From Gemmatimonadota bacterium (GTDB lineage: Bacteria; Gemmatimonadota; Gemmatimonadetes; Gemmatimonadales; GWC2-71-9): a stretch of 64,000 nt of DNA. The translations under genes and the position numbers were made by a program. The stretch lies in NCBI GenBank assembly GCA_003221035.1, contig QHUB01000020.1, positions 1-64,000 on the forward strand. The letters run 5' to 3'. This document shows, piece by piece, positions 1 to 64,000 of the stretch; positions within the stretch are counted from its first letter, which is position 1; every line of letters begins with the position of its first letter. The notes under the pieces were generated by a model. It was not told the DNA's origin, searched no databases, and saw only the letters and a list, made by a program, of their open reading frames with translations.

Positions 1-126
1 CCGAATCGGAATCACTCGATCTCGGGCGGGACGACGCGGCAGCATCTGTTTACGCTGCTGACGAAGTTTGTGGAGGAGAATTTGCCGGCGACGACCGCGG
101 GAGCGACGCGGGCGGCGCTGCCATAA
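1..126 (+). CDS. S9 family peptidase (dipeptidyl-peptidase IV type), C-terminal end
   Basis: Only the last 41 codons are in the window. The open frame begins before base 1 and stops at TAA 124-126. The peptide has the pattern NRNHSISGG followed by RxHLFTLLTKFVEENL. This matches the end of S9B/S9C serine peptidases, where the His in 'xNHSISGG' completes the Ser-Asp-His triad and the last helix closes the alpha/beta-hydrolase fold. The rest of the enzyme lies upstream. Members of the family cleave dipeptides or oligopeptides, usually in the periplasm. The family call is fairly safe; the exact substrate class is not. Confidence 0.7.
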   Translation, partial: PNRNHSISGGTTRQHLFTLLTKFVEENLPATTAGATRAALP

Positions 127-200
127 AGGAGGTCAGGACTGAGCAATCGGTGGCGTGACGTCCGTCTGACGACGAGCATGCCACGGCAGCGTCGGCTCCA

Positions 201-391
201 ACGGTTGCACTAAGCGTGCACGATCCGTGGTCGACACCGGAAAATGTCGGAGCACCGTTGCGTCGCGCGACCAACGACATTCACCCGTCGCTCTCGCATG
301 ACGGTCGGACGTTGATCTTCGCTTCAATCGAGGCGGAGGTTTGGATGGCACCGACATCTGGATGACGACGCGCGCGGCGGGCGCGAATTAG
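201..391 (+). pseudogene. remnant of a PD40 / TolB-like beta-propeller protein, frameshifted
   Basis: Two reading frames together give one recognisable PD40 blade. Frame A (from about 216) reads DPWSTPENVG, then NDIHPSLSHDGRTLIFAS. Near base 325 the match moves to another frame and continues NRGGGLDGTDIWMTTR, ending at TAG 389-391. 'PSLSxDGRTLIFAS-NRxGGxGGxDIWxxxR' is the usual blade motif of WD40-like/TolB proteins. Start, signal peptide and other blades are missing, so this is a decayed fragment. Its place beside a toxin-antitoxin pair fits a region of gene turnover. No other gene is seen between 127 and 391. Confidence 0.6.
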
Positions 392-760
392 TCACGCCCA
401 CACGACCGGCACCCGATACGGCTCGAACGCCCGGTCCGACGTGAGGATCGTGAGCCCTTCGTCCAGCGCCTGGGCGATCAGCAGGCGGTCGAATGGGTCG
501 CTGTGGTGTCGCGGCAGTTCACGCAGCAGGTCGCCATGACGAATCGTCGCGGGAAGCGGCAGAAACCGGTTGCGGGCGACCATCTCCTCGACCGTGTCCT
601 TTAGTTCGAGCTTGCCGGCAGCCTGCTTGACCGCGATCTCCCAGGCGCTGATCGCGCTGACGAAAACGACATCGGCCCGCCGCAGGGTGCGAATCGCGGC
701 GGGCCGAAGTTTCCCGAGGTGCCAGCGGACCAGCGCGTTCGTATCGAGGAGCAGCTTCAG
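392..760 (-). CDS. PIN-domain toxin of a type II toxin-antitoxin system (VapC-like)
   Basis: PIN-domain ribonucleases of this kind (Sll0205-like/COG3744) cleave RNA when freed from their antitoxin. With the start at 760 the protein has 122 residues, the normal size. It opens LKLLLDTNALVRW, with the first acidic residue in LLDTN. It then has SAISAWEIAVKQ with the conserved Glu, and HHSDPFDRLLIAQAL and LTSDRAF with the later acidic residues. No ATG, GTG or TTG lies in frame before this conserved beginning. The CTG at 758-760 sits in a CTGA overlap with the antitoxin stop, so I take CTG as the start. An ATG at 581-583 would lose half the domain. The gene is translationally coupled to the antitoxin. 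Confidence 0.82.
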   Translation of the reverse strand: MKLLLDTNALVRWHLGKLRPAAIRTLRRADVVFVSAISAWEIAVKQAAGKLELKDTVEEMVARNRFLPLPATIRHGDLLRELPRHHSDPFDRLLIAQALDEGLTILTSDRAFEPYRVPVVWA

Positions 761-1035
761 TCGGTTTCCCCGGTGAACAACCGCAATATCTCGGGAGGCA
801 GCGGCGCGTCGAAGTCATCAGCGATCCAGCCACGGCCTTTCCCCAAGCCCGGCTTGCGCAGGTGGCGCGTGTCCTTCGGCGCCAGCGGCACCAGCCGCGC
901 CTTGGGCTTCCCCGACTTGGCGATGATGATCTCGCGCCCCTGGGCAGCCTGCTCGACCAGCTCAGAGAGATGGGTCTTCGCGTCGTACAGGCTCACGGGC
1001 TCGTGTACCAGGCGCGGCTTCTTGCGACGGGCCAT
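757..1035 (-). CDS. Phd/YefM-family antitoxin
   Basis: This 92-residue protein carries the Phd/YefM signature SLYDAKTHLSELVEQAAQG followed by EIIIAKSGKPKARLVPL. In the family this region dimerises and binds DNA, and the C-terminal tail (here ending ILRLFTGETD) wraps around the toxin. I chose ATG 1033-1035, which gives MARRKKPRL. An ATG 14 codons upstream would place the operator palindrome inside the coding region. The promoter and palindrome directly upstream suggest the usual negative autoregulation. The stop overlaps the toxin start by four bases. Confidence 0.85.
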   Translation of the reverse strand: MARRKKPRLVHEPVSLYDAKTHLSELVEQAAQGREIIIAKSGKPKARLVPLAPKDTRHLRKPGLGKGRGWIADDFDAPLPPEILRLFTGETD

Positions 1036-1041
1036 GCGCGC

Positions 1042-1070
1042 AGTGTAGTCAATTTGACCAAATTGGTCAA
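1042..1070 (-). promoter_or_regulatory. toxin-antitoxin promoter and palindromic operator; leaderless layout
   Basis: On the minus strand, -35 TTGACC (1065-1070), a 17-base spacer and -10 TACACT (1042-1047) are followed after only six bases by the antitoxin ATG at 1035. Transcription would therefore begin at or next to the A of ATG. A perfect inverted repeat, TTGACCAA-A-TTGGTCAA, spans 1054-1070 and covers the -35 box and part of the spacer. That is the expected place for a Phd-type repressor to block RNA polymerase. No Shine-Dalgarno sequence is present. Confidence 0.72.
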
Positions 1071-1146
1071 GTAACATCGGTGGAGGTTATGGGCCGCAGG
1101 ATCTCGGGATGTCGACACGGATGCCGAGCGGGAAACTGACACAGCA

Positions 1147-1166
1147 TTGGCCCCCTGGGATTCGAA
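1147..1166 (-). repeat. copy of the tRNA-Gln 3' end (possible attachment-site remnant)
   Basis: Bases 1147-1166 match 3161-3180, the 3' end of the intact tRNA-Gln, at 19 of 20 positions and in the same orientation; the one difference is at 1157 (g versus a). The copy holds the T-loop 3' half, the 3' acceptor strand and the discriminator base. The rest of a tRNA cannot be folded here. The 2.0 kb between the copies (PP2C gene, broken Uma2 gene, lipoprotein) lies on the 3' side of the tRNA, as expected for tRNA-directed integration. No integrase is present. Confidence 0.45.
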
Positions 1167-1167
1167 A

Positions 1168-2052
1168 CTACACGCCCTGCGGCTTGTTCCTGAGGCGCCC
1201 GATCACCACGGTGACGTTGTCTTCACCGCCGCGATCGAGCGCCAGCTGCACCAGCCGCTGACACGATTCCTGCGAGACGTGCGGCGCGCGCAGCTCGGCT
1301 TCGATCTCCGCGTCGGTCACGTGGCGGGTGAGGCCGTCGGTGCAGAGCAGGATGACATCGTCCCAGCGACAATCGGTCGCGTGAATGCTCGGCGTGGCGT
1401 CGCGCCCGCCGAGGGCGCTCGCGAGCACGCCGCGGAGCGGCGAGCGGTGCGCCTCGGTCTGGGTGAGGGCGCCATGGTCCAGCAGCGCTTGCACGATCGT
1501 CTGGTCTTCCGTCATCCGCTCGAGCCGGTCGTCGCGCAGCCGATAGCAGCGGCTGTCGCCCACCTGGACGACGTAGGCTTTCGGCCACAGCGCGGCCACC
1601 ATCGTGAGCGTGGTCGCTCCGCCGCGCCCGCCGAACTCCTTCTTCCCTTCCTCTATTAAGGCGTCGTGGCTCTTGAGCACCGACTTTTCCAATTCCGCCA
1701 CGAAGTTCGCTTCGTTGTTGGAGTCGAGCCGGCGATACAGGTCCGTGAAGTGTGTGACGTGGTTCGCGATCGTTTTGACCACCGTGCCGCTCGCGGCCTG
1801 GCCGTCGGGCCGGCCCCCGACGCCGTCGGCGACGAGCAGGATGTAGCCGCGTGACTCGCTGACCAGGGTGGTGATGTCCTCGGGCGGCAGGCTGGACTGG
1901 TGGACGCGCAGCAGCTTGTGGAGGCTCGCGATGAGGAACTGATCCTGGTTTTCAGTGCGCACTCGGCCGCGCTCGGTCAGGCCGAAGACGTCGACGTTGG
2001 TGGAGGTGGGGCGGGGCTCGGCACCGATCGCGGCCAGCTTCGGGTTCGTCAT
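1168..2052 (-). CDS. PP2C-family serine/threonine protein phosphatase (PrpC/Stp-like)
   Basis: This enzyme removes phosphate from Ser/Thr of proteins, often opposing Hanks-type kinases, using two metal ions. The metal-binding motifs appear in order: RTENQDQF near the N-terminus, LLVADGVGG, VVQVGDSRCYRLR, LLCTDGLT, and GGEDNVTVVIGR near the end. Length is about 294 residues, normal for a single-domain bacterial PP2C with no membrane segment. ATG 2050-2052 was chosen; a GTG at 2088 would add 12 residues and directly follow the broken Uma2 frame. No partner kinase is in the window. The stop at 1168 is two bases from the tRNA-like repeat. Confidence 0.88.
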   Translation of the reverse strand: MTNPKLAAIGAEPRPTSTNVDVFGLTERGRVRTENQDQFLIASLHKLLRVHQSSLPPEDITTLVSESRGYILLVADGVGGRPDGQAASGTVVKTIANHVTHFTDLYRRLDSNNEANFVAELEKSVLKSHDALIEEGKKEFGGRGGATTLTMVAALWPKAYVVQVGDSRCYRLRDDRLERMTEDQTIVQALLDHGALTQTEAHRSPLRGVLASALGGRDATPSIHATDCRWDDVILLCTDGLTRHVTDAEIEAELRAPHVSQESCQRLVQLALDRGGEDNVTVVIGRLRNKPQGV

Positions 2053-2088
2053 GCGGAAAAGATGGTGGCGGCCGGGGCGCCTGGCCAC

Positions 2089-2391
2089 TTACGGCTGGAG
2101 CGCGTCTCCCAGCCGACAGCTGAATCCCCGCAGGACATCCTCGCCCTCGAGTGCGTCGTCATTGCCGACAATCGCGAGGCTTCCGTCTTGCCGGCACACT
2201 CGCGCCTCGCGCCGCTCAGGATCGATGACCCACACGATCTTCGTGCCCGCGGCGAGCCAGTTGGCGACCTTCTCGAGTACTTCGCCGGGCCTGTTGTCTG
2301 GCGAGAGCACTTCGGCGAGGAGGTCGGGGGCGAGCGCTGCATAGCGGCTTTCTGCCTTCTTGCGCCTCTCCCGTTGACGTTGCAGAGTCAA
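2089..2391 (-). pseudogene. Uma2-family (DUF820) nuclease, N-terminally truncated
   Basis: The frame encodes the C-terminal half of an Uma2 protein: APDLLAEVLSPDNRPGEVLEK, then WLAAGTKIVWVIDPERREARV and EDVLRGFSCRLGDAL. Complete members are near 190 residues and have a PD-(D/E)XK-like fold whose acidic residues include the E of 'EVLSP'. Here about 85-90 N-terminal residues are missing. The only start is a TTG at 2389-2391 before an Arg/Lys-rich stretch with no family match. The break lies about 36 bases from the start of the divergent lipoprotein gene, so a rearrangement there is likely. Probably non-functional. Confidence 0.75.
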
Positions 2392-2427
2392 ACGTCGTGC
2401 AGAGAAGATTCCTCAGCGGGAGGCTCT

Positions 2428-3147
2428 ATGCGTCCTCAGATTGCCCTACCATCGATCGTCCTCGCGTTCGGCGCAGTTGTACTGGCTTGTCGCGATGCCG
2501 CAACGGGCACACGATCGGTCTCGAGCGCCAACTTTCTGGTCGCCACCGACACGCTACCAGGCGGTTGCGACACCAAGCAATGCCATTTCAAGTCCCAGGG
2601 TGACGCAGCGAATCTCAATTGGTTTGATCCGGGCACCATCGCATTCGCAAGTGACACCGGCGGAGGAGGCGGAGGTGGTGGTGGCGGCGGCTTGGTTCGA
2701 TTTGGTTACGTGAGCGTCTCACGGGGGACGGTCTCTTCCGGCGGGGCTACGCAAACCTTCCTCTTCTTCAGCATCACCGAATGCGATGTTTCGTTCTCCT
2801 TCTGCAATACTGTGCGCGGCGGCTTTGGGACGATTCCCAACGACGATTTCACGGTGGGCGGGAAAACGCTGCAGGTGCACACGAACACGAGCGCGAATCC
2901 TGACTTCTCCACGTTTGCGGGACCAGCGGGCGCCGTTGACGTGGTTTGGCAGATGAACGGTCTGTTCACAGTTCGATCCAGCGGAACAACGGAGCGTTCG
3001 CAGCCCGGCTTCCGGGAGCACGATGTCGGACAGTCTACCGACGTGTCAGCCAATGCCTCCGGCACAGTCGTGGGGTTGCCGGTTTTCCCGGTGAATCAGG
3101 CCGATATTTCGAGCAATCGCAGCCTCACGATCAACATCAACCGCTGA
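2428..3147 (+). CDS. lipoprotein of unknown function with a polyglycine tract
   Basis: This 239-residue protein begins MRPQIALPSIVLAFGAVVLAC, a hydrophobic signal ending in a lipobox-like VLAC, so it is probably lipidated and exported. ATG 2428 has a GGAGG site at 2419-2423. Residues about 77-87 are an uninterrupted run of glycines, a likely flexible linker. The rest is rich in Thr, Ser, Val and Gly with alternating beta-like pattern and has one Cys pair near CDVSFSFC. I recognise no family. It ends 13 bases before tRNA-Gln, which reads the other way, inside the segment flanked by the tRNA-end repeats. Confidence 0.7.
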   Translation: MRPQIALPSIVLAFGAVVLACRDAATGTRSVSSANFLVATDTLPGGCDTKQCHFKSQGDAANLNWFDPGTIAFASDTGGGGGGGGGGGLVRFGYVSVSRGTVSSGGATQTFLFFSITECDVSFSFCNTVRGGFGTIPNDDFTVGGKTLQVHTNTSANPDFSTFAGPAGAVDVVWQMNGLFTVRSSGTTERSQPGFREHDVGQSTDVSANASGTVVGLPVFPVNQADISSNRSLTININR

Positions 3148-3160
3148 GCCGGCGAGGGAA

Positions 3161-3231
3161 TTGGCCCCCTAGGATTCGAACCTAGATTCGCGGATCCAAA
3201 GTCCGCTGTCCTGCCATTGGACGAGGGGCCA
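3161..3231 (-). tRNA. tRNA-Gln (anticodon UUG)
   Basis: The minus strand folds as a standard tRNA. The acceptor stem TGGCCCC pairs with GGGGCCA. The anticodon stem GCGGA/TCCGC encloses the loop CTTTGGA with anticodon TTG. The T-stem CTAGG/CCTAG encloses TTCGAAT. The discriminator is A at 3161. CCA is not encoded. Its 3' end is repeated at 1147-1166. Confidence 0.95.
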
Positions 3232-3256
3232 GTACTCGAGGTGGTGGAAGTTAATG

Positions 3257-3282
3257 AGGGGCGAGCGCAGATGCTCGCCCCT
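3257..3282. repeat. perfect hairpin with AGGGGCG / CGCCCCT arms
   Basis: Ten-base arms AGGGGCGAGC and GCTCGCCCCT enclose the six-base loop GCAGAT. The outer arms match those of the palindromes at 17091, 17637 and 47573, so this is probably the fourth member of one short-repeat family. It lies between tRNA-Gln and the AsmA-like gene, just before a TAGCTT hexamer at 3288-3293. Confidence 0.55.
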
Positions 3283-3303
3283 TCGGCTAGCTTCCGCTCG
3301 AAG

Positions 3304-5010
3304 ATGCGCCTCAGTCGGATAGTCCTCGCCCTCGTGATGGTTGTACTGCTCGTGCTCGGTGCGGTGTGGTGGCGCGCCACGTGGGTCGTCAATCATCTGC
3401 TGCACGGCGAAGCTCCCCGTGTAATTGCGGAGAAATCGGGCGACGTCTATCGGCTCGACGTCGGCCGTGTGCGATTTCGTCCCCTGCGGCGACGGATCAT
3501 CGTCGATGCTATCCACCTGACCACGAACCAGGAAGTCAATGCGGGGCGGCCGCGCCCGCGCACCGCGCTGCGTCTTGAATTTCAGAACTGCACGCTCGCG
3601 GGCATGCACCTCTTCACGTTGATCGCGGGGCGCGGCCTGATCGCGGAATCGTTCGGCTGCGCTGACATCCGCGCCGCCGCCCAGGTGCCTGCGCCCGCGC
3701 CAGCGGCTGCCGATCAACCCGATAGCGGCGTCGCTCCGACCGCGGTGCGGCAAGCATTCTTCGTCCTCCAGCACGGTCTGCGATTACCCGAGTATGCTCC
3801 TCGCGTGCAGGTCGCGCGGATCGACTTCCCGCACGCCGCGCTCGACCTCCGCGTGCAATGGGCTCGAGGACAGATGGCGCGGCTCGAGCTGGAGCACCTC
3901 GAATGGCACATGGTGGACTTCGCGATTGATCCGGCCGATTCCGGGACCACGAGCCGGCCCTTGTTCAGCCGTACGATCGATATTGCGGCGGCAAACTTCG
4001 TCGCCCGCACCGACAGCGGGGCAACGGCGCTGCGCGTTGCAGGATTTGCAGCCAACCTCCCCGATTCAACCGTCGAGATCCTTGGGATCGCGGTGGCTCC
4101 CCCCGTCAGCGATTCCGCGTTCGCACGGGCGAGCCCATATCGGCGCTCACTGCTGAAGGCAAATGTCGGGCGCGTCGTTGCGCGAGGACTCGACGTGGGT
4201 GCCTTGGCGTTGGGCGCGGGACTGCGCGCGAGGCGCGTGCAAGTCGATTCTCTTCACGTAGACGTCTTGAGTGACCGGCGCCGGCCACCAAACCCGCGGC
4301 GTCCAATCCGGCGTACACCGCAGCAGTGGGTCGCCGATCTCGAACGAAACGTGATCGTAGACTCCGTACTCGTCCGCGGGGGTGAAGTCATCTATCGCGA
4401 GCAGCGCCAGGGGCATCCGAAGCCCGGCGTACTGACCTTCGCGCGCCTCGATGCGACCGCGGTCAACGTGCGTCATGTGGCTGGTCGCGCGGCTCCCAAA
4501 GATCTCATGACGCTTCGGGCCACCGCGTATGTTCAAGACGTCGGTCGCCTGACCACGCGCTTCGTCGCGCCGCTCGACGCGCCGAGCTTTGACATGAAGT
4601 TCGACGGAACGCTTGGCGCAATGCCGGTCACCAGCCTGAACGCGTTCATCGAGAAGACGTTTGCGGTGCGGCTCGATAAGGGTCGTAACATCGGCATCAG
4701 TTTCGATGCGAGCGTCACGAGCGGCGTCGCCACAGGCAGCGTCACGCCGCGCTATAAAGACCTGTCGTTGGACGTGACCGGTCGTGGCTCGAAGGGAATC
4801 CTCGGCGCGGGCGGAGTCGTCGGCGATGCCGCGCGCGGCATTGCGACGATGGTAGAAAACCTGACGGACATCCGTCAGGACAACCCCGCTGAGGGGGAAA
4901 CGGAACCGCGCCGCGGTCTGATCAATCACACCTTCACTCCCGACAAGACGCTCCCGGCATTTCTCTGGGAGAGCCTCCGCGGCGGGTTGATGGCCGTGAT
5001 TCGGAAATAA
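3304..5010 (+). CDS. AsmA/DUF748-like membrane-anchored protein
   Basis: This 568-residue protein has one N-terminal membrane helix (about residues 5-22, IVLALVMVVLLVLGAVWW) followed by a long, mainly beta-type periplasmic region. Phrases such as YRLDVGRVRFRPLRRRIIVDAIHL and PSFDMKFDGTLGAMPVTSLNAF resemble AsmA, DUF748 and TamB-like proteins. Those proteins form long hydrophobic grooves in the cell envelope, and several are linked to phospholipid transport. A more precise family was not assigned. ATG 3304 was chosen because it directly starts the membrane anchor; the frame stays open upstream through the tRNA. A TAGCTT -10-like box ends 10 bases before it and no clear ribosome-binding site is seen. 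Confidence 0.65.
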   Translation: MRLSRIVLALVMVVLLVLGAVWWRATWVVNHLLHGEAPRVIAEKSGDVYRLDVGRVRFRPLRRRIIVDAIHLTTNQEVNAGRPRPRTALRLEFQNCTLAGMHLFTLIAGRGLIAESFGCADIRAAAQVPAPAPAAADQPDSGVAPTAVRQAFFVLQHGLRLPEYAPRVQVARIDFPHAALDLRVQWARGQMARLELEHLEWHMVDFAIDPADSGTTSRPLFSRTIDIAAANFVARTDSGATALRVAGFAANLPDSTVEILGIAVAPPVSDSAFARASPYRRSLLKANVGRVVARGLDVGALALGAGLRARRVQVDSLHVDVLSDRRRPPNPRRPIRRTPQQWVADLERNVIVDSVLVRGGEVIYREQRQGHPKPGVLTFARLDATAVNVRHVAGRAAPKDLMTLRATAYVQDVGRLTTRFVAPLDAPSFDMKFDGTLGAMPVTSLNAFIEKTFAVRLDKGRNIGISFDASVTSGVATGSVTPRYKDLSLDVTGRGSKGILGAGGVVGDAARGIATMVENLTDIRQDNPAEGETEPRRGLINHTFTPDKTLPAFLWESLRGGLMAVIRK

Positions 5011-5017
5011 GTGTCCT

Positions 5018-6007
5018 TCAGCGTGCGGCTGCCGCAAAGCGCCGCACGATCTCTCCGGCCGGCTCGACCCCATGAATCCCGGCAACGCTCTTTCCCGCCT
5101 GCCAGTAATCCTTCGACGTCTTCTCGCCGGCGCCGCCCGCGAGCGACGCGCGCTTGAGCTGCCACGCCGATCGCAGCGCATAGAACGTGCGCATCCAGTG
5201 CTTGGTCCTCCGGCCCCGCAACAGCCACCGCGCCACAGGGCCGGCCTTCGTGCCGATCCGCTCGACATACGGCGTGCGAATCACCGCCAGCGGGACTCCG
5301 GTGACGCGCTCGGTCAGCACGATGTCGTTCTCGCTCGCTCGGACGATCGCCTGCTTGTAGTCCTCGTGCGCGCCGCATTCGACCGTGGCGATGAACCGCG
5401 TGCCGAGCTGCGCGCCGGCATAGCCCATCCGCAGAGCGCGGGCGAAGTCGGCCGCGTCACCGATGCCGCCGGCGCAGACGATCGACACACCCAGATCCGC
5501 CAACTCGTCGTAGAGTGCCTGCGCGCTGCGCGGCCCCGCGTGCCCGCCCGCGCGATCGTTCACCGCAATCAGCCCGTGCACGCCACCCGCCAACCCCTTC
5601 TCGGCCCACTTCCGCTCCGTCACGTCGTGATAGACAATGCCGCCCGCCGAGGCAACACGATCGACGACCCAGCGCGGATTGCCGAGCGAGGTGACGAAGA
5701 AGCGCACGCCCTCTTCGAGTGCGATGTCGAGGTAGCGGTGCATGCGCTCGAGGTAGAGCTTCGAGCTGCGTTCGATCAACACGTTCATGCCGATCGGCTT
5801 GGCGGTCGCGCGCCGGATCAGCCGCAGCCCCTCCCGCAGGTCGTGCCCGTAGACGTAGATCATCGATAGTGGCTGGACGACGCCGATGCCGCCGGCCGCC
5901 GAGACAGCCGCGACCAGCTCGGGGTTGGTGCAGGGATACATCGCGCCACAGATCAGCGGCACCTCGATCCCGAGCTGCCGCGTGAGAGCCGTGTCGAGCA
6001 GACTCAT
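5018..6007 (-). CDS. nitronate monooxygenase family flavoprotein (NPD-type TIM barrel)
   Basis: Members bind FMN in a TIM barrel and oxidise alkyl nitronates; related proteins act as enoyl reductases or have unknown substrates. The protein has about 329 residues. It shows PLICGAMYPCTNPELVAAVSAAGG at the N-terminus, IGMNVLIERS, the active-site loop NDRAGGHAGP, then IVCAGGIGDAADFARALRMGYAGAQLGTRFIA for phosphate binding. The His in GGHAG matches the catalytic position of the family. The start ATG overlaps the thioesterase stop (ATGA, 6004-6007). Pairing with a thioesterase hints at an acyl-thioester or lipid substrate rather than detoxification alone; that is inference. Confidence 0.8.
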   Translation of the reverse strand: MSLLDTALTRQLGIEVPLICGAMYPCTNPELVAAVSAAGGIGVVQPLSMIYVYGHDLREGLRLIRRATAKPIGMNVLIERSSKLYLERMHRYLDIALEEGVRFFVTSLGNPRWVVDRVASAGGIVYHDVTERKWAEKGLAGGVHGLIAVNDRAGGHAGPRSAQALYDELADLGVSIVCAGGIGDAADFARALRMGYAGAQLGTRFIATVECGAHEDYKQAIVRASENDIVLTERVTGVPLAVIRTPYVERIGTKAGPVARWLLRGRRTKHWMRTFYALRSAWQLKRASLAGGAGEKTSKDYWQAGKSVAGIHGVEPAGEIVRRFAAAAR

Positions 6008-6525
6008 CGTGAGGCCGTGCGTCGTGCGTCCTGCGTCGTTGGGGCTGGGACGGGTCGCAAGCGCCACCGAGCCGTCGCGCGTGCGACGACGTCGCCCTGA
6101 ACGTCCGTGACCGCAACCTCAGCCTCGTAGTCTCGAGGCGCCGTGACCTCGAGGTGCTCGGCGCGGCACTCCGCGGTGAGCAGACCGCGGGCCTTCTTGA
6201 GATAGGTAATAGAGAAGCCGGTGACGATCCCCTGAACCCCCGGCGGCAATCCGACCAGCACCGCCAGCCCGCTCGCCATCTCGGCGAGGTTCGCCAGCGC
6301 CATCGCATGGATGGAGGAGAGATGATTGCGCACCCGGCGGCGATCGCGCAGCGTCACGCGACACCATCCCGGCTCGAGCTCCACGACGCGCGCGCCGAGC
6401 GTCCCGGAGTACGGCGTCATCCGGCCCACCATGAGACTGAAGAGCGTTCTGCCGGCCGGCAGTTTGGAGAGCCGGCGCCACAACGTGCGCAGCCGCCCAC
6501 CAGGAGCGGATATAGAGGAAGGCAC
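6004..6525 (-). CDS. hotdog-fold thioesterase (DUF4442-like)
   Basis: The 173-residue protein has the hotdog pattern of YiiD/DUF4442 proteins: RVVELEPGWCRVTLRDRRRVRNH, then LSSIHAMALANLAEMASGLAVL (the helix with the usual acidic residue), and GIVTGFSITYLKKARG. Such enzymes hydrolyse acyl-CoA or acyl-ACP thioesters. The start is GTG 6523-6525; TACATT lies six bases upstream with no ribosome-binding site, so the mRNA may be leaderless. It is the first gene of a two-gene operon. The last 10 codons come from a repetitive GACGCACGACGCAC tract that also occurs in the DUF4159 gene and may be an extension. Confidence 0.75.
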   Translation of the reverse strand: MPSSISAPGGRLRTLWRRLSKLPAGRTLFSLMVGRMTPYSGTLGARVVELEPGWCRVTLRDRRRVRNHLSSIHAMALANLAEMASGLAVLVGLPPGVQGIVTGFSITYLKKARGLLTAECRAEHLEVTAPRDYEAEVAVTDVQGDVVARATARWRLRPVPAPTTQDARRTASR

Positions 6526-6531
6526 GGGTCG

Positions 6532-6537
6532 AATGTA
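6532..6537 (-). promoter_or_regulatory. -10 box TACATT for the thioesterase operon
   Basis: On the minus strand TACATT is followed by six bases and then the GTG start at 6525. No -35 box of good quality is seen 17 bases upstream. The 35-base gap to the divergent ABC-F gene must hold both promoters. The 6-base distance matches other starts in this window that lack a ribosome-binding site. Confidence 0.5.
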
Positions 6538-6560
6538 ATCGGTAGTTATGTTGTCTCCAC

Positions 6561-8495
6561 ATGACGCAAATCGCTTTCGCCGGCGTCGGCGTGGATTTCG
6601 GCGCGACCAGGCTCTTTTCCGACGTCACTTTCACGGTCGACCCCGGCGAACGCTGGGGCATCGTGGGACGGAACGGCACGGGAAAAACGACGCTGTTTCG
6701 TCTACTGACTGGCGATCTTGAGCCCACCCGCGGGAGCATTGCGCGCGCGTCCAATCTCCGGGTGTCGCTGCTCGAGCAGCACCGCGACTACGGTGCCGCG
6801 ACGAACGTCTGGGAAGCGGCGGCCGGCGAGCTTGCCGAGTTGCTGGCGTTGGAGCAGTCCCTCATAGAGCAGGCCGCGAATCTCGCCCACGACTCCTCGC
6901 CGCGCGCGCTGGCCCGCTACGGCGAAGACCTGGAGCGCTTTGAGCGCGAGGGCGGCTACGCTGTCACGGCTCGCATCGATGCCGTATTGCACGGGCTCGA
7001 ATTCGATCCCGCCGAGGCGCGCGTCACGCCGCTCTCCGCGCTGAGCGGCGGGGAGCTCGGCCGACTGGGCCTGGCCCGCCAGCTCATGTCGACGGCCGAC
7101 GTCCTGTTGCTCGACGAGCCGACCAACCATCTCGATCTCGAGACCACCCGCTGGCTCGAGCAATACCTCGCCGCGAGTGAGCGGACCGTCCTGCTCGTGA
7201 GCCATGACCGCGCATTTCTGTCGGCCACGGTCGATCACGTGCTGCACCTCGAAGGCGGCAGTGCCACGCCGTACTCGGCCGGTTACACCGACTTTGTCGC
7301 GCAGCGCGCCGAGCGCCGGCTGACGCAGCAGCGCGCGTTCGAGCAACAGAAACGGGTCATCGCCAAGGAGAGCGACTACATCGCCCGCAACATCGCAGGA
7401 CAGAACAGCAAACAGGCCAAAGGGAGGCGCAAGCGGCTCGGGCGACTGCCGCGCCTCAGTCCGGTCACGTCGGCCGAAGGCACGATGGCGCTGCGGTTCG
7501 AGGTGGGCGAGCGGGGCGGCGATCAGGTCGTGATGGCAAAGAATGTCAGCGTAGCCGTCGGCGAGCGCATACTGGTGGAGCGGTTCAGTGGAACGCTGAA
7601 GCGAACCGACGTCGTGGGACTTATCGGCCGCAACGGAGCGGGGAAATCCACGCTGCTGCGCGCGCTGCTCGGCGAGCACCCGATAAAAAAGGGCGAGCTC
7701 ACGGTTGGCGGCTCGATCAGCCCGGGTTATTACCGGCAGGATCTCTCGCAAGTCCCGCTGGACAAGACGCTGTACCAGGTGATCGAGGAGCTGCGACCAA
7801 AGTGGGAGCGCGGTCCGATCCAGGGGCACCTCGGCCGCTTTGGGTTCTCGGGCCAGGAAGTGCTGCGTCGCGCCGACTCGCTGTCGGGTGGCGAACGCGC
7901 GCGTCTTGCCCTCGCGATTCTGATGTTGTCGCGCGCCAATCTGCTCATCCTCGACGAGCCGACGAACCATCTCGACGTCGAATCCATCGAGGCGCTCGAG
8001 GACGCGATCGACGGATATGACGGCACCGTCATTCTTGTGAGCCACGACCGGGCGCTCTTGCGCGCGTTGACGACGCGGATCTGGGTTCTCCACGATCGGC
8101 ACGTGACCGAATTCGCGGGCGGGTTCGGCGAGTGGGAGGAGGTCAGCACGGAGCGAGCGCACGCGGCCGCGGTCAGCGCTGCCGAGGAACAGGCCCTGCG
8201 GCAGCTGCACGAGCGTAAGCGGGTTGCGCCGGCGCCGAAGGCCGATAGAGGCAAGGAGCTGCGCCGTGTGCAGCGGGAGCTCGAAGAAGCGGAAGCGGCG
8301 GTGGGAGTGCTCGAAGCCGAGGTCGCGCGCGTGGTGACGTCGCTCGACGATCCGGCGCTCTACACGCGCCAGGGCGGCGCACGAACCGCGCACGAGCTTG
8401 GCGCGCAGCTCGAGACGCTCAAGCGCGACCTCGAGACGGCAATCGAGCGCTGGACGAAAGCGACGGAACAGGTCGAGATGCACACGCCGCGATAA
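6561..8495 (+). CDS. ABC-F family ATPase (ribosome-associated or Uup-like)
   Basis: ABC-F proteins have two ATPase domains and no membrane part; known members act on the ribosome as translation factors or in antibiotic resistance. This 644-residue protein has Walker A GRNGTGKTT and signature LSGGELGRLGLA with LLLDEPTNHLDLE in domain 1. Domain 2 has GRNGAGKST, LSGGERARLALA and LILDEPTNHLDVE. A charged linker lies between (about residues 240-300), and a C-terminal coiled-coil tail (about 540-640) resembles the DNA-binding tail of Uup. The start ATG 6561 is 36 bases from the divergent thioesterase start. Subfamily not settled. Confidence 0.9.
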   Translation: MTQIAFAGVGVDFGATRLFSDVTFTVDPGERWGIVGRNGTGKTTLFRLLTGDLEPTRGSIARASNLRVSLLEQHRDYGAATNVWEAAAGELAELLALEQSLIEQAANLAHDSSPRALARYGEDLERFEREGGYAVTARIDAVLHGLEFDPAEARVTPLSALSGGELGRLGLARQLMSTADVLLLDEPTNHLDLETTRWLEQYLAASERTVLLVSHDRAFLSATVDHVLHLEGGSATPYSAGYTDFVAQRAERRLTQQRAFEQQKRVIAKESDYIARNIAGQNSKQAKGRRKRLGRLPRLSPVTSAEGTMALRFEVGERGGDQVVMAKNVSVAVGERILVERFSGTLKRTDVVGLIGRNGAGKSTLLRALLGEHPIKKGELTVGGSISPGYYRQDLSQVPLDKTLYQVIEELRPKWERGPIQGHLGRFGFSGQEVLRRADSLSGGERARLALAILMLSRANLLILDEPTNHLDVESIEALEDAIDGYDGTVILVSHDRALLRALTTRIWVLHDRHVTEFAGGFGEWEEVSTERAHAAAVSAAEEQALRQLHERKRVAPAPKADRGKELRRVQRELEEAEAAVGVLEAEVARVVTSLDDPALYTRQGGARTAHELGAQLETLKRDLETAIERWTKATEQVEMHTPR

Positions 8496-8499
8496 AGCG

Positions 8500-8505
8500 T
8501 AGCTT
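8500..8505 (+). promoter_or_regulatory. -10 box TAGCTT before the GH20 gene; leaderless layout
   Basis: The sequence CGTAGCTTTT ends seven bases before ATG 8513, with no ribosome-binding site between. An almost identical CGTAGCTTTT stands at the same distance before the aminotransferase gene at 11031. No good -35 box is visible. Confidence 0.45.
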
Positions 8506-8512
8506 TTCCCGC

Positions 8513-10993
8513 ATGGCCAATCGACCCGTCGTCTTGCTCGCCGCGCTCGCGCTGGCTTCATCGGCCGGCACCGTTGGTGCCGCCCAGAGTCCCGCCCCGC
8601 TGCAGCTGCGCTGGGAGCTCCTGCGCGACACCGTCGCGCCGAACGCCGCCGGATCCTGGTTGCAGTTCACGCTCACCAACCGCGGGATGAAGCCGCTCCC
8701 CAAAACCGGCTGGGCGATCTACTTCAACGCGCTCCACTCGGCTCTGCTCGACAGCACCGCTGCCGTGCAATTCCAGGACGTCATGGCCGACCTGCACCGG
8801 CTCGTGCCCGGTCCCCGGTTCGCGGGACTCGCACCCGGCGCATCGATCAAGATTCCGTACCTCAGCGACGTGTTGCTGAATCGCAGCTTCGCGCCGGCGG
8901 GAGCCTACATCGTGTTCGACAGCGCCAAGAGCGTCGGCGTGCCGGTCGATTATGTCGCGGCTCCGTTCGAGCGTTCGGCCGGCATCATCACGCCCGCGAT
9001 GCGGTTCACGCGCGACTCGCTCGTCCGGGACATTCCCGTGAACCAGTTGCCACCCGTGTTTCCCACGCCGGTGCAAGTGACGCGCGCATCGGGAGGCGTG
9101 CGCCTCGATTCCATGCCGGTGATCTCGGCATCGCCTGAGCTGACGAATGAGGCGGCCTTCGCCGTCGAGTATCTCCGGCCATACGTCAAAGCAGGGAAGG
9201 GAGGCGCCGGGGTTCGGCTCGAGCTCGGTGTGGTCCAGGGTCAATCATCGCCTGAGGCGTATGACCTGACGATCGACCCGGCGGCCGGCATCCGGATCGT
9301 TGGCGCATCGCCCGCGGGCGTCTTTTATGGACTGCAGACGCTGCGCGGTTTGTTGCCCGCCCCCGCGCCGGGCGGCGGCGTGACACTGCCCGCCGTGCAC
9401 GTCGTGGACGCGCCGCGCTTTGGCTACCGCGGTTTCATGCTCGACGTCGGCCGCAACTTCCATCCCAAAGCCGCGGTACTGCGCACGCTCGACCTGATGG
9501 CGCGCTACAAGCTGAACGCCTTTCACATGCATCTGACGGACGACGAAGGTTGGCGGATTGAGATTGCCGGGCTACCGGAGTTGACGACGGTCGGAGCGCG
9601 GCGCGGCCACACTCTCGACTCCAGGCAATTCCTGCAGCCGGCGTTTGGATCGGGCCCACAGGTCGGGAAGCCATACGGCAGCGGATTCTATTCGCGCGCC
9701 GACTACATCGAGATCGTCCGCTACGCGGCCGCCCGCCACATCGAGGTGATCCCCGAGATCGAGATGCCGGGGCACGCGCGCGCGGCGATCAAAGCGATGG
9801 AGGCCCGCAGCGACTCGCAGTACCGGCTCAGCGATCCGCAGGACCAGTCGAAGTACGAGTCGGTCCAGGGCTATCCCGACAACGTGATGAACCCGGCGCT
9901 CGAGTCGACCTACAGCTTCATCCAGCGCGTCGTGATGGATCTCGCCGCGATGCACCGTGAAGCCGGCGCGCCGCTGCGCCACATCCACATGGGCGGCGAT
10001 GAAGTTCCCACCGGTGTCTGGATTGGATCGCCCGCGGTGCAGAAGTACATGGCCGCGCTCGGGGTCACGGACGTGAACGATCTGTGGTACGCGTTCTACT
10101 TCCGCGTCGAGCAGATCCTGAAGGGCCAGAACGTGCACCCCTCCGGTTGGGAAGAGATCGCGGTGCGAAAAACGCAGCGGGATGGGCGACCCGTCAACCT
10201 CGTCAATCCGAGCTTCGCCGAGCGTGGCTGGCGTGCCTATGTCTGGAACAACCAAGTGGGGTCGGGCGCCGAGGATCTCGCCTATCGACTGGCGAACGGC
10301 GGCTATGATGTCGTGCTGAGTCCCGTCACCAACTACTACTTCGACCTTGCATGGAATCAGAATCCTGAGGAGATCGGTCTCGACTGGGGTGGCTTTATCG
10401 ACATGCAGAAGCCATTCCAGTACATCCCGTTCGACTTCTATCGCAATTCGCGGACCGACCAAGCCGGCAACCCGTTGCCCCCTGGCGCCTTTATCGGCAA
10501 AGATCGGCTGACCGACTACGGCAAGCGCCACATCGTCGGGATTCAGGGCAACCTGTGGTCTGAGACTCTGGGCGGTGACGGGCGGCTCGACTACATGTTC
10601 GTCCCCAAGGTCTTTGGACTCGCCGAGCGCGCCTGGGCAGCCGATCCGAGCTGGGCCACGGAGAAGGATTCAGCGAAGGCCGACTCACTCTATCGGGAGG
10701 ACTGGTCGCGGCTCTCCAATATCGTGGGCAAACGCGAGCTGCCGCGCCTCGATCGCGAAGTGCCGGAGCTGACGTACCGGATTCCGACGCCGGGGCTGAA
10801 GATCGACGGTGGCAATGTGCGGACGAGCCTCGAGTTGCCGGGGTTCACGCTGCGCTACACGACCGACGGCAGCGAGCCGACGACGCGCAGCGCCGTGGTA
10901 ACAGGACCCATTCCGCTGCGCGGCACGCTTCGCGTGGCGGCGTTCAGCACGACAGGCCGAAAAGGCCATACGACGACTGTAAAGGGACCCTAA
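8513..10993 (+). CDS. beta-N-acetylhexosaminidase, GH20, exported, with CHB-type N- and C-terminal domains
   Basis: The enzyme removes terminal N-acetylglucosamine or N-acetylgalactosamine from chitin or glycan fragments by substrate-assisted catalysis. It has 826 residues. A signal peptide (about 1-24, ending GAAQS) is followed by a chitobiase-type carbohydrate-binding domain (about 28-170). A GH20 N-terminal domain (about 180-300) precedes the TIM barrel starting GYRGFMLDVGRNFHP. FHMHLTDDEGWRIEI and HIHMGGDEVPTG carry the catalytic Asp496-Glu497 pair. The C-terminal chitobiase-like domain includes YTTDGSEPTTRS. It probably acts in the periplasm or on the cell surface. A separate TAGCTT promoter precedes it. 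Confidence 0.93.
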   Translation: MANRPVVLLAALALASSAGTVGAAQSPAPLQLRWELLRDTVAPNAAGSWLQFTLTNRGMKPLPKTGWAIYFNALHSALLDSTAAVQFQDVMADLHRLVPGPRFAGLAPGASIKIPYLSDVLLNRSFAPAGAYIVFDSAKSVGVPVDYVAAPFERSAGIITPAMRFTRDSLVRDIPVNQLPPVFPTPVQVTRASGGVRLDSMPVISASPELTNEAAFAVEYLRPYVKAGKGGAGVRLELGVVQGQSSPEAYDLTIDPAAGIRIVGASPAGVFYGLQTLRGLLPAPAPGGGVTLPAVHVVDAPRFGYRGFMLDVGRNFHPKAAVLRTLDLMARYKLNAFHMHLTDDEGWRIEIAGLPELTTVGARRGHTLDSRQFLQPAFGSGPQVGKPYGSGFYSRADYIEIVRYAAARHIEVIPEIEMPGHARAAIKAMEARSDSQYRLSDPQDQSKYESVQGYPDNVMNPALESTYSFIQRVVMDLAAMHREAGAPLRHIHMGGDEVPTGVWIGSPAVQKYMAALGVTDVNDLWYAFYFRVEQILKGQNVHPSGWEEIAVRKTQRDGRPVNLVNPSFAERGWRAYVWNNQVGSGAEDLAYRLANGGYDVVLSPVTNYYFDLAWNQNPEEIGLDWGGFIDMQKPFQYIPFDFYRNSRTDQAGNPLPPGAFIGKDRLTDYGKRHIVGIQGNLWSETLGGDGRLDYMFVPKVFGLAERAWAADPSWATEKDSAKADSLYREDWSRLSNIVGKRELPRLDREVPELTYRIPTPGLKIDGGNVRTSLELPGFTLRYTTDGSEPTTRSAVVTGPIPLRGTLRVAAFSTTGRKGHTTTVKGP

Positions 10994-11017
10994 CTCGCCG
11001 CACCAGCCCGGCCACCG

Positions 11018-11023
11018 TAGCTT
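11018..11023 (+). promoter_or_regulatory. -10 box TAGCTT for the aminotransferase/CoA-transferase operon; leaderless layout
   Basis: CGTAGCTTTT is followed so that TAGCTT ends seven bases before the GTG start at 11031. No ribosome-binding site is present. The box matches the one before the GH20 gene in sequence and spacing. No convincing -35 box is seen. Confidence 0.45.
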
Positions 11024-11030
11024 TTGGGGT

Positions 11031-12386
11031 GTGAATACCCATAAACACCCCAACGGTCACGTCTTCTATCGCAAGCTGGGCTACGAGTATCCCAAAATCG
11101 TCAAAGGCGACGGCTGCTGGCTGATCGACGAGCGCGGCAAGCGCTACCTCGACGCCGTCGGCGGCGCCTACGTCGCGAACCTCGGCCATTCCAATCCCGA
11201 AATCGCAGACTCGATCGCCGAGCAGTGCCGGCAGTTCGGCTATCTGTCGGGCACCATGTTCACGCATGGACCGGTCGAGAACCTGGCCGACGAAATCGCC
11301 GACACGCTGCCCGGTGATCTCTCGAAGCTCTATTTCCTCTGTAGTGGCTCCGAGGCGGTCGAAGCGGCGCTGAAGCTCGCGCGCCAGTACTGGGTCGAAT
11401 GCGGCAAGCCCGGCAAGCATCGCATCATCGCCCTCGGTCCCGGCTATCACGGCAGCACGCTGCTCGCGCTGTCGGCGTCGGCGCGCGAGGCGCACAAGGC
11501 GCCGTTCCGTCCGTGGCTGGTGGATGTGCACCGGATTCCCGCGCCGTATCCCTATCGCTGCGAGTGCGGCGGGAAGGGGCCTGCCTGTCCCGTGTGCAGC
11601 GCCGCGGTGCTGGAAGAAGCGATCGAGGAGCTCGGCCCCGGCAACGTCGCGGCGTTCATCGCCGAGCCGGTTGGCGGATCCTCGACCGGCGCGTCGACTC
11701 CGCGGTCTGATTACTTCAAGCGCGTGCGCGAGATCTGTGATCGCCACGATGTCCTGTTCGTCGCGGACGAGGTGCTCGTCGGCGTGGGCCGCACCGGCAC
11801 GTGGTGGGCGATCGAGCCCTACGAGGTCACGCCCGACGTCATGACGTTCGGCAAGGGGATCTCGGGCGGCTACGCCGCCCTCTCCGGTATCGCGGCGGGG
11901 CAGAAAGTCGTCGATGCGATTGCCGAGGGTTCCGGCAGCTTTGTGCACGCCCAGACGTTCTCGCACCACCCGGTCGCGTGCGCGGCCGGCGTGGCGACGA
12001 TGCGCTATCTCAAGAAGCACAACCTGGTCGAGCGCTGCGCGCAGATGGGACGCGTGCTCCACGAGCGGATTCGTCTGCTGGCCGATCTGCCGCACGTGGG
12101 CGACGTGCGCGGCCGGGGACTGCTCGCCGGGTTCGAGTTCGTGGAAGACAAAGCGAGCCGCGCGCCGTTTCCGCGCTCCGCCAAGTTCGCCGAGCGATTC
12201 GCCGACGCGGCGCTCGAGGCCGGTCTCACCGTGTGGCCCAACGTCGGGCACGCCGATGGCACGAGCGGCGACGCCGCGCTCATCGCCCCGCCATTCATCA
12301 TTACAGAGCAGGAGATTGACGAGATCGTAACGCGATTTACGAAAGCGCTCGAGAAGACAATCTCCAAGGTGAAGGCGCGCGCATGA
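11031..12386 (+). CDS. class-III PLP-dependent aminotransferase (omega-amino acid type) with a four-Cys loop
   Basis: Class-III aminotransferases move amino groups from omega- or beta-amino acids to keto acids. The 451-residue protein shows DAVGGAYVANLGHSNPEI, FLCSGSEAVEAALKLAR, ADEVLVGVGRTGTWWA for the PLP ring, and the Schiff-base Lys in MTFGKGISGGYAAL. The start GTG 11031 lies seven bases from a -10-like box. Unusual is a cysteine group C177-x-C179-x6-C186-x2-C189 in the loop after YPYR, like a small metal-binding knuckle; the next gene has a similar group. It overlaps the next gene by four bases (ATGA), so the two may work as a pair or on related substrates. Confidence 0.87.
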   Translation: MNTHKHPNGHVFYRKLGYEYPKIVKGDGCWLIDERGKRYLDAVGGAYVANLGHSNPEIADSIAEQCRQFGYLSGTMFTHGPVENLADEIADTLPGDLSKLYFLCSGSEAVEAALKLARQYWVECGKPGKHRIIALGPGYHGSTLLALSASAREAHKAPFRPWLVDVHRIPAPYPYRCECGGKGPACPVCSAAVLEEAIEELGPGNVAAFIAEPVGGSSTGASTPRSDYFKRVREICDRHDVLFVADEVLVGVGRTGTWWAIEPYEVTPDVMTFGKGISGGYAALSGIAAGQKVVDAIAEGSGSFVHAQTFSHHPVACAAGVATMRYLKKHNLVERCAQMGRVLHERIRLLADLPHVGDVRGRGLLAGFEFVEDKASRAPFPRSAKFAERFADAALEAGLTVWPNVGHADGTSGDAALIAPPFIITEQEIDEIVTRFTKALEKTISKVKARA

Positions 12387-13717
12387 CCACCCGCGATTAT
12401 CCGCGCATCGTCGTACCGCCGCCCGGTCCCAAGGCGCGCGCGATCGTCGAGCGCCAGGACCGGTATTCCTCGACGTCGTATCCCAAGGAGTACCCGCTCG
12501 CGGTGGCGAGGGGAGCAGGGCCGATGGTCGAAGATGTCGACGGCAATCGCTTCCTCGACTTCATGGCGGGCATCGCCGTCGCCTCGACGGGTTATGGACA
12601 TCCCAAGATCGTCAAAGCGGTCCAGGACGCGGCGGCCAAGTTCCTGCACATCTGCGGCAGCGACTTCTACTATGAGAGCTTTGCGGCGTTGTGCGAGCGG
12701 CTCGCGCAGCTCGCACCCGGGCCGAGCAAGAAGCGGGTGTTTTTGTCGAACTCGGGGACCGAAGCGGTCGAGGGCGCGATCAAGCTGGCCCGACATTCGA
12801 CGGGCCGTCCCGCCATCATCGGTTTCCTCGGCGCCTTCCACGGGCGCAGCTACGGCGGTTTGAGTCTCACGGCGAGTAAGGCCGTGCAGCGCTCCGGCTT
12901 TGCCCCGTTCCTTCCCGAAGTTCACCACGTCCCGTACGGTTATCGCTATCGCTGCGAGTACTGCCGCGGTGAAACGGACTGTACGCGCCGCTGCACGTCG
13001 TGGATCGAAGAAGAGCTGTTCACGAAGAAAGTGCCGCCCGACAGCGTAGCCGCGATCTTCGTCGAGCCGATTCAAGGCGAAGGCGGCTATGTCGTCCCGC
13101 CGGCGGGGTATCTGCGGGAGTTGCGCGAGCTCTGCGACCGCTACGGGATCCTGCTCGTCTGCGACGAGGTGCAGTGCGGCGTGGGACGCACGGGCAAGAT
13201 GTGGGCGTGCGAGTACGAGGGGATCGAGCCCGACATTCTGTTGTCGGCCAAGGGGCTGGGGAGCGGCATGCCGATCGGCGCCATCATCGCCAAGGAATCG
13301 ATCATGAAGTGGAAGCCGGGGGCGCACGGCACCACGTTCGGCGGCAATCCGGTGTGCTGCGCCGCGGCGCTCGCGACGCTCGACATCGTCGAGAAAGAGT
13401 TGCTGCCCAACGTGAACGCGATGGGCGACCGGCTGATCAACGGCGCGCGGCGGTTACAGGAGAAATACGCCGCGATCGGCGATGTGCGCGGCCGGGGTCT
13501 GATGGTGGGGGTGGAGTTCGTGAAGGACCGCGGCACGCGCGAGCCGGCCCCGGACGTTCCGCACGAGTTGGTCGGCCGCGCGTTCAAGAAAGGGTTGCTG
13601 TTGCTCGGCTGCGGCAAGAGCTCGCTCCGGCTCGCCCCGCCGCTCGTGGTGGACGAGTACGACGTCGACACCGCCCTCCGGATCATCGACGAGTGCCTGC
13701 ACGAGATGTCGGACTAG
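12383..13717 (+). CDS. class-III aminotransferase (4-aminobutyrate/acetylornithine type) with a four-Cys loop
   Basis: The 444-residue enzyme has DFMAGIAVASTGYGHPKIV, FLSNSGTEAVEGAIKLAR, FHGRSYGGLSLT, VEPIQGEGGY, VCDEVQCGVGRTGKMWA and the PLP Lys in LSAKGLGSGMPIGA. These are closest to GabT/ArgD-like enzymes. As in the gene before it, the loop after YRYR carries four cysteines (C191-x2-C194-x5-C200-x3-C204). The start ATG overlaps the previous stop (ATGA). The CoA-transferase genes downstream suggest that the keto acid or semialdehyde made here is passed on as a CoA ester. Substrate unknown. Confidence 0.88.
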   Translation: MTTRDYPRIVVPPPGPKARAIVERQDRYSSTSYPKEYPLAVARGAGPMVEDVDGNRFLDFMAGIAVASTGYGHPKIVKAVQDAAAKFLHICGSDFYYESFAALCERLAQLAPGPSKKRVFLSNSGTEAVEGAIKLARHSTGRPAIIGFLGAFHGRSYGGLSLTASKAVQRSGFAPFLPEVHHVPYGYRYRCEYCRGETDCTRRCTSWIEEELFTKKVPPDSVAAIFVEPIQGEGGYVVPPAGYLRELRELCDRYGILLVCDEVQCGVGRTGKMWACEYEGIEPDILLSAKGLGSGMPIGAIIAKESIMKWKPGAHGTTFGGNPVCCAAALATLDIVEKELLPNVNAMGDRLINGARRLQEKYAAIGDVRGRGLMVGVEFVKDRGTREPAPDVPHELVGRAFKKGLLLLGCGKSSLRLAPPLVVDEYDVDTALRIIDECLHEMSD

Positions 13718-13740
13718 CCCCCGTCCCCCCGTCGAAAGTG

Positions 13741-14625
13741 ATGTCGCTCGAGGACGCCGTCGCGCGCCATGTGCATGACGGCGACGTCGTCGTCATCGAA
13801 GGATTCACCCATCTCATCTCGTTTGCGGCCGGCCACGAGATCATCCGCCAGCGCCGGCGCGAGCTCACGCTGTGCCGCCTGACGCCCGATCTGATTTACG
13901 ACCAGATGATCGCCGCCGGCTGCGCGAAGAAGCTCGTCTTCTCCTGGGCCGGCAATCCGGGCGTCGGCTCGCTGCACGCGTTTCGGCGCGCCGTCGAGGG
14001 CGGCACGCTCGAGCTCGAGGAGTACTCGCATTTCGGGATGGTCGCGCGCTTCTCGGCCGGGGCGGCGCGGCTGCCGTTCTGGACGCTGCGCGACTACGCG
14101 GGCACCGATCTGCCCAAAGCCAATCCGCGCATCAAGTCGGTGACGTGCCCCTACACCGGCGAGGCGCTCGCCACGGTACCAGCGCTCAATCCGGACGTGA
14201 CGATCATTCACGCGCAGCGCGCCGACGCGCAGGGCAACGCGCAGATCTGGGGCCTCCTGGGCGTCCAGAAAGAAGCGGCGTTCGCATCCACGCGGGTGAT
14301 CGTCGTGATCGAAGAGCTCGTGGACGAGCGCGTGATTCGCTCCGACCCCAATCGCACGTTGATTCCCGCCGCCATCGTGACGGCGGTCGTGGTCGAGCCG
14401 TGGGGCGCCCATCCATCGTACGCGCAGGGCTACTACGACCGGGACAACGATTTCTATGTGGGCTGGGAAAAGATCTCGCGCGACAAGGGTGAGCTGGCGC
14501 ATTATCTCGATGAATGCGTGTACGGCGTGAAATCCCGAGCGGAGTACATGCAGCAGCAGCCGCGGCTGATGGAGCGACTCAAGGCGGGCGAGCAGCGTTG
14601 CGTGGGAGTGAACTACGGCTTCTGA
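13741..14625 (+). CDS. CoA-transferase subunit A (glutaconate CoA-transferase-like)
   Basis: Family I CoA-transferases move CoA between carboxylic acids and usually have two subunits. This 294-residue protein opens MSLEDAVARHVHDGDVVVIEG, then GFTHLISFAAGHEIIRQ, DLIYDQMIAAGCAKKLVFSW and CPYTGEALATVPALNPDVTI. These are typical of GctA-like alpha subunits, which bind the acid but lack the catalytic Glu. ATG 13741 was chosen; GTG 13738 directly before it is also possible. It lies 23 bases after the aminotransferase and 16 bases before subunit B, so it is in the same operon. Confidence 0.87.
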   Translation: MSLEDAVARHVHDGDVVVIEGFTHLISFAAGHEIIRQRRRELTLCRLTPDLIYDQMIAAGCAKKLVFSWAGNPGVGSLHAFRRAVEGGTLELEEYSHFGMVARFSAGAARLPFWTLRDYAGTDLPKANPRIKSVTCPYTGEALATVPALNPDVTIIHAQRADAQGNAQIWGLLGVQKEAAFASTRVIVVIEELVDERVIRSDPNRTLIPAAIVTAVVVEPWGAHPSYAQGYYDRDNDFYVGWEKISRDKGELAHYLDECVYGVKSRAEYMQQQPRLMERLKAGEQRCVGVNYGF

Positions 14626-14641
14626 CTACACTCCCGATGAG

Positions 14642-15334
14642 ATGATGGCGTGCGTTGCGGCGCGCGAGCTGGCGGACGGCGAGGTCGTGTTCGTGGGCAT
14701 CGGGCTCCCCAACCTCGCGTGCAATCTTGCGCGCCGGACGCACGCGCCGAATCTCGTGCTCATCTACGAATCGGGTGCGGTGGGCGCGACGCCGTCCCGA
14801 CTCCCCGTCTCGATCGGCGATCCCGCGCTGGTCACAGGCTCGCTGATGGTGTGCGGCATGGCCGACGTCTTTCAGCTGTTCTTGCAGAATGGCCGGATCG
14901 AAGTGGGCTTTTTAGGCGGCGCGCAGGTGGATCGCCGCGGCAACATCAACACGACCGTGATCGGCGACTACAAGAAACCCAAGGTGCGGTTGCCGGGCTC
15001 GGGCGGCGCCGCCGAGATCGCGATTCATGCGCAGCGGATCCTGATCGTCTCGAAGGTCTCGCCGCGCGCGTTCCCCGAACGTGTCGATTTTCTGACGAGC
15101 CCGGGCGACCGGGTGGCCAAGGTGATCACGGACAAAGGCGTCCTGGAGCGTGATGCCCAGAGCGGGGAGCTGGTGCTGGCGAGCCTGTATCCGGGCGTCG
15201 AGGTGAAAGACGTCCAGGTGGGCTGGAAGCTGCGCTCGCGTGCGCAGCTCGGCCGGGTCGAGCCGCCGAGCAGTATCGAGCTGCAGCTGCTCAGGGAAGT
15301 CCTCGATCCGCAGCGGCTGTATCTCGGGTCATGA
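14642..15334 (+). CDS. CoA-transferase subunit B (glutaconate CoA-transferase-like)
   Basis: The 230-residue protein has VVFVGIGLPNLACNLARR and LVLIYESGAVGATPSRLP, where the Glu of YESG is the expected catalytic residue that forms the enzyme-CoA thioester. FLGGAQVDRRGNINTT and LPGSGGAAEIA follow. Homologs I know usually begin a few residues earlier (…DYTPDEMM). Those codons are present upstream, but no ATG, GTG or TTG precedes them before an in-frame stop at 14609, so ATG 14642 is used. It overlaps the DUF885 gene by four bases (ATGA). Confidence 0.86.
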   Translation: MMACVAARELADGEVVFVGIGLPNLACNLARRTHAPNLVLIYESGAVGATPSRLPVSIGDPALVTGSLMVCGMADVFQLFLQNGRIEVGFLGGAQVDRRGNINTTVIGDYKKPKVRLPGSGGAAEIAIHAQRILIVSKVSPRAFPERVDFLTSPGDRVAKVITDKGVLERDAQSGELVLASLYPGVEVKDVQVGWKLRSRAQLGRVEPPSSIELQLLREVLDPQRLYLGS

Positions 15335-17055
15335 TCACGATCCTCGCGACCCTGGCATTGCTGCAGTCGAATCGTCCCGATTCACTGGCGGCGCGCGCCC
15401 GGCAGCTCGCCGATACCTATCTCGTCGCCTATTTCGAGCATCACCCCGACGAGGCCACGCTCGACGGTGTGGCGCGAGGACCGCACGACCGCTGGCCCGA
15501 TAACTCGCCTCAGACTTTAGCGCGCTGGCAACAGCGCGAAGACGCGTGGCTGGCGCAGCTCAAGCACATCGACGTGGACCGCATCGCGGGCCGGCCCGAG
15601 GCCACTGCCTACGGCATTATGCGCGACGCCATCGAGGGCTCGATCGCGACGCGCGTCTGCCGCTTCGAGCTCTGGAGCGTCGCGCACACCGGCGGCGGCT
15701 GGTTGTCCACGGTGACCTCGATCGCCACGCTGCAGACGGTCGGTACCGACACGGCGCGGCAGCAGGTGCTGGCGCGCTGGCGGGCCGTGCCGGCCTACAT
15801 CGAGACCGAGATGGCCAATCATCGCGAGGGTCTGCGGCGCGGCTACACGGCGCCGCGGCGGAACGTGGAGATCGCGATCGGCGAAATCGACACCTTGCTC
15901 GCCACGCCGCTCGAGCGCTCGCCGCTGTACGATCCCGCGCGCCGCGATTCGACGCCGGCGTTCCGGGCCGAGCTCGCGCGCGTGACCGAGAACGACATCC
16001 TGCCCGCGCTGCGCCGCTACCGTGAGTTCCTCGCGCACGACTATCTCTCGCGCGCGCGCACGAAAATCGGTGTTTCCGAGAATCCGCACGGGATCGACTG
16101 CTACAAGGGAAGCATTCGCGCTGCCACGGGCTTCGCGCTGAATCCCGATTCCATTCACGTCATCGGGGAGCTCACCGTCGCCGCGCTCGAAAGTGAGATG
16201 CAAGCCATCGCGGTCCATGCGTTCGGGACGAGCGACGTCTCCCGCCTGCTCGAGCGGCTGCGGCGCGACACCGCGTACACGTTCCACAGTCGCGACGAAA
16301 TGCTGGAGCAGGCGCGAACCGCGTTGGCGCGCGCGCGCAAGGCACTCCCGCGATGGTTCGGCCGGTTACCGCGCGCGCCGGTCGTGGTCGAGGCCTACCC
16401 GGAGTTTCGCGAGCGGACGAGCGTCGGCGAGTGGAATCCGCCGGCCGAAGATGGCAGCCGGCCCGGCATCTACTACATCTCGACCTACGATCCCGTGCAC
16501 AAGTCGCGCGCCGACCTCGAGCCGTTGTCCTTCCACGAGACAATTCCCGGCCATCATCTCCAGGGCACGATCGCGATGGAGCGCGGCGACTCGATCCCCG
16601 GGATCGCTCGGGTTTTCTGGTCGCCGGGCATGGGAGAGGGCTGGGCGGAGTACGCCGAGCAGCTCGCGGACGAGATGGGATTGTATTCGTCCGACACGGC
16701 GCGGCTCGGCATGCTGGCGGACATCACGCTGTCGGCGGCGCTGCTCGTCGTGGACACGGGCATTCATTACCTCGGCTGGACGCGCGAGCAGTCGATCGAC
16801 TACATCCGCGAGCACACGCACGTGCCGCTGCTCCGCGCCGAAGTCGGCGTCGACCGCTATCCCGTGTGGCCCGCGCAGGGATTGTCGTACGCAATCGGGC
16901 GCCTCGAAATCCGGCGGCTGCGCGCGTTCGCCATGCAGCGCCTGGGCGGGAAATTCGATGTGCGAGCCTTCCACGACCGCGTGCTCGAGAACGGCGCGGT
17001 CCCGCTGCCGATGCTGCGCGCGTCGATTTATCGATGGATCGACGAGCGGCGTTGA
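15331..17055 (+). CDS. DUF885 family metallohydrolase (peptidase-like), probably exported
   Basis: The 574-residue protein has the DUF885 core: SFHETIPGHHLQ (His402, Glu403, His408, His409), then MGEGWAEYAEQLADEMGLY, and near the end AQGLSYAIGRLEIRRLR. The HExxxGHH pattern is a variant of the HExxH zinc site, and the family is treated as metallo-carboxypeptidase-like. The N-terminus MITILATLALLQSNRP is a short hydrophobic stretch that may be a signal peptide. It is translationally coupled to the CoA-transferase before it and to the propeller-PHP gene after it (TGATG), so peptide cleavage may supply amino acids to the operon's aminotransferases. Confidence 0.82.
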   Translation: MITILATLALLQSNRPDSLAARARQLADTYLVAYFEHHPDEATLDGVARGPHDRWPDNSPQTLARWQQREDAWLAQLKHIDVDRIAGRPEATAYGIMRDAIEGSIATRVCRFELWSVAHTGGGWLSTVTSIATLQTVGTDTARQQVLARWRAVPAYIETEMANHREGLRRGYTAPRRNVEIAIGEIDTLLATPLERSPLYDPARRDSTPAFRAELARVTENDILPALRRYREFLAHDYLSRARTKIGVSENPHGIDCYKGSIRAATGFALNPDSIHVIGELTVAALESEMQAIAVHAFGTSDVSRLLERLRRDTAYTFHSRDEMLEQARTALARARKALPRWFGRLPRAPVVVEAYPEFRERTSVGEWNPPAEDGSRPGIYYISTYDPVHKSRADLEPLSFHETIPGHHLQGTIAMERGDSIPGIARVFWSPGMGEGWAEYAEQLADEMGLYSSDTARLGMLADITLSAALLVVDTGIHYLGWTREQSIDYIREHTHVPLLRAEVGVDRYPVWPAQGLSYAIGRLEIRRLRAFAMQRLGGKFDVRAFHDRVLENGAVPLPMLRASIYRWIDERR

Positions 17056-19706
17056 TGGATCGCCGGTGTGTGATCGGCGTCGCGTTGTTGGTAGGGGCGC
17101 AGCATGCTGCGCCCCTACCGGTTTTTCCTCTGCGCCTCGTCATCATGCCGCAGTTGGCCGCACAACGCGCAGCCGTCCTGCAGCAGGTCGATCTGCCGCA
17201 CGCCTACTACTGGCGGGAGATGTACGTCCCGCAGGTCACGAGCGGCCCCAGCTCGGCCACGTGGTCGCCCGATGGCACTGAGCTGATCTACTCGATGCAA
17301 GGCACGCTGTGGCGCCAGCGCATCGACTCGGGCGGAGGGCGGGGAGCCGCCACACAGCTCACGGCCGGCCCGTTCTACGACTATCAGCCCGACTGGTCGC
17401 CCGATGGGAAGACCGTCGTGTTCGCGCGCTATGCGCACGATGCGATCGAGCTCGAGGCGCTCGATCTCGCATCAGGGAATGTCACACCGCTCACGAACAA
17501 CCACGCCGTCAATGTGGAGCCGCGCTGGTCGCCGGATGGCACGCGCATCGCGTTCGTCTCGTCGGTCTACAACGGACGCTGGCACATTTTCGTCATCGCG
17601 CCGGACGGTGGTGGGGTAGGGGCGGGCGGTGGAGGGGTAGGGGCGCAGCATGCTGCGCCTCTACGGCTGACAGAGGACAACGACAGCCACCTGCCGCGCT
17701 ACTACTACAGCACGTGGGATCACTACATCTCGCCGACGTGGTCGCCCGATGGGAAAGAAATCATTCTCGTGTCCAACCGCGGCCACATCCATGGCACGGG
17801 CGGCTTCTGGCGCATGGAAGCGCGTCCCGGAGCGCCGCTGCGCGAGCTGCGCTACGAGGAGACGACCTGGAAAGCCCGGCCCGATTGGTCGCCTGACGGG
17901 ACGCGAGTCATCTACAGCTCGTACCTGGGCCGGCAGTGGAACCAGCTCTGGATCATGACGAGCGACGGCGGCGACCCCTTTCCCCTGAGTTACGGCGAGT
18001 TCGATGCGACGGCGCCGCGCTGGTCGCACGACGGCAAACGGATCGCGTACATCTCGAACGAAAGCGGGAATACGACGCTATGGGTGATGGACATCCCAGG
18101 GGCGAAGAAGCTGCGCGTAGAGGCGCGGGAAAGGCGCTATAAAGGCGCGACAGGGTCGCTGCACCTCAACATCGTGGATGAGAACGGCCGGCAAGTGTCG
18201 GCCCGGGTATCGGTGACGACGTCCGAAGGTCGCGGGTACGCGCCGGACGACGCGTGGCGTCACGCAGATGAGGCCTTCGACCGCTCCGAGCGCCAATTCG
18301 AGTACTCGTACTTCCATTCGGCGGGCTCTAGCATAGTGACCGTACCGGCGGGGCAAGTCCATATCGAAGTATGGCGCGGCCCGGAGTATGACGTACGACG
18401 TAGCGACGTGACGGTTACCGCCGGGGAGCACATCGTCCGCCGCATCGTCCTCAGTCGCCTCGTCAATCTCCCCGCGCAGGGGTGGTGGAGCGGCGACGTG
18501 CACGTCCACATGAACTACGGCGGCGCCTATCGCAACACACCCGCGCATCTCGCGTTTCAGGCGCGCGCCGAGGACCTGCACGTTGTCGAGAATTTGATCG
18601 TCAACAAGGAGCAGCGGATTCCGGACATCGCGTACTTCCGGACCGGCGCTGACCCGGTCTCGACGCCCAGGTTCTTGCTGATGCACGCTCAGGAATTCCA
18701 CACGAGTGTGTGGGGCCACCTGGGGCTGCTCGGCCTGTCATCGCATTATCTGCTGCCCGAGTACGCCGGCTATCCCAACACCGCCGCGGCGAGTCTCGCG
18801 CTTACGAACGCGGTGGTGGCGGATCTGGCGCACGAACAGGGTGGGCTGGTCGGGTACGTCCATCCGTTCGACGCGAAGCCGGAGCCGGCAGACACGACGG
18901 CGCCGCTGTGGTACGAGCTGCCGGTCGACGTCGCGCTCGGCAAAGTCGACTATCTCGAGGTCATGGGATACTCGGATCATCTCATCACCTCGGAGATCTG
19001 GTATCGCCTGCTCAACTGCGGCTTCCGAATCCCCGCGGCTGCGGGGACGGATGCGTTTCCCAATTTTGCGAGCTTGCGCGGCCCGCCGGGTCTCGTGCGT
19101 GTGTTCGTGCACTCGGGCGCGAAGCTGGATCACTCAAGCTGGCTCGCGGGAATAAAGACGGGCCGGACGTTTGTCACGAACGGGCCGCTGCTCGAATTCT
19201 CGATCGCGGGTCGGGGAATTGGTGACGAGATTCGCTTGCCGTCCGCGCGGCGGCTTTCGGCACGGATTCGCCTGCGCTCCAACGTTCCCGTCGATCACCT
19301 CGAAGTGATTGGGAATGGGCGGGTGGTTGCAACGATCCCGCTGCATGGCGATCGCACCACAGCCATCGACTCGATCACGATTCCGGTAGATCGCAGCGGA
19401 TGGTACGTTCTGCGTGCCTATAGCGATAAATCGGAGATGCCGGTTCTCGATCTCTATCCGTTCGCGTCGACGAGCCCCGTTTACGTCACGGTCGGGGAGC
19501 AGCAGGTGCGATCGGCCGGTGATGCGGCGTTCTTTGTGCGCTGGATCGATCGCATGATCGCGGCAACGCGCGCGAGCACAGCCTGGAATACGCCGGCCGA
19601 GCAGGCCGGCGTGTTACGCACGTTGGCGGAAGCCCAGGCCGTGTTTACGGCGCGAGCTGCTCGAGCTGCCCCGCCGCCCGATTCAGCACCTCCGCCTCGG
19701 CACTGA
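17055..19706 (+). CDS. exported PD40 beta-propeller protein fused to a CehA/McbA-type PHP metallohydrolase domain
   Basis: This 883-residue protein has two parts. Residues about 60-350 contain five or more PD40 (TolB-like) blades with the repeated WSPDGT/WSPDGK motif. A beta-rich linker follows, and residues about 470-760 form a PHP-like hydrolase domain with GDVHVHMNYGG, HPFDAK and PAAAGTDAFPN as likely metal-binding points. CehA/McbA-type enzymes are phosphodiesterase- or amidase-like; the substrate here is unknown. ATG 17055 shares one base with the DUF885 stop. The signal-peptide region and one propeller loop each contain an in-frame palindromic repeat that encodes VGAQHAAPL. The 3' end overlaps the convergent M28 gene by 62 bases. 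Confidence 0.78.
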   Translation: MDRRCVIGVALLVGAQHAAPLPVFPLRLVIMPQLAAQRAAVLQQVDLPHAYYWREMYVPQVTSGPSSATWSPDGTELIYSMQGTLWRQRIDSGGGRGAATQLTAGPFYDYQPDWSPDGKTVVFARYAHDAIELEALDLASGNVTPLTNNHAVNVEPRWSPDGTRIAFVSSVYNGRWHIFVIAPDGGGVGAGGGGVGAQHAAPLRLTEDNDSHLPRYYYSTWDHYISPTWSPDGKEIILVSNRGHIHGTGGFWRMEARPGAPLRELRYEETTWKARPDWSPDGTRVIYSSYLGRQWNQLWIMTSDGGDPFPLSYGEFDATAPRWSHDGKRIAYISNESGNTTLWVMDIPGAKKLRVEARERRYKGATGSLHLNIVDENGRQVSARVSVTTSEGRGYAPDDAWRHADEAFDRSERQFEYSYFHSAGSSIVTVPAGQVHIEVWRGPEYDVRRSDVTVTAGEHIVRRIVLSRLVNLPAQGWWSGDVHVHMNYGGAYRNTPAHLAFQARAEDLHVVENLIVNKEQRIPDIAYFRTGADPVSTPRFLLMHAQEFHTSVWGHLGLLGLSSHYLLPEYAGYPNTAAASLALTNAVVADLAHEQGGLVGYVHPFDAKPEPADTTAPLWYELPVDVALGKVDYLEVMGYSDHLITSEIWYRLLNCGFRIPAAAGTDAFPNFASLRGPPGLVRVFVHSGAKLDHSSWLAGIKTGRTFVTNGPLLEFSIAGRGIGDEIRLPSARRLSARIRLRSNVPVDHLEVIGNGRVVATIPLHGDRTTAIDSITIPVDRSGWYVLRAYSDKSEMPVLDLYPFASTSPVYVTVGEQQVRSAGDAAFFVRWIDRMIAATRASTAWNTPAEQAGVLRTLAEAQAVFTARAARAAPPPDSAPPPRH
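17091..17118. repeat. perfect 28-base palindrome, REP-like, inside a coding region
   Basis: Arms GTAGGGGCGCAGCA and TGCTGCGCCCCTAC are perfectly complementary with no loop. It lies at codons 13-22 of the propeller-PHP gene, in the signal-peptide region, and is read as VGAQHAAPL. It belongs to the family also seen at 3257, 17637 and 47573. Confidence 0.75.
17637..17664. repeat. second in-frame copy of the 28-base palindrome, one mismatch
   Basis: The copy matches 17091-17118 except for one base in the right arm (CCTC in place of CCCC). It is read in the same frame, again giving VGAQHAAPL, at about residue 195 in a loop between propeller blades. Directly upstream a partial left arm, GTAGGGGCG at 17616-17624, sits in a Gly-rich stretch, as if a first insertion was truncated. 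Confidence 0.72.
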
Positions 19707-21906
19707 CGGCAGTCGCGGCGAGCGCGATCTGCGCTTCGGCTTCCTTCCAATTGCGCTGTTCGATGGCTTCCCGCACGCCCGGCAAGGTCTTCACCCCATA
19801 TCCCGTGTAGAAACCCGGCGCGTAGATCGCGTGATGGAACCACGGCCGCCGGGGTAATCCCTCGCCCAGCAGCAACGCGCGCTCGGTCCGAATTAGTGTC
19901 GCGTTCAGCGCAGCCGCCGACGGTTGTGCGAAGGCCGTGCCGGTCGCCTGCGCGCGGGTGAAGGCGGTCTCGTAACGGTCGGCGGCGCGCGTAACGGCAT
20001 CGATCGCATTCTGGAGTGGCGCGAAATCGAGGTGCGGCGGCGGATCGCGCCGCGTTGGCGCGACCGAACGCTCTCGTGGATCGGCGGTCGCCGCAAAGAC
20101 CCCGTCATCGATCTGTCGGTTGCGCTCCGCCGTTTCCGCTTGAGCGTCCTGCAGCAGCTTTTCCACTTCTTTGCCGTACCGTCCCACCGTCGCCCCGAAG
20201 CTCGTGAATTCGTAGGGCACCACCTCGGCGTCCGCGAGCCGCATAACCGCGGTCCCGACCGTCTGGGCGAGGGCGCGACCGTATACGAACGACGTATCGC
20301 TGAATCGCGTGTACCAGGCGAAATCGTCGTAGATCGAGTGATAGATGCCGCCGCCGTCTTCACCACCGTATTCGAGATTGAGCGACGCGATGCCCAGGTG
20401 CTGCAGGAACGGTGAATAGTCCGATCCCGAGCCGAGTGCGCCGATCCGAAGGTCGTGCTCACCGCGAATCTCGTTGCGGCGGTCCGCAGTCGCCGCGTCC
20501 GCCACGGCGCGCAACTGCGCACGCTTCCACACAGTCAGTCGCGTCTCGGGATCGTCGATATCTCGCGCGACGTCGTTGATGAAGCGCTGCAGCGAGTGTG
20601 AGCCCGCCATCCCGAGATAGCCACGCCCGTTCGAGTCGGTGTTCAAGTACGCCACCGCCTTGTGCGACAGCTCGTCGGCGTGGGCTTCGACCCATTCGGT
20701 CGAGCCGAGCAGCGCCGGCTCCTCACCGTCCCAGGCCGCATAGATGATCGTGCGGCGTGGCTTCCAGCCCTGCTTGAGCAGCTCGCCGTACGCGCGCGCC
20801 TCCTCGAGCAGCGGCACTTGCCCCGAAATGGGATCCTCGGCGCCGTTTACCCACGCATCGTGGTGGTTGCCGCGAATCACCCATTCATCGGGCGCCGCGC
20901 TGCCCGGAATCCGCGCGATCACATCGCGCAGCGTCTTCAGGCTCCAATCGAACTTGACGCGCAGGTGTACGCGCGCGGGACCGGGCCCCACGTGATACGT
21001 GATGCCCAGGCCGCCGCGCCACTCCTCCGGCGCGACCGGCCCGCCGATCGCGGCGAGCAGCGGCTGCGCGTCGCTGTAGGAGATCGGCAAAACCGGAATC
21101 TTGGTGAGCGTGGGCGCCTGCGCGATGGGGAGACGTTTGGCATCCTTCGTTGCGCCGACTCCCGGCGTCAGCGGGTCGCCTGGATAGACTTCCATTTCCA
21201 TCACGCTGCCGCGCTGCGCGCCCTCGCGTGGGCGCCAGGGACCTTGCGGATAGACGTCGCCCTGCGTGTAGCCGTCATCCCTGGGATCCGAATAAATGAG
21301 GCAGCCAATCGCGCCGTGCTCTGCCGCGACTTTCGGCTTGATGCCGCGCCACGAGCCGAAGTAGCGCGCGATCACGATCGCGCCCTTCACGGAGATCCCC
21401 ATGCGCTCGAGTCGCTCGTAATCGGCGGGCACGCCGTAATTCACGTAGACGAGCGGCGCCGTCACGTCGCCGTCGATCGAATACGCGTTGTAGGTGGGCA
21501 ACTGTTCGGATTTTTGTCCCGAGGTCGGATCGCCGGGCACCGCAGGCTCCTGCAGCGTCGCCACGAATTTCGTGGGCGCGACCAGCTCGACCACGCGCTC
21601 GAGCGGCGTCGGGAACAGCACGTCGAACGTCTCGATGTGCGCGTCGAGACCGAAGCTCTTGAACTTGGCGAGAATCCACTCGGCGTTGTCGCGGTCGTAC
21701 GGCGAGCCGACGTGGTGGGGACGCGCGGACAGCCGGCGCATGTAGGACCGCAGCGAGTCGGGCGACGGCATGGCGCGGAACTTGGTCTCCCAGTCGCGTT
21801 CGGCCTTGGCCGACTCCGTCGTGAAGCCGCGCAATTCATCGACCGGCGTGGACGCCGGCGCGACCGCGATCAACAGACCCGCGGTGAGCAGAATGTTCTT
21901 TACCAT
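19645..21906 (-). CDS. M28 family zinc peptidase (glutamate carboxypeptidase II-like), exported
   Basis: The 753-residue protein has a signal peptide (MVKNILLTAGLLIAVAPAS). An M28 N-terminal region with RPHHVGSPYDRDNAEWI follows, then a PA-type insert (ISVKGAIVIARYFGSWRG with IGCLIYSDPRDDGY). The zinc domain has IRGNHHDAWVNGAEDP, AAWDGEEPALLGSTEW and a final His in GGGIYHSIYDDFAWY. The C-terminal helical domain resembles the transferrin-receptor dimerisation domain. This is the layout of glutamate carboxypeptidase II-type enzymes, which trim acidic or other C-terminal residues from peptides. ATG 21906 overlaps the M13 stop, so the two are co-transcribed. Confidence 0.9.
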   Translation of the reverse strand: MVKNILLTAGLLIAVAPASTPVDELRGFTTESAKAERDWETKFRAMPSPDSLRSYMRRLSARPHHVGSPYDRDNAEWILAKFKSFGLDAHIETFDVLFPTPLERVVELVAPTKFVATLQEPAVPGDPTSGQKSEQLPTYNAYSIDGDVTAPLVYVNYGVPADYERLERMGISVKGAIVIARYFGSWRGIKPKVAAEHGAIGCLIYSDPRDDGYTQGDVYPQGPWRPREGAQRGSVMEMEVYPGDPLTPGVGATKDAKRLPIAQAPTLTKIPVLPISYSDAQPLLAAIGGPVAPEEWRGGLGITYHVGPGPARVHLRVKFDWSLKTLRDVIARIPGSAAPDEWVIRGNHHDAWVNGAEDPISGQVPLLEEARAYGELLKQGWKPRRTIIYAAWDGEEPALLGSTEWVEAHADELSHKAVAYLNTDSNGRGYLGMAGSHSLQRFINDVARDIDDPETRLTVWKRAQLRAVADAATADRRNEIRGEHDLRIGALGSGSDYSPFLQHLGIASLNLEYGGEDGGGIYHSIYDDFAWYTRFSDTSFVYGRALAQTVGTAVMRLADAEVVPYEFTSFGATVGRYGKEVEKLLQDAQAETAERNRQIDDGVFAATADPRERSVAPTRRDPPPHLDFAPLQNAIDAVTRAADRYETAFTRAQATGTAFAQPSAAALNATLIRTERALLLGEGLPRRPWFHHAIYAPGFYTGYGVKTLPGVREAIEQRNWKEAEAQIALAATAVSAEAEVLNRAAGQLEQLAP

Positions 21907-23960
21907 ATGCTTGGCACCTTGGCCGTTGGCCGCACCATCGGATCGCCGGGCTTGCACCCGAAGGCCTGCGCGAAAGCGGGAATGTTCGAGAGCGGGCCGT
22001 TCACCCGCCACTGTTCCGGTGCGTGCGGATCAACCGTGACGCGGGTCCGCAGCCGCTCCGCTCGGTCGTGCGAGCGCCAACTCTGTGCGTAACCGAGGAA
22101 ATAGCGCTGCTCCGGCGTGTAGCCCTCGATGAGGCCGGGACGTCCATCGCGGGCGAGCGCCCGTTGCAGCGCGTCGTAGGCGGTCAGCAAGCCACCCCAG
22201 TCGGCGATGTTTTCGCCCTCGGTGAGCTTGCCGTTCACGTGGAACGTGTCGACCTGGATGTACTCGTTGAACTGCTGCTCCACCAGCGCGGCCTGCTGGA
22301 CGAAGTGCACCGAGTCGGACGGCTGCCACCAGTCGCGCAGGTTGCCCTTCGCGTCGTAGTGCCGGCCTTCGTCATCGAAGCCGTGGGTGAGCTCGTGGCC
22401 CGCCCAGCTGCCGCCGAGTGAGCCGTAGTTCGCGGCGTCGTCCGCGCTCGCATCGAACGTCTGCGGCATCAGCGCCCCGGCGGGGAAGACCATTTCGTTT
22501 TTCGACGGATCGTAATAGGCGTTGACGGTCGGGACGGTGATGCCCCATTCCGTCGTGTCGACGGGGATGCCCGGACGGTTCACGGTCCGGCGCCACTCGA
22601 ACGCAGCGGCCTCGGCCACGTTCAGTACGAACGGTCCCCCGGCAACGCGAAGCTTGGAGTAATCGCGCCAGCGGTCGGGGTAGCCGACCTTCTCACCCAT
22701 GCGCGCGAGCTTGTCGAGCGCCTGCGCGCGCGTGGAATCGGACATCCAGGTGAGGTGCAGCAGCCGCTCGCGGAATGACGCGCGGATGTCATCGATCACG
22801 GCGCGGGCGCGCGCGCGCGCCTCGGGCGGGAATGTCCTGGCCACGTACGCCTGGCCGAGGGCCTCGCCGATGTCCCCGTCGGCTTCCCGCAGGCAGCGCT
22901 TCCAGCGCGGGAGGAGCGCCCGCGCGCCGCTGAAGCGCGCGCGGTACGTGAAATCTTCCTGCACGAACGGGGTCGAGAGCCACGGCGCGGCCTCGGAGAT
23001 TGCGCGGTACTTGAGATAGGCGCGCCAGGTCGTGAGCGGCGCCGCCTGGAGCAGCGAATCGACGCGCTTCATGAAGGCCGGCTCCGCGACGTTCACCTTC
23101 CGCACAGCCGCGGTGAGACCGATGGAGTGGAAATACTGCGGCCATCCGATGCGCGGCGTCAGCGCGGCCAGTTCGGCGGCGCTCATGGGGTGGTCCAGCT
23201 TGGCGGGATCGCGCCGTTCGACGCGCGTGAGCGCAGCCTGCGCCATCGCCGTTTCGAGCCCCATGATCTGTGTGGCCGCGCCGGCCGCCGCCGTCGAATC
23301 CTGACCCACGAGCTGGAAGAGCTTCGCGATGTGGCGAATAAAGGCCTGGCGCGTGGAATCCGCCGCGGCGCCGGTCGCGAAGTAGTAATCGCGATCGGGG
23401 AGTCCCAGGCCCCCCTGATAGAACCAGGTCAGGTAGCGCGTCGCGTCGTGTGGATCGACGTCAGGGGAGTAGCGGAACACGACGTTGATTCCCTGGACCT
23501 GCAGCTTCGCGATTTCCGGAAGCAGGCGGGCGCGTGTCGTGACCGAATCGATGCCCGAGAGCCACGACGTGATTGGCGAGGCGCCCGCCGCTTCGATCGC
23601 CGTCGAATCCATGCACGTGGCGTAGAACGTGCCGAGTTTGCGCGGCGTGCTGTCGGGAGGGAAGCTGTTGCGTCTGGCGGCCGCATCTTCCAGAACGGAG
23701 CGCACCACCAGCTCGTTGCGATCGCTCATGTCGCGCGTCACCCCGGACGAAGAGTACGCCGCGGGAATCGTGTCGTGGGCGAGCCATGCGCCATTGGCGT
23801 ACTGTGAGAAATCCACACAGGCTGAAGCCGTCGTGTCGATCCAGCGGACATCGACAACCTTCAGCGGGGGAAACTCACTGTCTTTGGGAGCAGGCGCTTG
23901 GGAAGCGAGAGCCGACGGCACGAGGGCGCACAGCGCAAACACGAAGGACACGCGCGACAT
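21900..23960 (-). CDS. M13 family (neprilysin-like) zinc endopeptidase, exported
   Basis: The 686-residue enzyme has a signal peptide (MSRVSFVFALCALVPSALAS), then the M13 N-terminal lobe starting CVDFSQYANGAWLAHD and PDRDYYF. The catalytic lobe has NAYYDPSKNEMVFPAGAL, the zinc motif GHELTHGFDDEG (His522, Glu523, His526) and GENIADWGG with the third zinc ligand Glu. It ends near the usual C-terminal Trp. Members cut short peptides outside the cytoplasm. ATG 23960 has a GGAG site about nine bases upstream. It is first in an operon with the M28 peptidase, and a MerR regulator reads divergently from the same gap. Confidence 0.92.
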   Translation of the reverse strand: MSRVSFVFALCALVPSALASQAPAPKDSEFPPLKVVDVRWIDTTASACVDFSQYANGAWLAHDTIPAAYSSSGVTRDMSDRNELVVRSVLEDAAARRNSFPPDSTPRKLGTFYATCMDSTAIEAAGASPITSWLSGIDSVTTRARLLPEIAKLQVQGINVVFRYSPDVDPHDATRYLTWFYQGGLGLPDRDYYFATGAAADSTRQAFIRHIAKLFQLVGQDSTAAAGAATQIMGLETAMAQAALTRVERRDPAKLDHPMSAAELAALTPRIGWPQYFHSIGLTAAVRKVNVAEPAFMKRVDSLLQAAPLTTWRAYLKYRAISEAAPWLSTPFVQEDFTYRARFSGARALLPRWKRCLREADGDIGEALGQAYVARTFPPEARARARAVIDDIRASFRERLLHLTWMSDSTRAQALDKLARMGEKVGYPDRWRDYSKLRVAGGPFVLNVAEAAAFEWRRTVNRPGIPVDTTEWGITVPTVNAYYDPSKNEMVFPAGALMPQTFDASADDAANYGSLGGSWAGHELTHGFDDEGRHYDAKGNLRDWWQPSDSVHFVQQAALVEQQFNEYIQVDTFHVNGKLTEGENIADWGGLLTAYDALQRALARDGRPGLIEGYTPEQRYFLGYAQSWRSHDRAERLRTRVTVDPHAPEQWRVNGPLSNIPAFAQAFGCKPGDPMVRPTAKVPSIW

Positions 23961-24091
23961 CCGGGCTGACTCCGACGTGAAAGGAAAGGCCAACCTACCC
24001 GTGGTGTCGCGGCGCGGCAACATCGTCCGACGTACACCATTGGAACTAATTCTTTGGAGGTCGGGACGGATTTGTGTTCCGCCTTCATCTC

Positions 24092-24122
24092 TTGACTCGG
24101 ACAATCGACGAGAGTGTAGGAT
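24092..24122 (+). promoter_or_regulatory. MerR-type promoter: TTGACT, 19-base spacer, TAGGAT
   Basis: -35 TTGACT (24092-24097) and -10 TAGGAT (24117-24122) are 19 bases apart, the long spacing typical of promoters twisted by MerR regulators. A short dyad ACTC (24095-24098) and GAGT (24112-24115) lies within. The GTG at 24130 follows seven bases after the -10 box, giving a leaderless layout. It could serve autoregulation and control of the divergent M13-M28 operon. Confidence 0.5.
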
Positions 24123-24129
24123 TGTGACT

Positions 24130-24579
24130 GTGTCAGAACGTTTTCGAATTGGGGATATCGCGACGCGTAGCGGCGTCACACGAGACGCCATTCGGTTTTA
24201 CGAACGCGCCGGACTCCTCGAGCAGCCGGGGCGCACCAAGAGCCGTCATCGCGTCTACGACATTACTATCCTCGAGCGCATTCGTCTCGTCCGGCAGTTG
24301 CAGAATTGTGGTCTCACCATCGGCGACATCAAAGAAGTGCTCTTCCTGCGTGATGCCGACCGGCCCGTCGCATCCAAACGTCTGATGGAGATCCTGCGGA
24401 GCCGGCTGCATTTTCTGGAAGAGCGGATCGCGAGCCTCGAGGGCTGCCGGGCAAAACTGACCGAGGTGATGCGCGATGCCGCCGCCGCCCGCTCGGCCGG
24501 CTATGACGTGTTAAGCGATCTGGGCGATGCTCCATACGCGCCACCGTTTCGCTTTGGGCGGCGGAGCAAGGAGCACTAG
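24130..24579 (+). CDS. MerR family transcriptional regulator
   Basis: The protein has about 149 residues. The N-terminal winged helix reads FRIGDIATRSGVTRDAIRFYERAGLLEQPGR, then RVYDITILERIRLVRQLQNCGLTIGDIKEVL, the standard MerR DNA-binding part. A dimerisation helix (about 80-120, LMEILRSRLHFLEERIASLE) follows. A possible ligand Cys occurs only in EGCRAKL, so a thiol-metal sensor is not obvious. GTG 24130 fits a leaderless transcript; GTG 24124 would add two residues but lies almost inside the -10 box. It lies divergent from the M13-M28 peptidase operon and may control it. Confidence 0.85.
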   Translation: MSERFRIGDIATRSGVTRDAIRFYERAGLLEQPGRTKSRHRVYDITILERIRLVRQLQNCGLTIGDIKEVLFLRDADRPVASKRLMEILRSRLHFLEERIASLEGCRAKLTEVMRDAAAARSAGYDVLSDLGDAPYAPPFRFGRRSKEH

Positions 24580-24740
24580 CCTCAAGTAGAGTTGCTAAAC
24601 AATACCCTCCATGGATTGCGGCACGTCACATGCCGTCGTGCCGTCGCGTCCTTGCAGTATGTGGGTCGGGGCGTAGCATTAGCGCCCTCAGGTTGATGCG
24701 CACGTCAGGGCATCAGCGTGAGCCGTCCGAGGAGGCGGCC

Positions 24741-26198
24741 ATGACCCACCGTAGGATGCTTCTAATCGCATTGATCGGTCTCGGAGCCGCACCTCTCGGC
24801 TGCACTGGATCTTCGCCGACATCACCGCCGTCCGCGCCACCACCTCCGCCCCCGGCGGCAGTCAAACTTGTATTTACGGTGCAGCCCAGTAACGCCGAGG
24901 GGATGCAGGCGATCGCGCCGGCGATGCAAGTGACGATCGAGAATGCGGCGGGGGCGCGCGTGAGTGGCGCGACGAATGCGGTCACTCTCGCGATCGGTAC
25001 CAATCCGGTAGGCGGCGTCCTCTCCGGAGTGGTGACGCAGAACGCCGTGGATGGAGTCGCGACTTTCGGCGGGGTCACGATCGATCGACCGGGAAGTGGA
25101 TACACCCTGACGGCGACCGGCGAAAGCCTCAGCAGTGCCACGAGCGCCGCATTCGCTATTCATGTCACGTTCGTAGCACTGGCCCCAGGATACTTTCACA
25201 CCTGCGGCGTCACGACCGTGGGGGCGGCCTACTGCTGGGGCTCTAACGGCTACAAACAACTCGGCACCGGCGCGACAGCCAACACCACCACCCCCGCGGT
25301 GGTCTCCGGCGGGCTCATGTTGTCCGGTGTGAGTGCCGGGCCCTTCCATACTTGCGGGGTCACGGTCGCAGGCTCCGCGTATTGCTGGGGCAACAACCTC
25401 TACCTCTACCTGAGTAGCACCACGCCTGTGGCGGAACCCGGCGGACTCACCTTCGTCAACGTGAGCAACGGGTACTTTGACACCTGCGGACTGACGACCG
25501 CAGGCGCGGCCTACTGCTGGGGCGGCAACCCCAGTGGCGAGCTCGGCACGGGTGATAGCACCAGTCGTACGACTCCCGCGGCTGTGTCCGGCGGGCTCAC
25601 GTTCGTCGCGGTAGACGCCGGCACCTTGCACACCTGCGGTCTCACGACCGCGGGGATGGCATACTGCTGGGGCGACAACACGTATGGCCAGTTCGGCACC
25701 GGAGATACGACCAGCAGCGCGACGCCCGTGGCGCTGTCCGGCGGGGTCACATTCGCCTCGGTGAGCGCCGGGTGGCATCACACCTGTGGTGTCACGGCGG
25801 CAGGGGCGGCGTACTGCTGGGGTGCCAATACCTATGGCCAGCTCGGCACCGGCGATACGACGCGCAGTACGAGCCCCGTTGCAGTGACCGGTGGGCTCAC
25901 GTTCGCCGCGGTGAGCGCCGGGGGCGGGCAGACCTGCGGGCTCACGACCGCGGGCGTTGCATACTGCTGGGGCTACAACCACGACGGCGAGCTCGGCACC
26001 GGCGATACGACGAGTAGTACGAGCCCTGTCGCGGTGACCGGCGGGCTCACGTTCGCTGCGGTGAGCGCCGGCGGGACCGCTCATACTTGCGGGCTCACGA
26101 CTGCGGGTGCGGCGTACTGCTGGGGTGCGAACTTTGACGGTCGACTCGGCAACGGGACCACAAGCGCGAGCCTGGTCCCCGTACACGTGGTTCAGTAG
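24741..26198 (+). CDS. lipoprotein with seven RCC1-type repeats
   Basis: The 485-residue protein has a lipobox signal (MLLIALIGLGAAPLGC), a Ser/Pro linker and an Ig-like domain (about 40-145). Seven repeats of roughly 50 residues follow, each with the core 'TCGxTxxGxAYCWGxN'. Seven RCC1-type repeats would close one seven-bladed propeller. Each repeat keeps two cysteines spaced to make a disulfide, which suits an exported protein. ATG 24741 has a GGAGG site at 24731-24735. Such surface RCC1 lipoproteins are of unknown function; binding of protein or carbohydrate is a guess. Confidence 0.85.
   Translation: MTHRRMLLIALIGLGAAPLGCTGSSPTSPPSAPPPPPPAAVKLVFTVQPSNAEGMQAIAPAMQVTIENAAGARVSGATNAVTLAIGTNPVGGVLSGVVTQNAVDGVATFGGVTIDRPGSGYTLTATGESLSSATSAAFAIHVTFVALAPGYFHTCGVTTVGAAYCWGSNGYKQLGTGATANTTTPAVVSGGLMLSGVSAGPFHTCGVTVAGSAYCWGNNLYLYLSSTTPVAEPGGLTFVNVSNGYFDTCGLTTAGAAYCWGGNPSGELGTGDSTSRTTPAAVSGGLTFVAVDAGTLHTCGLTTAGMAYCWGDNTYGQFGTGDTTSSATPVALSGGVTFASVSAGWHHTCGVTAAGAAYCWGANTYGQLGTGDTTRSTSPVAVTGGLTFAAVSAGGGQTCGLTTAGVAYCWGYNHDGELGTGDTTSSTSPVAVTGGLTFAAVSAGGTAHTCGLTTAGAAYCWGANFDGRLGNGTTSASLVPVHVVQ
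25180..26190 (+). repeat. tandem DNA repeats encoding the RCC1 blades
   Basis: Units of about 140-155 bases repeat seven times, each with a variant of TACTGCTGGGG and CACCTGCGG. The third to seventh copies are most alike, so recent unequal exchange between them is likely. Copy number may differ among strains. Confidence 0.7.
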
Positions 26199-26224
26199 GG
26201 CAGCGCAGTAATCAGACGACGCAA

Positions 26225-27115
26225 TTAGTCTCTCGGGGTGGGGGCAGGCGCGGCAACGGCGCGCGTCATCGTTGGGATAAGCCGTTGTCCTCTCGTTCCC
26301 AGCCTTTGCACCGCGTCATCGCGCTCCCCCTCCTTCTTATAGACCGCCGCGACCGCACTTCCCGAGCCGCACAAGCGTACCCAGACCGGGCCCGTTGCGG
26401 CGACCCGCTCATAGAGTCCGCGCAGCTCCGGATGCTTGCCGAAGACGATCGCCTCGAAGTCATTGCCGCCCAGCCGGCCGATGCTGCCCCAGGTACTCAG
26501 CGCGTCGGCATCGAGCGACACGGGACCGCGGGCTGGAGGCTCGCGGTTCAGTTCATCCCACCACGCATACGCCTCCGGCGTCGAGACCTGCACGGGCGGA
26601 ATGGCGATGAGCGCCGGCAGCGGCGCTGGGGCAGGCACGCGGAACTGCCGCTCGCCGCGTCCCCACGCGAGAGCGAGCGCGGCGCCGCTTGCAAAGAACG
26701 GCACATCGGAGCCCAGTCGCGCGGCAAAATGCAGGAGCTCATGGCGCGGCACGGCGTTGCCCGCGAGCGCGTTCACGGCATGCAGCGCCGCGGCGCCGTC
26801 GCTCGAGCCGCCGCCCAATCCGGCGCGCACGGGAATACGTTTGACGAGCTTCATGGAGACGCCGAAGCGATTGCCTGTCGCGTCGAGAACCATCCGGGCC
26901 GCGCGGACCACCAGATTCTCGTCCACAGGCCCGAGGTCCGGTCCTTCGACATCCAGCGTCACCCCGGAATCGATCCGCTGCACGGCCAGCTCGTCGGCAA
27001 GCTCGAGGAGGGCGAACGCGGTCTCGATCTGGTGATACCCGGATGATTCGCGGGCCAGAATTCGAAGAAAGAGATTGACCTTCGCGTGCGCCGCGAGCCG
27101 GACTGGCTCACTCAT
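26225..27115 (-). CDS. ispE: 4-diphosphocytidyl-2-C-methyl-D-erythritol kinase
   Basis: IspE phosphorylates CDP-methylerythritol with ATP in the non-mevalonate isoprenoid pathway. The 296-residue GHMP kinase has the substrate motif AHAKVNLFLRI at the N-terminus, the ATP-binding glycine loop PVRAGLGGGSSDGAAAL, and VRLCGSGSAVAAV near the C-terminus. Length is normal. The ATG overlaps the stop of the flippase-like gene (ATGA, 27112-27115). The last residues are Arg/Pro-rich and not conserved. Confidence 0.94.
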   Translation of the reverse strand: MSEPVRLAAHAKVNLFLRILARESSGYHQIETAFALLELADELAVQRIDSGVTLDVEGPDLGPVDENLVVRAARMVLDATGNRFGVSMKLVKRIPVRAGLGGGSSDGAAALHAVNALAGNAVPRHELLHFAARLGSDVPFFASGAALALAWGRGERQFRVPAPAPLPALIAIPPVQVSTPEAYAWWDELNREPPARGPVSLDADALSTWGSIGRLGGNDFEAIVFGKHPELRGLYERVAATGPVWVRLCGSGSAVAAVYKKEGERDDAVQRLGTRGQRLIPTMTRAVAAPAPTPRD

Positions 27116-28176
27116 GCCGGCTCGCCTTCAGGCGGCGGAGCCGCGCTGAGATCGCGCATGTGGAGATGCAGACGCGACAGCGACCAGAAACCGAGCAGGG
27201 TGATCGGGATGAACGTGGTGAGGTGATACGTCAGTGCGTACGCGAGGGCCAGATTCGAGTCTACGCCGTATTGCTGCAGCGTGAACACGGTCGCCGCTTC
27301 GAAGACGCCGATGTAACCGGCGGTGGACGGAATCGCGACGCCGAAGCCGATGATTCCTTGCAGCAGCAGCGCTGCTTCGAGCGGGATACCGAGCCCGAAT
27401 GCGCGAAAGCAGATCGCGAAGGCCGCAGCGTTCTTGAGCCAGAGCACGAGCGACCACCCCAGCACACCGGCGAAGCGCCCCGGACTCTTGAGTACCGAGA
27501 GGCCTTCCACGATCCCATCCGAGGCCCGCACGATGCGATCGGCCAGGCGGCCCGGCAGCAGGCGCCGCGATACCCGTTCGACCAGCGCGAGAAATGGTCC
27601 CGGCCGGTTGGCAACAAACAGCGCGATCCCAAGCACCACGCCAAACAGCGCCGCCGTGGTTGCGGCGATCGCCGAGAGAGATTTTCCACCCCAGCCGTGC
27701 GACGGAAACGACGGCATCGCGATCGCCACAGCCATCAGGCCCAGCATGATGAGCGCATCGAACAGCCGCTCCACGCCGATCGATCCGAGCGCCGTCGCGA
27801 AGCGCACCGGCAATTGCCGTGACGCAATGAAGCCGCGCGCAACCTCGCCCGCGCGCGCCGGCAGCAGGTTGTTCGCCATGAAACCGATCGTGGTGGCGTG
27901 CCACAGCGGCGCGAAGGGCAGGGGCCGACCGTCCTGATCGCGCAGCATCAGCCGCCAGCGAATCGCGCGCACGGGAAAGGTCAGTGTCGCGAAGACGATC
28001 GTCAGGAGCAGGAGCCAGCCGTTCGCCTGGCGCGCGTCTGTCCAGACTTTGGCGGGATCGATTCTGTGCAGCACCCACACGAGGAGTGCCGCGCTGATGA
28101 TGAGCCCGATGAGCCAGGCTCCCTTCCAGCGTCTTTTGGAAGGAATCGGGTTAGTCGGGTTCGATGGCGAGGACAA
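27112..28176 (-). CDS. flippase-like / lysylphosphatidylglycerol synthase TM-domain (UPF0104) membrane protein
   Basis: The 354-residue protein has about eight membrane helices and the motifs of the UPF0104/TIGR00374 family: WRLMLRDQ, GFMANNLLPARAGEVARGF, LGSIGVERLFDALIML and GIIGFGVAIPSTAGYIGVFEA. This domain is found in MprF-type lipid flippases and alone in many bacteria, where it is thought to move lipid-linked compounds. The only suitable start is TTG 28174-28176, which overlaps the upstream gene by 26 bases. It is followed by ispE with an ATGA overlap. Confidence 0.85.
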   Translation of the reverse strand: MSSPSNPTNPIPSKRRWKGAWLIGLIISAALLVWVLHRIDPAKVWTDARQANGWLLLLTIVFATLTFPVRAIRWRLMLRDQDGRPLPFAPLWHATTIGFMANNLLPARAGEVARGFIASRQLPVRFATALGSIGVERLFDALIMLGLMAVAIAMPSFPSHGWGGKSLSAIAATTAALFGVVLGIALFVANRPGPFLALVERVSRRLLPGRLADRIVRASDGIVEGLSVLKSPGRFAGVLGWSLVLWLKNAAAFAICFRAFGLGIPLEAALLLQGIIGFGVAIPSTAGYIGVFEAATVFTLQQYGVDSNLALAYALTYHLTTFIPITLLGFWSLSRLHLHMRDLSAAPPPEGEPA

Positions 28177-29833
28177 CGAGATCGCAGACTTCGTCGATGA
28201 TCGCCCGCAGTGCGTCGCCGTTCGCGCGCTTCGCCGCTTCGCGCAGCTCCTGCGCGCGCGCCCGCGCGCGCGAGCCTTTGTACAGGAGACTGCGGATGTC
28301 TACCGGCTCACCACCATTTGCTTTTGCCCTGGAGACTTCCGAGTCTGGGCTCACACTGCGGCCGCGCCCCGGCGCCTCACGTCCCGCACCTCCGGCAAGC
28401 AGCTCTTCCAGCGATGCGGGACCAACGCCCGCTGCCACCAGCTCCTGATACCGCGTCCACGTGCCTGCGATGTCGGTCGCCGACTCCGCCCCGATCGGGA
28501 GGTCGGCTGGCGCCGGGGACATCGCGGTTGGTGCGGACTTGGTAGAGGTTGGTCGAAGCACTGGAGGCGCCACCTCGGCAGCACCCAGGCGGCGCACCGC
28601 GAGCGTCACGGCCGCAATCGCGGCGGCCGTCGCTGTTTCATCGGCCGTTCCCGACGCCGTGAGGAGCTCGCCCGCCTTGCGCAGCTCGGCGGCGAAGAGG
28701 CCAGGTTGGCTGACTGCGACGCCGCTCGTTACCGCCTCACGCGCGGACTGCGCGAACTCTGCGACGCGCTCAGCCACCGGCCCTCCGCTGACAGACCCGA
28801 GCGCGCGGAACGTGCCAGCGAGTGTGTGCGCGCGGAGCTCGCGTTGCGTCGCACTGGGCGCGCGCTCGAGCGCGTCGGCAGCGTGCCGAAGATGCTCGCC
28901 ATGACTCACCAGCTCGAGCTGGCCGAGCATGGCGGCGCGTCCAGCGCCTTCCGGCACGGTGCCGCGACGCACGATCGTACCCACGGTCTCGATGGGTACG
29001 ATTTCGGGCTCGGCTTCCATGAACTGCACCAGCAGGGCGGCGAACTTGCGGAACTCAGCGCTCTCCGGATCGGGACGGCCGCGCTCGGCCACTTCGCGAG
29101 CCGCGTGCGCAATGGACGTCGCCGCCATCTGGAACAGCTCGGCGATCGTGTCGCCGAAACCGGACGGTTGGGCGGCGCCGGCACGGCTGATCTCTCCGAT
29201 CGCCTGCTCGATGCCTTCCAGCAGGTCGGGCAACGGCGGCAGATCATTGAGCGCGGCGAGGCCGCGGAGCGGCTGCAGCGCTTTGAGAACCTGCTGGAGC
29301 GGTTCCTGCGCGGTCGGATTCGCGCGCAGCGCGCGGCCGGCGCGATCGAGTGCGCTGCCGATTGCCGCCCCTTCGCGCGCGACAAAGGCCCGCGCGCCGG
29401 CGTCGAGGCCAAGCGCCTCCGCGGCTCGCACCTGCCCGGACGGACGCCCACCGAGCTGCTCGAGCTGGCTCGCGAGCACCTCCGCCTTCGCGGTATCGGC
29501 ATTGGTCCAACTGCCGGCCTTGCGGACGAAGATCTTGAGATCGTCGATGGCGCGCGTGGCAAGTTGCCTGGTCGCGGGATCCCACGCGCGGCGACCTTCG
29601 CGGATTCCGCGCGCGAGGGCCTCGAGTCCCATGGCGGCGCGAGCGACCCCTTGCTGGCTGGCCATGAGCGCGCTTCCACGCAGCGCGCGGGCGAGCCGCA
29701 CGAGCTCGTCCACCGCCGGCGGGGTCGGCGCCTGGACCAGCGCATCGAGGCGGTCCAGATACTCCCCCGCCTCGAGCGCGAAGAAGTCCGACATGCCGAG
29801 CGGTTGGGGTGCGCCAGGAGGGGAAGTGGTCAT
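28151..29833 (-). CDS. FimL/ChpA-like protein with degenerate histidine-phosphotransfer domains
   Basis: The 560-residue, Ala-rich helical protein starts with an Hpt-like unit: FFALEAGEYLDRLDALVQ, then VRLARALRGSALMA. In active Hpt domains this reads HxLKGSA, but here the phosphate-accepting His is Arg49. A second unit has RAHTLAGTFRALG with His336 kept but Lys changed to Ala. The C-terminal third is Pro/Ala-rich linker and a charged helix. Similar architecture is found in FimL and the N-terminal part of ChpA, which scaffold type IV pilus chemosensory signalling. ATG 29833 has GGAGG five bases before it. No other chemosensory genes are in the window. Confidence 0.6.
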   Translation of the reverse strand: MTTSPPGAPQPLGMSDFFALEAGEYLDRLDALVQAPTPPAVDELVRLARALRGSALMASQQGVARAAMGLEALARGIREGRRAWDPATRQLATRAIDDLKIFVRKAGSWTNADTAKAEVLASQLEQLGGRPSGQVRAAEALGLDAGARAFVAREGAAIGSALDRAGRALRANPTAQEPLQQVLKALQPLRGLAALNDLPPLPDLLEGIEQAIGEISRAGAAQPSGFGDTIAELFQMAATSIAHAAREVAERGRPDPESAEFRKFAALLVQFMEAEPEIVPIETVGTIVRRGTVPEGAGRAAMLGQLELVSHGEHLRHAADALERAPSATQRELRAHTLAGTFRALGSVSGGPVAERVAEFAQSAREAVTSGVAVSQPGLFAAELRKAGELLTASGTADETATAAAIAAVTLAVRRLGAAEVAPPVLRPTSTKSAPTAMSPAPADLPIGAESATDIAGTWTRYQELVAAGVGPASLEELLAGGAGREAPGRGRSVSPDSEVSRAKANGGEPVDIRSLLYKGSRARARAQELREAAKRANGDALRAIIDEVCDLVVLAIEPD

Positions 29834-29845
29834 GGCGCCTCCAAG

Positions 29846-30565
29846 CTAGGGATTTCGGGCCGTAATAACCAGCGTTTTCATGCGGCGCACCGCCTCTTCC
29901 AGGCCCCAGAACACCGCATTGCTCACGATCGAGTGGCCGATATTGAGCTCTTCGATTTCGGGGATCGCGGCGACCGGCTGGACATTCTGGTAGGTGAGTC
30001 CATGGCCGGCGTGCACGGCGAGTCCGATTTCCTTGGCGTGCGTCGCGGCGCGGCGCAGCCCCGTGAGCGCCGCGTCGCTGCGGCGCCAGGTGTGCGCGTA
30101 CCGGCCGGTGTGGAGTTCGACCGCGGGCACGCCGAGCGCGCGCGCGATGTCGATCGTCTTCACGGAAGGATCGATGAAGAGACTCACGCGGATGCCCGCG
30201 TCCTGCAGCGTGGCAATCGCGGAGCGCAACCGGCGATCGGTCTTCCGCAGCGCGAGTCCGCCTTCGGTGGTGATCTCCTGCCGCTTCTCGGGCACCAACG
30301 TCGCCTGAAAGGGTTTAATGCGCGTCGCAAGCCGGACGATGTCGGCGTGCGCGCCGAGTTCCAAATTCAGCACGGTGTGAACGCTGTCCGCGAGTGCGGT
30401 GACGTCCGCGTCCTGAATGTGGCGCCGGTCTTCACGCAAATGCACCGTGATGCCGTCGGCGCCGGCGAGCTCGGCGTCGGCCGCGGCTTCGACGGGATCG
30501 GGCTCGTCGGTTTTGCGCGCTTCGCGGATGGTCGCGACGTGATCAATGTTGACGTAGAGACGCAT
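29846..30565 (-). CDS. pdxJ: pyridoxine 5'-phosphate synthase
   Basis: PdxJ condenses 1-deoxyxylulose 5-phosphate with 3-amino-2-oxopropyl phosphate to make pyridoxine 5'-phosphate (vitamin B6). The 239-residue protein begins [18 protein letters not shown], then [27 protein letters not shown]-type active-site region, ELHTGRYA and [11 protein letters not shown], all standard for the TIM-barrel family. It is first in a run with the FimL-like, flippase-like and ispE genes. It is divergent from a lipoprotein gene. Confidence 0.95.
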
Positions 30566-30607
30566 GGTGTCTTACCTTCGGGTCACCCCGACCACAGGTC
30601 GTGCCTC

Positions 30608-31081
30608 GTGAAGCGACGGCTCGCGATGATGCTTCTGCTGCTCGCCGGCAGCGCCGCCTGCAGCAAGAATCCCGGTCCCGGGGGGCCGGAGCCGCAGTCG
30701 ATGAACGAATCGCTGACGCAGTTTCTCGCCGCGGTGAAAGCGAACGATCAAAAACACATGGGTGAGCTGTGGGGCACCGAGCGCGGTCCGGCGGCGAACA
30801 GCATGAACCGCGACGCCCTGCGCCAGCGGCTCGCCGTCATTCAGAAGTATCTGGATCACACGGGGTATCGCGTCATCGAAGGCCCGCTGCTCGTGCCGGG
30901 GCGGGACGAGCTGCGGACGTATCGGGTGGAGCTGCAACGCGACAAATGCAATCAGGTGCAGCCGATCGATGTCGTACGGACGCACAGCGGCGGCTGGCTG
31001 GTTTACGACGTGCATTTGGAGGCTGCGGGCAGTCCGGGGCGTTGCCCCCCCACGGCCCAGACGACGGGAACACCACCCTAG
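30608..31081 (+). CDS. small lipoprotein-like protein of unknown function
   Basis: The 157-residue protein begins VKRRLAMMLLLLAGSAACSK, a signal ending in AAC; the lipobox is weak because -3 is Ser. The mature part, ESLTQFLAAVKANDQKHMGELWG to RTHSGGWLVYDVHL, resembles the small alpha+beta fold (NTF2/DUF4878-like) common in exported proteins. The C-terminus is Pro/Thr-rich with one more Cys. The start is GTG 30608, 42 bases from the divergent pdxJ start. No ribosome-binding site is evident. Function unknown. Confidence 0.7.
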   Translation: MKRRLAMMLLLLAGSAACSKNPGPGGPEPQSMNESLTQFLAAVKANDQKHMGELWGTERGPAANSMNRDALRQRLAVIQKYLDHTGYRVIEGPLLVPGRDELRTYRVELQRDKCNQVQPIDVVRTHSGGWLVYDVHLEAAGSPGRCPPTAQTTGTPP

Positions 31082-31096
31082 GGTCGCGCGTTCCAC

Positions 31097-31486
31097 CTAC
31101 TCAGTCAGCTCCAGCAGAATGCCGTTCGTACTTTTGGGATGCAAAAACGCGATGCGTCGTCCACCGGCTCCGCGCCGCGGCGTTTCATCGATCACGCGAT
31201 AACCGGCGGTCTTGCACTGTGCCAGCGTGCGGTCGAGATCGGCAACACGGTAGCAGATGTGATGAATGCCGGGGCCGCGTTTGGCAAGAAACTTCGCCAC
31301 GGGACTGTCGGGATCGCTGGGCTCGAGCAGTTCGACGTCCACGGGACCGAAATGCAGGCTGACGATGGTCGCTCCATCAGCCAGTTCGGGCTGGCTGGGA
31401 GCAAGACCCAGGACGTCGCGGTAGAACGACAGGGCTTCGGTGATGCTCGTGACCGCGATGCCGACATGGGCGACTGACGAGTTCAT
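31097..31486 (-). CDS. mce: methylmalonyl-CoA epimerase
   Basis: The enzyme interconverts (S)- and (R)-methylmalonyl-CoA in propionate and odd-chain fatty acid metabolism. The 129-residue vicinal-oxygen-chelate protein has VAHVGIAVTSITEALSFYRD, VDVELLEPSDPDSPVAKFL, GPGIHHICYRVADL and IAFLHPKSTNGILLELTE. The metal ligands His (VAHVG), His (IHHIC) and Glu (LLELTE) are all present. The ATG is preceded by TAGTTT at six bases with no ribosome-binding site. It is convergent with the lipoprotein gene. Confidence 0.93.
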   Translation of the reverse strand: MNSSVAHVGIAVTSITEALSFYRDVLGLAPSQPELADGATIVSLHFGPVDVELLEPSDPDSPVAKFLAKRGPGIHHICYRVADLDRTLAQCKTAGYRVIDETPRRGAGGRRIAFLHPKSTNGILLELTE

Positions 31487-31492
31487 GAAGTC

Positions 31493-31498
31493 AAACTA
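31493..31498 (-). promoter_or_regulatory. -10 box TAGTTT for mce; leaderless layout
   Basis: On the minus strand TAGTTT is followed by exactly six bases and the mce ATG at 31484-31486. No ribosome-binding site is present. The -35 region is poor. Confidence 0.45.
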
Positions 31499-31525
31499 AC
31501 GTCTATCGAAGGAGCGTGAAGTCTC

Positions 31526-31843
31526 ATGGTGGAGGTAACGGACACCACATTTCAGGCCGAAGTCGAGCAGCACAAGGGCTTGGCCGTCGTCGATTTCTGG
31601 GCCACGTGGTGCGGCCCGTGCCATATGGTGGCGCCGATCATGGATCAGCTCGCCGGGAAGTACAACGGCAAGGTGAAGATCGTGAAGGTGGACGTCGACG
31701 CCAATCAGCAGACCGCGATGCGCTTTAACGTCCGCTCGATTCCGAGTATTCTATTCTTCAAAGACGGACGCCACATCGATACCCTGGTGGGTGCCTATCC
31801 GTCGCAGGCGTTCGAGCAAAAGATCAACCAGCATCTTTCGTAG
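31526..31843 (+). CDS. trxA: thioredoxin
   Basis: The 105-residue protein has the redox motif in VVDFWATWCGPCHMVAPIMDQL, the cis-Pro in NVRSIPSILFFKDG and the normal full length with no signal peptide, so it acts in the cytoplasm. It reduces disulfides in target proteins. A GAAGGAG site lies about 11 bases before the ATG. It is followed 18 bases later by the unknown gene at 31862. Confidence 0.94.
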   Translation: MVEVTDTTFQAEVEQHKGLAVVDFWATWCGPCHMVAPIMDQLAGKYNGKVKIVKVDVDANQQTAMRFNVRSIPSILFFKDGRHIDTLVGAYPSQAFEQKINQHLS

Positions 31844-31861
31844 CTTCCGCACCGGAGGACG

Positions 31862-32878
31862 ATGCGCGCGAGCACCGCTCGCCTGACGAATTCGCCGGTT
31901 CGCCTCGCGGATCTGCAGTTTCCGCAGGTGAACCGGCTTGTTCATCGCACCCGGCTCGCGTTCATTCATCTCGACAATCTCCTCGCTTACGCCAAGCGCG
32001 ACCGCGACGGCCGGATCGACGGCTATATCGCCGCGCATCTGCCCGACGAATGCGTGCTGCTGTTGTTGCGCAAAGGCGAGGCCGTCAACGCCGCATCGCT
32101 CTCGACCGCGGGCCGCCAGGTCATCACGATCACCGAGGCGCTGAAGCGCATGCGCACCGAGGTCGAGCGCGGGGACCTCGAGTATTGTGCCGCGCCGATG
32201 GAGCAGCTCGCCTGGATGTACGCGTCGTGCGCCGGCGCCTATCAAGCGCGGTTCATCGACGTCAACCAACCCGAAAAATTCTTCCCCGTGTTGCAACAGG
32301 AAAAGGTGACCGGCGTGCTGGAACTCATCTCGAATGGCCGGGTCTCCTATCTCAAGTTCGACCAGGGGAAGTATCTGAGCGGGTATTTCTGCGACAAACC
32401 GGACAACCTCCCGCCCGCGCGCTATCTCGAATCGCTGTTCGATCCGGGGCCGGGCGGCGCGACGCCCGCGATGTCGGCGGGCACGGTCCCGGGCGCCGAC
32501 GATCTCCCCGCCCAGGCCGCGACGGCTCTGGTCAATACCTACCGCGAGCTGTACTGGAGAATCGTGGATGCGGTGGAGCGGGAATTCCCCGGTGAAGCGA
32601 AACGACGCGCCCAGAAAGTGACGTCGGCGATTGTCGGCACCCATCAGGCCCTCGCGTTGCTCAGCGTTCCGCGCGGCACCGACACGCCCGATGCGGTGGT
32701 GCGCCCCGAAGAGTTGTCGATCGCGCTCACCGACTGGGCGCTGCAACTGCTCGAGGGCGCGGAGGTGATGATGCCGGGAACGGCGACCAAGGTGCTGAAG
32801 GACGCCACGCGCGAGCACCGCTACGTGCTGCAAGCCGCGGGATTTTACGGCAAGCTCCCCTGGCGGGTGACGTGGTGA
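31862..32878 (+). CDS. conserved-looking protein of unknown function
   Basis: The 338-residue protein has no signal peptide or membrane helix. It looks like two helical parts around a beta segment (VTGVLELISNGRVSYLKFDQGKYLSGYF, about 150-180) that resembles the DUF4388/PATAN type of small domain linked to gliding and signalling; this similarity is weak. GGAGG lies six bases before ATG 31862. It sits between trxA and rsmI and ends one base before the rsmI start, so it is in the same transcript. I do not recognise the family. Confidence 0.65.
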   Translation: MRASTARLTNSPVRLADLQFPQVNRLVHRTRLAFIHLDNLLAYAKRDRDGRIDGYIAAHLPDECVLLLLRKGEAVNAASLSTAGRQVITITEALKRMRTEVERGDLEYCAAPMEQLAWMYASCAGAYQARFIDVNQPEKFFPVLQQEKVTGVLELISNGRVSYLKFDQGKYLSGYFCDKPDNLPPARYLESLFDPGPGGATPAMSAGTVPGADDLPAQAATALVNTYRELYWRIVDAVEREFPGEAKRRAQKVTSAIVGTHQALALLSVPRGTDTPDAVVRPEELSIALTDWALQLLEGAEVMMPGTATKVLKDATREHRYVLQAAGFYGKLPWRVTW

Positions 32879-32879
32879 C

Positions 32880-33707
32880 GTGGCCGGCACCCTCTACGTT
32901 GTCGCGACGCCCCTCGGGAACCTCGGCGATCTCTCGCCGCGTGCTGCCGACACGCTGAAGCGCGTATCGGCGGTCGCCGCCGAAGACACGCGCCACTCGA
33001 AGCCGCTCCTCAATCACGCCGGCTCCCATGCCGAGCTGGTCAGCTTTCATAGCCACTCGTCCGAGCGCGCCCTCGCGCGCATCCTGCGCATCCTAGAAGA
33101 AGGAAGAGACGTCGCGCTGATTACGGATGCCGGCACGCCGGCGATCAGCGATCCGGGTGTGGAGCTCGTGGCTGCGGCCAGGGAGCGCGGAATCCCCATC
33201 GTGACGATTCCCGGTCCGACCGCTGTGGCAGCCAGCCTGTGTGTGTCAGGCTTCGGAGCCGACCGCTATGTGTTTCTCGGATTCCTGCCCCGCAAAGGGA
33301 GCGACCGCCGCCGCTTGTTATTGACCGCCGCTCAGTCGGAATGGACCGTCGTGCTGTTCGAATCCCCGAACCGCGTCACGCAACTGCTCACCGATCTGAT
33401 CGAGGTCTGTGGTCCGGAAAGGCAGGTTGCCGTCTCTCGAGAGTTGACTAAGGTGTTCGAAGAGACGCGTGCGGGGACGTTGCAGGAATTGTCAGAGCAC
33501 TATGCCGAGGCCCCTGTTCGGGGCGAGGTTACGGTGGTGCTCTCGGGAACGGGAAAGCCGCGTGTGGAAGAGCGGCCCGCGGACGCGGCAGAACGAGCCA
33601 AGGCCTTATTGGAAGAAGGACTCTCCCGGAAAGACGCCGCGGATCGGCTCGCAGAAGAAACCGGTATCTCTCGAAACACGGCATATCGCTTGGTGAATGA
33701 GCTATGA
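32880..33707 (+). CDS. rsmI: 16S rRNA (cytidine1402-2'-O)-methyltransferase
   Basis: RsmI uses S-adenosylmethionine to methylate the ribose of C1402 in 16S rRNA, fine-tuning decoding. The 275-residue protein has GTLYVVATPLGNLGDLSPRA, VAAEDTRHSKPLL, ITDAGTPAISDPG, IPGPTAVAASLCVSGF and FLGFLPRKGSDRR, all diagnostic. The C-terminal helix SRKDAADRLAEETGISRNTAYRL is the usual extension. The start is GTG 32880; ATGA overlap with the next gene. Confidence 0.95.
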   Translation: MAGTLYVVATPLGNLGDLSPRAADTLKRVSAVAAEDTRHSKPLLNHAGSHAELVSFHSHSSERALARILRILEEGRDVALITDAGTPAISDPGVELVAAARERGIPIVTIPGPTAVAASLCVSGFGADRYVFLGFLPRKGSDRRRLLLTAAQSEWTVVLFESPNRVTQLLTDLIEVCGPERQVAVSRELTKVFEETRAGTLQELSEHYAEAPVRGEVTVVLSGTGKPRVEERPADAAERAKALLEEGLSRKDAADRLAEETGISRNTAYRLVNEL

Positions 33708-34372
33708 AATCAATGTCGTTGATCCTGCTTCTAATGTTGACACCACGCACGACGCACGACGCACCACGCACGGCCTCTCTCACCATCGGTCGCCTGCACT
33801 ACGACGGCGGAGGCGACTGGTACGCCAATCCCTCGAGCCTGCCGAATCTGCTGGCGGCCCTGCGTGAGCGCACCACGCTCCCGGTCGCGGACCGCGAGCG
33901 TGTGGTGACGCTGACCGGGCCGGAATTGTGGGACGTCCCTTACATCTATATGACGGGCCACGGCAACGTGCACTTCTCCGATGTCGAGCTTCACAATCTC
34001 CGGCGCTACCTGGAGCAAGGCGGCTTCCTGCATGCCGACGACAACTACGGCATGAATGCCTCGTTCCGGCGGGAGATCGCGCGCGTGTTTCCGGACCATC
34101 CGATGGTTGAGGTTCCGTTGACGCACCCGATTTACAACCTCGTGTACGCGTTTCCGAAGGGCATCCCGAAGATCCACGAGCACGACGGCCTGCCCGCGCA
34201 GGGGTTCGGCATTTTTTTGGGAGACCGCCTCGTCGTATACTATTCCTATCAGTCGGACCTCGGCGACGGTTGGGAAGATTCCACGGTGCATCATGACCCT
34301 CCCGAGCTTCACGAGGCGGCGTTGCGCATGGGTGTCAATCTGTTCACGTACGCGGTAAGCGGGACCAAATGA
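33704..34372 (+). CDS. DUF4159 domain protein, exported
   Basis: The 222-residue protein has a short signal-like N-terminus followed by the DUF4159 core: IGRLHYDGGGDWYANPSSL, LWDVPYIYMTGHGN, NLRRYLEQGGFLHADDNYG, and GRIVYYS-type ending. The fold is related to class-I glutamine amidotransferases, but the catalytic Cys is not apparent. In known genomes DUF4159 genes lie near DUF4175 and MoxR/BatA-type genes; here a DUF4175-like gene follows with ATGA overlap. Codons 13-24 come from a repetitive GCACGACGCAC tract also found near 6011-6040. Confidence 0.78.
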   Translation: MKSMSLILLLMLTPRTTHDAPRTASLTIGRLHYDGGGDWYANPSSLPNLLAALRERTTLPVADRERVVTLTGPELWDVPYIYMTGHGNVHFSDVELHNLRRYLEQGGFLHADDNYGMNASFRREIARVFPDHPMVEVPLTHPIYNLVYAFPKGIPKIHEHDGLPAQGFGIFLGDRLVVYYSYQSDLGDGWEDSTVHHDPPELHEAALRMGVNLFTYAVSGTK

Positions 34373-37300
34373 CCGAGACGGCGCGCCGGCTGCATCGCCT
34401 GGGCAGTCCGCATGCGCGCGTGCGGGCCTTCGCCGTGATCCTCGGCGGCCTCGGCGCGGCGCTCGCCGGCGCGGCGCTCGGGTTGATGTTGTCGCCGGCA
34501 GTCCCGGGCGTCACGCTCGCGTGGCTGCTGATCGCGGCAAGTGCGGCCGGAGCGACGTGGGCGGTCGCGCGCACGCGCCGTGATGCCGCAGGGCCGGTAC
34601 TCGGTCGTCTGATCGAGCATGAGGCGGGAGGCCGCGCGGGGAGCATCGTCGGCGTGATCAGCCCGACGGCGGGGCGGGGCGGCGGTTCGAGCGAGGCACT
34701 GCTTCTCGCCGCCGATACGCGCGCTGCCGCAGTGGTTTCGTTCGCAGCGCCAGGCGTGGATGGCGCCTTGCGGCGCACGACGCGCCGGCATGTTGCGGCC
34801 GGTATGGGTGCCGCGGTGACCGGACTATTGCTCTTTCTCGCCGGCTCGCCGAGCTCGGGCCGCGCGGCGGCCTTCTGGCACCCGGTCCGCACCTGGCGCG
34901 ATGCACGCGCGCCCGTCCGGCTGATTGTTGACCGAAGCACCGTGCGGCGCGGCGGCACCGTCACCGCGACGATCACGGTTCCAGGCGCCGAGCGCGTGAC
35001 GCTGTGGATGCGCGGCGCGGGCGAGCCGTGGAAGGCGACTCTGCTGTCGCTCGCGGCCGACGGCCACGTCGTGCAGCAGGTTGGTCCCATCGAGTCGGAC
35101 CTCTATCTCCGCGCATCGAGCGGAGGCCGCCGCAGCGCCGAAGTAAAGGTTGATGTGGACCTGCCGGCGTTCCTGGCCGATCTTGGACTCACCGCGCGAT
35201 TTCCGTCCTATCTCGATCGGTCCGACGAGCCGCTGCTCGTTGGACCCGACGTGATTCCACTGCCGGCCGGAACGACGGTCGTGACGAGCGGCACGGCCAG
35301 CGTTCCGCTCGCGCGCGCCGCCTGGACGCTGGAATCGCGCACCGAGGAGCTGCGCGTGGACGGCACACGCGTGGATGGCCGTTTCACGCCGGCGGCGAGC
35401 GGCACGTGGCGGCTGCGAGCGCAGACCGCTGACGGGTCCGAGCTCGAAGGCGCGAGTCCCGAGCTGCACCTCTTGATCGTGCCGGATTCCGCGCCCGTCG
35501 TGACGTTGCCGGTCCCCGCGCGTGACACGACGTTGCCGATCTCGCTGCATCAGCAAATCGTCGCCGATGTGCGCGACGATCACGGGATCTCCCGGCTGAC
35601 GCTGGTGAGCTGGCGCGTGAGCCGGACGGGGCGCGTCGGCGACGCCGTGCGCGAATCGCTCGACGTCACCGGTGTCGGTGATCGGACCATCGTCCAGGGA
35701 CGGCTCGACGCCGAACACCGCGGCCTGCTGCCTGGTGACACGCTGCGACTCTACGTCGAAGCCTTGGACAATGCGCCCACACCGCACGCCGGACGCAGCG
35801 CCGAGATTGCGTTGCGCTTGCCCAGCATGGAAGAGCTGCGCGCCCAGGCGCGAGCGGCGGCGCGTGAGGTGACGACCGCCGCCGACTCGGTGTCGGCGGC
35901 ACAGCGCGAGCTGAGCGACCGCACCCGCGATCTCGCCCAGGAGCGCAACCGCGATAGTGACGGGCGGGCGAGCACACGGGCCGACAGTCGGAATCAGCAG
36001 ACGGGCAGTATGACGTTCCAGTCCACGCAACGCGCCGAGGAGATCGCGCGCGACCAGGCCGCAATGTCGCAGCGGGTGCAGGAGCTCGCCCAGGCAGTCG
36101 AAGAGATCGCTCGAGCGGCACAGGCCGCCGGCGTCGATGACAGCGCGTTCCAGAGCCGCCTCCGCGAAGTGCAGCAACTGCTCGAGCGGGCGCTGACGCC
36201 GGAGCTCGAGCAGCGGTTGCGCGAGCTGCAGGATGCGCTGGCGCGGCTCGATCCTGAGGCGACGCGGCAGGCTTTGCAACATCTCGCCGAAGCGCAGCAG
36301 CAGCTGCGTCGCGAGCTGGAGCGCAGCCAGGAGCTGTTCAAGCGAGCCGCCATGGAAGGTGAGCTGGCGTCACTCGCCAAAGACGCCGAGGACTTGCAGC
36401 GCCGCCAGACCGAATGGAACAGGGACGCCGCCCAACGCGCCGACTCGACAGCCGCGGCGACGGAGCGCGATCTCGCTGCAGCGACCGACTCGCTGGCCCG
36501 AGGCGTGGAACGCGCCGCGGCGATGCTGCCGCTCCAGCGGTCACAGGCCGCGGCGCGGCGCGCGCAGGGCGCGATGGAGGAAGCCGCCGACGCCGCGAGC
36601 CGGCGCAACTCCCGTGGCGCGCGGTCGGCGGGGCAGGAAGCCGCCGACTCGCTCGCACAATTGCCCGATGCGTTGCGTCAGCGGCGCGATTCCCTGGCAT
36701 CCGCGTGGCGTCAGGAGACGCTCGACGCGCTCGACCGCGCGCTCGCGGAGACGGCCGCGCTGGCGCAGCGCCAGCAGGAAGTCGTGGACGCGCTGCGCGA
36801 TGGGGAAGTCGGCGCGAACACCCGCGCGCGGCAGGCGGCGGTGGAAGAGGGGACGCACGCCATCGAGCAGGAGATCGGCCAGGCGGCCGGCCGCCATGCG
36901 CTGGTCTCGCCGCAGCTCGAAGCGGCGCTGGGGTATGCGCAGAATCAGATGCGGCAGTCGCGCGAGCAGCTCGAGCAGGGTGATCCCAATCCTGCCAGCG
37001 CGTCCCCGTTCGCCGAGCAGGCGCTCGACGCGCTGAATGCGACGGCGCACGCCTTGGTGCGCACTGCGGAACAGGTCGCCGGCGCCAAATCGGGATCGGG
37101 CTTCCAGGAAGCGCTCGAGCAGCTCGCCCGCATGGCGCAGCAGCAGCAGGGCATGAACGGCGACGCGCAGGGCCTCCTGCCGATGATGGGCGCGGGCGGT
37201 GAAGGGGCGATGCAGCGCCTGCGGGAGCTGGCGGCGCGCCAGCGACAGCTCGCCGAACAGCTCGAGCGGCTGCAGGCGGGAGGCGACGCGAGTGCGGCAG

Positions 37301-37638
37301 GCGCGCTTGCCCAGGAAGCGCGCGATCTGGCGCGCCAGCTGGAAGCGGGACGGCTGGACACCCGGACCATCCAGCGCCAGGAACGCTTGTACCGAAAACT
37401 GCTCGACGCCGGTCGCACCCTCTCCGGTGAGGAGCCTGACGAACAAAAGGACCGCACCAGCCGCTCCGCCATCGGTGACAGCGTGCACATTCCCGGCGTC
37501 CTGCAGCCGGGCGCCACGGGCGCTGGTCCAAAGGTCCGCTACCCGACCTGGGACGAGCTCAGCGGTCTCACCCCCGAGCAGCGGCGCCTGGTTCTCGAGT
37601 ACTTCCGCCGGTTGAATGAGCCCCCGCCGAAGCATTAG
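34369..37638 (+). CDS. DUF4175-like large membrane/coiled-coil protein
   Basis: The 1089-residue protein has two membrane helices near the N-terminus (about 19-67) and a third at about 147-165. Ig-like beta domains follow (about 175-480), then a very long Gln/Glu/Ala/Arg-rich helical region (about 490-1010) of coiled-coil type, and a conserved-looking C-terminus LTPEQRRLVLEYFRRLNEP. This matches the layout of DUF4175 proteins, which occur beside DUF4159 genes. Function is unknown; a stalk or envelope scaffold is a guess. It overlaps the DUF4159 stop (ATGA) and the TPR gene by 23 bases. Confidence 0.7.
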   Translation: MTETARRLHRLGSPHARVRAFAVILGGLGAALAGAALGLMLSPAVPGVTLAWLLIAASAAGATWAVARTRRDAAGPVLGRLIEHEAGGRAGSIVGVISPTAGRGGGSSEALLLAADTRAAAVVSFAAPGVDGALRRTTRRHVAAGMGAAVTGLLLFLAGSPSSGRAAAFWHPVRTWRDARAPVRLIVDRSTVRRGGTVTATITVPGAERVTLWMRGAGEPWKATLLSLAADGHVVQQVGPIESDLYLRASSGGRRSAEVKVDVDLPAFLADLGLTARFPSYLDRSDEPLLVGPDVIPLPAGTTVVTSGTASVPLARAAWTLESRTEELRVDGTRVDGRFTPAASGTWRLRAQTADGSELEGASPELHLLIVPDSAPVVTLPVPARDTTLPISLHQQIVADVRDDHGISRLTLVSWRVSRTGRVGDAVRESLDVTGVGDRTIVQGRLDAEHRGLLPGDTLRLYVEALDNAPTPHAGRSAEIALRLPSMEELRAQARAAAREVTTAADSVSAAQRELSDRTRDLAQERNRDSDGRASTRADSRNQQTGSMTFQSTQRAEEIARDQAAMSQRVQELAQAVEEIARAAQAAGVDDSAFQSRLREVQQLLERALTPELEQRLRELQDALARLDPEATRQALQHLAEAQQQLRRELERSQELFKRAAMEGELASLAKDAEDLQRRQTEWNRDAAQRADSTAAATERDLAAATDSLARGVERAAAMLPLQRSQAAARRAQGAMEEAADAASRRNSRGARSAGQEAADSLAQLPDALRQRRDSLASAWRQETLDALDRALAETAALAQRQQEVVDALRDGEVGANTRARQAAVEEGTHAIEQEIGQAAGRHALVSPQLEAALGYAQNQMRQSREQLEQGDPNPASASPFAEQALDALNATAHALVRTAEQVAGAKSGSGFQEALEQLARMAQQQQGMNGDAQGLLPMMGAGGEGAMQRLRELAARQRQLAEQLERLQAGGDASAAGALAQEARDLARQLEAGRLDTRTIQRQERLYRKLLDAGRTLSGEEPDEQKDRTSRSAIGDSVHIPGVLQPGATGAGPKVRYPTWDELSGLTPEQRRLVLEYFRRLNEPPPKH

Positions 37639-39364
37639 GCTCGCGCTCGCGCTCGTTCTCCTCGTCGCATCGCCGGCGCTGCTTCGGCCCCAAGCCATCG
37701 GTCCCGGCTTCGAGCTCGAGCGCACTGGCCGCTACGCCGATGCAGCCAGCATCTATTTCACGACGCTGCGGTCCGATCCGACCAACCTGCCGGCACTGCT
37801 GGGACTCGAGCGCACCTTGTTCGTGCTGAACCGGATGCCCGAGCTCTTGCCGTTGGTGCAGGCCGCGCGCGAGCGGCTGCCGGAGAGCCCGGCGCTGCGC
37901 AGCCTGGAGCTGCGGGTCTACGCGGCGCTGAATGAGCTCGACTCGCTCGAGACCATCGCGCGCCGCTGGGCGGCCGGCGCGCCACAGAGTGAGACACCGT
38001 ATCGCGAATGGGGTCAGGCGCTCGCGGACCGGCGCCTGTGGGATGAGGCGCGCCGTGCGTTTCTCGCCGGCCGGCATGCGCTCGGCCACGATGGAGCATT
38101 GGCGCTCGAGCTTGCACAACTCGAGCAGCGGGCCGGCAATTGGGAAGCGGCGGCTGCCGAATGGGGCCGCGCCGTGACGCGCACGCCCGACGTCGAGCCG
38201 AACGCCGCCAACACGCTGGCTGATGCGCCGGCCGCCATGCACGAGCGCGTAGCCCACGTCCTGACCGCTCCTCCGGCGTCGGTGCGCGCGCGACGCCTCG
38301 CGGCCGAGCTCCTGCTCGCCTGGGGACAGCCCACCGAAGCATGGGGTGCGATGCAGTCCACCCTCGCCCCGGTGGACAGCGATACACCCGTCGCGCTCCG
38401 GCGCTTCGTGGACTTGGCGGCCGCGGTGGAAACGCCGGAAGCGCATCGCGTTCGCGGCCTCGCATTGACGCGGTGGGCCGACATGGTGCCCTGGTCGATG
38501 GGTTCGCGCGCGCGCGCGGAGGCCGTCGGCGAGCTGCTCGAAGGCGGCGATAAAGTCGCGGCTCGGCACGTCCTCGAGGGTCTTACCGGCGATTCGACCG
38601 TGCCGCCGGAAGCGCACGCGGCCGCCGAAGCAGCGCTGATTCAGGTCCTGATTGCCGATGGTCAGCTCGATGTCGCGGCGGAACGGCTCGCCTCGGAGAA
38701 GACGGCCATCACGGCCGATGATCGGGCCGGCCTGCGGCTCACGCTCGCTCAGGCACGGGTCGCACGGGGCGACCTGAACCGCGCCGAGGCCGCCCTCGGC
38801 AACGACTCGAGCGTCGTCGCGATGGCGGAGCGCGGCTGGATTGCGCTCTATCGGGGCAACCTGCCGGGAGCGATGAGTGCTTTCCGCGCCGCGGGTCCAT
38901 ACGCGAGCGATCGCGCCGCCGCGACCGAGCGCACGGCGATGATGGCGATGCTGCAGCGCATTCAGGAGGAATCGAGTCCCGAGCTCGGTGCCGCGCTGCT
39001 CACGCTGGCGCGCGGCGACACCATAGCCGCGATCGCCGCGCTCCGCCGCGCCGGTAGCCGCTTGCCGGAGCAGGGCGGTCGCCTCGAGGTGCTGTTGCTC
39101 GCGGGGCAGGTCGCGGCGCAGAAGGGCGGCGAGCAGGAGCAAGCGGCGATCGCGCTGTTCGATGAAATCGTGCGGGGCGGCGGCGAGGGCGCGGCACCTG
39201 CCGCTGCCGAGCTGGAATGGTCGCGGCTGCTCGTGCGGACCGGACGCTCCGCGGACGCGATTCCGCATCTCGAGCATTTGATCCTGACCTATCCGAACAG
39301 CGCCTTTGTCCCCGAAGCTCGGCGGGTGTTGGAGCGCGCTAAAGGCGCGATTCCGAAATCGTGA
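37616..39364 (+). CDS. exported tetratricopeptide-repeat protein
   Basis: The 582-residue protein has a signal peptide (LALALVLLVASPALLRPQ) and then many degenerate TPR helices: FELERTGRYADAASIYF, then LPALLGLERTLFVLNR, and at the end RLLVRTGRSADAIPHLEHLI and PNSAFVPEARRVLERAK. TPR solenoids mediate protein contacts. ATG 37616 lies within the end of the DUF4175 gene. Together with DUF4159, DUF4175 and the next gene it probably forms an envelope assembly of unknown role. Confidence 0.75.
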   Translation: MSPRRSIRLALALVLLVASPALLRPQAIGPGFELERTGRYADAASIYFTTLRSDPTNLPALLGLERTLFVLNRMPELLPLVQAARERLPESPALRSLELRVYAALNELDSLETIARRWAAGAPQSETPYREWGQALADRRLWDEARRAFLAGRHALGHDGALALELAQLEQRAGNWEAAAAEWGRAVTRTPDVEPNAANTLADAPAAMHERVAHVLTAPPASVRARRLAAELLLAWGQPTEAWGAMQSTLAPVDSDTPVALRRFVDLAAAVETPEAHRVRGLALTRWADMVPWSMGSRARAEAVGELLEGGDKVAARHVLEGLTGDSTVPPEAHAAAEAALIQVLIADGQLDVAAERLASEKTAITADDRAGLRLTLAQARVARGDLNRAEAALGNDSSVVAMAERGWIALYRGNLPGAMSAFRAAGPYASDRAAATERTAMMAMLQRIQEESSPELGAALLTLARGDTIAAIAALRRAGSRLPEQGGRLEVLLLAGQVAAQKGGEQEQAAIALFDEIVRGGGEGAAPAAAELEWSRLLVRTGRSADAIPHLEHLILTYPNSAFVPEARRVLERAKGAIPKS

Positions 39365-40644
39365 AACGTCGCGAATTCGTCCAGACAATCGGAGCGTTGG
39401 GCGCAACGACGCTCCTACCGTCCTTTCCCGTCCTTTACCGTTCTGTACCGTCGTTGTTGGTACCGATGGACGACGCCCAGACCGATCACCTCAAGGCGTA
39501 CGGTCTGACGTATCGCGCGATCCAGGCCGGACTCAAGGCCGAGTGGCTGCTGAACTATCGCGGCGGCTCGTTTCTGATTCCCGATCTCGACGCGCTGCGG
39601 CGGGATGCGGCGCTCAACGGCATTCGCACCGAGCCGGTCGACAGTGCGATGACGGCCGTGCGCGGCGAAATCGAAGCGAACAACATGGACGCCGTGCCGC
39701 TCGAGAAAGCGCCGAAGATTGCCGTCTATGCGCCGCCCAATGCCGCGCCGTGGGACGATGCGGTGACGATGGCGCTGCAGTACGCCGGCATCCAGTTCAC
39801 GAAGATCTGGGATGCGGAAGTGGTGGATGGCACCCTGCGGGACTATGATTGGCTGCACTTGCATCACGAGGATTTTACCGGCCAGTACTCGAAGTTTTTC
39901 CTGATCTACTCCGGCATGAGCTGGCTGGCGGAAATGGTGCAGCGCAACAGCGAGATGGCGCGGCGGCTCAACTTCGCGACCGTCCCCGATCTCAAGAAAG
40001 CCGTCGCCCGGGGCATTCGCAGCTACGTCGACAACGGCGGTTTCCTGTTTGCCATGTGCACCGCCACCGAGACGATCGACCTCGCGCTTGCGGCGCAAGC
40101 CGTGGACATCGCGGCCACCTTCGCCGACGGTACGCCGATCGATCCGGACGCCGACGCCAAGCTCGACTGGACCAAGACCTTCGCGTTCACCGGCGCGCAC
40201 ATCGAGACCAATCCGCTGGTCGCCAGCTTTTCCGACATCGATGGCCATCAGGTGAACGGCGGAGCGCGCCGCCAACCGCTGGGCGCGTTCAAGCTCTTCA
40301 ACTTCAGCGCCAAGATCGATCCCGTGCCGACCATGCTCGTCCAGAACCATCGTCAGGTGATCCCCGACTTCTACGGCCTGACGACGTCGTTCACGCGCGA
40401 TCACTTGAAGCCCGGCGTCACGATCATGGGCGACGAAGAGGGCGCGCCGTGGGTCAAATACATCCACGGCGACCTGGGGAAGGGCACGTGGACGTTCTTT
40501 GGCGGCCACGATCCCGAGGATCCGCAGCACCAGATCGGCGATCCCGCCACGGATCTCTCGCTCCATCCGCATTCGCCCGGCTACCGCCTGATCCTGAACA
40601 ACGTGTTGTTTCCCGCGGCCAAGAAGAAAGAACTCAAGACGTGA
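39361..40644 (+). CDS. Tat-exported protein with amidotransferase-like fold (family often named 'asparagine synthetase B')
   Basis: The 427-residue protein begins MKRREFVQTIGALGATTLL, a twin-arginine signal. The mature part has VPMDDAQTDHLKAYGLTY, AEWLLNYRGGSFLIPD, KIAVYAPPNA and GKGTWTFFGGHDPEDPQH. I recall the same phrases from proteins labelled asparagine synthetase B in databases, but the N-terminal catalytic Cys and the AsnB ATP site are absent. That name should not be read as function. A DUF4159-like Rossmann fold seems possible. The start GTG overlaps the TPR stop (GTGA), and its own stop overlaps the helicase start. Confidence 0.6.
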   Translation: MKRREFVQTIGALGATTLLPSFPVLYRSVPSLLVPMDDAQTDHLKAYGLTYRAIQAGLKAEWLLNYRGGSFLIPDLDALRRDAALNGIRTEPVDSAMTAVRGEIEANNMDAVPLEKAPKIAVYAPPNAAPWDDAVTMALQYAGIQFTKIWDAEVVDGTLRDYDWLHLHHEDFTGQYSKFFLIYSGMSWLAEMVQRNSEMARRLNFATVPDLKKAVARGIRSYVDNGGFLFAMCTATETIDLALAAQAVDIAATFADGTPIDPDADAKLDWTKTFAFTGAHIETNPLVASFSDIDGHQVNGGARRQPLGAFKLFNFSAKIDPVPTMLVQNHRQVIPDFYGLTTSFTRDHLKPGVTIMGDEEGAPWVKYIHGDLGKGTWTFFGGHDPEDPQHQIGDPATDLSLHPHSPGYRLILNNVLFPAAKKKELKT

Positions 40645-43169
40645 GCGTCGAGCGCCTGACGGCGGCGGCACGTACTCTGCTGCAGGAAGAGATCGCCGCC
40701 GCCCACGGGCGCGAGGTGTCGTTCGTGGTGCGTGCCGATGCCAACGGAACGCTCAGCGACGCCCGGGTCGTCGCGCGCGGCACCGTCGATGCGGTCCTCG
40801 CGCTGCCCGGCGTGGCCCAGCGCGGCGAAATGCTGATTCACAATCACCCGAGCGGCTTTCTCGAGCCGTCGGGCGCCGATCTCCACGTCGCGGCACGGCT
40901 GCACGACGAGGGCGTGGGCTTCGGCATCGTCAACAACGACGTCTCGACGCTCTACATCGTGGTCGAGATGCCGCGCGCCCGCGCATTGCAGCGCCTCGAC
41001 GCGCTAGCCGTCGCCGACCTGCTCACCGAATCCGGCCCGATCGCCCGTGTGTTGGGCACGTCGGCATTTGAAGATCGTCCCGGCCAGCGCGACATGGCGG
41101 CGTATATCGCCGACGCCTACAACGATGGCGGCGTCGCGCTGCTCGAAGCGGGCACCGGTGTGGGCAAGTCGTTCGCCTATCTGGTGCCGGCGCTCGAGTG
41201 GGCGCGGGTGAATGGGGAGCGCACGGTCGTCTCGACCAACACGATCAATCTGCAGGAGCAGCTCGTCGGCAAAGACCTGCCGGTCCTGGCGCGCGCGTTC
41301 TCGACCGGCGAGCGCGCGGTCACGTTCGCGCTGCTCAAGGGCTGGCGGAACTACCTCTGTCTCTCGCGCCTCGAGCAGGCGCGCGCCGGTCAGGAATCGC
41401 TCTTCGACGACGCGCGCGCCGCTGAGCTCGAGGCCATTGCGGGGTGGGCGTCGCGTACGGCCGATGGGAGTTTGTCCGATCTCGTGGAAGAGCCCTCTCC
41501 CGAGGTCTGGGACGCCGTCGCCGCCGAGTCCGATCTCTGCACCAGGCTCAAGTGCCCGCACTTCGATCGCTGCTTTGTTTTTGCCGCGAGACGCCGAGCT
41601 GCTGAAGCCGACGTCGTCGTCGTCAATCATCATCTGCTGGCATCGGACCTCGCGGTTCGCATCGCATCCGACAACTGGCAGGAGGCGGCCGTGTTGCCGC
41701 CGTATCGCCGGCTCGTACTCGACGAAGCCCATCATCTCGAGGACATCGCCGCCCACCATCTCGGCCAGCAGGTCAGCATGCTCGGAGTGCAGCGATTGCT
41801 CGGCAGGCTCGAACGCAACGGTCGCGGGCTGCTGCCCACACTCGCCGCCGAGCTCGCCAGCCACAACGATCTGATGGGCGCGGCCAGTCGAGATCTGCTC
41901 GGGCGCACGGTGCTCGACGCGCTCGGCGCCGCGCGGCGGTGGGCGGAGGAGCTGTTCGGCCGACTCGCGCGCCGTCTCGATGCAGAGCCGGCGCAGGCTC
42001 CGGTGTTGCGGCTGACAGACTCGTTTGCCGAAGACGGGGTGTGGCGCGAAGGGCTCGACGTCGCGCTCGACAATCTGCTCGTCGCCTTCAGCAAGCTGCG
42101 CGACGGCGTGGAGACGATCGCCGACCGGCTGTCGAACGACGATCCCGCCGAGATGCGCACGCGGCTGATCAGCGAGCTGCGCGGTGTGGTGCGACGGCTC
42201 GACACGGCGGCGGAGGGACTGAAGGCGACGTTGCAACCGGTCGGCTATCGGGCGCCCGCCGGAGCCGCGGTGCGCTGGCTGGAGAAACGCGGACGTCGCA
42301 CGCCGAATCTCACGCTGTCCGCGGTGCCGCTCGATCTCGCGCCCGTGCTGAAAGACGCGCTGTTCGATCGGGTCGAAACCGTCGTGCTGACCAGCGCCAC
42401 GCTGGCCGCGGGTGGCGAATTTACTTTCCTCGAGGAGAGGCTCGGTCTTTCGCTGCCGCCCTCCCGCGTCACGGTGCGCGAGATCCTGCCCTCGCCGTTC
42501 GACTTCGGCGCGCAGTGCGTCTTCGGTATTCCGACCGACATCCCCGAGCCGCGCGATGACGAATCGGGCCACGGCGCCGCGGTCGCCCGCGTCCTGCTCG
42601 AGCTCGCGCACGCATCGGACGGCGGCATCTTCGCGCTGTTCACGAGCCACGGCGCCCTGCGGCGCGCGGCCGAGGCCGTCCGCGGCCATGTCGGCGCGCG
42701 CTGGCCGCTGCTCGTGCAGGGCGAGGGCCAGCGCGACCAGTTGTTACGCCGCTTTCGCGACGCCGGCTCCGCCATCCTGCTCGGCACCGATTCATTTTGG
42801 GAAGGCGTAGACGTGCCGGGCCGAGCGCTACGCGTCTTGATCCTGGCCAAACTGCCGTTCAAAGTGCCGACGGAGCCCCTAACCGCCGCACGTCTCGAGC
42901 GTCTCACCCAGGCAGGCGTGGACGGATTCACGCACTATCTCGTGCCCCTCGCCGCGCTCAAGCTGAAACAGGGGTTCGGACGGTTAATCCGCACCAAGTC
43001 CGATGTCGGGGCGGTCGTCCTGCTCGACCGGCGCGTGGTAACCAAACGCTACGGCGCGTCCATGCTGGAGGGGCTGCCCCCAGCCGCACGAGCCATCGGG
43101 AATTGGTCCGAAGTGCGGCAGGAGCTGGAGGAATTCTTCGCTATCCACGGCATCGGAGCGCCCGCATAG
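40641..43169 (+). CDS. JAB/JAMM metalloprotease-like domain fused to a DinG/XPD-type helicase
   Basis: The 842-residue protein combines two modules. Residues about 1-125 carry a complete JAMM signature: Glu25 in GREVSFVV, His67-x-His69, then Ser77-x2-Asp80 (HNHPSG…PSGAD). Residues about 150-842 form a DinG-like helicase with Walker A EAGTGVGKS (169-177) and DEAH (361-364). Four Cys (240, 300, 305, 311) fit an iron-sulfur cluster, and motif VI is QGFGRLIRT. DinG helicases unwind DNA or R-loops. JAMM domains cleave isopeptide or other bonds; the RadC relatives have unknown activity. GTG 40641 overlaps the previous stop (GTGA). Confidence 0.85.
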   Translation: MSVERLTAAARTLLQEEIAAAHGREVSFVVRADANGTLSDARVVARGTVDAVLALPGVAQRGEMLIHNHPSGFLEPSGADLHVAARLHDEGVGFGIVNNDVSTLYIVVEMPRARALQRLDALAVADLLTESGPIARVLGTSAFEDRPGQRDMAAYIADAYNDGGVALLEAGTGVGKSFAYLVPALEWARVNGERTVVSTNTINLQEQLVGKDLPVLARAFSTGERAVTFALLKGWRNYLCLSRLEQARAGQESLFDDARAAELEAIAGWASRTADGSLSDLVEEPSPEVWDAVAAESDLCTRLKCPHFDRCFVFAARRRAAEADVVVVNHHLLASDLAVRIASDNWQEAAVLPPYRRLVLDEAHHLEDIAAHHLGQQVSMLGVQRLLGRLERNGRGLLPTLAAELASHNDLMGAASRDLLGRTVLDALGAARRWAEELFGRLARRLDAEPAQAPVLRLTDSFAEDGVWREGLDVALDNLLVAFSKLRDGVETIADRLSNDDPAEMRTRLISELRGVVRRLDTAAEGLKATLQPVGYRAPAGAAVRWLEKRGRRTPNLTLSAVPLDLAPVLKDALFDRVETVVLTSATLAAGGEFTFLEERLGLSLPPSRVTVREILPSPFDFGAQCVFGIPTDIPEPRDDESGHGAAVARVLLELAHASDGGIFALFTSHGALRRAAEAVRGHVGARWPLLVQGEGQRDQLLRRFRDAGSAILLGTDSFWEGVDVPGRALRVLILAKLPFKVPTEPLTAARLERLTQAGVDGFTHYLVPLAALKLKQGFGRLIRTKSDVGAVVLLDRRVVTKRYGASMLEGLPPAARAIGNWSEVRQELEEFFAIHGIGAPA

Positions 43170-43193
43170 ATCTGTAGTAGATTCCGGAAGCTA

Positions 43194-44393
43194 TTGGCTA
43201 CTCACCACGATCCGGAGAGTCCGTTGGCAGGATTCAGCAAGCGCGTTACAGCTCTTCCCGCATATCCCATGGCCGAGCTGCCGGCCATCAAGAAGCGGAT
43301 GATCGAGCAAGGCGTCGATGTGATCGATGTCGGTGCGGGGGACGCGGATTTTCCTCCGCCTGAGGTAGCAGTGACCGCGCTGAACCGCGCGCTCCAGGAT
43401 CCCGCCATGAGCCGGTACGCGTTTCAACTCGGCCTTCCGGCGTTTCGCGAAGCGGCCGCGGCCTACATGGAGCGGCGCTTTGGCGTGACCGTCGACCCGT
43501 ACAAGGAGCTGCACCCGATCCTCGGCTCCAAAGAAGGCATCGCGCACCTCGCAAGCGCCGTCCTGAATCCCGGTGACGTCGCGATCGTGCCCGTGCCGGG
43601 CTACGCGGTCTACCATGGCGGCACTGTGTTGTGCGACGCCGAGCCGTATCCCTACATCCTGACGCCGCAGACTGACTTCTTGCTGGAGCTCGACGAGATT
43701 CCCGCCGATGTTCTGAAGAAGGCGAAGCTCGTTTACCTCAACTATCCGAACAATCCGACCGCCGCCGTGGCGCCGCGCGATTATCTCGAGCGCACCATCG
43801 CCGCATGTCGGAAGCACGACCTGCTGCTCGCCTACGACAATCCGTATTGCGAGATCACGTTCGATGGCTACGTCGCGCCGTCGATCTTCGAGATCCCGGG
43901 CGCGATGGAGGTCGTGGTCGAGTTCCATTCGCTGTCCAAGAGTTTTTGCATGACCGGCTGGCGGCTCGGCTGGGCGGTGGGGCGCCCCGACCGCATCGCC
44001 GCGCTGGCGCGCGTCAAGAATTACATCGACACCGGCGCCTTCCTCGCCGTGCAGGCCGCGGGAGCCGAGGTACTGCAGCAGGCCGAGCGCATCGCCGCGG
44101 GGTATGCGGCGAAGTTCAAGGAGCGGCGCGACGGCATCCTGCCGGTGCTGCGCGCCAATGGTTTCGAGGTCGAGACTCCGCGCGCGACGTTGTACGTCTG
44201 GGTGCCGCTGCCGGAGGGTCTGGCATCGGCGGCCTTCCAGAAGCGCGCGCTCGAAGACGTCGGCGTGGTCACGCTGCCGGGGAGTGCATTCGGCGCGGGG
44301 GCGGATGGCTTCTTCCGCATTGCGCTGACTGTCCCAACGCCACGTCTGATCGAGGCGACTGAACGGCTGGGAAAGGTGCTCGCGACTGTTTGA
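43194..44393 (+). CDS. dapL: class-I/II aminotransferase, LL-diaminopimelate aminotransferase-like
   Basis: The 399-residue PLP enzyme shows DVGAGDADFPPPEVAVTAL, LGSKEGIAHLASAVLNPGD, YLNYPNNPTAAVAP, AYDNPYCEITFDGY and the PLP Lys in HSLSKSFCMTGWRLGWAVG. The 'GSKEGIAH' and 'YPNNPTAA' motifs are typical of DapL-type enzymes, which make LL-diaminopimelate for lysine and peptidoglycan. Other aminotransferases of the same fold cannot be excluded. The start is TTG 43194; ATG 43269 would lose conserved sequence. TAGATT ends 10 bases upstream and GGAAG lies four bases before the start. Confidence 0.75.
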   Translation: MATHHDPESPLAGFSKRVTALPAYPMAELPAIKKRMIEQGVDVIDVGAGDADFPPPEVAVTALNRALQDPAMSRYAFQLGLPAFREAAAAYMERRFGVTVDPYKELHPILGSKEGIAHLASAVLNPGDVAIVPVPGYAVYHGGTVLCDAEPYPYILTPQTDFLLELDEIPADVLKKAKLVYLNYPNNPTAAVAPRDYLERTIAACRKHDLLLAYDNPYCEITFDGYVAPSIFEIPGAMEVVVEFHSLSKSFCMTGWRLGWAVGRPDRIAALARVKNYIDTGAFLAVQAAGAEVLQQAERIAAGYAAKFKERRDGILPVLRANGFEVETPRATLYVWVPLPEGLASAAFQKRALEDVGVVTLPGSAFGAGADGFFRIALTVPTPRLIEATERLGKVLATV

Positions 44394-44433
44394 ACGACTG
44401 GTAAATCGTCAGCCGAGTGGCCGCGCATGGCTC

Positions 44434-45273
44434 ATGACGGCGGCGCTGCACATCATCGCCGTGGTGTTGTTCGTCACGGTGCAATGGGCCGCGCCCTGGC
44501 GTAAGCAGCCGAGCTATGTGGTGCTCGAGCCGCCCGACACCGGGACCACGATGATCTATGTACCGGGCGCGCGAGAGCATCGCTCGCAGGGCCCGAGCGC
44601 GCAGGCGAATCGTCATGAATCACCACCGCCACCGGCGGCTGCTGAGCCGCCGCCGCCCCCGCCCCCGCCCCCCCTCCCGCCTGCCGCGGCGACTGCGGCG
44701 GCGTTGCCGCTCGATACGGCGCGGACGATGCCCGCGTATGATCCGAACGCGAGCAAGAGCGTCGCGGCGGCGCCCCAGGTGGGTGACGGTCTCCTGTGGG
44801 TGAGCCCGCGGCCGGGATTGCCTGCCACCGTGGCGGCCGCGATCTACGGCGACACCGTGTCCCAACACGCAGCCGCGATCAACCGGCTGAAGGCGATGGT
44901 GGATTCCCTCAACCAGATTCTGGATCAGGAGCAGCGTGACCGTCGGCGGCCCTCGTGGACCGTCGGCGGGACGGCGGAGAAGCCCGAATGGGGTCTCGAT
45001 TCGGCGTACATCCACGTCGCCGGGATCAAGATTCCGACGCCGGTGCTCGCCTTGCTCGGCGCCATCAAAGGCTTCCCGCAGGGCAATTACGACGAGGGGC
45101 TGCACGCCCGTCAGTTGAACGACATGCGCGATGACATCATGCGCTCCGCCGAGCGCGCACAATCGCTCGCGGAATTCAAGCGCTATGTGCGCGAGCTGCG
45201 CGATCGCAAACAAGCCGAGCGTGATGCTGACGAGCGGCGTCGCGCGCAGGATACGGTGAAGGCGGTGCCGTAG
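44434..45273 (+). CDS. membrane-anchored proline-rich protein of unknown function
   Basis: The protein (279 residues from ATG 44434) has one N-terminal membrane helix (TAALHIIAVVLFVTVQW) and a Pro/Ala linker (about 67-92) like that of TonB-type proteins. A C-terminal helical charged part is rich in Arg/Glu/Asp. No TonB C-terminal domain is seen. The frame is open upstream with plausible codons (FERLVNRQPSGRAW), so a CTG at 44386 or 44398 could be the true start, overlapping the dapL-like gene. It shares one base with the next gene's GTG. Confidence 0.65.
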   Translation: MTAALHIIAVVLFVTVQWAAPWRKQPSYVVLEPPDTGTTMIYVPGAREHRSQGPSAQANRHESPPPPAAAEPPPPPPPPPLPPAAATAAALPLDTARTMPAYDPNASKSVAAAPQVGDGLLWVSPRPGLPATVAAAIYGDTVSQHAAAINRLKAMVDSLNQILDQEQRDRRRPSWTVGGTAEKPEWGLDSAYIHVAGIKIPTPVLALLGAIKGFPQGNYDEGLHARQLNDMRDDIMRSAERAQSLAEFKRYVRELRDRKQAERDADERRRAQDTVKAVP

Positions 45274-46514
45274 TGCGCCGAGCCGGGCCTTCAGGACACG
45301 GGAAACGAACCCGACTCGCCCTTCTCTTTCTAACGCTTTTCCCCGCAGCTCTCCCAGCTCAGGACACGACTCTGCTGCGCGCCGCGACGGTGCTCGACGG
45401 CCGCGGCGGCGTCCAGCACAACGTCGACATTCTCGTCACGGGAAATCGCATCACCCGGATTGCTCCGCGCGGCGCGGTCCCTGCGGGTGCGCGCCTCGTC
45501 GATCTCGGCGACCGCACCGTGCTGCCGGGTTTGATCGACGCACACGCGCACCCAGCGTGGTACTTCAACCGCCAGAACCGGCTCCATACTCCAAGCGATG
45601 GCGATACGCCCGCGCAATCCATCCTCGCCGCCGCGGCGAACGCATACGCCACGCTGCGGGCCGGGTTCACGACGATTCAGAGTGTCGGCTCACACAGCGA
45701 TGCGGATCTGCGTGATTGGATCGCCACGCAAGGGCTGCCGGGGCCGCGCATCCTCACCTCGCTCGATCCGATCACCGATCCCACGCTGAGCCCCGATTCG
45801 TTGCGCGCGCTCGTGCGCCAGCGCAAGGCACAAGGAGCGGATCTCATCAAGCTGTTCGCCTCGGCGAGCATCCGCGAAGGCGGCCGGCAGACGATGTCCG
45901 ACTCCCAACTCGATGCCGTCTGCGGCGAAGCGAAAACGCTCGGCCTGCGCACGCTCGTTCACGCGCACAGCGCGTCGTCGGTGCGTGCCGCCACGCTCGC
46001 CGGATGCACGGAAGTCGAGCACGGACTCTTCGCCACACAAGACGAGCTCACGTTGATGGCCCAGCGCGGCACCTATTTCGATCCGCAGTGCGCCCTCGTG
46101 TTCCAGAACTATCTCGGGCATCGCGCGAGCTATCTGGGCATCGGCAATTACACGGACTCGGGATTCGCCGCCATGGAGCGCGTATTGCCGGTCGCGGTGG
46201 CCGACATTCGCAAGGCGCTCGCGACGCCCGGACTCAAGGTCGTGTACGGAACCGACGCGGTTGCCGGCGCCGATGGGCACAACGCCGAAGATCTCGTGTG
46301 CCGAGTGCAGAAGGCCGGCGAGTCGCCGATGCATGCGATCGTCGCGGCGACGTCGTTGAATGCGCAAGCGATGGGTCTCGGAGATCGAATCGGCGCGATT
46401 GCGCCCGGCCTCGAGGCGGACATCATCGCGGTGGAGGGTGATCCGCTGCGTGACATCACCGCGTTGCGACGCGTGCGCTTTGTGATGAAGTCGGGCAGCG
46501 TGGTGCGGTACTGA
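45273..46514 (+). CDS. exported amidohydrolase family protein (imidazolonepropionase/prolidase-like)
   Basis: The 413-residue protein has a signal peptide (TRLALLFLTLFPAALPAQ) and the metal-dependent hydrolase barrel. It shows VDLGDRTVLPGLIDAHAHPAW (first two His), DLIKLFAS (bridging Lys), TLVHAHSASSV and EVEHGLFA (His ligands), YGTDAVAGADGHN (Asp) and IAPGLEADIIAVEGDPL. Family members cut amides, cyclic imides or Pro dipeptides. The exact substrate is not readable. The start is GTG 45273. Confidence 0.87.
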   Translation: MRRAGPSGHGKRTRLALLFLTLFPAALPAQDTTLLRAATVLDGRGGVQHNVDILVTGNRITRIAPRGAVPAGARLVDLGDRTVLPGLIDAHAHPAWYFNRQNRLHTPSDGDTPAQSILAAAANAYATLRAGFTTIQSVGSHSDADLRDWIATQGLPGPRILTSLDPITDPTLSPDSLRALVRQRKAQGADLIKLFASASIREGGRQTMSDSQLDAVCGEAKTLGLRTLVHAHSASSVRAATLAGCTEVEHGLFATQDELTLMAQRGTYFDPQCALVFQNYLGHRASYLGIGNYTDSGFAAMERVLPVAVADIRKALATPGLKVVYGTDAVAGADGHNAEDLVCRVQKAGESPMHAIVAATSLNAQAMGLGDRIGAIAPGLEADIIAVEGDPLRDITALRRVRFVMKSGSVVRY

Positions 46515-46552
46515 ACGCGCGTCTCACCCCGGCTACGGTGTGGGCTTAGACT

Positions 46553-46570
46553 CCGTGACACTTATCACGG
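46553..46570 (+). terminator. candidate hairpin after the amidohydrolase gene
   Basis: CCGTGA and TCACGG form a 6-base-pair stem with a six-base loop, followed by a CT-rich stretch without a true T-run. It lies 39 bases after the stop at 46514. The region 46515-46624 otherwise shows nothing coding. Confidence 0.35.
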
Positions 46571-46624
46571 CTCTTGTTGCGAAACGGCGGGTAGGTTGGC
46601 GAAGACTCTCGCTGGAAGCCGCTG

Positions 46625-47560
46625 ATGTCGTTCGAATACACGCTGTCGCACCGTCTCGCGCTGGTCGCGCTGGTCCTCTCATGCGTCGTGAGCTGTGAGG
46701 TCCAGCCCGGTGGACCGCCTCCGCCGGCGCCTCCGTCGTCGCCGCCCCCGCCGCCCCCGCCGCCCCCGCCCCCGCCGCCCCCGCCCCCCCCACCGGCGCC
46801 GGTCGGACGGTTTGGTCACGTGATCATCGTTGCCGAAGAGAATCACGACTACAGCAGCGTGATCGGCAACTCGGCGATGCCCTACTTGAACGGATTGAGC
46901 ACGACGTATGGTTTGGCGACGAACTACTACGCGAACGCGCATCCCTCGATCGGGAACTACTTCGAGCTGACCGTGGGCGACACGATCATCAACAATGACG
47001 GTTTCACCGGCGCCGTTACGAACGACAACATCGTCCGCGAGCTCGTGAAGGCCGGCAAAACCTGGAAGGCGTACATCGAGGGCTATCCGTCATACGACGC
47101 GAACCATGTGCCGATGAGCTATTTCTCTGACATTCGCAATAATTCGGCGCAGGCGGCGAACATGGTGCCCTTTACGCGTTTCGCCGCCGATCTGGCGAAC
47201 GGGACGCTGCCGGACTTTTCCTTCATCACGCCGAATCTCAACGACGACGCTCACAACGGGACACTGGCTGCCGCCGACAAGTGGCTCGAGACCAACATCG
47301 ATCCGCTGATCCAGAGCGCGCAATTCAAGCAGGACGGTCTCTTGATCATCTGGTGGGACGAGTCCGCCAGCAGCAGCACCCACGGCGGCGGGAAGGTCGC
47401 GTGGACGGTCGTCAGCCCGTTCGCCAAGCGCGGGTATCAATCCACGACGTCGTATCAGCACCAGAGCACGTTGCGCCTGATGCTGCAGGCGCTGGGCGTA
47501 TCCGCGTTTCCCGGCCAGGCCGCGACCGCGCCCGACATGAGCGAGTTCTTCAAGCCCTGA
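46625..47560 (+). CDS. lipoprotein with polyproline linker and a phosphoesterase (acid phosphatase/PLC-type) domain
   Basis: The 311-residue protein has a lipobox-like signal (LALVALVLSCVVSC), a linker of about 25 residues that is almost all proline (about 31-58), and an alkaline-phosphatase-fold domain. Motifs are VIIVAEENHDYSSVIGN (metal/nucleophile region), YYANAHPSIGNYFELT, TPNLNDDAHNG and LIIWWDESASSSTHGGG. These match the phosphoesterase family that includes phospholipase C and AcpA-like acid phosphatases. It likely releases phosphate outside the cytoplasm. No clear ribosome-binding site precedes ATG 46625. Confidence 0.82.
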   Translation: MSFEYTLSHRLALVALVLSCVVSCEVQPGGPPPPAPPSSPPPPPPPPPPPPPPPPPPAPVGRFGHVIIVAEENHDYSSVIGNSAMPYLNGLSTTYGLATNYYANAHPSIGNYFELTVGDTIINNDGFTGAVTNDNIVRELVKAGKTWKAYIEGYPSYDANHVPMSYFSDIRNNSAQAANMVPFTRFAADLANGTLPDFSFITPNLNDDAHNGTLAAADKWLETNIDPLIQSAQFKQDGLLIIWWDESASSSTHGGGKVAWTVVSPFAKRGYQSTTSYQHQSTLRLMLQALGVSAFPGQAATAPDMSEFFKP

Positions 47561-47572
47561 GCCAATCGCAGG

Positions 47573-47601
47573 GTAGGGGCGCAGCCTCCCTGCGCCCCTA
47601 C
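47573..47601. repeat. palindromic hairpin, GTAGGGGCGCAG arms
   Basis: Twelve-base arms GTAGGGGCGCAG and CTGCGCCCCTAC enclose the loop CCTCC. The arms are identical to those of the 17091 palindrome, but the centre differs. It begins 13 bases after the phosphoesterase stop and lies before the convergent CHRD gene, where it could also act as a bidirectional transcription barrier. Confidence 0.72.
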
Positions 47602-47618
47602 ATGCGCCCCGCGGGTGG

Positions 47619-48110
47619 CTACTGCACTCTCACCAACGTCCCGCGAATCTCGCCTCCGCCATGTGCTTTAGTATGGATGTTCACGTAGGCGCGTCCCTCT
47701 CGAATGATCTGAAAGATAGAGTCTGCTGCGCCGGCCGGAGCCTGGGACCCGATGGTGGCGGTTCCGGTAAAGCCCGCACCCGTCGCGGGAGGATTGAAGT
47801 TCACTTGAACGTTGCCCGCGACAGAATCGGCGGCGCGTCGGTGGATATGTCCCAGAATGATGCTGTCGATCGGCGAATCGATAATGACTTCCCAGCTGAT
47901 CAAACTGTCGCTCAGGAATGTGACGGTGGCGTGACCGGTGGCTGTGGTGGTGACGGGTGTCGGCGCCTCGTTCGCACCATTCAGTGTCGCGGTGTAGACC
48001 TCCAGACCGGCGGGAAGCCCGGTCGAATTGTTATCGCTGCACGCCATGGCGATGGCGCCGACGGTCGAGACAACCGCGGCAGCCATTGTGACCGTTCGCA
48101 ATACGCGCAT
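47619..48110 (-). CDS. CHRD-domain lipoprotein
   Basis: The 163-residue protein has a signal with a lipobox-like MAC (about residue 24) and a CHRD (chordin-like) domain. That domain shows VYTATLNGANEAPTPVTTTATGHATVTF, ILGHIHRRAADSVAGNVQVNF and RAYVNIHTKAHGGGEIRGTLV. Bacterial CHRD proteins are exported beta-domains of unknown role, and the conserved His residues suggest metal binding. ATG 48110 has AAGGAG at five bases. It is the last gene of a minus-strand group after two blue-copper genes. Confidence 0.85.
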   Translation of the reverse strand: MRVLRTVTMAAAVVSTVGAIAMACSDNNSTGLPAGLEVYTATLNGANEAPTPVTTTATGHATVTFLSDSLISWEVIIDSPIDSIILGHIHRRAADSVAGNVQVNFNPPATGAGFTGTATIGSQAPAGAADSIFQIIREGRAYVNIHTKAHGGGEIRGTLVRVQ

Positions 48111-48167
48111 ATCTGTCTCCTTAGGCACGTAATCACAAGTGAAACTGCACAAAGCCTCGTGAACGGG

Positions 48168-48572
48168 TTATTGAACGACGACCTTCCCGGTCATGAAGGG
48201 ATGCGGCGTGCAGTGGTATGGGAATCCACCTTGCGCCGGGAAGGTATGAGAGAAGCGATCACCGGGATTCAGATCGGGCGAATTCCACACCGCGGCATCC
48301 GACGTCGTCGTGTGGGGTTCCGTGCCGGCGTCTTCGCAGTTAATCCACGTGACTGTCGCGCCTCGTGGCACGGCGAGTGAATCGGGATGAAAGCCGAAAT
48401 CCCGAATCGCGATGATGTAGTGCATCGAATCGATCACCGTCACTGGCACGCGACATTCGGCCGAGGTGGTCGTGCCTGGTCCTGCGCTGCGGTCGGAAAA
48501 ACACGCCAGCGCGATCGCACCGCCGCAGATGGAGCCGAACAGCAGCGAGAGAGCCTTCCGTGTGGTTGTCAT
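48168..48572 (-). CDS. blue-copper (amicyanin/plastocyanin-like) lipoprotein
   Basis: The 134-residue protein has a signal with Cys24 in IALAC and a cupredoxin domain: IIAIRDFGFHPDSLAVPRGATVTWIN, EPHTTTSDAAVW and FPYHCTPHPFMTGKVVV. The ligands are the His of EPHT and Cys121, His124 and Met127; the CTPHPFM loop is the amicyanin type. Two more Cys (AECR and WINC) may form a disulfide. Such proteins carry single electrons in the periplasm. ATG 48572 has a strong GAGGTGA site. It starts two bases after the barrel-cupredoxin gene ends. Confidence 0.85.
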   Translation of the reverse strand: MTTTRKALSLLFGSICGGAIALACFSDRSAGPGTTTSAECRVPVTVIDSMHYIIAIRDFGFHPDSLAVPRGATVTWINCEDAGTEPHTTTSDAAVWNSPDLNPGDRFSHTFPAQGGFPYHCTPHPFMTGKVVVQ

Positions 48573-48574
48573 GG

Positions 48575-49609
48575 TCACCTCACCACCACGACGGCCTTCA
48601 TGAACGGATGCGGCGTGCAGTGAAACGCATACTCGCCGGGCTGCGTGAAGGTGTGGCTCCAGCGTTTTCCCGGCTCGATCGCGCCGGAATCCCATGAGCC
48701 GTCATCGGCGGTCACGGTGTGCACGAGGGGATCGTTGTTGGTCCACGTCACCGTCGTGCCGGCGGCGATTTCGAGCCGCTTGGGCCCGAATGCCATCGTG
48801 CGCATCTCGGAATTGACAACGGGGCCAGTCACCACACCTGTCGCGCCTGTTTGCGCCGTTTCGTGCTTTTTGCCGAAGTAGCGACTGAACGTGAAGGGGA
48901 TCGTGAACTCAAACCCACCCCGCACCTTGTCGATACCGCGTGACGCTCCCTGCAGCGTCGCCGTGTTGGTGTTCGTCACCTGCAGTGAGAGCGTATGTGG
49001 GGAATAGGGAATAGCGATCTGCAGTCCCGCGCCCCACGCGGGGTCCTCATTCGTGCGGCGATCGAGCAGCGTCGTGACGTCGCCGGCGAGCGCGAACCAC
49101 CGGTTCAGGCGCACGGTCGCCCCTCCGCCAATCGCGTAACGCGTCGTGTCGCTGTGATAGCCATTGGAGAGCAGGCGCCCCACGGCCAACAGCCGCAGCT
49201 TTCCGAACGCGTGCGCGCCCGTGAGCTCGGCGTCGAAGCTCTCGGCGGCCTGGTTGTAGCCGCCCTGCAGCGCGACGCCACGCGTGCCATAGCGCGCGAA
49301 AAACTCCCACTCGTTGGGAAACGCCGCGGCCACGTCGGAGGAGGTCGCGTAGTTGAAGCCGATGAGCAACGGGAGCGGGAGCTGATAGCTGAGCAGAAAC
49401 GTGGGGGAATTCGTGACTTTGCGGGTCGGCGCATCGCCGACTCCGAATCGGTGGATGAAATTGAACTGCAGCGTGCCGGGCGCGCCGAGCCAGCCGCCGG
49501 AGAGATTGGGGGACCGGTCGAGCGCGGACTGGCACGAGGCTACATCACGCGCTCCAGCCAGAGCGGTGAGGACGCAGGTGACGGATGCGATCCGACCAGG
49601 CAGGTGCAC
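48575..49609 (-). CDS. outer-membrane beta-barrel (DUF5777-like) fused to a C-terminal blue-copper domain
   Basis: The 344-residue protein has a signal peptide (about 1-25). Residues about 40-250 look like a transmembrane barrel of alternating strands: LQFNFIHRFGVGD, FLLSYQLPLPLLIGFNYAT, WEFFARYGTRGVALQGGY, ending FTIPFTFSRYF. This resembles DUF5777 barrels. Residues about 262-344 form a cupredoxin with His297, Cys331, His334 and Met337 in a CTPHPFM loop like that of the next gene. The frame is continuous. The start is GTG 49609 with GAGGAGG upstream, 10 bases after gltX. Confidence 0.75.
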   Translation of the reverse strand: MHLPGRIASVTCVLTALAGARDVASCQSALDRSPNLSGGWLGAPGTLQFNFIHRFGVGDAPTRKVTNSPTFLLSYQLPLPLLIGFNYATSSDVAAAFPNEWEFFARYGTRGVALQGGYNQAAESFDAELTGAHAFGKLRLLAVGRLLSNGYHSDTTRYAIGGGATVRLNRWFALAGDVTTLLDRRTNEDPAWGAGLQIAIPYSPHTLSLQVTNTNTATLQGASRGIDKVRGGFEFTIPFTFSRYFGKKHETAQTGATGVVTGPVVNSEMRTMAFGPKRLEIAAGTTVTWTNNDPLVHTVTADDGSWDSGAIEPGKRWSHTFTQPGEYAFHCTPHPFMKAVVVVR

Positions 49610-49619
49610 GCGGGCCTCC

Positions 49620-50903
49620 TCATGAGTGGGATGCAGCCTCGAGGCGGCGGAGCGCCGCCTCTTTGCCGACGACCGACAATAGCTCGTTCACAGGTTCCGA
49701 CACCGTCCCTCCGGTCAACGCGATGCGAATCGGCTGAAACACCGCGCCGGCTTTCGCGTCTCGCCGTTGTGCCAGATTCCGCAGCACATGCTCCAGTTCT
49801 TCCGCCGTCCAGTCGTTGACCTTCTTCAAGGTCTCGAGAATCGCCGCGAGCATGTCGCGGTAGCCGGCCGGGTCCTTCGCGATTTCCTTCTGTGCTTTGT
49901 CGTCGAGCGTCACGAACTTCGCGTCGAGCCGCACCGCGACCTGCCTCGCAACATCGAGCGTCGTGCGCGATCGTGTCTTCACTGCGGTGATCGCGCGCAG
50001 GATCGCGTCGCGGTCGCCATCGAGATCCAGCTTCGCCAGCTCCGCATGCACGAGCGGGAACAGCTCTTCGGCGGACTTCGCCGTGAGGTACTGCCCGTTC
50101 ATCCACTCCAGTTTGGTCGTGTCGAAGACGGCCGGCTTCTTCAAGATACCATCGAGCGAGAAGAGGTTCCGGAGCTCTTCTTTGCTCATGATTTCGCGAT
50201 CGCCGCCCGGACTCCATCCAAGTAGCGCGAGAAAATTGCGCATCGCTTCTGGGAGAATCCCTAGGTGTTGGTAATCCCCCACAGCCGTCGCGCCGTGTCG
50301 TTTGGAGAGTTTTTTCCCGTCGGGTCCGTGGATCATGGGCACGTGACCAAAAATTGGGGTCGCATGTCCGAGCGCTCGGTACACCGCGAGCTGCTTGGGG
50401 GTGTTGGAAATGTGATCGTCCCCGCGAATCACGTGCGTCACCTGCATGTCGATGTCGTCGACGACCACCGCGAAGTTGTAGAGCGGCGAGCGATCCGACC
50501 GCAAAATCACAAAATCGCGAATATCCTCACCTTTGAAGCTGATCTTGCCGTGGACCGCGTCGTCCCAGGCCAGCTCGCCGGGGGGGACGCGCAGCCGGAT
50601 CGCGTCCTCCTCCATGTACGCTTTGCCTTCTTTCAGCAATTGATCGGCCACCTGCTGGTGACGCGCCAGGCGGGCGCCCTGGAAGATCGGGGCTTCGTCC
50701 CAATCCAAGCCGAGCCAGGTGAGGCCGTCGAGGATGACCTGGGTGTGTTCGTCGGTGGAACGCGCCTTGTCGGTGTCTTCGATCCGGAGCAGGAACTGGC
50801 CGCCCTCTTTGCGGGCAAACAGCCAGTTGAAGAGGGCGGTGCGGGCGCCGCCGACGTGGAGGTAGCCGGTGGGCGACGGGGCGAAGCGGACGCGGATACT
50901 CAT
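49620..50903 (-). CDS. gltX: glutamyl-tRNA synthetase
   Basis: The enzyme charges tRNA-Glu with glutamate. The 427-residue class-I synthetase has RVRFAPSPTGYLHVGGARTALFNWL (HIGH region), RIEDTDKARS, LYNFAVVVDDIDMQVTHVIRG and the KMSKS-like KLSKRHG, then a helical anticodon-binding part. It is somewhat short for a bacterial GltX (about 470). The ATG stands six bases after TATTAT with no ribosome-binding site. The barrel-cupredoxin gene follows 10 bases later, so both are probably on one transcript. Confidence 0.95.
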   Translation of the reverse strand: MSIRVRFAPSPTGYLHVGGARTALFNWLFARKEGGQFLLRIEDTDKARSTDEHTQVILDGLTWLGLDWDEAPIFQGARLARHQQVADQLLKEGKAYMEEDAIRLRVPPGELAWDDAVHGKISFKGEDIRDFVILRSDRSPLYNFAVVVDDIDMQVTHVIRGDDHISNTPKQLAVYRALGHATPIFGHVPMIHGPDGKKLSKRHGATAVGDYQHLGILPEAMRNFLALLGWSPGGDREIMSKEELRNLFSLDGILKKPAVFDTTKLEWMNGQYLTAKSAEELFPLVHAELAKLDLDGDRDAILRAITAVKTRSRTTLDVARQVAVRLDAKFVTLDDKAQKEIAKDPAGYRDMLAAILETLKKVNDWTAEELEHVLRNLAQRRDAKAGAVFQPIRIALTGGTVSEPVNELLSVVGKEAALRRLEAASHS

Positions 50904-50909
50904 CGGCCA

Positions 50910-50938
50910 ATAATAGAGCGTTCATGAAGCCTTCGGAA
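50910..50938 (-). promoter_or_regulatory. gltX promoter with leaderless layout
   Basis: On the minus strand, -10 TATTAT (50910-50915) ends exactly six bases before the gltX ATG. TTCCGA (50933-50938) stands 17 bases upstream as a weak -35. No ribosome-binding site is present. A 7-base inverted repeat CATGAAG/CTTCATG (50923-50948) overlaps the -35 side and the leader of the divergent cytochrome gene. Confidence 0.6.
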
Positions 50939-50990
50939 ATCCTTCATGGTGGAAGTCCGATGCTTGCTCCACCCTTTCCCGAGGATCTCG

Positions 50991-52382
50991 ATGCCGCTTC
51001 TCGTACCGCTGCTGCTCGTGGGACTCACGACCCCCCCACCCCGAGTCGCCACGACTGGCGTCCCTGACCGGGTGCGGGCATATGACGCCATCTACGCCGT
51101 CGTCCGGACCAAGCTGGGCATTCCGAGCTTTTCCCGCCAAACCGGTCTCGCGTGCAACGTCTGTCACACCGCGTTTCCGATGCTCACCGCCTTCGGCCGC
51201 CAGTTCAAGCTCAACGCCTACACGTTGACCGGATTGCAGACGATCGGACCCACCGAGACGACGCCTTCGCCGCTCAAGATCAACCTCATTCCGCCGGTCT
51301 CGACGATGCTGCAGACGTCGTTCACCCAGACATCCAAGGCGCAGCCCGGCACGCAGAACGGCAACGTGGAGTTCCCGCAGGAATTGAGCGTCTTCTTCGG
51401 CGAGGCGATCTCGCCGCGGCTGGGAACGTTCATCCAGATCACGTATGACGGAGCGGAGGGAACGCTGGGGGTCGACAACATCGATCTCCGCTACGCGAAC
51501 CACGCCAAGGTCCTGTCCAAGCGGACGATTTACGGAATCACCGTCAACAACAGCCCGACCGTGCAGGATGTGTGGAACTCGACGCCAGTGTGGGGATTTC
51601 CGTTCGGTTCATCGGGCGTCGCCCCCACTCCCAGCGGATCCCCGTTGATCAATGAAGGATTGGCGCAGAGCGTCGCCGGGATCGGGACCTACGCGCTGTG
51701 GGACGACCATCTCTACGGCGAGGTGTCGGTCTACCGCTCCTCGCCGCAGGGCGGCCCCCATCCCCCGGACGCGACCTCGACCGGGATCATGAAGGGCGTG
51801 ACGCCCTATTGGCGGCTCGCCTACCAGCGGACGTTCGGGACGCAGTACATCGAGCTGGGGACGTTCGGCATGGCATCGCAGTTGTATCCCACCGGCGTCA
51901 CGGGACCCACCGACCATTTCAGCGACGTGGGTGCCGATCTGCAATACGAACGTCACGCAGGGAAAAATGGCGCGGGGACGTTCGTCGTCCACGCGAGCTA
52001 TATCGATGAGCGCCAGACGCTCGATGCCAGCTTTGGCGGCGGAGCGTCTGCCAATGCCAAAAACACCCTGAACACCGTGCGGGCTGATGCGGCGTGGCTG
52101 ACGCCGACGCGCTGGGGCGGCTCGGTCGGCGTCTTCAACACGAGTGGCACCGCCGACACGCTGCTGTATGCCCCGGGCGCGGTCACGGGTAACGCAACCG
52201 GAAAACCCAACAGCAACGGCGTGATCGCCGAACTGCAGTTCATGCCGTGGATCAACACCCGGTTCTCGCTGCAGTATGTGGCGTATCAAAAGTTCAACGG
52301 CGGCACGAGCGACTACGACGGCGCAGGGCGCAGCGCGTCAGCCAACAACACCGTCTACGCACTCGTGTGGTTGATGTTCTAG
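50991..52382 (+). CDS. monoheme cytochrome c fused to an outer-membrane beta-barrel (Cyc2-like layout)
   Basis: The 463-residue protein has a signal peptide (MPLLVPLLLVGL). A short c-type cytochrome follows: FSRQTGLACNVCHTAFPMLTAFGRQFKLNAYTL, with heme site C55-x2-C58-H59. The remaining 370 residues are strand-rich and end in an aromatic residue (VYALVWLMF), as outer-membrane barrels do. A single heme domain before a porin is the layout of Cyc2-type iron oxidases, and the RQTG-CxxCH-P-LT-FGR-FK pattern recalls them. Substrate and direction of electron flow are unknown. ATG 50991 has GAGG six bases upstream. It is divergent from gltX. Confidence 0.75.
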   Translation: MPLLVPLLLVGLTTPPPRVATTGVPDRVRAYDAIYAVVRTKLGIPSFSRQTGLACNVCHTAFPMLTAFGRQFKLNAYTLTGLQTIGPTETTPSPLKINLIPPVSTMLQTSFTQTSKAQPGTQNGNVEFPQELSVFFGEAISPRLGTFIQITYDGAEGTLGVDNIDLRYANHAKVLSKRTIYGITVNNSPTVQDVWNSTPVWGFPFGSSGVAPTPSGSPLINEGLAQSVAGIGTYALWDDHLYGEVSVYRSSPQGGPHPPDATSTGIMKGVTPYWRLAYQRTFGTQYIELGTFGMASQLYPTGVTGPTDHFSDVGADLQYERHAGKNGAGTFVVHASYIDERQTLDASFGGGASANAKNTLNTVRADAAWLTPTRWGGSVGVFNTSGTADTLLYAPGAVTGNATGKPNSNGVIAELQFMPWINTRFSLQYVAYQKFNGGTSDYDGAGRSASANNTVYALVWLMF

Positions 52383-52405
52383 CAGCGGCGGGAACCGAAG
52401 GACCA

Positions 52406-52455
52406 ATGTCCAATGATCATTGATCGATGATCATTGGACATTGATCATTGGACAT
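52406..52455. repeat. AT-rich palindrome plus direct repeat
   Basis: Fifteen-base arms ATGTCCAATGATCAT (52406-52420) and ATGATCATTGGACAT (52427-52441) enclose TGATCG. The 14-base unit TGATCATTGGACAT is then repeated directly at 52442-52455. The base composition is far below that of the neighbours. It lies between the cytochrome-barrel stop and tRNA-Ser and may end transcription from both sides. Confidence 0.7.
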
Positions 52456-52464
52456 TCTTTGGCA

Positions 52465-52555
52465 CGGAGGAGGGGGGATTCGAACCCCCGATAGGGTTTT
52501 AAGGCCCTATAACGGTTTAGCAAACCGCCGCCTTCAGCCACTCGGCCACCCCTCC
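52465..52555 (-). tRNA. tRNA-Ser (anticodon GCU)
   Basis: The minus strand begins GGAGGGGTGGCCGAGTGG. The anticodon arm is CGGTTTGCTAAACCG, with GCT in the loop. A long variable arm (TAGGG/CCCTA type, as in serine tRNAs) is followed by the T-arm GGGGGTTCGAATCCCCC and acceptor CTCCTCC with discriminator G. One G-U pair is in the acceptor stem. CCA is not encoded. Confidence 0.95.
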
Positions 52556-52607
52556 CGGGGGTGAATTATCCCCGGACGAGCCTCATGGAGCAAGGACCAA
52601 AGGACAA

Positions 52608-52637
52608 TTGAGAAGAACGCGGGCCGGCGGTTACAAT
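52608..52637 (+). promoter_or_regulatory. carbonic anhydrase promoter with leaderless layout
   Basis: -35 TTGAGA (52608-52613), an 18-base spacer and -10 TACAAT (52632-52637) are followed after six bases by ATG 52644. No ribosome-binding site is seen before this ATG. It is among the best promoter matches in the window. Confidence 0.65.
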
Positions 52638-52643
52638 CGGGCG

Positions 52644-53399
52644 ATGGAGAAAAACATGAGCGCCTGCCTCCTGGCCCTGATTGCCGTCGCCCTGTCGTTC
52701 CCTATGGTCGCCGCCGCGCAACATCCGCATTGGGAGTACGAGGGAGAACACGGGCCGACGCATTGGGGGAGTCTCGATCCCGCGTTCCACGCCTGCGATG
52801 CGGGTAAGCACCAATCTCCGATTCCCATCAACGACCCAACGTCCAAGGACCTCCCCGCGATCGAGTTTTCCTACCAGGCCACGCCGCTAAAAATCATCGA
52901 CAACGGGCACACGATTCAGGTGACCTACGCGCCCGGCAGCTTCATCACCGTGAATCATCACAAGTACGAGCTGCAACAATTTCACTTCCATCATCCAAGC
53001 GAAGAGGAAGTGAACGGCAGATCATATCCCGTCGTGGCGCATCTGGTGCACAAGGATTCCACCGGAAAGCTTGCCGTGGTCGCCGTGCTGCTCGATGAAG
53101 GCAAGGCGAACGAGGTCATCCAGGCCATCTGGACCCACCTCCCGGAAGAGCAGGGCAAGGAGGTCGAACGCGTCGGCCTGACCGTAGACGCGACGAAACT
53201 GCTCCCGGCGAGAGGCGGCTACTACACATTCACCGGATCACTCACGACGCCGCCGTGCACGGAAGGCGTGACCTGGTTCGTCTTGAAGACCCCGTCGCAA
53301 ATCTCCGGCGACGAGATCGCCGTGTTCGCAAAGCATTATCCGCACAACGCTCGGCCACTGCAGGCCGTCAATCGCCGCACGATCGTGATGTCGCACTAG
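52644..53399 (+). CDS. alpha-class carbonic anhydrase, exported
   Basis: The enzyme interconverts CO2 and bicarbonate with zinc. The 251-residue protein has a signal peptide (ACLLALIAVALSFPMVAAAQ), then HWEYEGEHGPTHWGSLDPAF, HQSPIPI, and the zinc ligands in ELQQFHFHHPSEEEVNG (His114, His116) and VVAHLVHKD (His133). FTGSLTTPPCTEGVTWFVL carries the substrate-pocket Thr. All are standard for the alpha class, acting in the periplasm. The start ATG 52644 lies six bases from a good -10 box. Its stop overlaps that of the convergent M61 gene in the bases CTAG (53396-53399). Confidence 0.94.
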   Translation: MEKNMSACLLALIAVALSFPMVAAAQHPHWEYEGEHGPTHWGSLDPAFHACDAGKHQSPIPINDPTSKDLPAIEFSYQATPLKIIDNGHTIQVTYAPGSFITVNHHKYELQQFHFHHPSEEEVNGRSYPVVAHLVHKDSTGKLAVVAVLLDEGKANEVIQAIWTHLPEEQGKEVERVGLTVDATKLLPARGGYYTFTGSLTTPPCTEGVTWFVLKTPSQISGDEIAVFAKHYPHNARPLQAVNRRTIVMSH

Positions 53400-54958
53400 T
53401 TGCGACGTCCTGTCAACCATCCGCTGCGAACCCGGAGCTGTTCAGCCGTCGCTCCGGGTAGCTCTTCGATCCGCCACGCACCGGAATCAGGCCGCACCAA
53501 CGTGAGCCCGGCCCAGCCCAGCGCCGTGTCGTAATCCATGTCCTCAGTGCCGCCGACGTGCCGCTGGAACCAGTCGAACATTTCGACGCCCGCGGCCTCG
53601 CTCACGGCGCGCTCGACGTCATCCTCGGTGTACCCGCGCCCCTGCAGGTAATAGCTCGCGCTCTTCGCTCCCCAGGAACGCGCCTTGAGATCGTTGAAGG
53701 CATCGTCGAGCGACTTGGCGTTGCTCGTCTGATGCCGGATGAACAGATCGAGGTACAAGGCGATTCCCGCGCCGTGCGTGTAGTAGTCGAAGAAGGTCTC
53801 CCGGAAATTCGTCGGCTGCGCCTGCGGCGCGCCGTCCCAGAACGGCGCCAGCAACGACGCCGTGCGCGCCGACGTGTACTTGCGCCCCGGATCGGTCAGG
53901 TTGTCGTTGATGAGTCCGGCCATCCGGCTGTAAAAGGTGGCGGTGTCCTGGATGCCCGCACGGCGCAACGCGACCTGCCCGTAGTATTGCGTCCATCCCT
54001 CCGCCACCCACAGCGACGGCTGATACTGCTCGCGCGTGTAATCGAACGGGCCGAGCGCGAGCGGCCGCACGCGCTTCACGTTCCAGACGTGGAAGTACTC
54101 GTGCGCGGCGGAGCTGATGCCGGGCAGCACGGCGGCCGTATCGGTCCAGGGGCGGCCGTTCTGGATTTGCGTCGAGTACAGGTGCTCCATTCCGTCGCCG
54201 CCGGGAAATCCGATGTTGAACAGAAACGTGTACTGCTGCAGCGGCGGGGGGCCAAACACCGTGTTCTCGTACTGCACGATGCGTTCGACATTCTTGACGA
54301 AGCGCTCGCGCGTTCCCGGGGGCGTCGGCCCATTGTGGTGGACCATGATGCGGTAGCTCCGATTATCCACGACGAACGAATCCATCGTGAACGCGGCTGC
54401 CGGCGCGACCTCGGTCGGCGTATCGATCAGGAGGTCGTAATTGGGAAAATCGAAATGGTGCTGGCCCGCCGACTTCACGTCGCCGTTCATGATCGACCAG
54501 CCGTCCGGCGGCGTGACATCGAGGGAAACCGGGGCCTGTTTGCGGCCCTCGACATAGAGGAACAGCGACGCGCCGTTCCAGTTGGCGTGCGCGCTGTCCA
54601 GGTGTGAAAACGTGCCGGACATCGGCGCGTCGGCGAACACGCGGTAACTCACGGTGACGCTGTGGTTCGCCCCGGGGATGATTCGCCACAGCGAGCCGCT
54701 GACCCGATCCCACAACACCGGCCTGCCGTTGGGCGCCGTCACCGCGAAGTCCTGTACGTTCTTGGCGAAATCCATGCGGCCATAGCGGCCGGGAGACCAG
54801 ACCGGCATCTGGAGATTGACGGGCTTCGAGCCCAGGTCCCGCAGTGTCAGCGTGATCGCGAACAGGTGCGATCCGGGGTCGGGCATCGCGATGGTGTACG
54901 CGATTTTGGGCGGCGCCTGAATCGTGAGACTCGAGATGAGCAGCAGTTGCGTGATCAC
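53396..54958 (-). CDS. M61 family (glycyl aminopeptidase-like) zinc peptidase, exported
   Basis: The 520-residue protein has a signal-like N-terminus, the M61 N-terminal beta domain (FAITLTLRDLGSKPVNLQMPVWSPGRY), FPGGDGMEHLYS and the zinc motif AAHEYFHVWNVKRVRP (His286, Glu287, His290). ESLWVAEGWTQYY-type sequence supplies the third ligand. M61 proteins usually end in a PDZ domain. This one stops after a short remnant (LGWAGLTLV…), so the PDZ is absent or reduced. It lies 24 bases after the MscS gene, in the same direction. Confidence 0.87.
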   Translation of the reverse strand: MITQLLLISSLTIQAPPKIAYTIAMPDPGSHLFAITLTLRDLGSKPVNLQMPVWSPGRYGRMDFAKNVQDFAVTAPNGRPVLWDRVSGSLWRIIPGANHSVTVSYRVFADAPMSGTFSHLDSAHANWNGASLFLYVEGRKQAPVSLDVTPPDGWSIMNGDVKSAGQHHFDFPNYDLLIDTPTEVAPAAAFTMDSFVVDNRSYRIMVHHNGPTPPGTRERFVKNVERIVQYENTVFGPPPLQQYTFLFNIGFPGGDGMEHLYSTQIQNGRPWTDTAAVLPGISSAAHEYFHVWNVKRVRPLALGPFDYTREQYQPSLWVAEGWTQYYGQVALRRAGIQDTATFYSRMAGLINDNLTDPGRKYTSARTASLLAPFWDGAPQAQPTNFRETFFDYYTHGAGIALYLDLFIRHQTSNAKSLDDAFNDLKARSWGAKSASYYLQGRGYTEDDVERAVSEAAGVEMFDWFQRHVGGTEDMDYDTALGWAGLTLVRPDSGAWRIEELPGATAEQLRVRSGWLTGRRN

Positions 54959-54982
54959 GCGAGCGCTCCCCCCTCCCCCCCG

Positions 54983-55969
54983 TCAGACCAGGTGAATGTC
55001 TTCCGTCCGAAACCGGGCGTGCAGCTGCTTGATGAACTCGTGCTGGATGAGATGCTGGTCCGCGATTTCTCGGCCGCGCAGCACCACGGTGAAGGCGACG
55101 CCGGGTTTGCTGAACGCGCTGAAGCGCACGAACGGTTTGAATCCATCCACGCCTCCCGCCACCTGGTTCATGACCGCCTGCGCGACGTCGAGGGAGATCG
55201 CCTCGACGCGCCCGAGATCGGTGTCGTTCACCACCGTGACGGGGACGAGCACCGCCATCTCCATCGCCGGCAGATAGTAGTTGGTCAGCGTGGTGCCCGC
55301 GAGCTTGGAATTCGGAACGATCGTCAGGTTATTGGAAAGTTGGCGTATCGTGGTGTACCGCCACGTCACATCCTGGATGTAGCCTTCCTCGCCGGTCGCG
55401 AGCTGGACGTAGTCGCCGGGACGCACCTGCCGCGACGAGAGGATATGAATCCCTGCGAAAAAGTTTGCGAGCGTATCCTGCAGCGCGAGCCCGATCGCCA
55501 GGCCGCCGATGCCGAGCGCGGTGAGCGCGGGCGTGATCGATACGCCGAACGTCTGCAGAATGATGAGCACGCCGATCGTGATGATCACGAGCCGCGCGAC
55601 GTTCACGAGCAGCGTGGCCGAGGCGAGCGAGCCACGCAGCGGCCCCGACAGATGCGAGACGATGGCGCCCACGAGCCGCGCGACCGACCAGCTGATCGAC
55701 AGCACCAGCAACACGAACAGCGTGTGCCGGATGCCCAGCGTCAACCGGTTCGGTGTCTCGAGCACTTCGAGCGCCAGGAACAGACCGGCCGCCGCACACC
55801 ACAAGACCGTCGGGCCGCGCAGCAGCGCGTAGAGATAATCGCCGAGCCAGGAGCGGCGGCGCCGCCCGCCCGGAAACATCACGTATTGGAGAATGAGACC
55901 GACGATGGCACCGCCGACCGCGAACGCAGCCGGCGGCCACACCGTCTTCAATACGGCAGGATCGATCAA
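54983..55969 (-). CDS. MscS-family mechanosensitive channel
   Basis: MscS channels open under membrane tension to release solutes. The 328-residue protein has about five membrane helices. The pore and beta region reads ALTALGIGGLAIGLALQDTLANFFAGIHIL, then PGDYVQLATGEEGYIQDVTWRYTTIRQL and VPNSKL, with the cytoplasmic alpha/beta part at the end. The first conserved residues follow TTG 55967-55969, which overlaps the DJ-1 stop (TTGA). Longer upstream open frame lies entirely within the DJ-1 gene and is spurious. Confidence 0.87.
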   Translation of the reverse strand: MIDPAVLKTVWPPAAFAVGGAIVGLILQYVMFPGGRRRRSWLGDYLYALLRGPTVLWCAAAGLFLALEVLETPNRLTLGIRHTLFVLLVLSISWSVARLVGAIVSHLSGPLRGSLASATLLVNVARLVIITIGVLIILQTFGVSITPALTALGIGGLAIGLALQDTLANFFAGIHILSSRQVRPGDYVQLATGEEGYIQDVTWRYTTIRQLSNNLTIVPNSKLAGTTLTNYYLPAMEMAVLVPVTVVNDTDLGRVEAISLDVAQAVMNQVAGGVDGFKPFVRFSAFSKPGVAFTVVLRGREIADQHLIQHEFIKQLHARFRTEDIHLV

Positions 55970-56550
55970 CTCTCCCAGCCGCGGCGATTGGAACCCGCGG
56001 GCGCGTGCACGCCCTCGCCGAACTCTTCGATCATCTTCTTGTTGAAGGCCGGGATGTCGTCCGGCTTGCGGCTGGTGACGAGACCGTTGTCCGTGACCAC
56101 CTGCTCGTCCACCCAGTTGGCGCCGGCGTTCTTGAGATCGGTCTTGAGCGACGGCCACGACGTGAGCTTCCTGCCGCGCACCGCATCCGCTTCAATCAGG
56201 ATCCATGGCGCGTGACAGATCGCCGCCACCGGCTTGCCGGCTGTGACGAAGGCGCGCACGAATTCGACCGCGCGCGGCTCCATGCGGATCGAGTCCGCAT
56301 TGATCACCCCGCCGGGTAACAGCAGGGCGTCGAAGTCGTCGGGCTTCGCCTGTTCGAGTGCGACGTCCACCCGGACCGTCTCACCCCAGTGATCTTTTTC
56401 CCACGCCTTGATCTGCCCGCTCTTGGGCGAGATCACCTTCGTCTCCGCACCCTCGGCGTCGAGCGCCTTGCGGGGCTCGATCAGCTCCGCACGCTCGAAA
56501 CCATCGGTGGCGAGGATTGCGACTCGGGTGTTCTTCAGTTTGTCTGCCAT
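55966..56550 (-). CDS. DJ-1/PfpI family protein (type-1 glutamine amidotransferase-like)
   Basis: The 194-residue protein has RVAILATDGFERAELIEPRKAL, DALLLPGGVINADSIR and the nucleophile elbow VAAICHAPWILIEA with Cys followed by His. These match PfpI/YhbO-like proteins, reported as proteases, glyoxalases or deglycases. GGAG lies near the ATG. It is co-translated with MscS, which suggests a stress-response pair. Confidence 0.9.
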   Translation of the reverse strand: MADKLKNTRVAILATDGFERAELIEPRKALDAEGAETKVISPKSGQIKAWEKDHWGETVRVDVALEQAKPDDFDALLLPGGVINADSIRMEPRAVEFVRAFVTAGKPVAAICHAPWILIEADAVRGRKLTSWPSLKTDLKNAGANWVDEQVVTDNGLVTSRKPDDIPAFNKKMIEEFGEGVHAPAGSNRRGWES

Positions 56551-56631
56551 GCCTTTCTCCTTTTGAAATCGGCATGGCCACGTACACCTGCTCGACGGAG
56601 ACGTTCTGCGGAACCTGGAACGAGGATTAAT

Positions 56632-58644
56632 TCACTTCATCCACACTTCGATGACGCCGCCGGTATGGCCTGAACCGTAGCGCTGCTGCGCTTCGCCGGC
56701 GGTGAGGAACCGCAGCACCCGCACGTTCATGATCTGAAAATCCCGTAACCGGCTGACGTCCCCCGTCAGGATGCCGCCGTTGAGCGCGACGTGGACCTCG
56801 CCCGCGCTCTGGTCATATATGCTGGTCCGTCCGCGCGTGACCAGCCAGTTGGGCCGGAATTGCTGGATGAGGGACAGGACATCGGTTGCCGACGTGCCTT
56901 CGTACTCCGCGGGGTCGAGGACGTTCTGATTGTGCGACGCGGCGCGGCGGCGCTCCGCGCTGGCTCGGAAGGCCGCAGTGTCGTTCCCTGCCGGAATGAT
57001 CGTCGGCGGCGTGTTTGGCGCTGCTAGCGGCGGAGGCGGAGGCGGGGGCGCCTTCGCAATGGGACCGGTCGGTGCGATCGCTCCGGTCCGCACGTCGATG
57101 ACACCGCCCTCATGACCGGCACCGAAGCGCAGCTGCGCTTCACTCCCGGTGAAGAAGCGAATCTCGCGAATCTCTTGTGCGGGGATCTCGCGCAGCCGGC
57201 TCAGCTCTCCGAACTGCTGACCGTTGAGATAGACCTGCACGTTTCCGGCAGTCGGATCATGAATGCTGATCGTGCCGCGGCTGCGCATCCACATGGGCCG
57301 CAGCTCTTGCACGATCGAGTAGGCGTCGGTCGCGGTCGTGCCCTGCACATCTTCCTGCGTGATGAGATTGGTGTTATGTGACTTGGAGCGCGCCGCTATG
57401 ACTGCGGCCGCCGGCACAATCGTATCCGGAGCACTCCCGGAGGAGGCAGGAGACACTGCGGCCGGCGCCGCTCCCATCCCAACCGGTTGCGGCGCGGGAT
57501 CTGTTGCGGCGGCCATCACGCTCGCGCTCGTTGCGGCGACGCTCGCCAGTGCCGCGGCCAGCGAGTCGGAGCGATACACGACGGCGCCGCCGCGAGTCTT
57601 GATCTCCACCGCATTCCCGCCGGTCTCGATGAATCCCACCACCTCCGGCGCGGTCCCCATGGCCATCGGGCGCTGCTTCAGCACGGCGAGCGGCATCCGG
57701 ATCGCCCAGTTGTGCACGATCCACGTGCCTGACGGCAACCGCAGGAACTCGATTCGCCCACCCGCCCTGGGCGCGACGAGATCCTCCGGCAGCCGCGTGT
57801 ACGTGTAGTCGACGAAACGCAGCTCGGCGGTCTTTCGGTCGATCCAGAGCGTCCCTGCAATGTCGGAGAGGGTTCGGCCCTTCGCCGGTGTGAATGCCAG
57901 GCCGACCAAGTGGTCCGTTTCATCCCGGCCCTGTTTCGTCTCGAAGCAGTGTGTCCGCAGGAACGGAGTGCTGACCAGGACGTCGGCATCCGGACCGCGA
58001 TAGATCCAGCCGGCACCCTCTCCTGCGGAAATGACGAAGCCCTGCGCCTCGAGCTCCTCGGGCGGCGCGCTCTTGACGGGCACCAGCCGGTACCCGGCGT
58101 CGCGCCACGTCGAATCCGCGCCCTTGCGACGGCCACTCGCGGTCAACTCGCGCTGGAAATGCGCCAGGTCGTACCAGTAGTTCGGGAGTCGAGACGTCCA
58201 TGCCACCGCCGCGAGCGCCTCGTGAATCTCATCCCAGAGTGCCGCCACCGACGCGCCGCCGACGAGGTCGCATTGCCGTTCGCCCTCCACGACGACGCTG
58301 GCCAACGCCACCGGGATCGGATGGACCATCGCCTGGAAGGAGACGACGTCCGTGCCTTGCAACGTGAGGGGTGCAGAGACATAGGGGCGGAACCCGATTC
58401 GTTTCGAGCGCAGCCGGTAGCTTCCGGGTGCGGGTGCCGTCAGCAGGAATTCGCCGGCGGCGTTCGTGATGGCGCGCGCGCGTTCGGCGCCCTGGTCGTC
58501 GATGAGGGTGACGAACGCGTCCGGAATCGACGCCCGCGTGAGGCTATCGGTCAGTTGTCCGCGCACGCTTTGCGCCGCCACGAGTACGGGCAGAGCCAGC
58601 AGGCACACCGTCGGGACGAGGGCTAGCTTTTTTGCTCCCACCAT
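56632..58644 (-). CDS. exported protein: carboxypeptidase-regulatory-like domain and two TonB-plug-like repeats, no barrel
   Basis: The 670-residue protein has a signal peptide (ALVPTVCLLALPVLVAAQ) and a CarboxypepD-reg-like beta domain (about 27-110: VRGQLTDSLTRASIPDAFVTL). A middle domain of unknown type spans about 120-400. Two repeated units at about 435-530 and 580-670 follow. Each runs TDxxSxxQxxRPxWxxxRG, then a 'VxxxLNG' strand, SRLRxx, and RFxxGxEAQxRxGxGHxGGVIxV. The units resemble the plug of TonB-dependent receptors, but no beta-barrel follows. Pro-rich linkers join them. It overlaps the CDP-alcohol transferase gene by 22 bases. Confidence 0.68.
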   Translation of the reverse strand: MVGAKKLALVPTVCLLALPVLVAAQSVRGQLTDSLTRASIPDAFVTLIDDQGAERARAITNAAGEFLLTAPAPGSYRLRSKRIGFRPYVSAPLTLQGTDVVSFQAMVHPIPVALASVVVEGERQCDLVGGASVAALWDEIHEALAAVAWTSRLPNYWYDLAHFQRELTASGRRKGADSTWRDAGYRLVPVKSAPPEELEAQGFVISAGEGAGWIYRGPDADVLVSTPFLRTHCFETKQGRDETDHLVGLAFTPAKGRTLSDIAGTLWIDRKTAELRFVDYTYTRLPEDLVAPRAGGRIEFLRLPSGTWIVHNWAIRMPLAVLKQRPMAMGTAPEVVGFIETGGNAVEIKTRGGAVVYRSDSLAAALASVAATSASVMAAATDPAPQPVGMGAAPAAVSPASSGSAPDTIVPAAAVIAARSKSHNTNLITQEDVQGTTATDAYSIVQELRPMWMRSRGTISIHDPTAGNVQVYLNGQQFGELSRLREIPAQEIREIRFFTGSEAQLRFGAGHEGGVIDVRTGAIAPTGPIAKAPPPPPPPLAAPNTPPTIIPAGNDTAAFRASAERRRAASHNQNVLDPAEYEGTSATDVLSLIQQFRPNWLVTRGRTSIYDQSAGEVHVALNGGILTGDVSRLRDFQIMNVRVLRFLTAGEAQQRYGSGHTGGVIEVWMK

Positions 58645-59336
58645 CTGTACCTCTGCGGTTCAAGCTTGTTGAGGCGGTACAGGTTTCTGGCGAACCGTCC
58701 CACGAACAGCGCCACCATGCCCGCAAGGATCACGCCGAGCGTCCAGTTCGCCACGACGTCGATCGGAACGGGCAGCGGCGAGGGCCAGCCCGTGGTGACA
58801 ATCGCCACCGTATTAAGGAAGACGAGAATCAGCCGCACTTCGGTCGGACCGATCCGGCCGTACGAGATCTTGAAGACGCCAAAGACCGTGGACTCGAGGT
58901 AGACGTTGATCGACATCGCGAGATAGACCACCACGACGGCGAGTGCGAGGCCGAGGTAGACGTAGGGCGACAGGCCGAGTCCCAGGCCGATGATCATGGT
59001 CGAGTAGGCGTCCACGACGTGATCGAGGTAGTAGCCGTACTTGGGGCGCTGGGTCTCGCGCACGCGCGCGAGCGTGCCGTCGAGACTGTCCCCCAGCCAA
59101 TTGACCACCAGCATGGCGCTGGCCATCCAGAGCCACGCGTGACTGTAGTTGGTGAGCGCGTAGGCAATACCGGTGCCCGTCGCGCCGATCACGCCCAGGC
59201 CGGTGAGGTGGTTCGAGCGGATTCGCCGCGGCACCCGCTGGGCGAGCCACACGAGGACCGGCTTTTCCCAGCGGGCGAGCAGGAACGTCAGCTCCCGCTG
59301 ACCGCCCCCTCGTCCTGATTCAGCGTTAGCCGTCAC
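58623..59336 (-). CDS. CDP-alcohol phosphatidyltransferase family membrane enzyme
   Basis: The enzyme joins a CDP-activated lipid to an alcohol in phospholipid synthesis. The 237-residue protein has about six membrane helices and the full catalytic motif DSLDGTLAR, then YGYYLDHVVD (D-x2-D-G-x2-A-R-x8-G-x3-D-x3-D with small spacing differences). The acceptor alcohol cannot be told. The start GTG shares one base with the M1 stop, and the 3' end overlaps the next gene. Confidence 0.87.
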   Translation of the reverse strand: MTANAESGRGGGQRELTFLLARWEKPVLVWLAQRVPRRIRSNHLTGLGVIGATGTGIAYALTNYSHAWLWMASAMLVVNWLGDSLDGTLARVRETQRPKYGYYLDHVVDAYSTMIIGLGLGLSPYVYLGLALAVVVVYLAMSINVYLESTVFGVFKISYGRIGPTEVRLILVFLNTVAIVTTGWPSPLPVPIDVVANWTLGVILAGMVALFVGRFARNLYRLNKLEPQRYRWWEQKS

Positions 59337-61651
59337 TAATGCCAGCCCTCCGTCTTCACCTCGGCAAGCACCGACTCCAGCGGATTCAATTGCACCTCGG
59401 TCGGCTCGGCGGGCAGCCGAATCCGGGTCTCCGACGTCGGACCGCGGACGGCGATTCGGACGAGCGCCTCGCCCTGCGCGAACTTGATCAGCACCGGCAC
59501 GTACATCGAGAAGCCGTCCGGGACGTCGCTCTGCCGTACCCGCATACGCAGCGCGCGTCCGTTGCCGCCGCTGTCAGGTTCGGTCGTCCAGGAGAAGGTA
59601 TACGTCGGGACCGCGGTGCCATAGACCCATTCGTTGAAGAACCAGTCCATCGGTTGTCCGACGTGGCGCTCCACGACCTTCTGGAAATCGTCGGTGGTCG
59701 CCCGCTTGCCGCGGTAGCTCGTGTAAAAGTCGTGCATCGTGGCGACGAAGCGGTCTTCGCTCATGGTATGCGTGTCGAGCAGCATATTCCGCAGCATGTG
59801 CAGGACCCACGCGCCCTTCTCGTAGGTGATCAGCTGATAGTCGCCGCGCCAGCTGTCCGCGGCGCGCGTGCCGATGCCCAGCGGGGCCGCCTTCGTACGC
59901 TCCCGTCGGATGACCTCGCGCGAATTCTTCAGGGCTTTCAGGTACTTGTCGTTGTCGTGCAGGATCATCTGCATGTACCACATGCCCGAGAACTCGGAGA
60001 ATCCCTCCGAGAGCCAGCGGTCGCGGTATCCGGCGGGTTCGACGCCGATCCCCCACCACTGATGCGCCATCTCGTGCGCCCGAAAGATCTCGTCTTCGCC
60101 GTCGGTCGAGAGTCCGAGGAATGTGGTAAACGAGAGGTGGATCATGCCGGGAAAGGCTTCGCCGTGGAAGTACGGGATTTCCGTCGCCACATACTGATGG
60201 AACAGCGGCGGGCCGTACATCTGCGTGAAGAAGGAGAGGCTGTTCGCGACGTCCGCGCCGACCATATCCGCGGGATTGCGCGCCGACGGAATGAAGCGGT
60301 GGATGGCGGCGTGCGCATCGGTGTTGACATGCACCGTCACCGGCGGGATCCGCGGGTCTTTGATGTCGATCTCGTCGAAGTGGCCGATGTTGAACGAGAT
60401 GTTTCGCGCCGGCCGCTCGCTCACCCAGTGCGTCGTGGTCACGTCGCCGGTCGTCGAGGAATCGGCCAGCTGGCCGATGGCCGCGAATTTCAGCTTGCGC
60501 GGCGTGTGGAATGTCATCGTCACCGGGACGCTCTGCACGAAGCTGTAGCGCGGGAACCAGGTGCTCGACGACTTGATGTAGGCCCACTGGTCGAGCGTCG
60601 TGGCGAGCGAGCGCTCGGACTGATCGAACCACGGCGGGATGATATCGTCGAGTGTCGAGCCGAAGCCGATCAGGTTGCCGTGATAGACGAAGCGCAGGTC
60701 GAGGGTGTCGCCGCCGGCGAGCGGTTTGGGGAAGCGCACCCAGAGCTCGCCTTCATCCTTCTTGCGATGGAACGTGAGCGGTGTGCCGTCTTTGGTCGTG
60801 ATGGAGTCGACTTCGAGCTCGCCGTAGAGTCCGAAGTCGGCCCACTGGAGCGGAAAGCGTCCCGGACGTCCCACGACGCGCTCGTTCGCTTTGCCCGCGT
60901 ACTTGTAGTTGTTGTCGATGCTCGCTTCGAGATCGTAGTTGACCGCGATGAGCGCGTCGGGTTGCTCGTCGGCCACCGAGAGGCCTTTCACGATCTCGTT
61001 CGCGCTCTGGAATTGGCAGACGACCTCGGTGCGCTGTCCGGGCATGTGGCCGCGCCGCAGCAGGAAGACTTCTTCGGCGTAGGCGGGATCGTACTGGATC
61101 ATCACGCTCTCGCCCTTCTGGCGCTTGACGTAGGCGGCGAAGTAGCCGGTGTTCGTGGCGTTGAGCGCCGCGATGAGCAGACTTTCATCGGCGCTGTGCG
61201 CGCTTTTCTCCATGACGTAATCGAGCGCGGCGTCGATCGCGGCGCTCGGATCCGGCGCGTTGCCCGGTGCGGGACCGAATTTCAGCGAACGCGCGAGCTC
61301 GGTGCCGGTCGAGTCGGCGAACAGGAACACCGCCGCGGTGATGGGTCCATTGATCGTCGTGTCGCCCATGACGCGTTTGAGATTGAACTGCTCGACTACG
61401 AGCGGCGGCGCGAAGGACAGTGATCCCGAGCCGACGTACGCGATGCCGATGGGACGGCCGCCGACGGGCGTGAGCTGGAAGGCAAAGCCGTCGTCGAGCC
61501 GCAGCTCCATCACATCGCGGCGGAGCACCACGCCGTGGACGGCCGCGACCCCGTTGGGCAGGGTAGCAAGGTTTTTCAGTTGATCGTAGACTGTGTCGTA
61601 GGGCGTCTGGACGGCGCTGAGTGCGACAAACAATGCGACGACGGCGTGCAT
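59336..61651 (-). CDS. M1 family zinc aminopeptidase-like protein, exported
   Basis: The 771-residue protein has a signal peptide (MHAVVALFVALSAVQ). A large N-terminal domain without clear family resemblance is followed by an M1 catalytic domain with HEMAHQWWG (His526, Glu527, His530) and WLSEGFSEFSG (Glu549 as third ligand). YEKGAWVLHMLRNML and a final beta region follow. The usual GAMEN motif is not clearly present; a related FHGEAFPGMIHLSF takes its place. ATG 61651 has GGAGG five bases upstream. It is first in an operon with the CDP-alcohol transferase and double-plug genes. Confidence 0.88.
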   Translation of the reverse strand: MHAVVALFVALSAVQTPYDTVYDQLKNLATLPNGVAAVHGVVLRRDVMELRLDDGFAFQLTPVGGRPIGIAYVGSGSLSFAPPLVVEQFNLKRVMGDTTINGPITAAVFLFADSTGTELARSLKFGPAPGNAPDPSAAIDAALDYVMEKSAHSADESLLIAALNATNTGYFAAYVKRQKGESVMIQYDPAYAEEVFLLRRGHMPGQRTEVVCQFQSANEIVKGLSVADEQPDALIAVNYDLEASIDNNYKYAGKANERVVGRPGRFPLQWADFGLYGELEVDSITTKDGTPLTFHRKKDEGELWVRFPKPLAGGDTLDLRFVYHGNLIGFGSTLDDIIPPWFDQSERSLATTLDQWAYIKSSSTWFPRYSFVQSVPVTMTFHTPRKLKFAAIGQLADSSTTGDVTTTHWVSERPARNISFNIGHFDEIDIKDPRIPPVTVHVNTDAHAAIHRFIPSARNPADMVGADVANSLSFFTQMYGPPLFHQYVATEIPYFHGEAFPGMIHLSFTTFLGLSTDGEDEIFRAHEMAHQWWGIGVEPAGYRDRWLSEGFSEFSGMWYMQMILHDNDKYLKALKNSREVIRRERTKAAPLGIGTRAADSWRGDYQLITYEKGAWVLHMLRNMLLDTHTMSEDRFVATMHDFYTSYRGKRATTDDFQKVVERHVGQPMDWFFNEWVYGTAVPTYTFSWTTEPDSGGNGRALRMRVRQSDVPDGFSMYVPVLIKFAQGEALVRIAVRGPTSETRIRLPAEPTEVQLNPLESVLAEVKTEGWH

Positions 61652-61692
61652 GCAGACCTCCAACGTGAAAGGAGGGGCTAACCCTGATGGCA

Positions 61693-61775
61693 CGGAGGGC
61701 ACAGGATTCGAACCTGTAAGGGCTTGCGCCCGCCGGTTTTCAAGACCGGTGCCTTAGCCATTCGGCCAGCCCTCC
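61693..61775 (-). tRNA. tRNA-Ser (anticodon UGA)
   Basis: The minus strand begins GGAGGGCTGGCCGAATGG. The anticodon arm ACCGGTCTTGAAAACCGG has TGA in its loop. The variable arm is GGGCGCAAGCCC, the T-arm ACAGGTTCGAATCCTGT, and the acceptor GCCCTCC ends with discriminator G. CCA is not encoded. Confidence 0.95.
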
Positions 61776-62028
61776 AACGCCTGTAACCTACTCGCCGGTC
61801 TGCGTGTCCCAAAGCGAAATTGTGACGTTTCGCGCGGCTCTTGCCGGCCTCGCGAATTTCGGTGTATGTTCGGGTCCCTTAAGCGTTACACGATCGGGAC
61901 CGGCGAATGTCGATTTCCCGCGTTCTCTTTCGACGTATTAGCAGCGCAGATCTGGAACTCGCGCCTGAGCGGTCCCGTTACGTGAGGGACTGTCCGGCCG
62001 AATCATTTTCCTGGGAAAATTTTCGCAT

Positions 62029-64000
62029 ATGAAACTGTCCGAAACCGCCATTCGCCGCCCCGTGCTCGCGAGCATGCTCTCCGGGGCGCTCGTGCTCTTC
62101 GGCTTCATCGGCTACACGCGACTCTCGGTGCGCGAGCTGCCCGACATCGATCCCCCGGTCATCTCGGTCACGACGGTGCTGCCCGGCGCGAACGCCCAGG
62201 TCGTCGAGACCGCGGTGACCGACGTGCTCGAAGAAGAGCTCTCGACCATCCAGGGCATCCGGACGTTGAGCAGCCAGTCGGCGGAGCAGACGAGCAACAT
62301 CACGCTCGAGTTCACGCTCGACCGGCCGGTGGACGTGGCCGCGCAGGACGTGCGCGACAAGGTGTCGCGCGTGCGCGGACGGCTGCCGATCGACGTGCTC
62401 GAGCCGGTGATCGCGAAGCAGTCGGCGGATGCGCAGCCGTTCTTCTGGCTGGCGCTGTCGAGCGACAACTACGACCTGATGCAGCTGTCGGACGTGGCCG
62501 ATCGGTTGGTGAAGGCGCGGCTCCAGAGCCTGCCGGGCGTCGGCAGCGCCCAGATCTTCGGCGAGCGGCGCTACTCGATGCGCGTCTGGGTCGATCCCGA
62601 AGCACTCTCGGCGCGCGGCATGACCGTGCAGGACATCGAGAGCGCGATCGCCTCGCGCAATGTCGAGATCCCGGCAGGTCGAATCGAGTCCACGCGCCGC
62701 GAATTCTCCGTCCGCTCCCTCGGCGAGCTGAAGACGCCGCAGGAGTTCGGCGAGATGGTGGTCGCCGGCCGGGGCACCCAGCTCGTCAAGTTGAAGGACG
62801 TCGCGCGCGTGGAGCTCGGCCCTGAAGACGATCGCTCGATCTTCCGGTGGTCGGGACATCCGTCCGTCGCGATCGGTGTCGTCCGCCAATCGAAGGCGAA
62901 TCTGATCGACGTGGCCCGGCGCATTCGGGAAACGCTGCCCAGCATTCAGCAGACGCTGCCGACCGGCGTCAAGCTCGAAAGCGCGTATGACGGCTCCTTG
63001 TTCGTCACGCACTCGATCGACGACGCGAAGCTGACGCTGCTCATCGCGGCGATCCTGGTCGTGCTGATCATCTTTGTGTTCCTGCGCAACGTCCGCGCCA
63101 CGATCATCCCGGGACTGGCGATCCCGGCGTCGATCATCGCGACGTTCGCGATCATGTACTTCCTGGGATTTTCGATCAACAACTTTACGCTGCTCGCGCT
63201 GACGATCGCGATCGGCATCGTCGTGGATGACGCGATCATCGTGCTCGAGAACGCGTTCCGGCACCAGGAAGAGCTGCACGAACAGCCGGAACAGGCGGCG
63301 GTGAACGGAACCAACGAAATCGGGTTCGCCGTCATCGCGACCACGATCGCGCTCGTCGCCGTGTTCTCACCGCTCGCGTTCCTGACGGGCACCGCGGGCC
63401 GATTGCTCAGCGAATTCGGCATTGCGGTCGCCGGCGCCGTCGTGATCTCGGGTTTCGTTGCGCTGACGCTCACGCCGATGCTCTGCGCCAAGATCCTGCG
63501 CATGCAACAGCAGCACGGCCGGTTCTTCGAGATGTTCGAGAGCGGGTTCAAGGCGCTCTCGGAACGGTATTCGCGGCTGCTGCGTCGCGCGGTCGAACAC
63601 CGTGCCGCCGTCCTGCTCGGCACGGTGGTGGTCGTGGCGGTTTCGGTATTCCTGTTCATGATATTCCCGGCGACGCGGCTGCAGAATGAGCTGATCCCGG
63701 AAGACGATCGCGGCTTTTTCCTGATCGTCGTACGCGGGCCGGAAGGTGCATCCCTGCCGTACACCGACAGCTACGTGCGCCAGGTCGAAGGAATCCTTGG
63801 ACACACGCCCGGCGTGCGAGGGTACTTCACGATCGTCGGCGGATTTGCGGGTGGCGTGAACAGCGCTTTCGTCGGCGTCATCATGGAGGATTGGGGCAAG
63901 CGCCCGCCGGTGGCACGGACGATCGGCGGGCTGTTCCCGCAACTCATGGGGATCCCCGGAGTCCTGGCGTTCCCATACGCGCCCGGCGCGATCGGGTTCG
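62029..64000 (+). CDS. RND-family efflux transporter (HAE1/AcrB-like), N-terminal part
   Basis: The gene runs off the window; 657 codons are present. It begins MKLSETAIRRPVLASMLSGAL with the first membrane helix, then the conserved YTRLSVRELPDIDPPVISV and GANAQVVETAVTDVLEEEL of the pump's porter domain. Helices 2-6 include IAIGIVVDDAIIVLEN with the Asp-Asp pair needed for proton flow. Such pumps export drugs, dyes or lipids with a periplasmic adaptor, which is not in view. The 253 bases before it (61776-62028) hold no gene I can see. An imperfect TTTTCC/GGAAAA hairpin lies just before the ATG, and no clear ribosome-binding site is present. Confidence 0.92.
   Translation, partial: MKLSETAIRRPVLASMLSGALVLFGFIGYTRLSVRELPDIDPPVISVTTVLPGANAQVVETAVTDVLEEELSTIQGIRTLSSQSAEQTSNITLEFTLDRPVDVAAQDVRDKVSRVRGRLPIDVLEPVIAKQSADAQPFFWLALSSDNYDLMQLSDVADRLVKARLQSLPGVGSAQIFGERRYSMRVWVDPEALSARGMTVQDIESAIASRNVEIPAGRIESTRREFSVRSLGELKTPQEFGEMVVAGRGTQLVKLKDVARVELGPEDDRSIFRWSGHPSVAIGVVRQSKANLIDVARRIRETLPSIQQTLPTGVKLESAYDGSLFVTHSIDDAKLTLLIAAILVVLIIFVFLRNVRATIIPGLAIPASIIATFAIMYFLGFSINNFTLLALTIAIGIVVDDAIIVLENAFRHQEELHEQPEQAAVNGTNEIGFAVIATTIALVAVFSPLAFLTGTAGRLLSEFGIAVAGAVVISGFVALTLTPMLCAKILRMQQQHGRFFEMFESGFKALSERYSRLLRRAVEHRAAVLLGTVVVVAVSVFLFMIFPATRLQNELIPEDDRGFFLIVVRGPEGASLPYTDSYVRQVEGILGHTPGVRGYFTIVGGFAGGVNSAFVGVIMEDWGKRPPVARTIGGLFPQLMGIPGVLAFPYAPGAIGF

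Follow-up and report, generated by a model that had tools for sequence, protein, structure and literature searches.

Our computational analysis shows that a single gene in the window analysed here (the whole 64,000-nucleotide stretch from contig QHUB01000020.1 of a Gemmatimonadota bacterium) encodes a predicted outer-membrane barrel and a blue-copper domain as one protein. We think it somewhat probable that the barrel anchors a periplasmic type-1 copper domain by a flexible linker and that the protein serves as a copper electron relay, possibly for a solute that enters through the barrel. Many Gemmatimonadota soil bacteria carry the fusion, which looks like a copper counterpart of the iron-oxidising heme porins. 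If this is true, the conserved copper version would mean that redox fusions in the outer membrane can do without heme, and an abundant, poorly cultured soil phylum would gain a testable route of envelope electron transfer. The features of the locus are given in Table 1.

Table 1. Features of the fusion locus, with positions in the window and residues of the fusion protein.
Feature	Position	Strand	Description and basis
Barrel-cupredoxin fusion protein	48575..49609	-	344 aa, GTG start; ORF, Pfam, 47-homolog alignment, AlphaFold2 model
Signal peptide, residues 1-26	49532..49609	-	SPase I type, cleavage before invariant Gln27; homologs read ...AQS here
12-strand barrel domain, residues 46-240	48890..49474	-	Internal beta-signal-like R230-x-G-x-x-F-x-I237
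Linker, residues 241-263	48821..48889	-	Flexible, unconserved, variable length; pLDDT 56-63
Type-1 copper (amicyanin/plastocyanin-like) domain, residues 264-344	48578..48820	-	Ligands H297, C331, H334, M337
gltX (glutamyl-tRNA synthetase)	49620..50903	-	Directly upstream of the fusion; context common within the genus
Free cupredoxin, probable lipoprotein, CTPHPFM loop	48168..48572	-	Pfam; conserved neighbour of the fusion
CHRD-domain protein after the free cupredoxin	47619..48152	-	Family near the fusion in 10 related loci

We found that the AlphaFold2 model, built with 47 homologs (mean pLDDT 88), contains a closed barrel of 12 long strands followed by a cupredoxin at residues 264-343. The first-pass annotation had named the lack of a closed barrel as refuting its reading, and the model passes this check. 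A pTM of 0.69, together with the flexible linker, leaves the mutual placing of the two domains loose in this model. In fold comparisons with VIA-align, the barrel matched FapF (Z 18.1, 3.1 Å over 190 residues), KdgM (Z 17.8, 2.3 Å over 162), the COG4313 channel (16.8) and NanC (16.5), and the C-terminus of the fusion matched amicyanin and plastocyanin with Z of 13-15. The 12-strand channels thus share the barrel fold with the fusion (Z 16-18 over 162-192 residues) at only 9-16% identity, and the solved barrels lack a cupredoxin. The copper domain is also recognised by Pfam (Copper-bind, PF00127, residues 267-343, 49.6 bits against a cut-off of 21.2, E=5.7e-13). Its score against the amicyanin equivalog TIGR02657 is 52.3 bits, below the cut-off of 110.2. 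Amicyanin/plastocyanin-type cupredoxins carry a Cys-x2-His-x2-Met loop, and the CTPHPFM of the fusion aligns identically to that of amicyanin; these proteins are free in the periplasm, whereas the copper domain of the fusion is attached to a barrel.

The barrel gives a weak match to DUF5777 (PF19089) at residues 152-245, with 15.2 bits for the whole protein and 17.2 for the barrel alone, below the gathering cut-off of 23.1 bits. At E<=0.1, 14 of the 36 barrel members tested matched DUF5777, the best with E 8.9e-8; a DUF5777 family search in the relatives returned no match even for the controls, which makes it uninformative. The barrel of the fusion is related to this membrane-bound beta barrel, though the window protein itself falls under the family cut-off; the fusion differs from it by the attached cupredoxin.

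The signal peptide together with a closed barrel of amphipathic strands makes the protein a predicted outer-membrane beta-barrel. All 12 strands alternate between hydrophobic residues outside and polar residues inside, and the last one holds a beta-signal-like motif approximately 100 residues before the C-terminus. OmpA-type proteins likewise place an internal beta-signal ahead of a C-terminal soluble domain. Median lengths of the loops expected outside are 7, 11, 4, 9, 9 and 16 residues, and those of the expected periplasmic turns are 4, 10, 2, 4 and 6, so that among the even loops of the wider family one, with a median of 10, is long too. Given the even number of strands, the mostly longer odd loops and the internal beta-signal, we infer that both termini of the barrel lie in the periplasm, and the copper domain therefore most likely hangs there. 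A lipoprotein reading of VASC at the end of the signal peptide was rejected: relatives lack this Cys, so the Cys at position -1 does not mark a lipobox. The protein has three cysteines in total: C12 and C26 belong to the signal peptide region, C331 to the copper loop.

Conservation extends beyond the copper site. His297, Cys331, His334 and Met337 are invariant in all 47 aligned full-length homologs, and C-x2-H-x2-4-M is present in 80 of the 82 fused domains, the other two being cut by contig ends. P333, P335 and F336 are conserved at 91-97%; in amicyanin, their equivalents line the exposed His ligand as a docking patch. Among the residues predicted to face into the barrel, R54, E100 and D177 are invariant, with D126, R145, R167 and E234 at 91-97%, and the interior is thus a charged ladder of invariant or near-invariant residues. 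Since lumen and copper residues are both conserved, the lumen must be under selection along with the copper site. In comparisons with five close relatives, dN/dS comes to approximately 0.1-0.23 in the barrel and 0.12-0.24 in the copper domain, and the linker drifts while both domains remain under purifying selection.

The conserved lumen bears on whether the barrel is a passive anchor that keeps an electron carrier at the outer membrane without conducting anything relevant, which we judge improbable. The OmpA barrel carries a periplasmic domain, and the fusion resembles it in having a soluble C-terminal domain after an internal beta-signal and a flexible linker of variable length. Plugged barrels are also known in this fold class; the barrel may be narrow or plugged and non-conducting, and its conserved lumen residues could serve folding or a plug. 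However, these residues are conserved as strongly as the copper ligands and a mere anchor would need none of them, while an outer-membrane lipoprotein would be a cheaper way to anchor a cupredoxin.

When genome contigs and 61 related genomes were scanned, full-length relatives turned up with identities as low as 36%. Of 90 non-redundant Gemmatimonadota barrels, 82 continue in frame into the cupredoxin. Of the other eight, two run into contig ends, three are frameshifted and three (L044, L130 and L131) are genuinely barrel-only. A separate cupredoxin gene lies directly after the L044 barrel, and the other two have no cupredoxin at the locus. The barrel profile matches 71 of 298 sampled Gemmatimonadota genomes, approximately a quarter, across several families. 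The fused copper domains cluster on the tree (10 label changes compared to a shuffled mean of 63), a pattern that fits a single fusion event, or a small number of them, after which the copper domain was inherited along with the barrel. These counts, with the fold model, the fold matches and the ligands of the 47 homologs, bear out the first-pass reading of a signal peptide, barrel and cupredoxin with four copper ligands in a single frame. The homologs are not always two separate genes, an outcome that the first-pass annotation had named as refuting its reading.

The same counts leave next to no probability that an assembly or frameshift artefact has joined two genes. The next gene does encode a similar cupredoxin, and the frame is broken in one relative among the 82 (L015/L033, genome G005), where a frameshift lies inside the copper domain and the long frame runs into the neighbouring cupredoxin gene. 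The artefact is refuted because homologs from independent assemblies carry the same fusion in frame, 82 in all, and both barrel and copper domain are under purifying selection (dN/dS approximately 0.1-0.24).

Six exact peptides, scanned against genome contigs, brought up a single frameshifted copy outside MAGs that were unlabelled or labelled Gemmatimonadota. It lies in a MAG labelled Candidatus Sericytochromatia (L071:4827-5947), where remnants of barrel and cupredoxin are split by frameshifts; misbinning or sequence error may explain it. In a tblastn search of plasmids, no place covered most of the fusion protein and the matches listed fell in the copper domain only. One contig (L148, G240:C167) contains two copper-barrel fusions within approximately 4 kb.

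In this genus the fusion sits tightly between gltX and the free cupredoxin, so that the three genes form a transcription-unit-like array, which the first-pass annotation did not mention. A Shine-Dalgarno-like AGGAGG of the fusion gene overlaps the gltX stop codon, and inspection of the sequence placed the fusion stop 2 nt ahead of the free-cupredoxin ATG; the fusion gene and the free cupredoxin are translationally coupled. The free cupredoxin combines CTPHPFM with a lipobox-like ALAC|FSD, in line with the first-pass description of this gene as a lipoprotein with the same ligand loop, and is a probable lipoprotein. At 49 of 75 testable loci the fusion has a cupredoxin neighbour, which in 40 cases bears a lipobox-like motif (e.g., ACFSE). 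This recurrent adjacency makes the free lipoprotein a candidate for the redox partner that the first-pass annotation thought likely. Cupredoxins are the only recurrent neighbours across the phylum: no other strongly recurring family emerged from a Pfam tally of 95 neighbouring proteins from approximately 30 loci. The fusion loci L101, L102 and L104 have as many as three additional cupredoxin genes, lying close together. The CHRD protein follows in relatives of the window, and its copy here has a lipobox-like AMAC.

We also considered copper enzymes as partners. NirK was rejected, with over-cut-off matches in 1 of 25 fusion genomes compared to 5 of 36 others, as was NosZ (7 of 25 compared to 14 of 36); neither tracks with the fusion. 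This matters for the possibility that the barrel is a copper-permeable channel whose cupredoxin receives or buffers copper for periplasmic cuproproteins, in acquisition or resistance. Such a role would suit the acidic residues among those conserved in the lumen and the several cuproproteins of Gemmatimonadota. We nonetheless regard it as unlikely, since the type-1 site has the complete Cys-His2-Met set of an electron carrier and keeps its docking patch, genes for copper efflux or copper chaperones do not recur in fusion neighbourhoods, and NirK and NosZ are unassociated with the fusion.

Returning to an electron relay, the barrel would insert in the outer membrane with both termini in the periplasm, and the copper domain would cycle between Cu(I) and Cu(II). 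It would dock via the hydrophobic patch formed by Pro333, Pro335 and Phe336 around the exposed His334, and may exchange electrons with the neighbouring lipoprotein cupredoxin or with periplasmic cytochromes. Tunnelling across the barrel from a single copper below is implausible, and a small solute must therefore enter if the outside is involved, an argument also made for Cyc2 (PMC8406198). More speculatively, the other partner could be a small redox-active ion or molecule that comes in via the polar barrel, a route suggested for Fe(II) in Cyc2. Several findings count against a relay: neighbours other than cupredoxins are not conserved, NirK and NosZ do not track with the fusion, the placing of the two domains is loose, the barrel may be plugged, and three members are genuinely barrel-only.

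Single-protein redox porins with heme (Cyc2, Cyc572) underlie models of iron oxidation. In Cyc2, a heme domain at the N-terminus is joined to a 16-strand porin, and Fe(II) is proposed to enter through its barrel (PMC8406198). Like the fusion, Cyc2 combines a barrel and one redox domain, expected to be periplasmic, in a single polypeptide, and a substrate may enter through the pore. Cyc2 differs in having heme c, N-terminal, with 16 strands, whereas the fusion has type-1 copper, C-terminal, with 12 strands, and lacks the CxxCH heme motif. Cyc2 is the nearest functional analogue of the fusion and is no relative by the tests made. The first-pass phrase "copper version" of the heme-porin fusions is fair as an analogy, but domain order and strand number show that the design is not orthologous. 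A full copper counterpart of Cyc2, in which the barrel admits a solute and the tethered blue-copper domain acts at the outer membrane as oxidant or reductant of a metal ion or small molecule and feeds a chain of lipoprotein cupredoxins, is conceivable, though we consider it rather doubtful. Cupredoxins have a separate precedent in mineral oxidation, namely the extracellular cupredoxin cluster of Sideroxydans (PMC12016527). We found no earlier description of a barrel-cupredoxin fusion in the open-access literature searched, nor a paper on DUF5777.

The window also contains a heme protein 1.3 kb from the copper fusion (50946-52382, + strand). It has 478 aa, one CNVCH heme motif (FSRQTGLACNVCHTAFPMLTAFGRQFKLNAYTLTG), a long strand-rich tail and no Pfam match, and from its sequence is a candidate Cyc2-like monoheme porin. 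Matches to it occur in 33 of 61 genomes; many of these are weak and restricted to the heme segment. Another heme-barrel protein, with the motif CQACH, is encoded at L040:1483-2778 (+), 76 nt ahead of a copper-fusion frame on the same strand, and the same is seen at L125; the heme barrel at these two loci is only distantly similar to the heme porin of the window. A neighbouring heme porin was rejected as a fixed partner, being adjacent in only part of the genus. Further along, at 52608-53399 (+ strand), the window encodes a carbonic anhydrase of the eukaryotic (alpha) type that seems to carry a signal peptide.

Follow-up and report, generated by a model that had tools for sequence, protein, structure and literature searches.

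The protein encoded at positions 56632..58644 on the minus strand of the window (the whole stretch of 64,000 nucleotides of Gemmatimonadota DNA that was analysed) ends in two homologues of the plug of TonB-dependent receptors and carries no barrel. We consider it probable, at roughly 60%, that this is an exported, apparently non-lipidated protein with two barrel-less plugs on proline-rich tethers, in which the plug fold, otherwise the moving gate of TonB-dependent transporters, has been reused for binding or docking in the cell envelope. It is the single barrel-less unit, not the double plug, that merits definition as a family.

Domain organization of the window protein

The gene was a single frame of 670 aa with an ATG start, and all of its parts are given here on the minus strand. 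Judged from the sequence by eye, residues 1-24 (58573..58644) were a likely signal peptide, and no lipobox cysteine was seen at its end within residues 1-30. It was followed by a CarboxypepD_reg domain (PF13620, residues 26-99, 58348..58569), which passed the family cut-off with 46.8 against 32.3 bits, a conserved domain of about 245 residues (residues 121-365, 57550..58284) defined by an alignment of 27 rows, and a linker rich in Ala, Pro and Ser (57388..57549) recognised from the sequence. Plug-like unit 1 (residues 420-520, 57085..57387), identified by the unit alignment, the profile comparison and the fold model, was joined by a proline-rich linker (56941..57084), with a block mean pLDDT of about 55-74 in the tandem model, to plug-like unit 2 (residues 569-670, 56635..56940), which formed the C-terminal end of the protein. 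The original prediction that the units follow a carboxypeptidase-regulatory-like domain was correct about the domain, but the two are not adjacent, as the domain of about 245 residues and the linker lie between them; that intervening domain was absent from the prediction.

The two units shared 47% identity across 100 residues (E 2e-33), and their local alignment score of 247 compared with a maximum of 49 among 1000 shuffles. Two similar units had been proposed and were found, with a length of about 100 residues rather than about 90. The pattern RFxxGxEAQxRxGxGHxGGVIxV, expected at the end of both, was exact in unit 1, whereas unit 2 read RFLTAGEAQQRYGSGHTGGVIEV, one position off. No barrel-family match was returned by the domain-family search in the 670-aa protein, and the domains, linkers and two units accounted for all 670 aa, leaving no sequence for a barrel. 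An overlooked barrel was thus ruled out, and the expectation that a 22-strand barrel has no room in this protein held. SusC/RagA-type receptors consist of a CarboxypepD_reg domain, a plug and a barrel. The window protein was built from two of these three module types, but it differed from such receptors in its spacing, in the intervening domain of about 245 residues and in the missing barrel. An initial pattern scan that used the entire protein returned no relative, and a search of a plasmid collection gave a single match, in Gemmatirosa, with 34% identity.

The middle domain (residues 121-365) was found in relatives by a family-level search, and 26 of the 31 relative stretches were aligned with the window protein. 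The 27 rows contained 15 invariant columns, and the domain in the 26 aligned relatives carried a conserved HCF motif. It had no sequence match in NCBIfam or the PDB and nothing convincing in Pfam, where one of the 27 rows matched one unrelated family at 0.033; as a guess, a LolA-like fold may be named as a candidate. Three relatives (L023, L030 and L037) had the same first two domains as the window protein together with extra CarboxypepD_reg domains. At the C-terminus of both L037 and L023 was another, different plug-like domain with no barrel match, which scored 29.8 bits with PF07715 in L037, over the cut-off, and 20.9 bits in L023, under it. The tail of L030 resembled these two ends by eye.

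Homology of the units to receptor plugs

Profile comparison revealed homology between the units and the plugs of TonB receptors. The unit alignment combined the two window units with 22 of the 25 stretches found to give 24 rows; a truncated sequence (L070), a second copy (L067:1631) and a bridge sequence (L011) were dropped. Three columns were invariant and nine nearly invariant across these 24 diverse units. The receptor-plug alignment was made from the same genome and contained 15 of its 23 PF07715 places, namely the 15 best-scoring ones in frames of at least 633 codons. Two weaker places in 735-codon frames and six in shorter ones were not used. Of the 15 frames, 12 matched a barrel family as well. 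When the two profiles were compared by hhalign, they matched at 95.4% with an E-value of 1.8e-8 over 87 columns, whereas the negative control, in which the unit profile was compared with the middle domain of these proteins, gave 0.2%. Together with the fold search described below, this comparison and its control ruled out a chance motif without homology.

Searches with single sequences and against public families pointed the same way. PF07715 was matched by 10 of the 24 units at E <=1 (best 1.4e-7) and was the only Pfam family matched by more than one of them at that threshold. Against this, the window protein itself scored 20.0 bits with PF07715, under the curated cut-off of 23.9, and neither unit 1 alone nor unit 2 alone gave a Plug match in Pfam. 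The best 16 rows of the unit profile against PDB sequences were all TonB-dependent receptors, six of them BtuB at about 5e-4 and the ten others at 0.06-0.17; an unrelated enzyme followed in row 17 at 0.24. When three free units were used for a pattern scan, it also pulled in two genuine receptors, L102 and L103, each with a PF07715 plug and a PF00593 barrel, at E-values of 7e-5 and 8e-5 that are relative to the candidate stretches only.

Predicted fold of the units

Structure prediction suggests that the plug fold is retained in the units. The fold alignment consisted of 18 of 21 stretches and the two window units; the three stretches excluded, to avoid bias, were a distant plug-like one and a pair of true receptors. 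The AlphaFold model of unit 1 had a pLDDT of 85.3 and a pTM of 0.76, and the 50 listed of its 116 Foldseek matches were all TonB-dependent receptors by title. Within these 50 the TMq ranged from 0.35 to 0.63, and the best E-value, 4.3e-4, was the sole one below 0.001. A re-alignment of Foldseek's own matches with VIA gave a best Z of 8.3, for which the tool cautions that values of 7-8 are usual without a clear match. Given the moderate TM-scores and this caution, the case for the fold depends on the fact that receptors fill all the listed rows. In the tandem model, helices and strands followed one another in equal order in units 1 and 2, and the 50 listed structure matches were again receptors; the linker was poorly predicted, and the pTM of 0.46 gave no support for a fixed arrangement of the units. 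The TonB-plug-like nature first proposed for the units thus agreed with both the profile homology and the predicted fold, and the predicted model did not depart from the plug fold.

Departures from working plugs

Compared with the PF07715 plug, the units showed a colinear profile match, a predicted fold common to them, a C-terminal [YFW]G...G-[VAI]-I motif and a central V-x-[LV]-[DN]-G-like strand. They differed in having shorter loops, an added RPxWL motif and, in the case of the window protein, no barrel and a score under the Pfam cut-off; the C-terminal 22-strand barrel of a whole TonB-dependent receptor is missing. The unit is a trimmed plug and not a full one.

The residues that connect plug and barrel were examined on the K-12 sequence of FhuA. 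With a signal peptide that we take to be 33 residues long, positions 93 and 133 were both R and stood within RG and RGP motifs. R93 and R133 are described in an excerpt of PMC11658791 as conserved basic residues that lock the plug of FhuA to its barrel. The position equivalent to R133 was K or R in all 15 receptors but in none of the 24 units, whereas the position equivalent to R93 was R in all 15 receptors and in 19 of the 24 units, in a part where the alignment is loose. The complete lock pair of two basic residues was thus seen in none of the units. Part of it may survive, as the R93-equivalent was kept in most units, but the loss of the R133-equivalent from every unit argues that they are not gates.

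The same residues bear on whether the units close, from outside, a barrel that is encoded elsewhere and has no plug of its own. True plug homology, the predicted fold and the retained R93-equivalent would fit such a role, which we nevertheless regard as very unlikely, because the PF00593 barrels of the genome are mostly paired with their own Plug match and the R133-equivalent is lost throughout. Among the 16 PF00593 places in the genome, 13 shared their frame with a PF07715 match (one below the cut-off), two more were in frames long enough, at more than 1000 aa, to contain a diverged plug, and the last was in a frame of 159 aa at a contig edge, so that no clear plug-less barrel was present among them. 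Two plugs on one chain would also be a poor fit to a single pore.

Plugs without barrels have been made in the laboratory. The isolated FepA plug behaved as unfolded (Usher 2001, as given in an excerpt of PMC11658791), while a neisserial plug kept its structural integrity (Oke 2004, according to its title as cited by PMC12419801). These plugs are barrel-less like the window units, but they were laboratory truncations, whereas natural genes encode the units here. The FepA plug is also reported to bind ferric enterobactin, weakly, at 5 uM (PMC11658791, excerpt), which would suit a putative role in which a free plug captures a siderophore or another receptor ligand in the periplasm after transport. 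This role is unlikely, as the long variable insertions of several receptors were absent from the units in the unit/receptor alignment and the adjacent genes were not recognisable genes for the uptake of iron, cobalamin or glycans. A second putative role follows from the Ton box, the TonB-binding element that the plug of receptors carries according to an excerpt of PMC5413942: free plugs may act as a decoy or regulator that binds and tunes TonB or the Ton complex, which we consider quite unlikely.

The single unit across the phylum

Across the phylum, the plug unit recurs in small proteins, which are often lipoprotein-like, and is also attached to other exported proteins. A unit match at E <= 1e-5 was found in 118 of 150 sampled phylum genomes. 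Among the best 150 or so places listed, 20 were in frames of more than 300 codons, while the frames of the others had 133-297 codons; seven were in frames of more than 500 codons, four of these being the units of two double-plug proteins from the window's genus. A lipobox was found by a simple pattern in the hydrophobic stretch before 36 of 62 unit instances, a count that includes double-plug relatives and fusions. The fusions differed in their partners: a unit headed a GH115 glycoside hydrolase (L114; PF15979 at 1.4e-85, with 524 of 1114 codons seen), another preceded TPR repeats (L116), and a single unit ended a protein with N-terminal and middle domains of the window type (L115). No barrel match was found in any of these three. 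By record titles, the units found in a named scan belonged to Gemmatimonadota, with one case each in candidate division KSB1 and Neomarinimicrobiota. The genome of the window had one further free unit (C86) and two short proteins that passed PF07715 outright, at 62.9 bits (C88) and 57.8 bits (C90).

Two loci showed other arrangements. The protein L083 (G000:C88:3029-3331, minus strand, 147 codons) was lipoprotein-like, with a mature part that was nearly all SusC-type plug; it scored 62.9 bits with PF07715 and 39.5 bits with the SusC signature TIGR04057 against a cut-off of 46.2, and its gene adjoined that of a GH97 glycoside hydrolase (PF14508, PF10566). At L117 (G169:C28:45981-47351), three free plug-unit genes lay in a row on one strand. 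Among the papers listed from the literature outside subscription journals and preprints, none was seen to describe natural barrel-less plug proteins in Gemmatimonadota.

The double plug within the genus

Pairs of units in one frame were sought with a tandem model in 395 phylum genomes, with the six best candidates scored per genome. Such pairs headed the E-value order of the matches listed and, among these matches, occurred in three genomes only (G000, G027 and G222), all of the window's genus. The "double plug" that had been put forward as a family was therefore not borne out at the level of the phylum, since among the matches listed the tandem pairs were confined to this genus. Orthologues of the first two domains were found in nine of the ten genus genomes, the window's own included, and no orthologue was found in the tenth (G288). 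Two units were present in G000, G027, G407 and G222 and one in G276, G287 and G408. The gene of G376 was cut inside a unit by the contig end. G050 had only a remnant of the unit, as a deletion and a frame change had left the last part of it in another frame (L015/L085, G050:C59).

Strong support was obtained on 2 of the 15 inner branches of a unit tree with 18 rows. The first units grouped together (93/89), and the second units formed another group with the single unit of G408 (88/84); the single units of G276 and G287 stood outside both groups. With moderate support, the simplest history would start from one unit that was duplicated once within the gene, after which G408 lost unit 1.

The loss of most of the unit region in G050 indicates that this region is not indispensable. 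This deletion with its frame change is also what could be expected if the units were relics, that is, functionless fragments of dead receptors. We consider this explanation highly improbable in view of the three invariant and nine nearly invariant columns, the presence of the unit in most of the sampled genomes, the signal sequences and lipoboxes, and the retention of the duplication.

Gene neighbourhoods

The plug gene overlapped by 22 bases with its upstream neighbour, which encodes a CDP-alcohol phosphatidyltransferase (58623..59336, minus strand; PF01066, 34.5 bits). The other neighbours in the window encoded M1 and M61 peptidases, a PfpI/DJ-1 protein and a mechanosensitive channel. Both the phosphatidyltransferase and the M61 peptidase lay next to the homologues of two further species of the genus (L014 and L015/L085). 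The M1 peptidase was found beside the L015/L085 homologue; the L014 stretch ended before the position of the M1 gene. In these two species the M61 peptidase gene came directly after the plug gene, while in the window the genes of the mechanosensitive channel (PF00924) and the PfpI/DJ-1 protein (54983-56550) separated the two. None of the phosphatidyltransferase, M61 and M1 genes was found in the flanks, of only about 1.5 kb, of more distant homologues, and a conserved operon beyond the genus was rejected at this flank length.

Around 16 free-unit loci, 69 of 79 selected neighbour frames were scanned, the other 10 having been dropped by hand as the unit gene itself, overlapping or doubtful. No consistent partner appeared among the 25 of 65 families listed; CarboxypepD_reg was found in 4 of the 69 frames and Plug in 2. 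For another envelope family, an excerpt of PMC12419801 names Plug domains, with their barrel status unstated, among the operon neighbours.

Discussion

The reading that we favour is that of an exported envelope protein in which the plug is a binding or docking module. The CarboxypepD_reg domain, which is Ig-like, the domain of about 245 residues and then two plugs on flexible tethers would be exported together to the envelope. There the plug fold, released from gating, may serve as an independently folded module for binding or docking, either within the periplasm or on the periplasmic side of the outer membrane. Its likeliest use would be to anchor the protein to a partner in the envelope, as it would an enzyme in relatives, and two tethered copies of the plug would raise avidity. 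Periplasmic binding or signalling, the role first suggested for free plugs, is a putative one. A broader form of this proposal, which is speculative and rather doubtful, is that a large family of lipid-anchored or tethered barrel-free plugs makes up an envelope docking system of Gemmatimonadota, in which they would bind TonB, receptor barrels or receptor-associated complexes and bring enzymes and other exported proteins to the uptake machinery. If this were so, the GH115 glycoside hydrolase, the TPR proteins and the window protein would be its cargo.

For annotation, plug-family matches in this phylum should not be counted as transporters unless the barrel has been checked. In laboratory work, barrel-less plugs have been described as folded and as unfolded. 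Naturally occurring free-plug genes, present in several copies and as fusions across the phylum, would show that the fold is able to exist by itself and was taken up for a different task.
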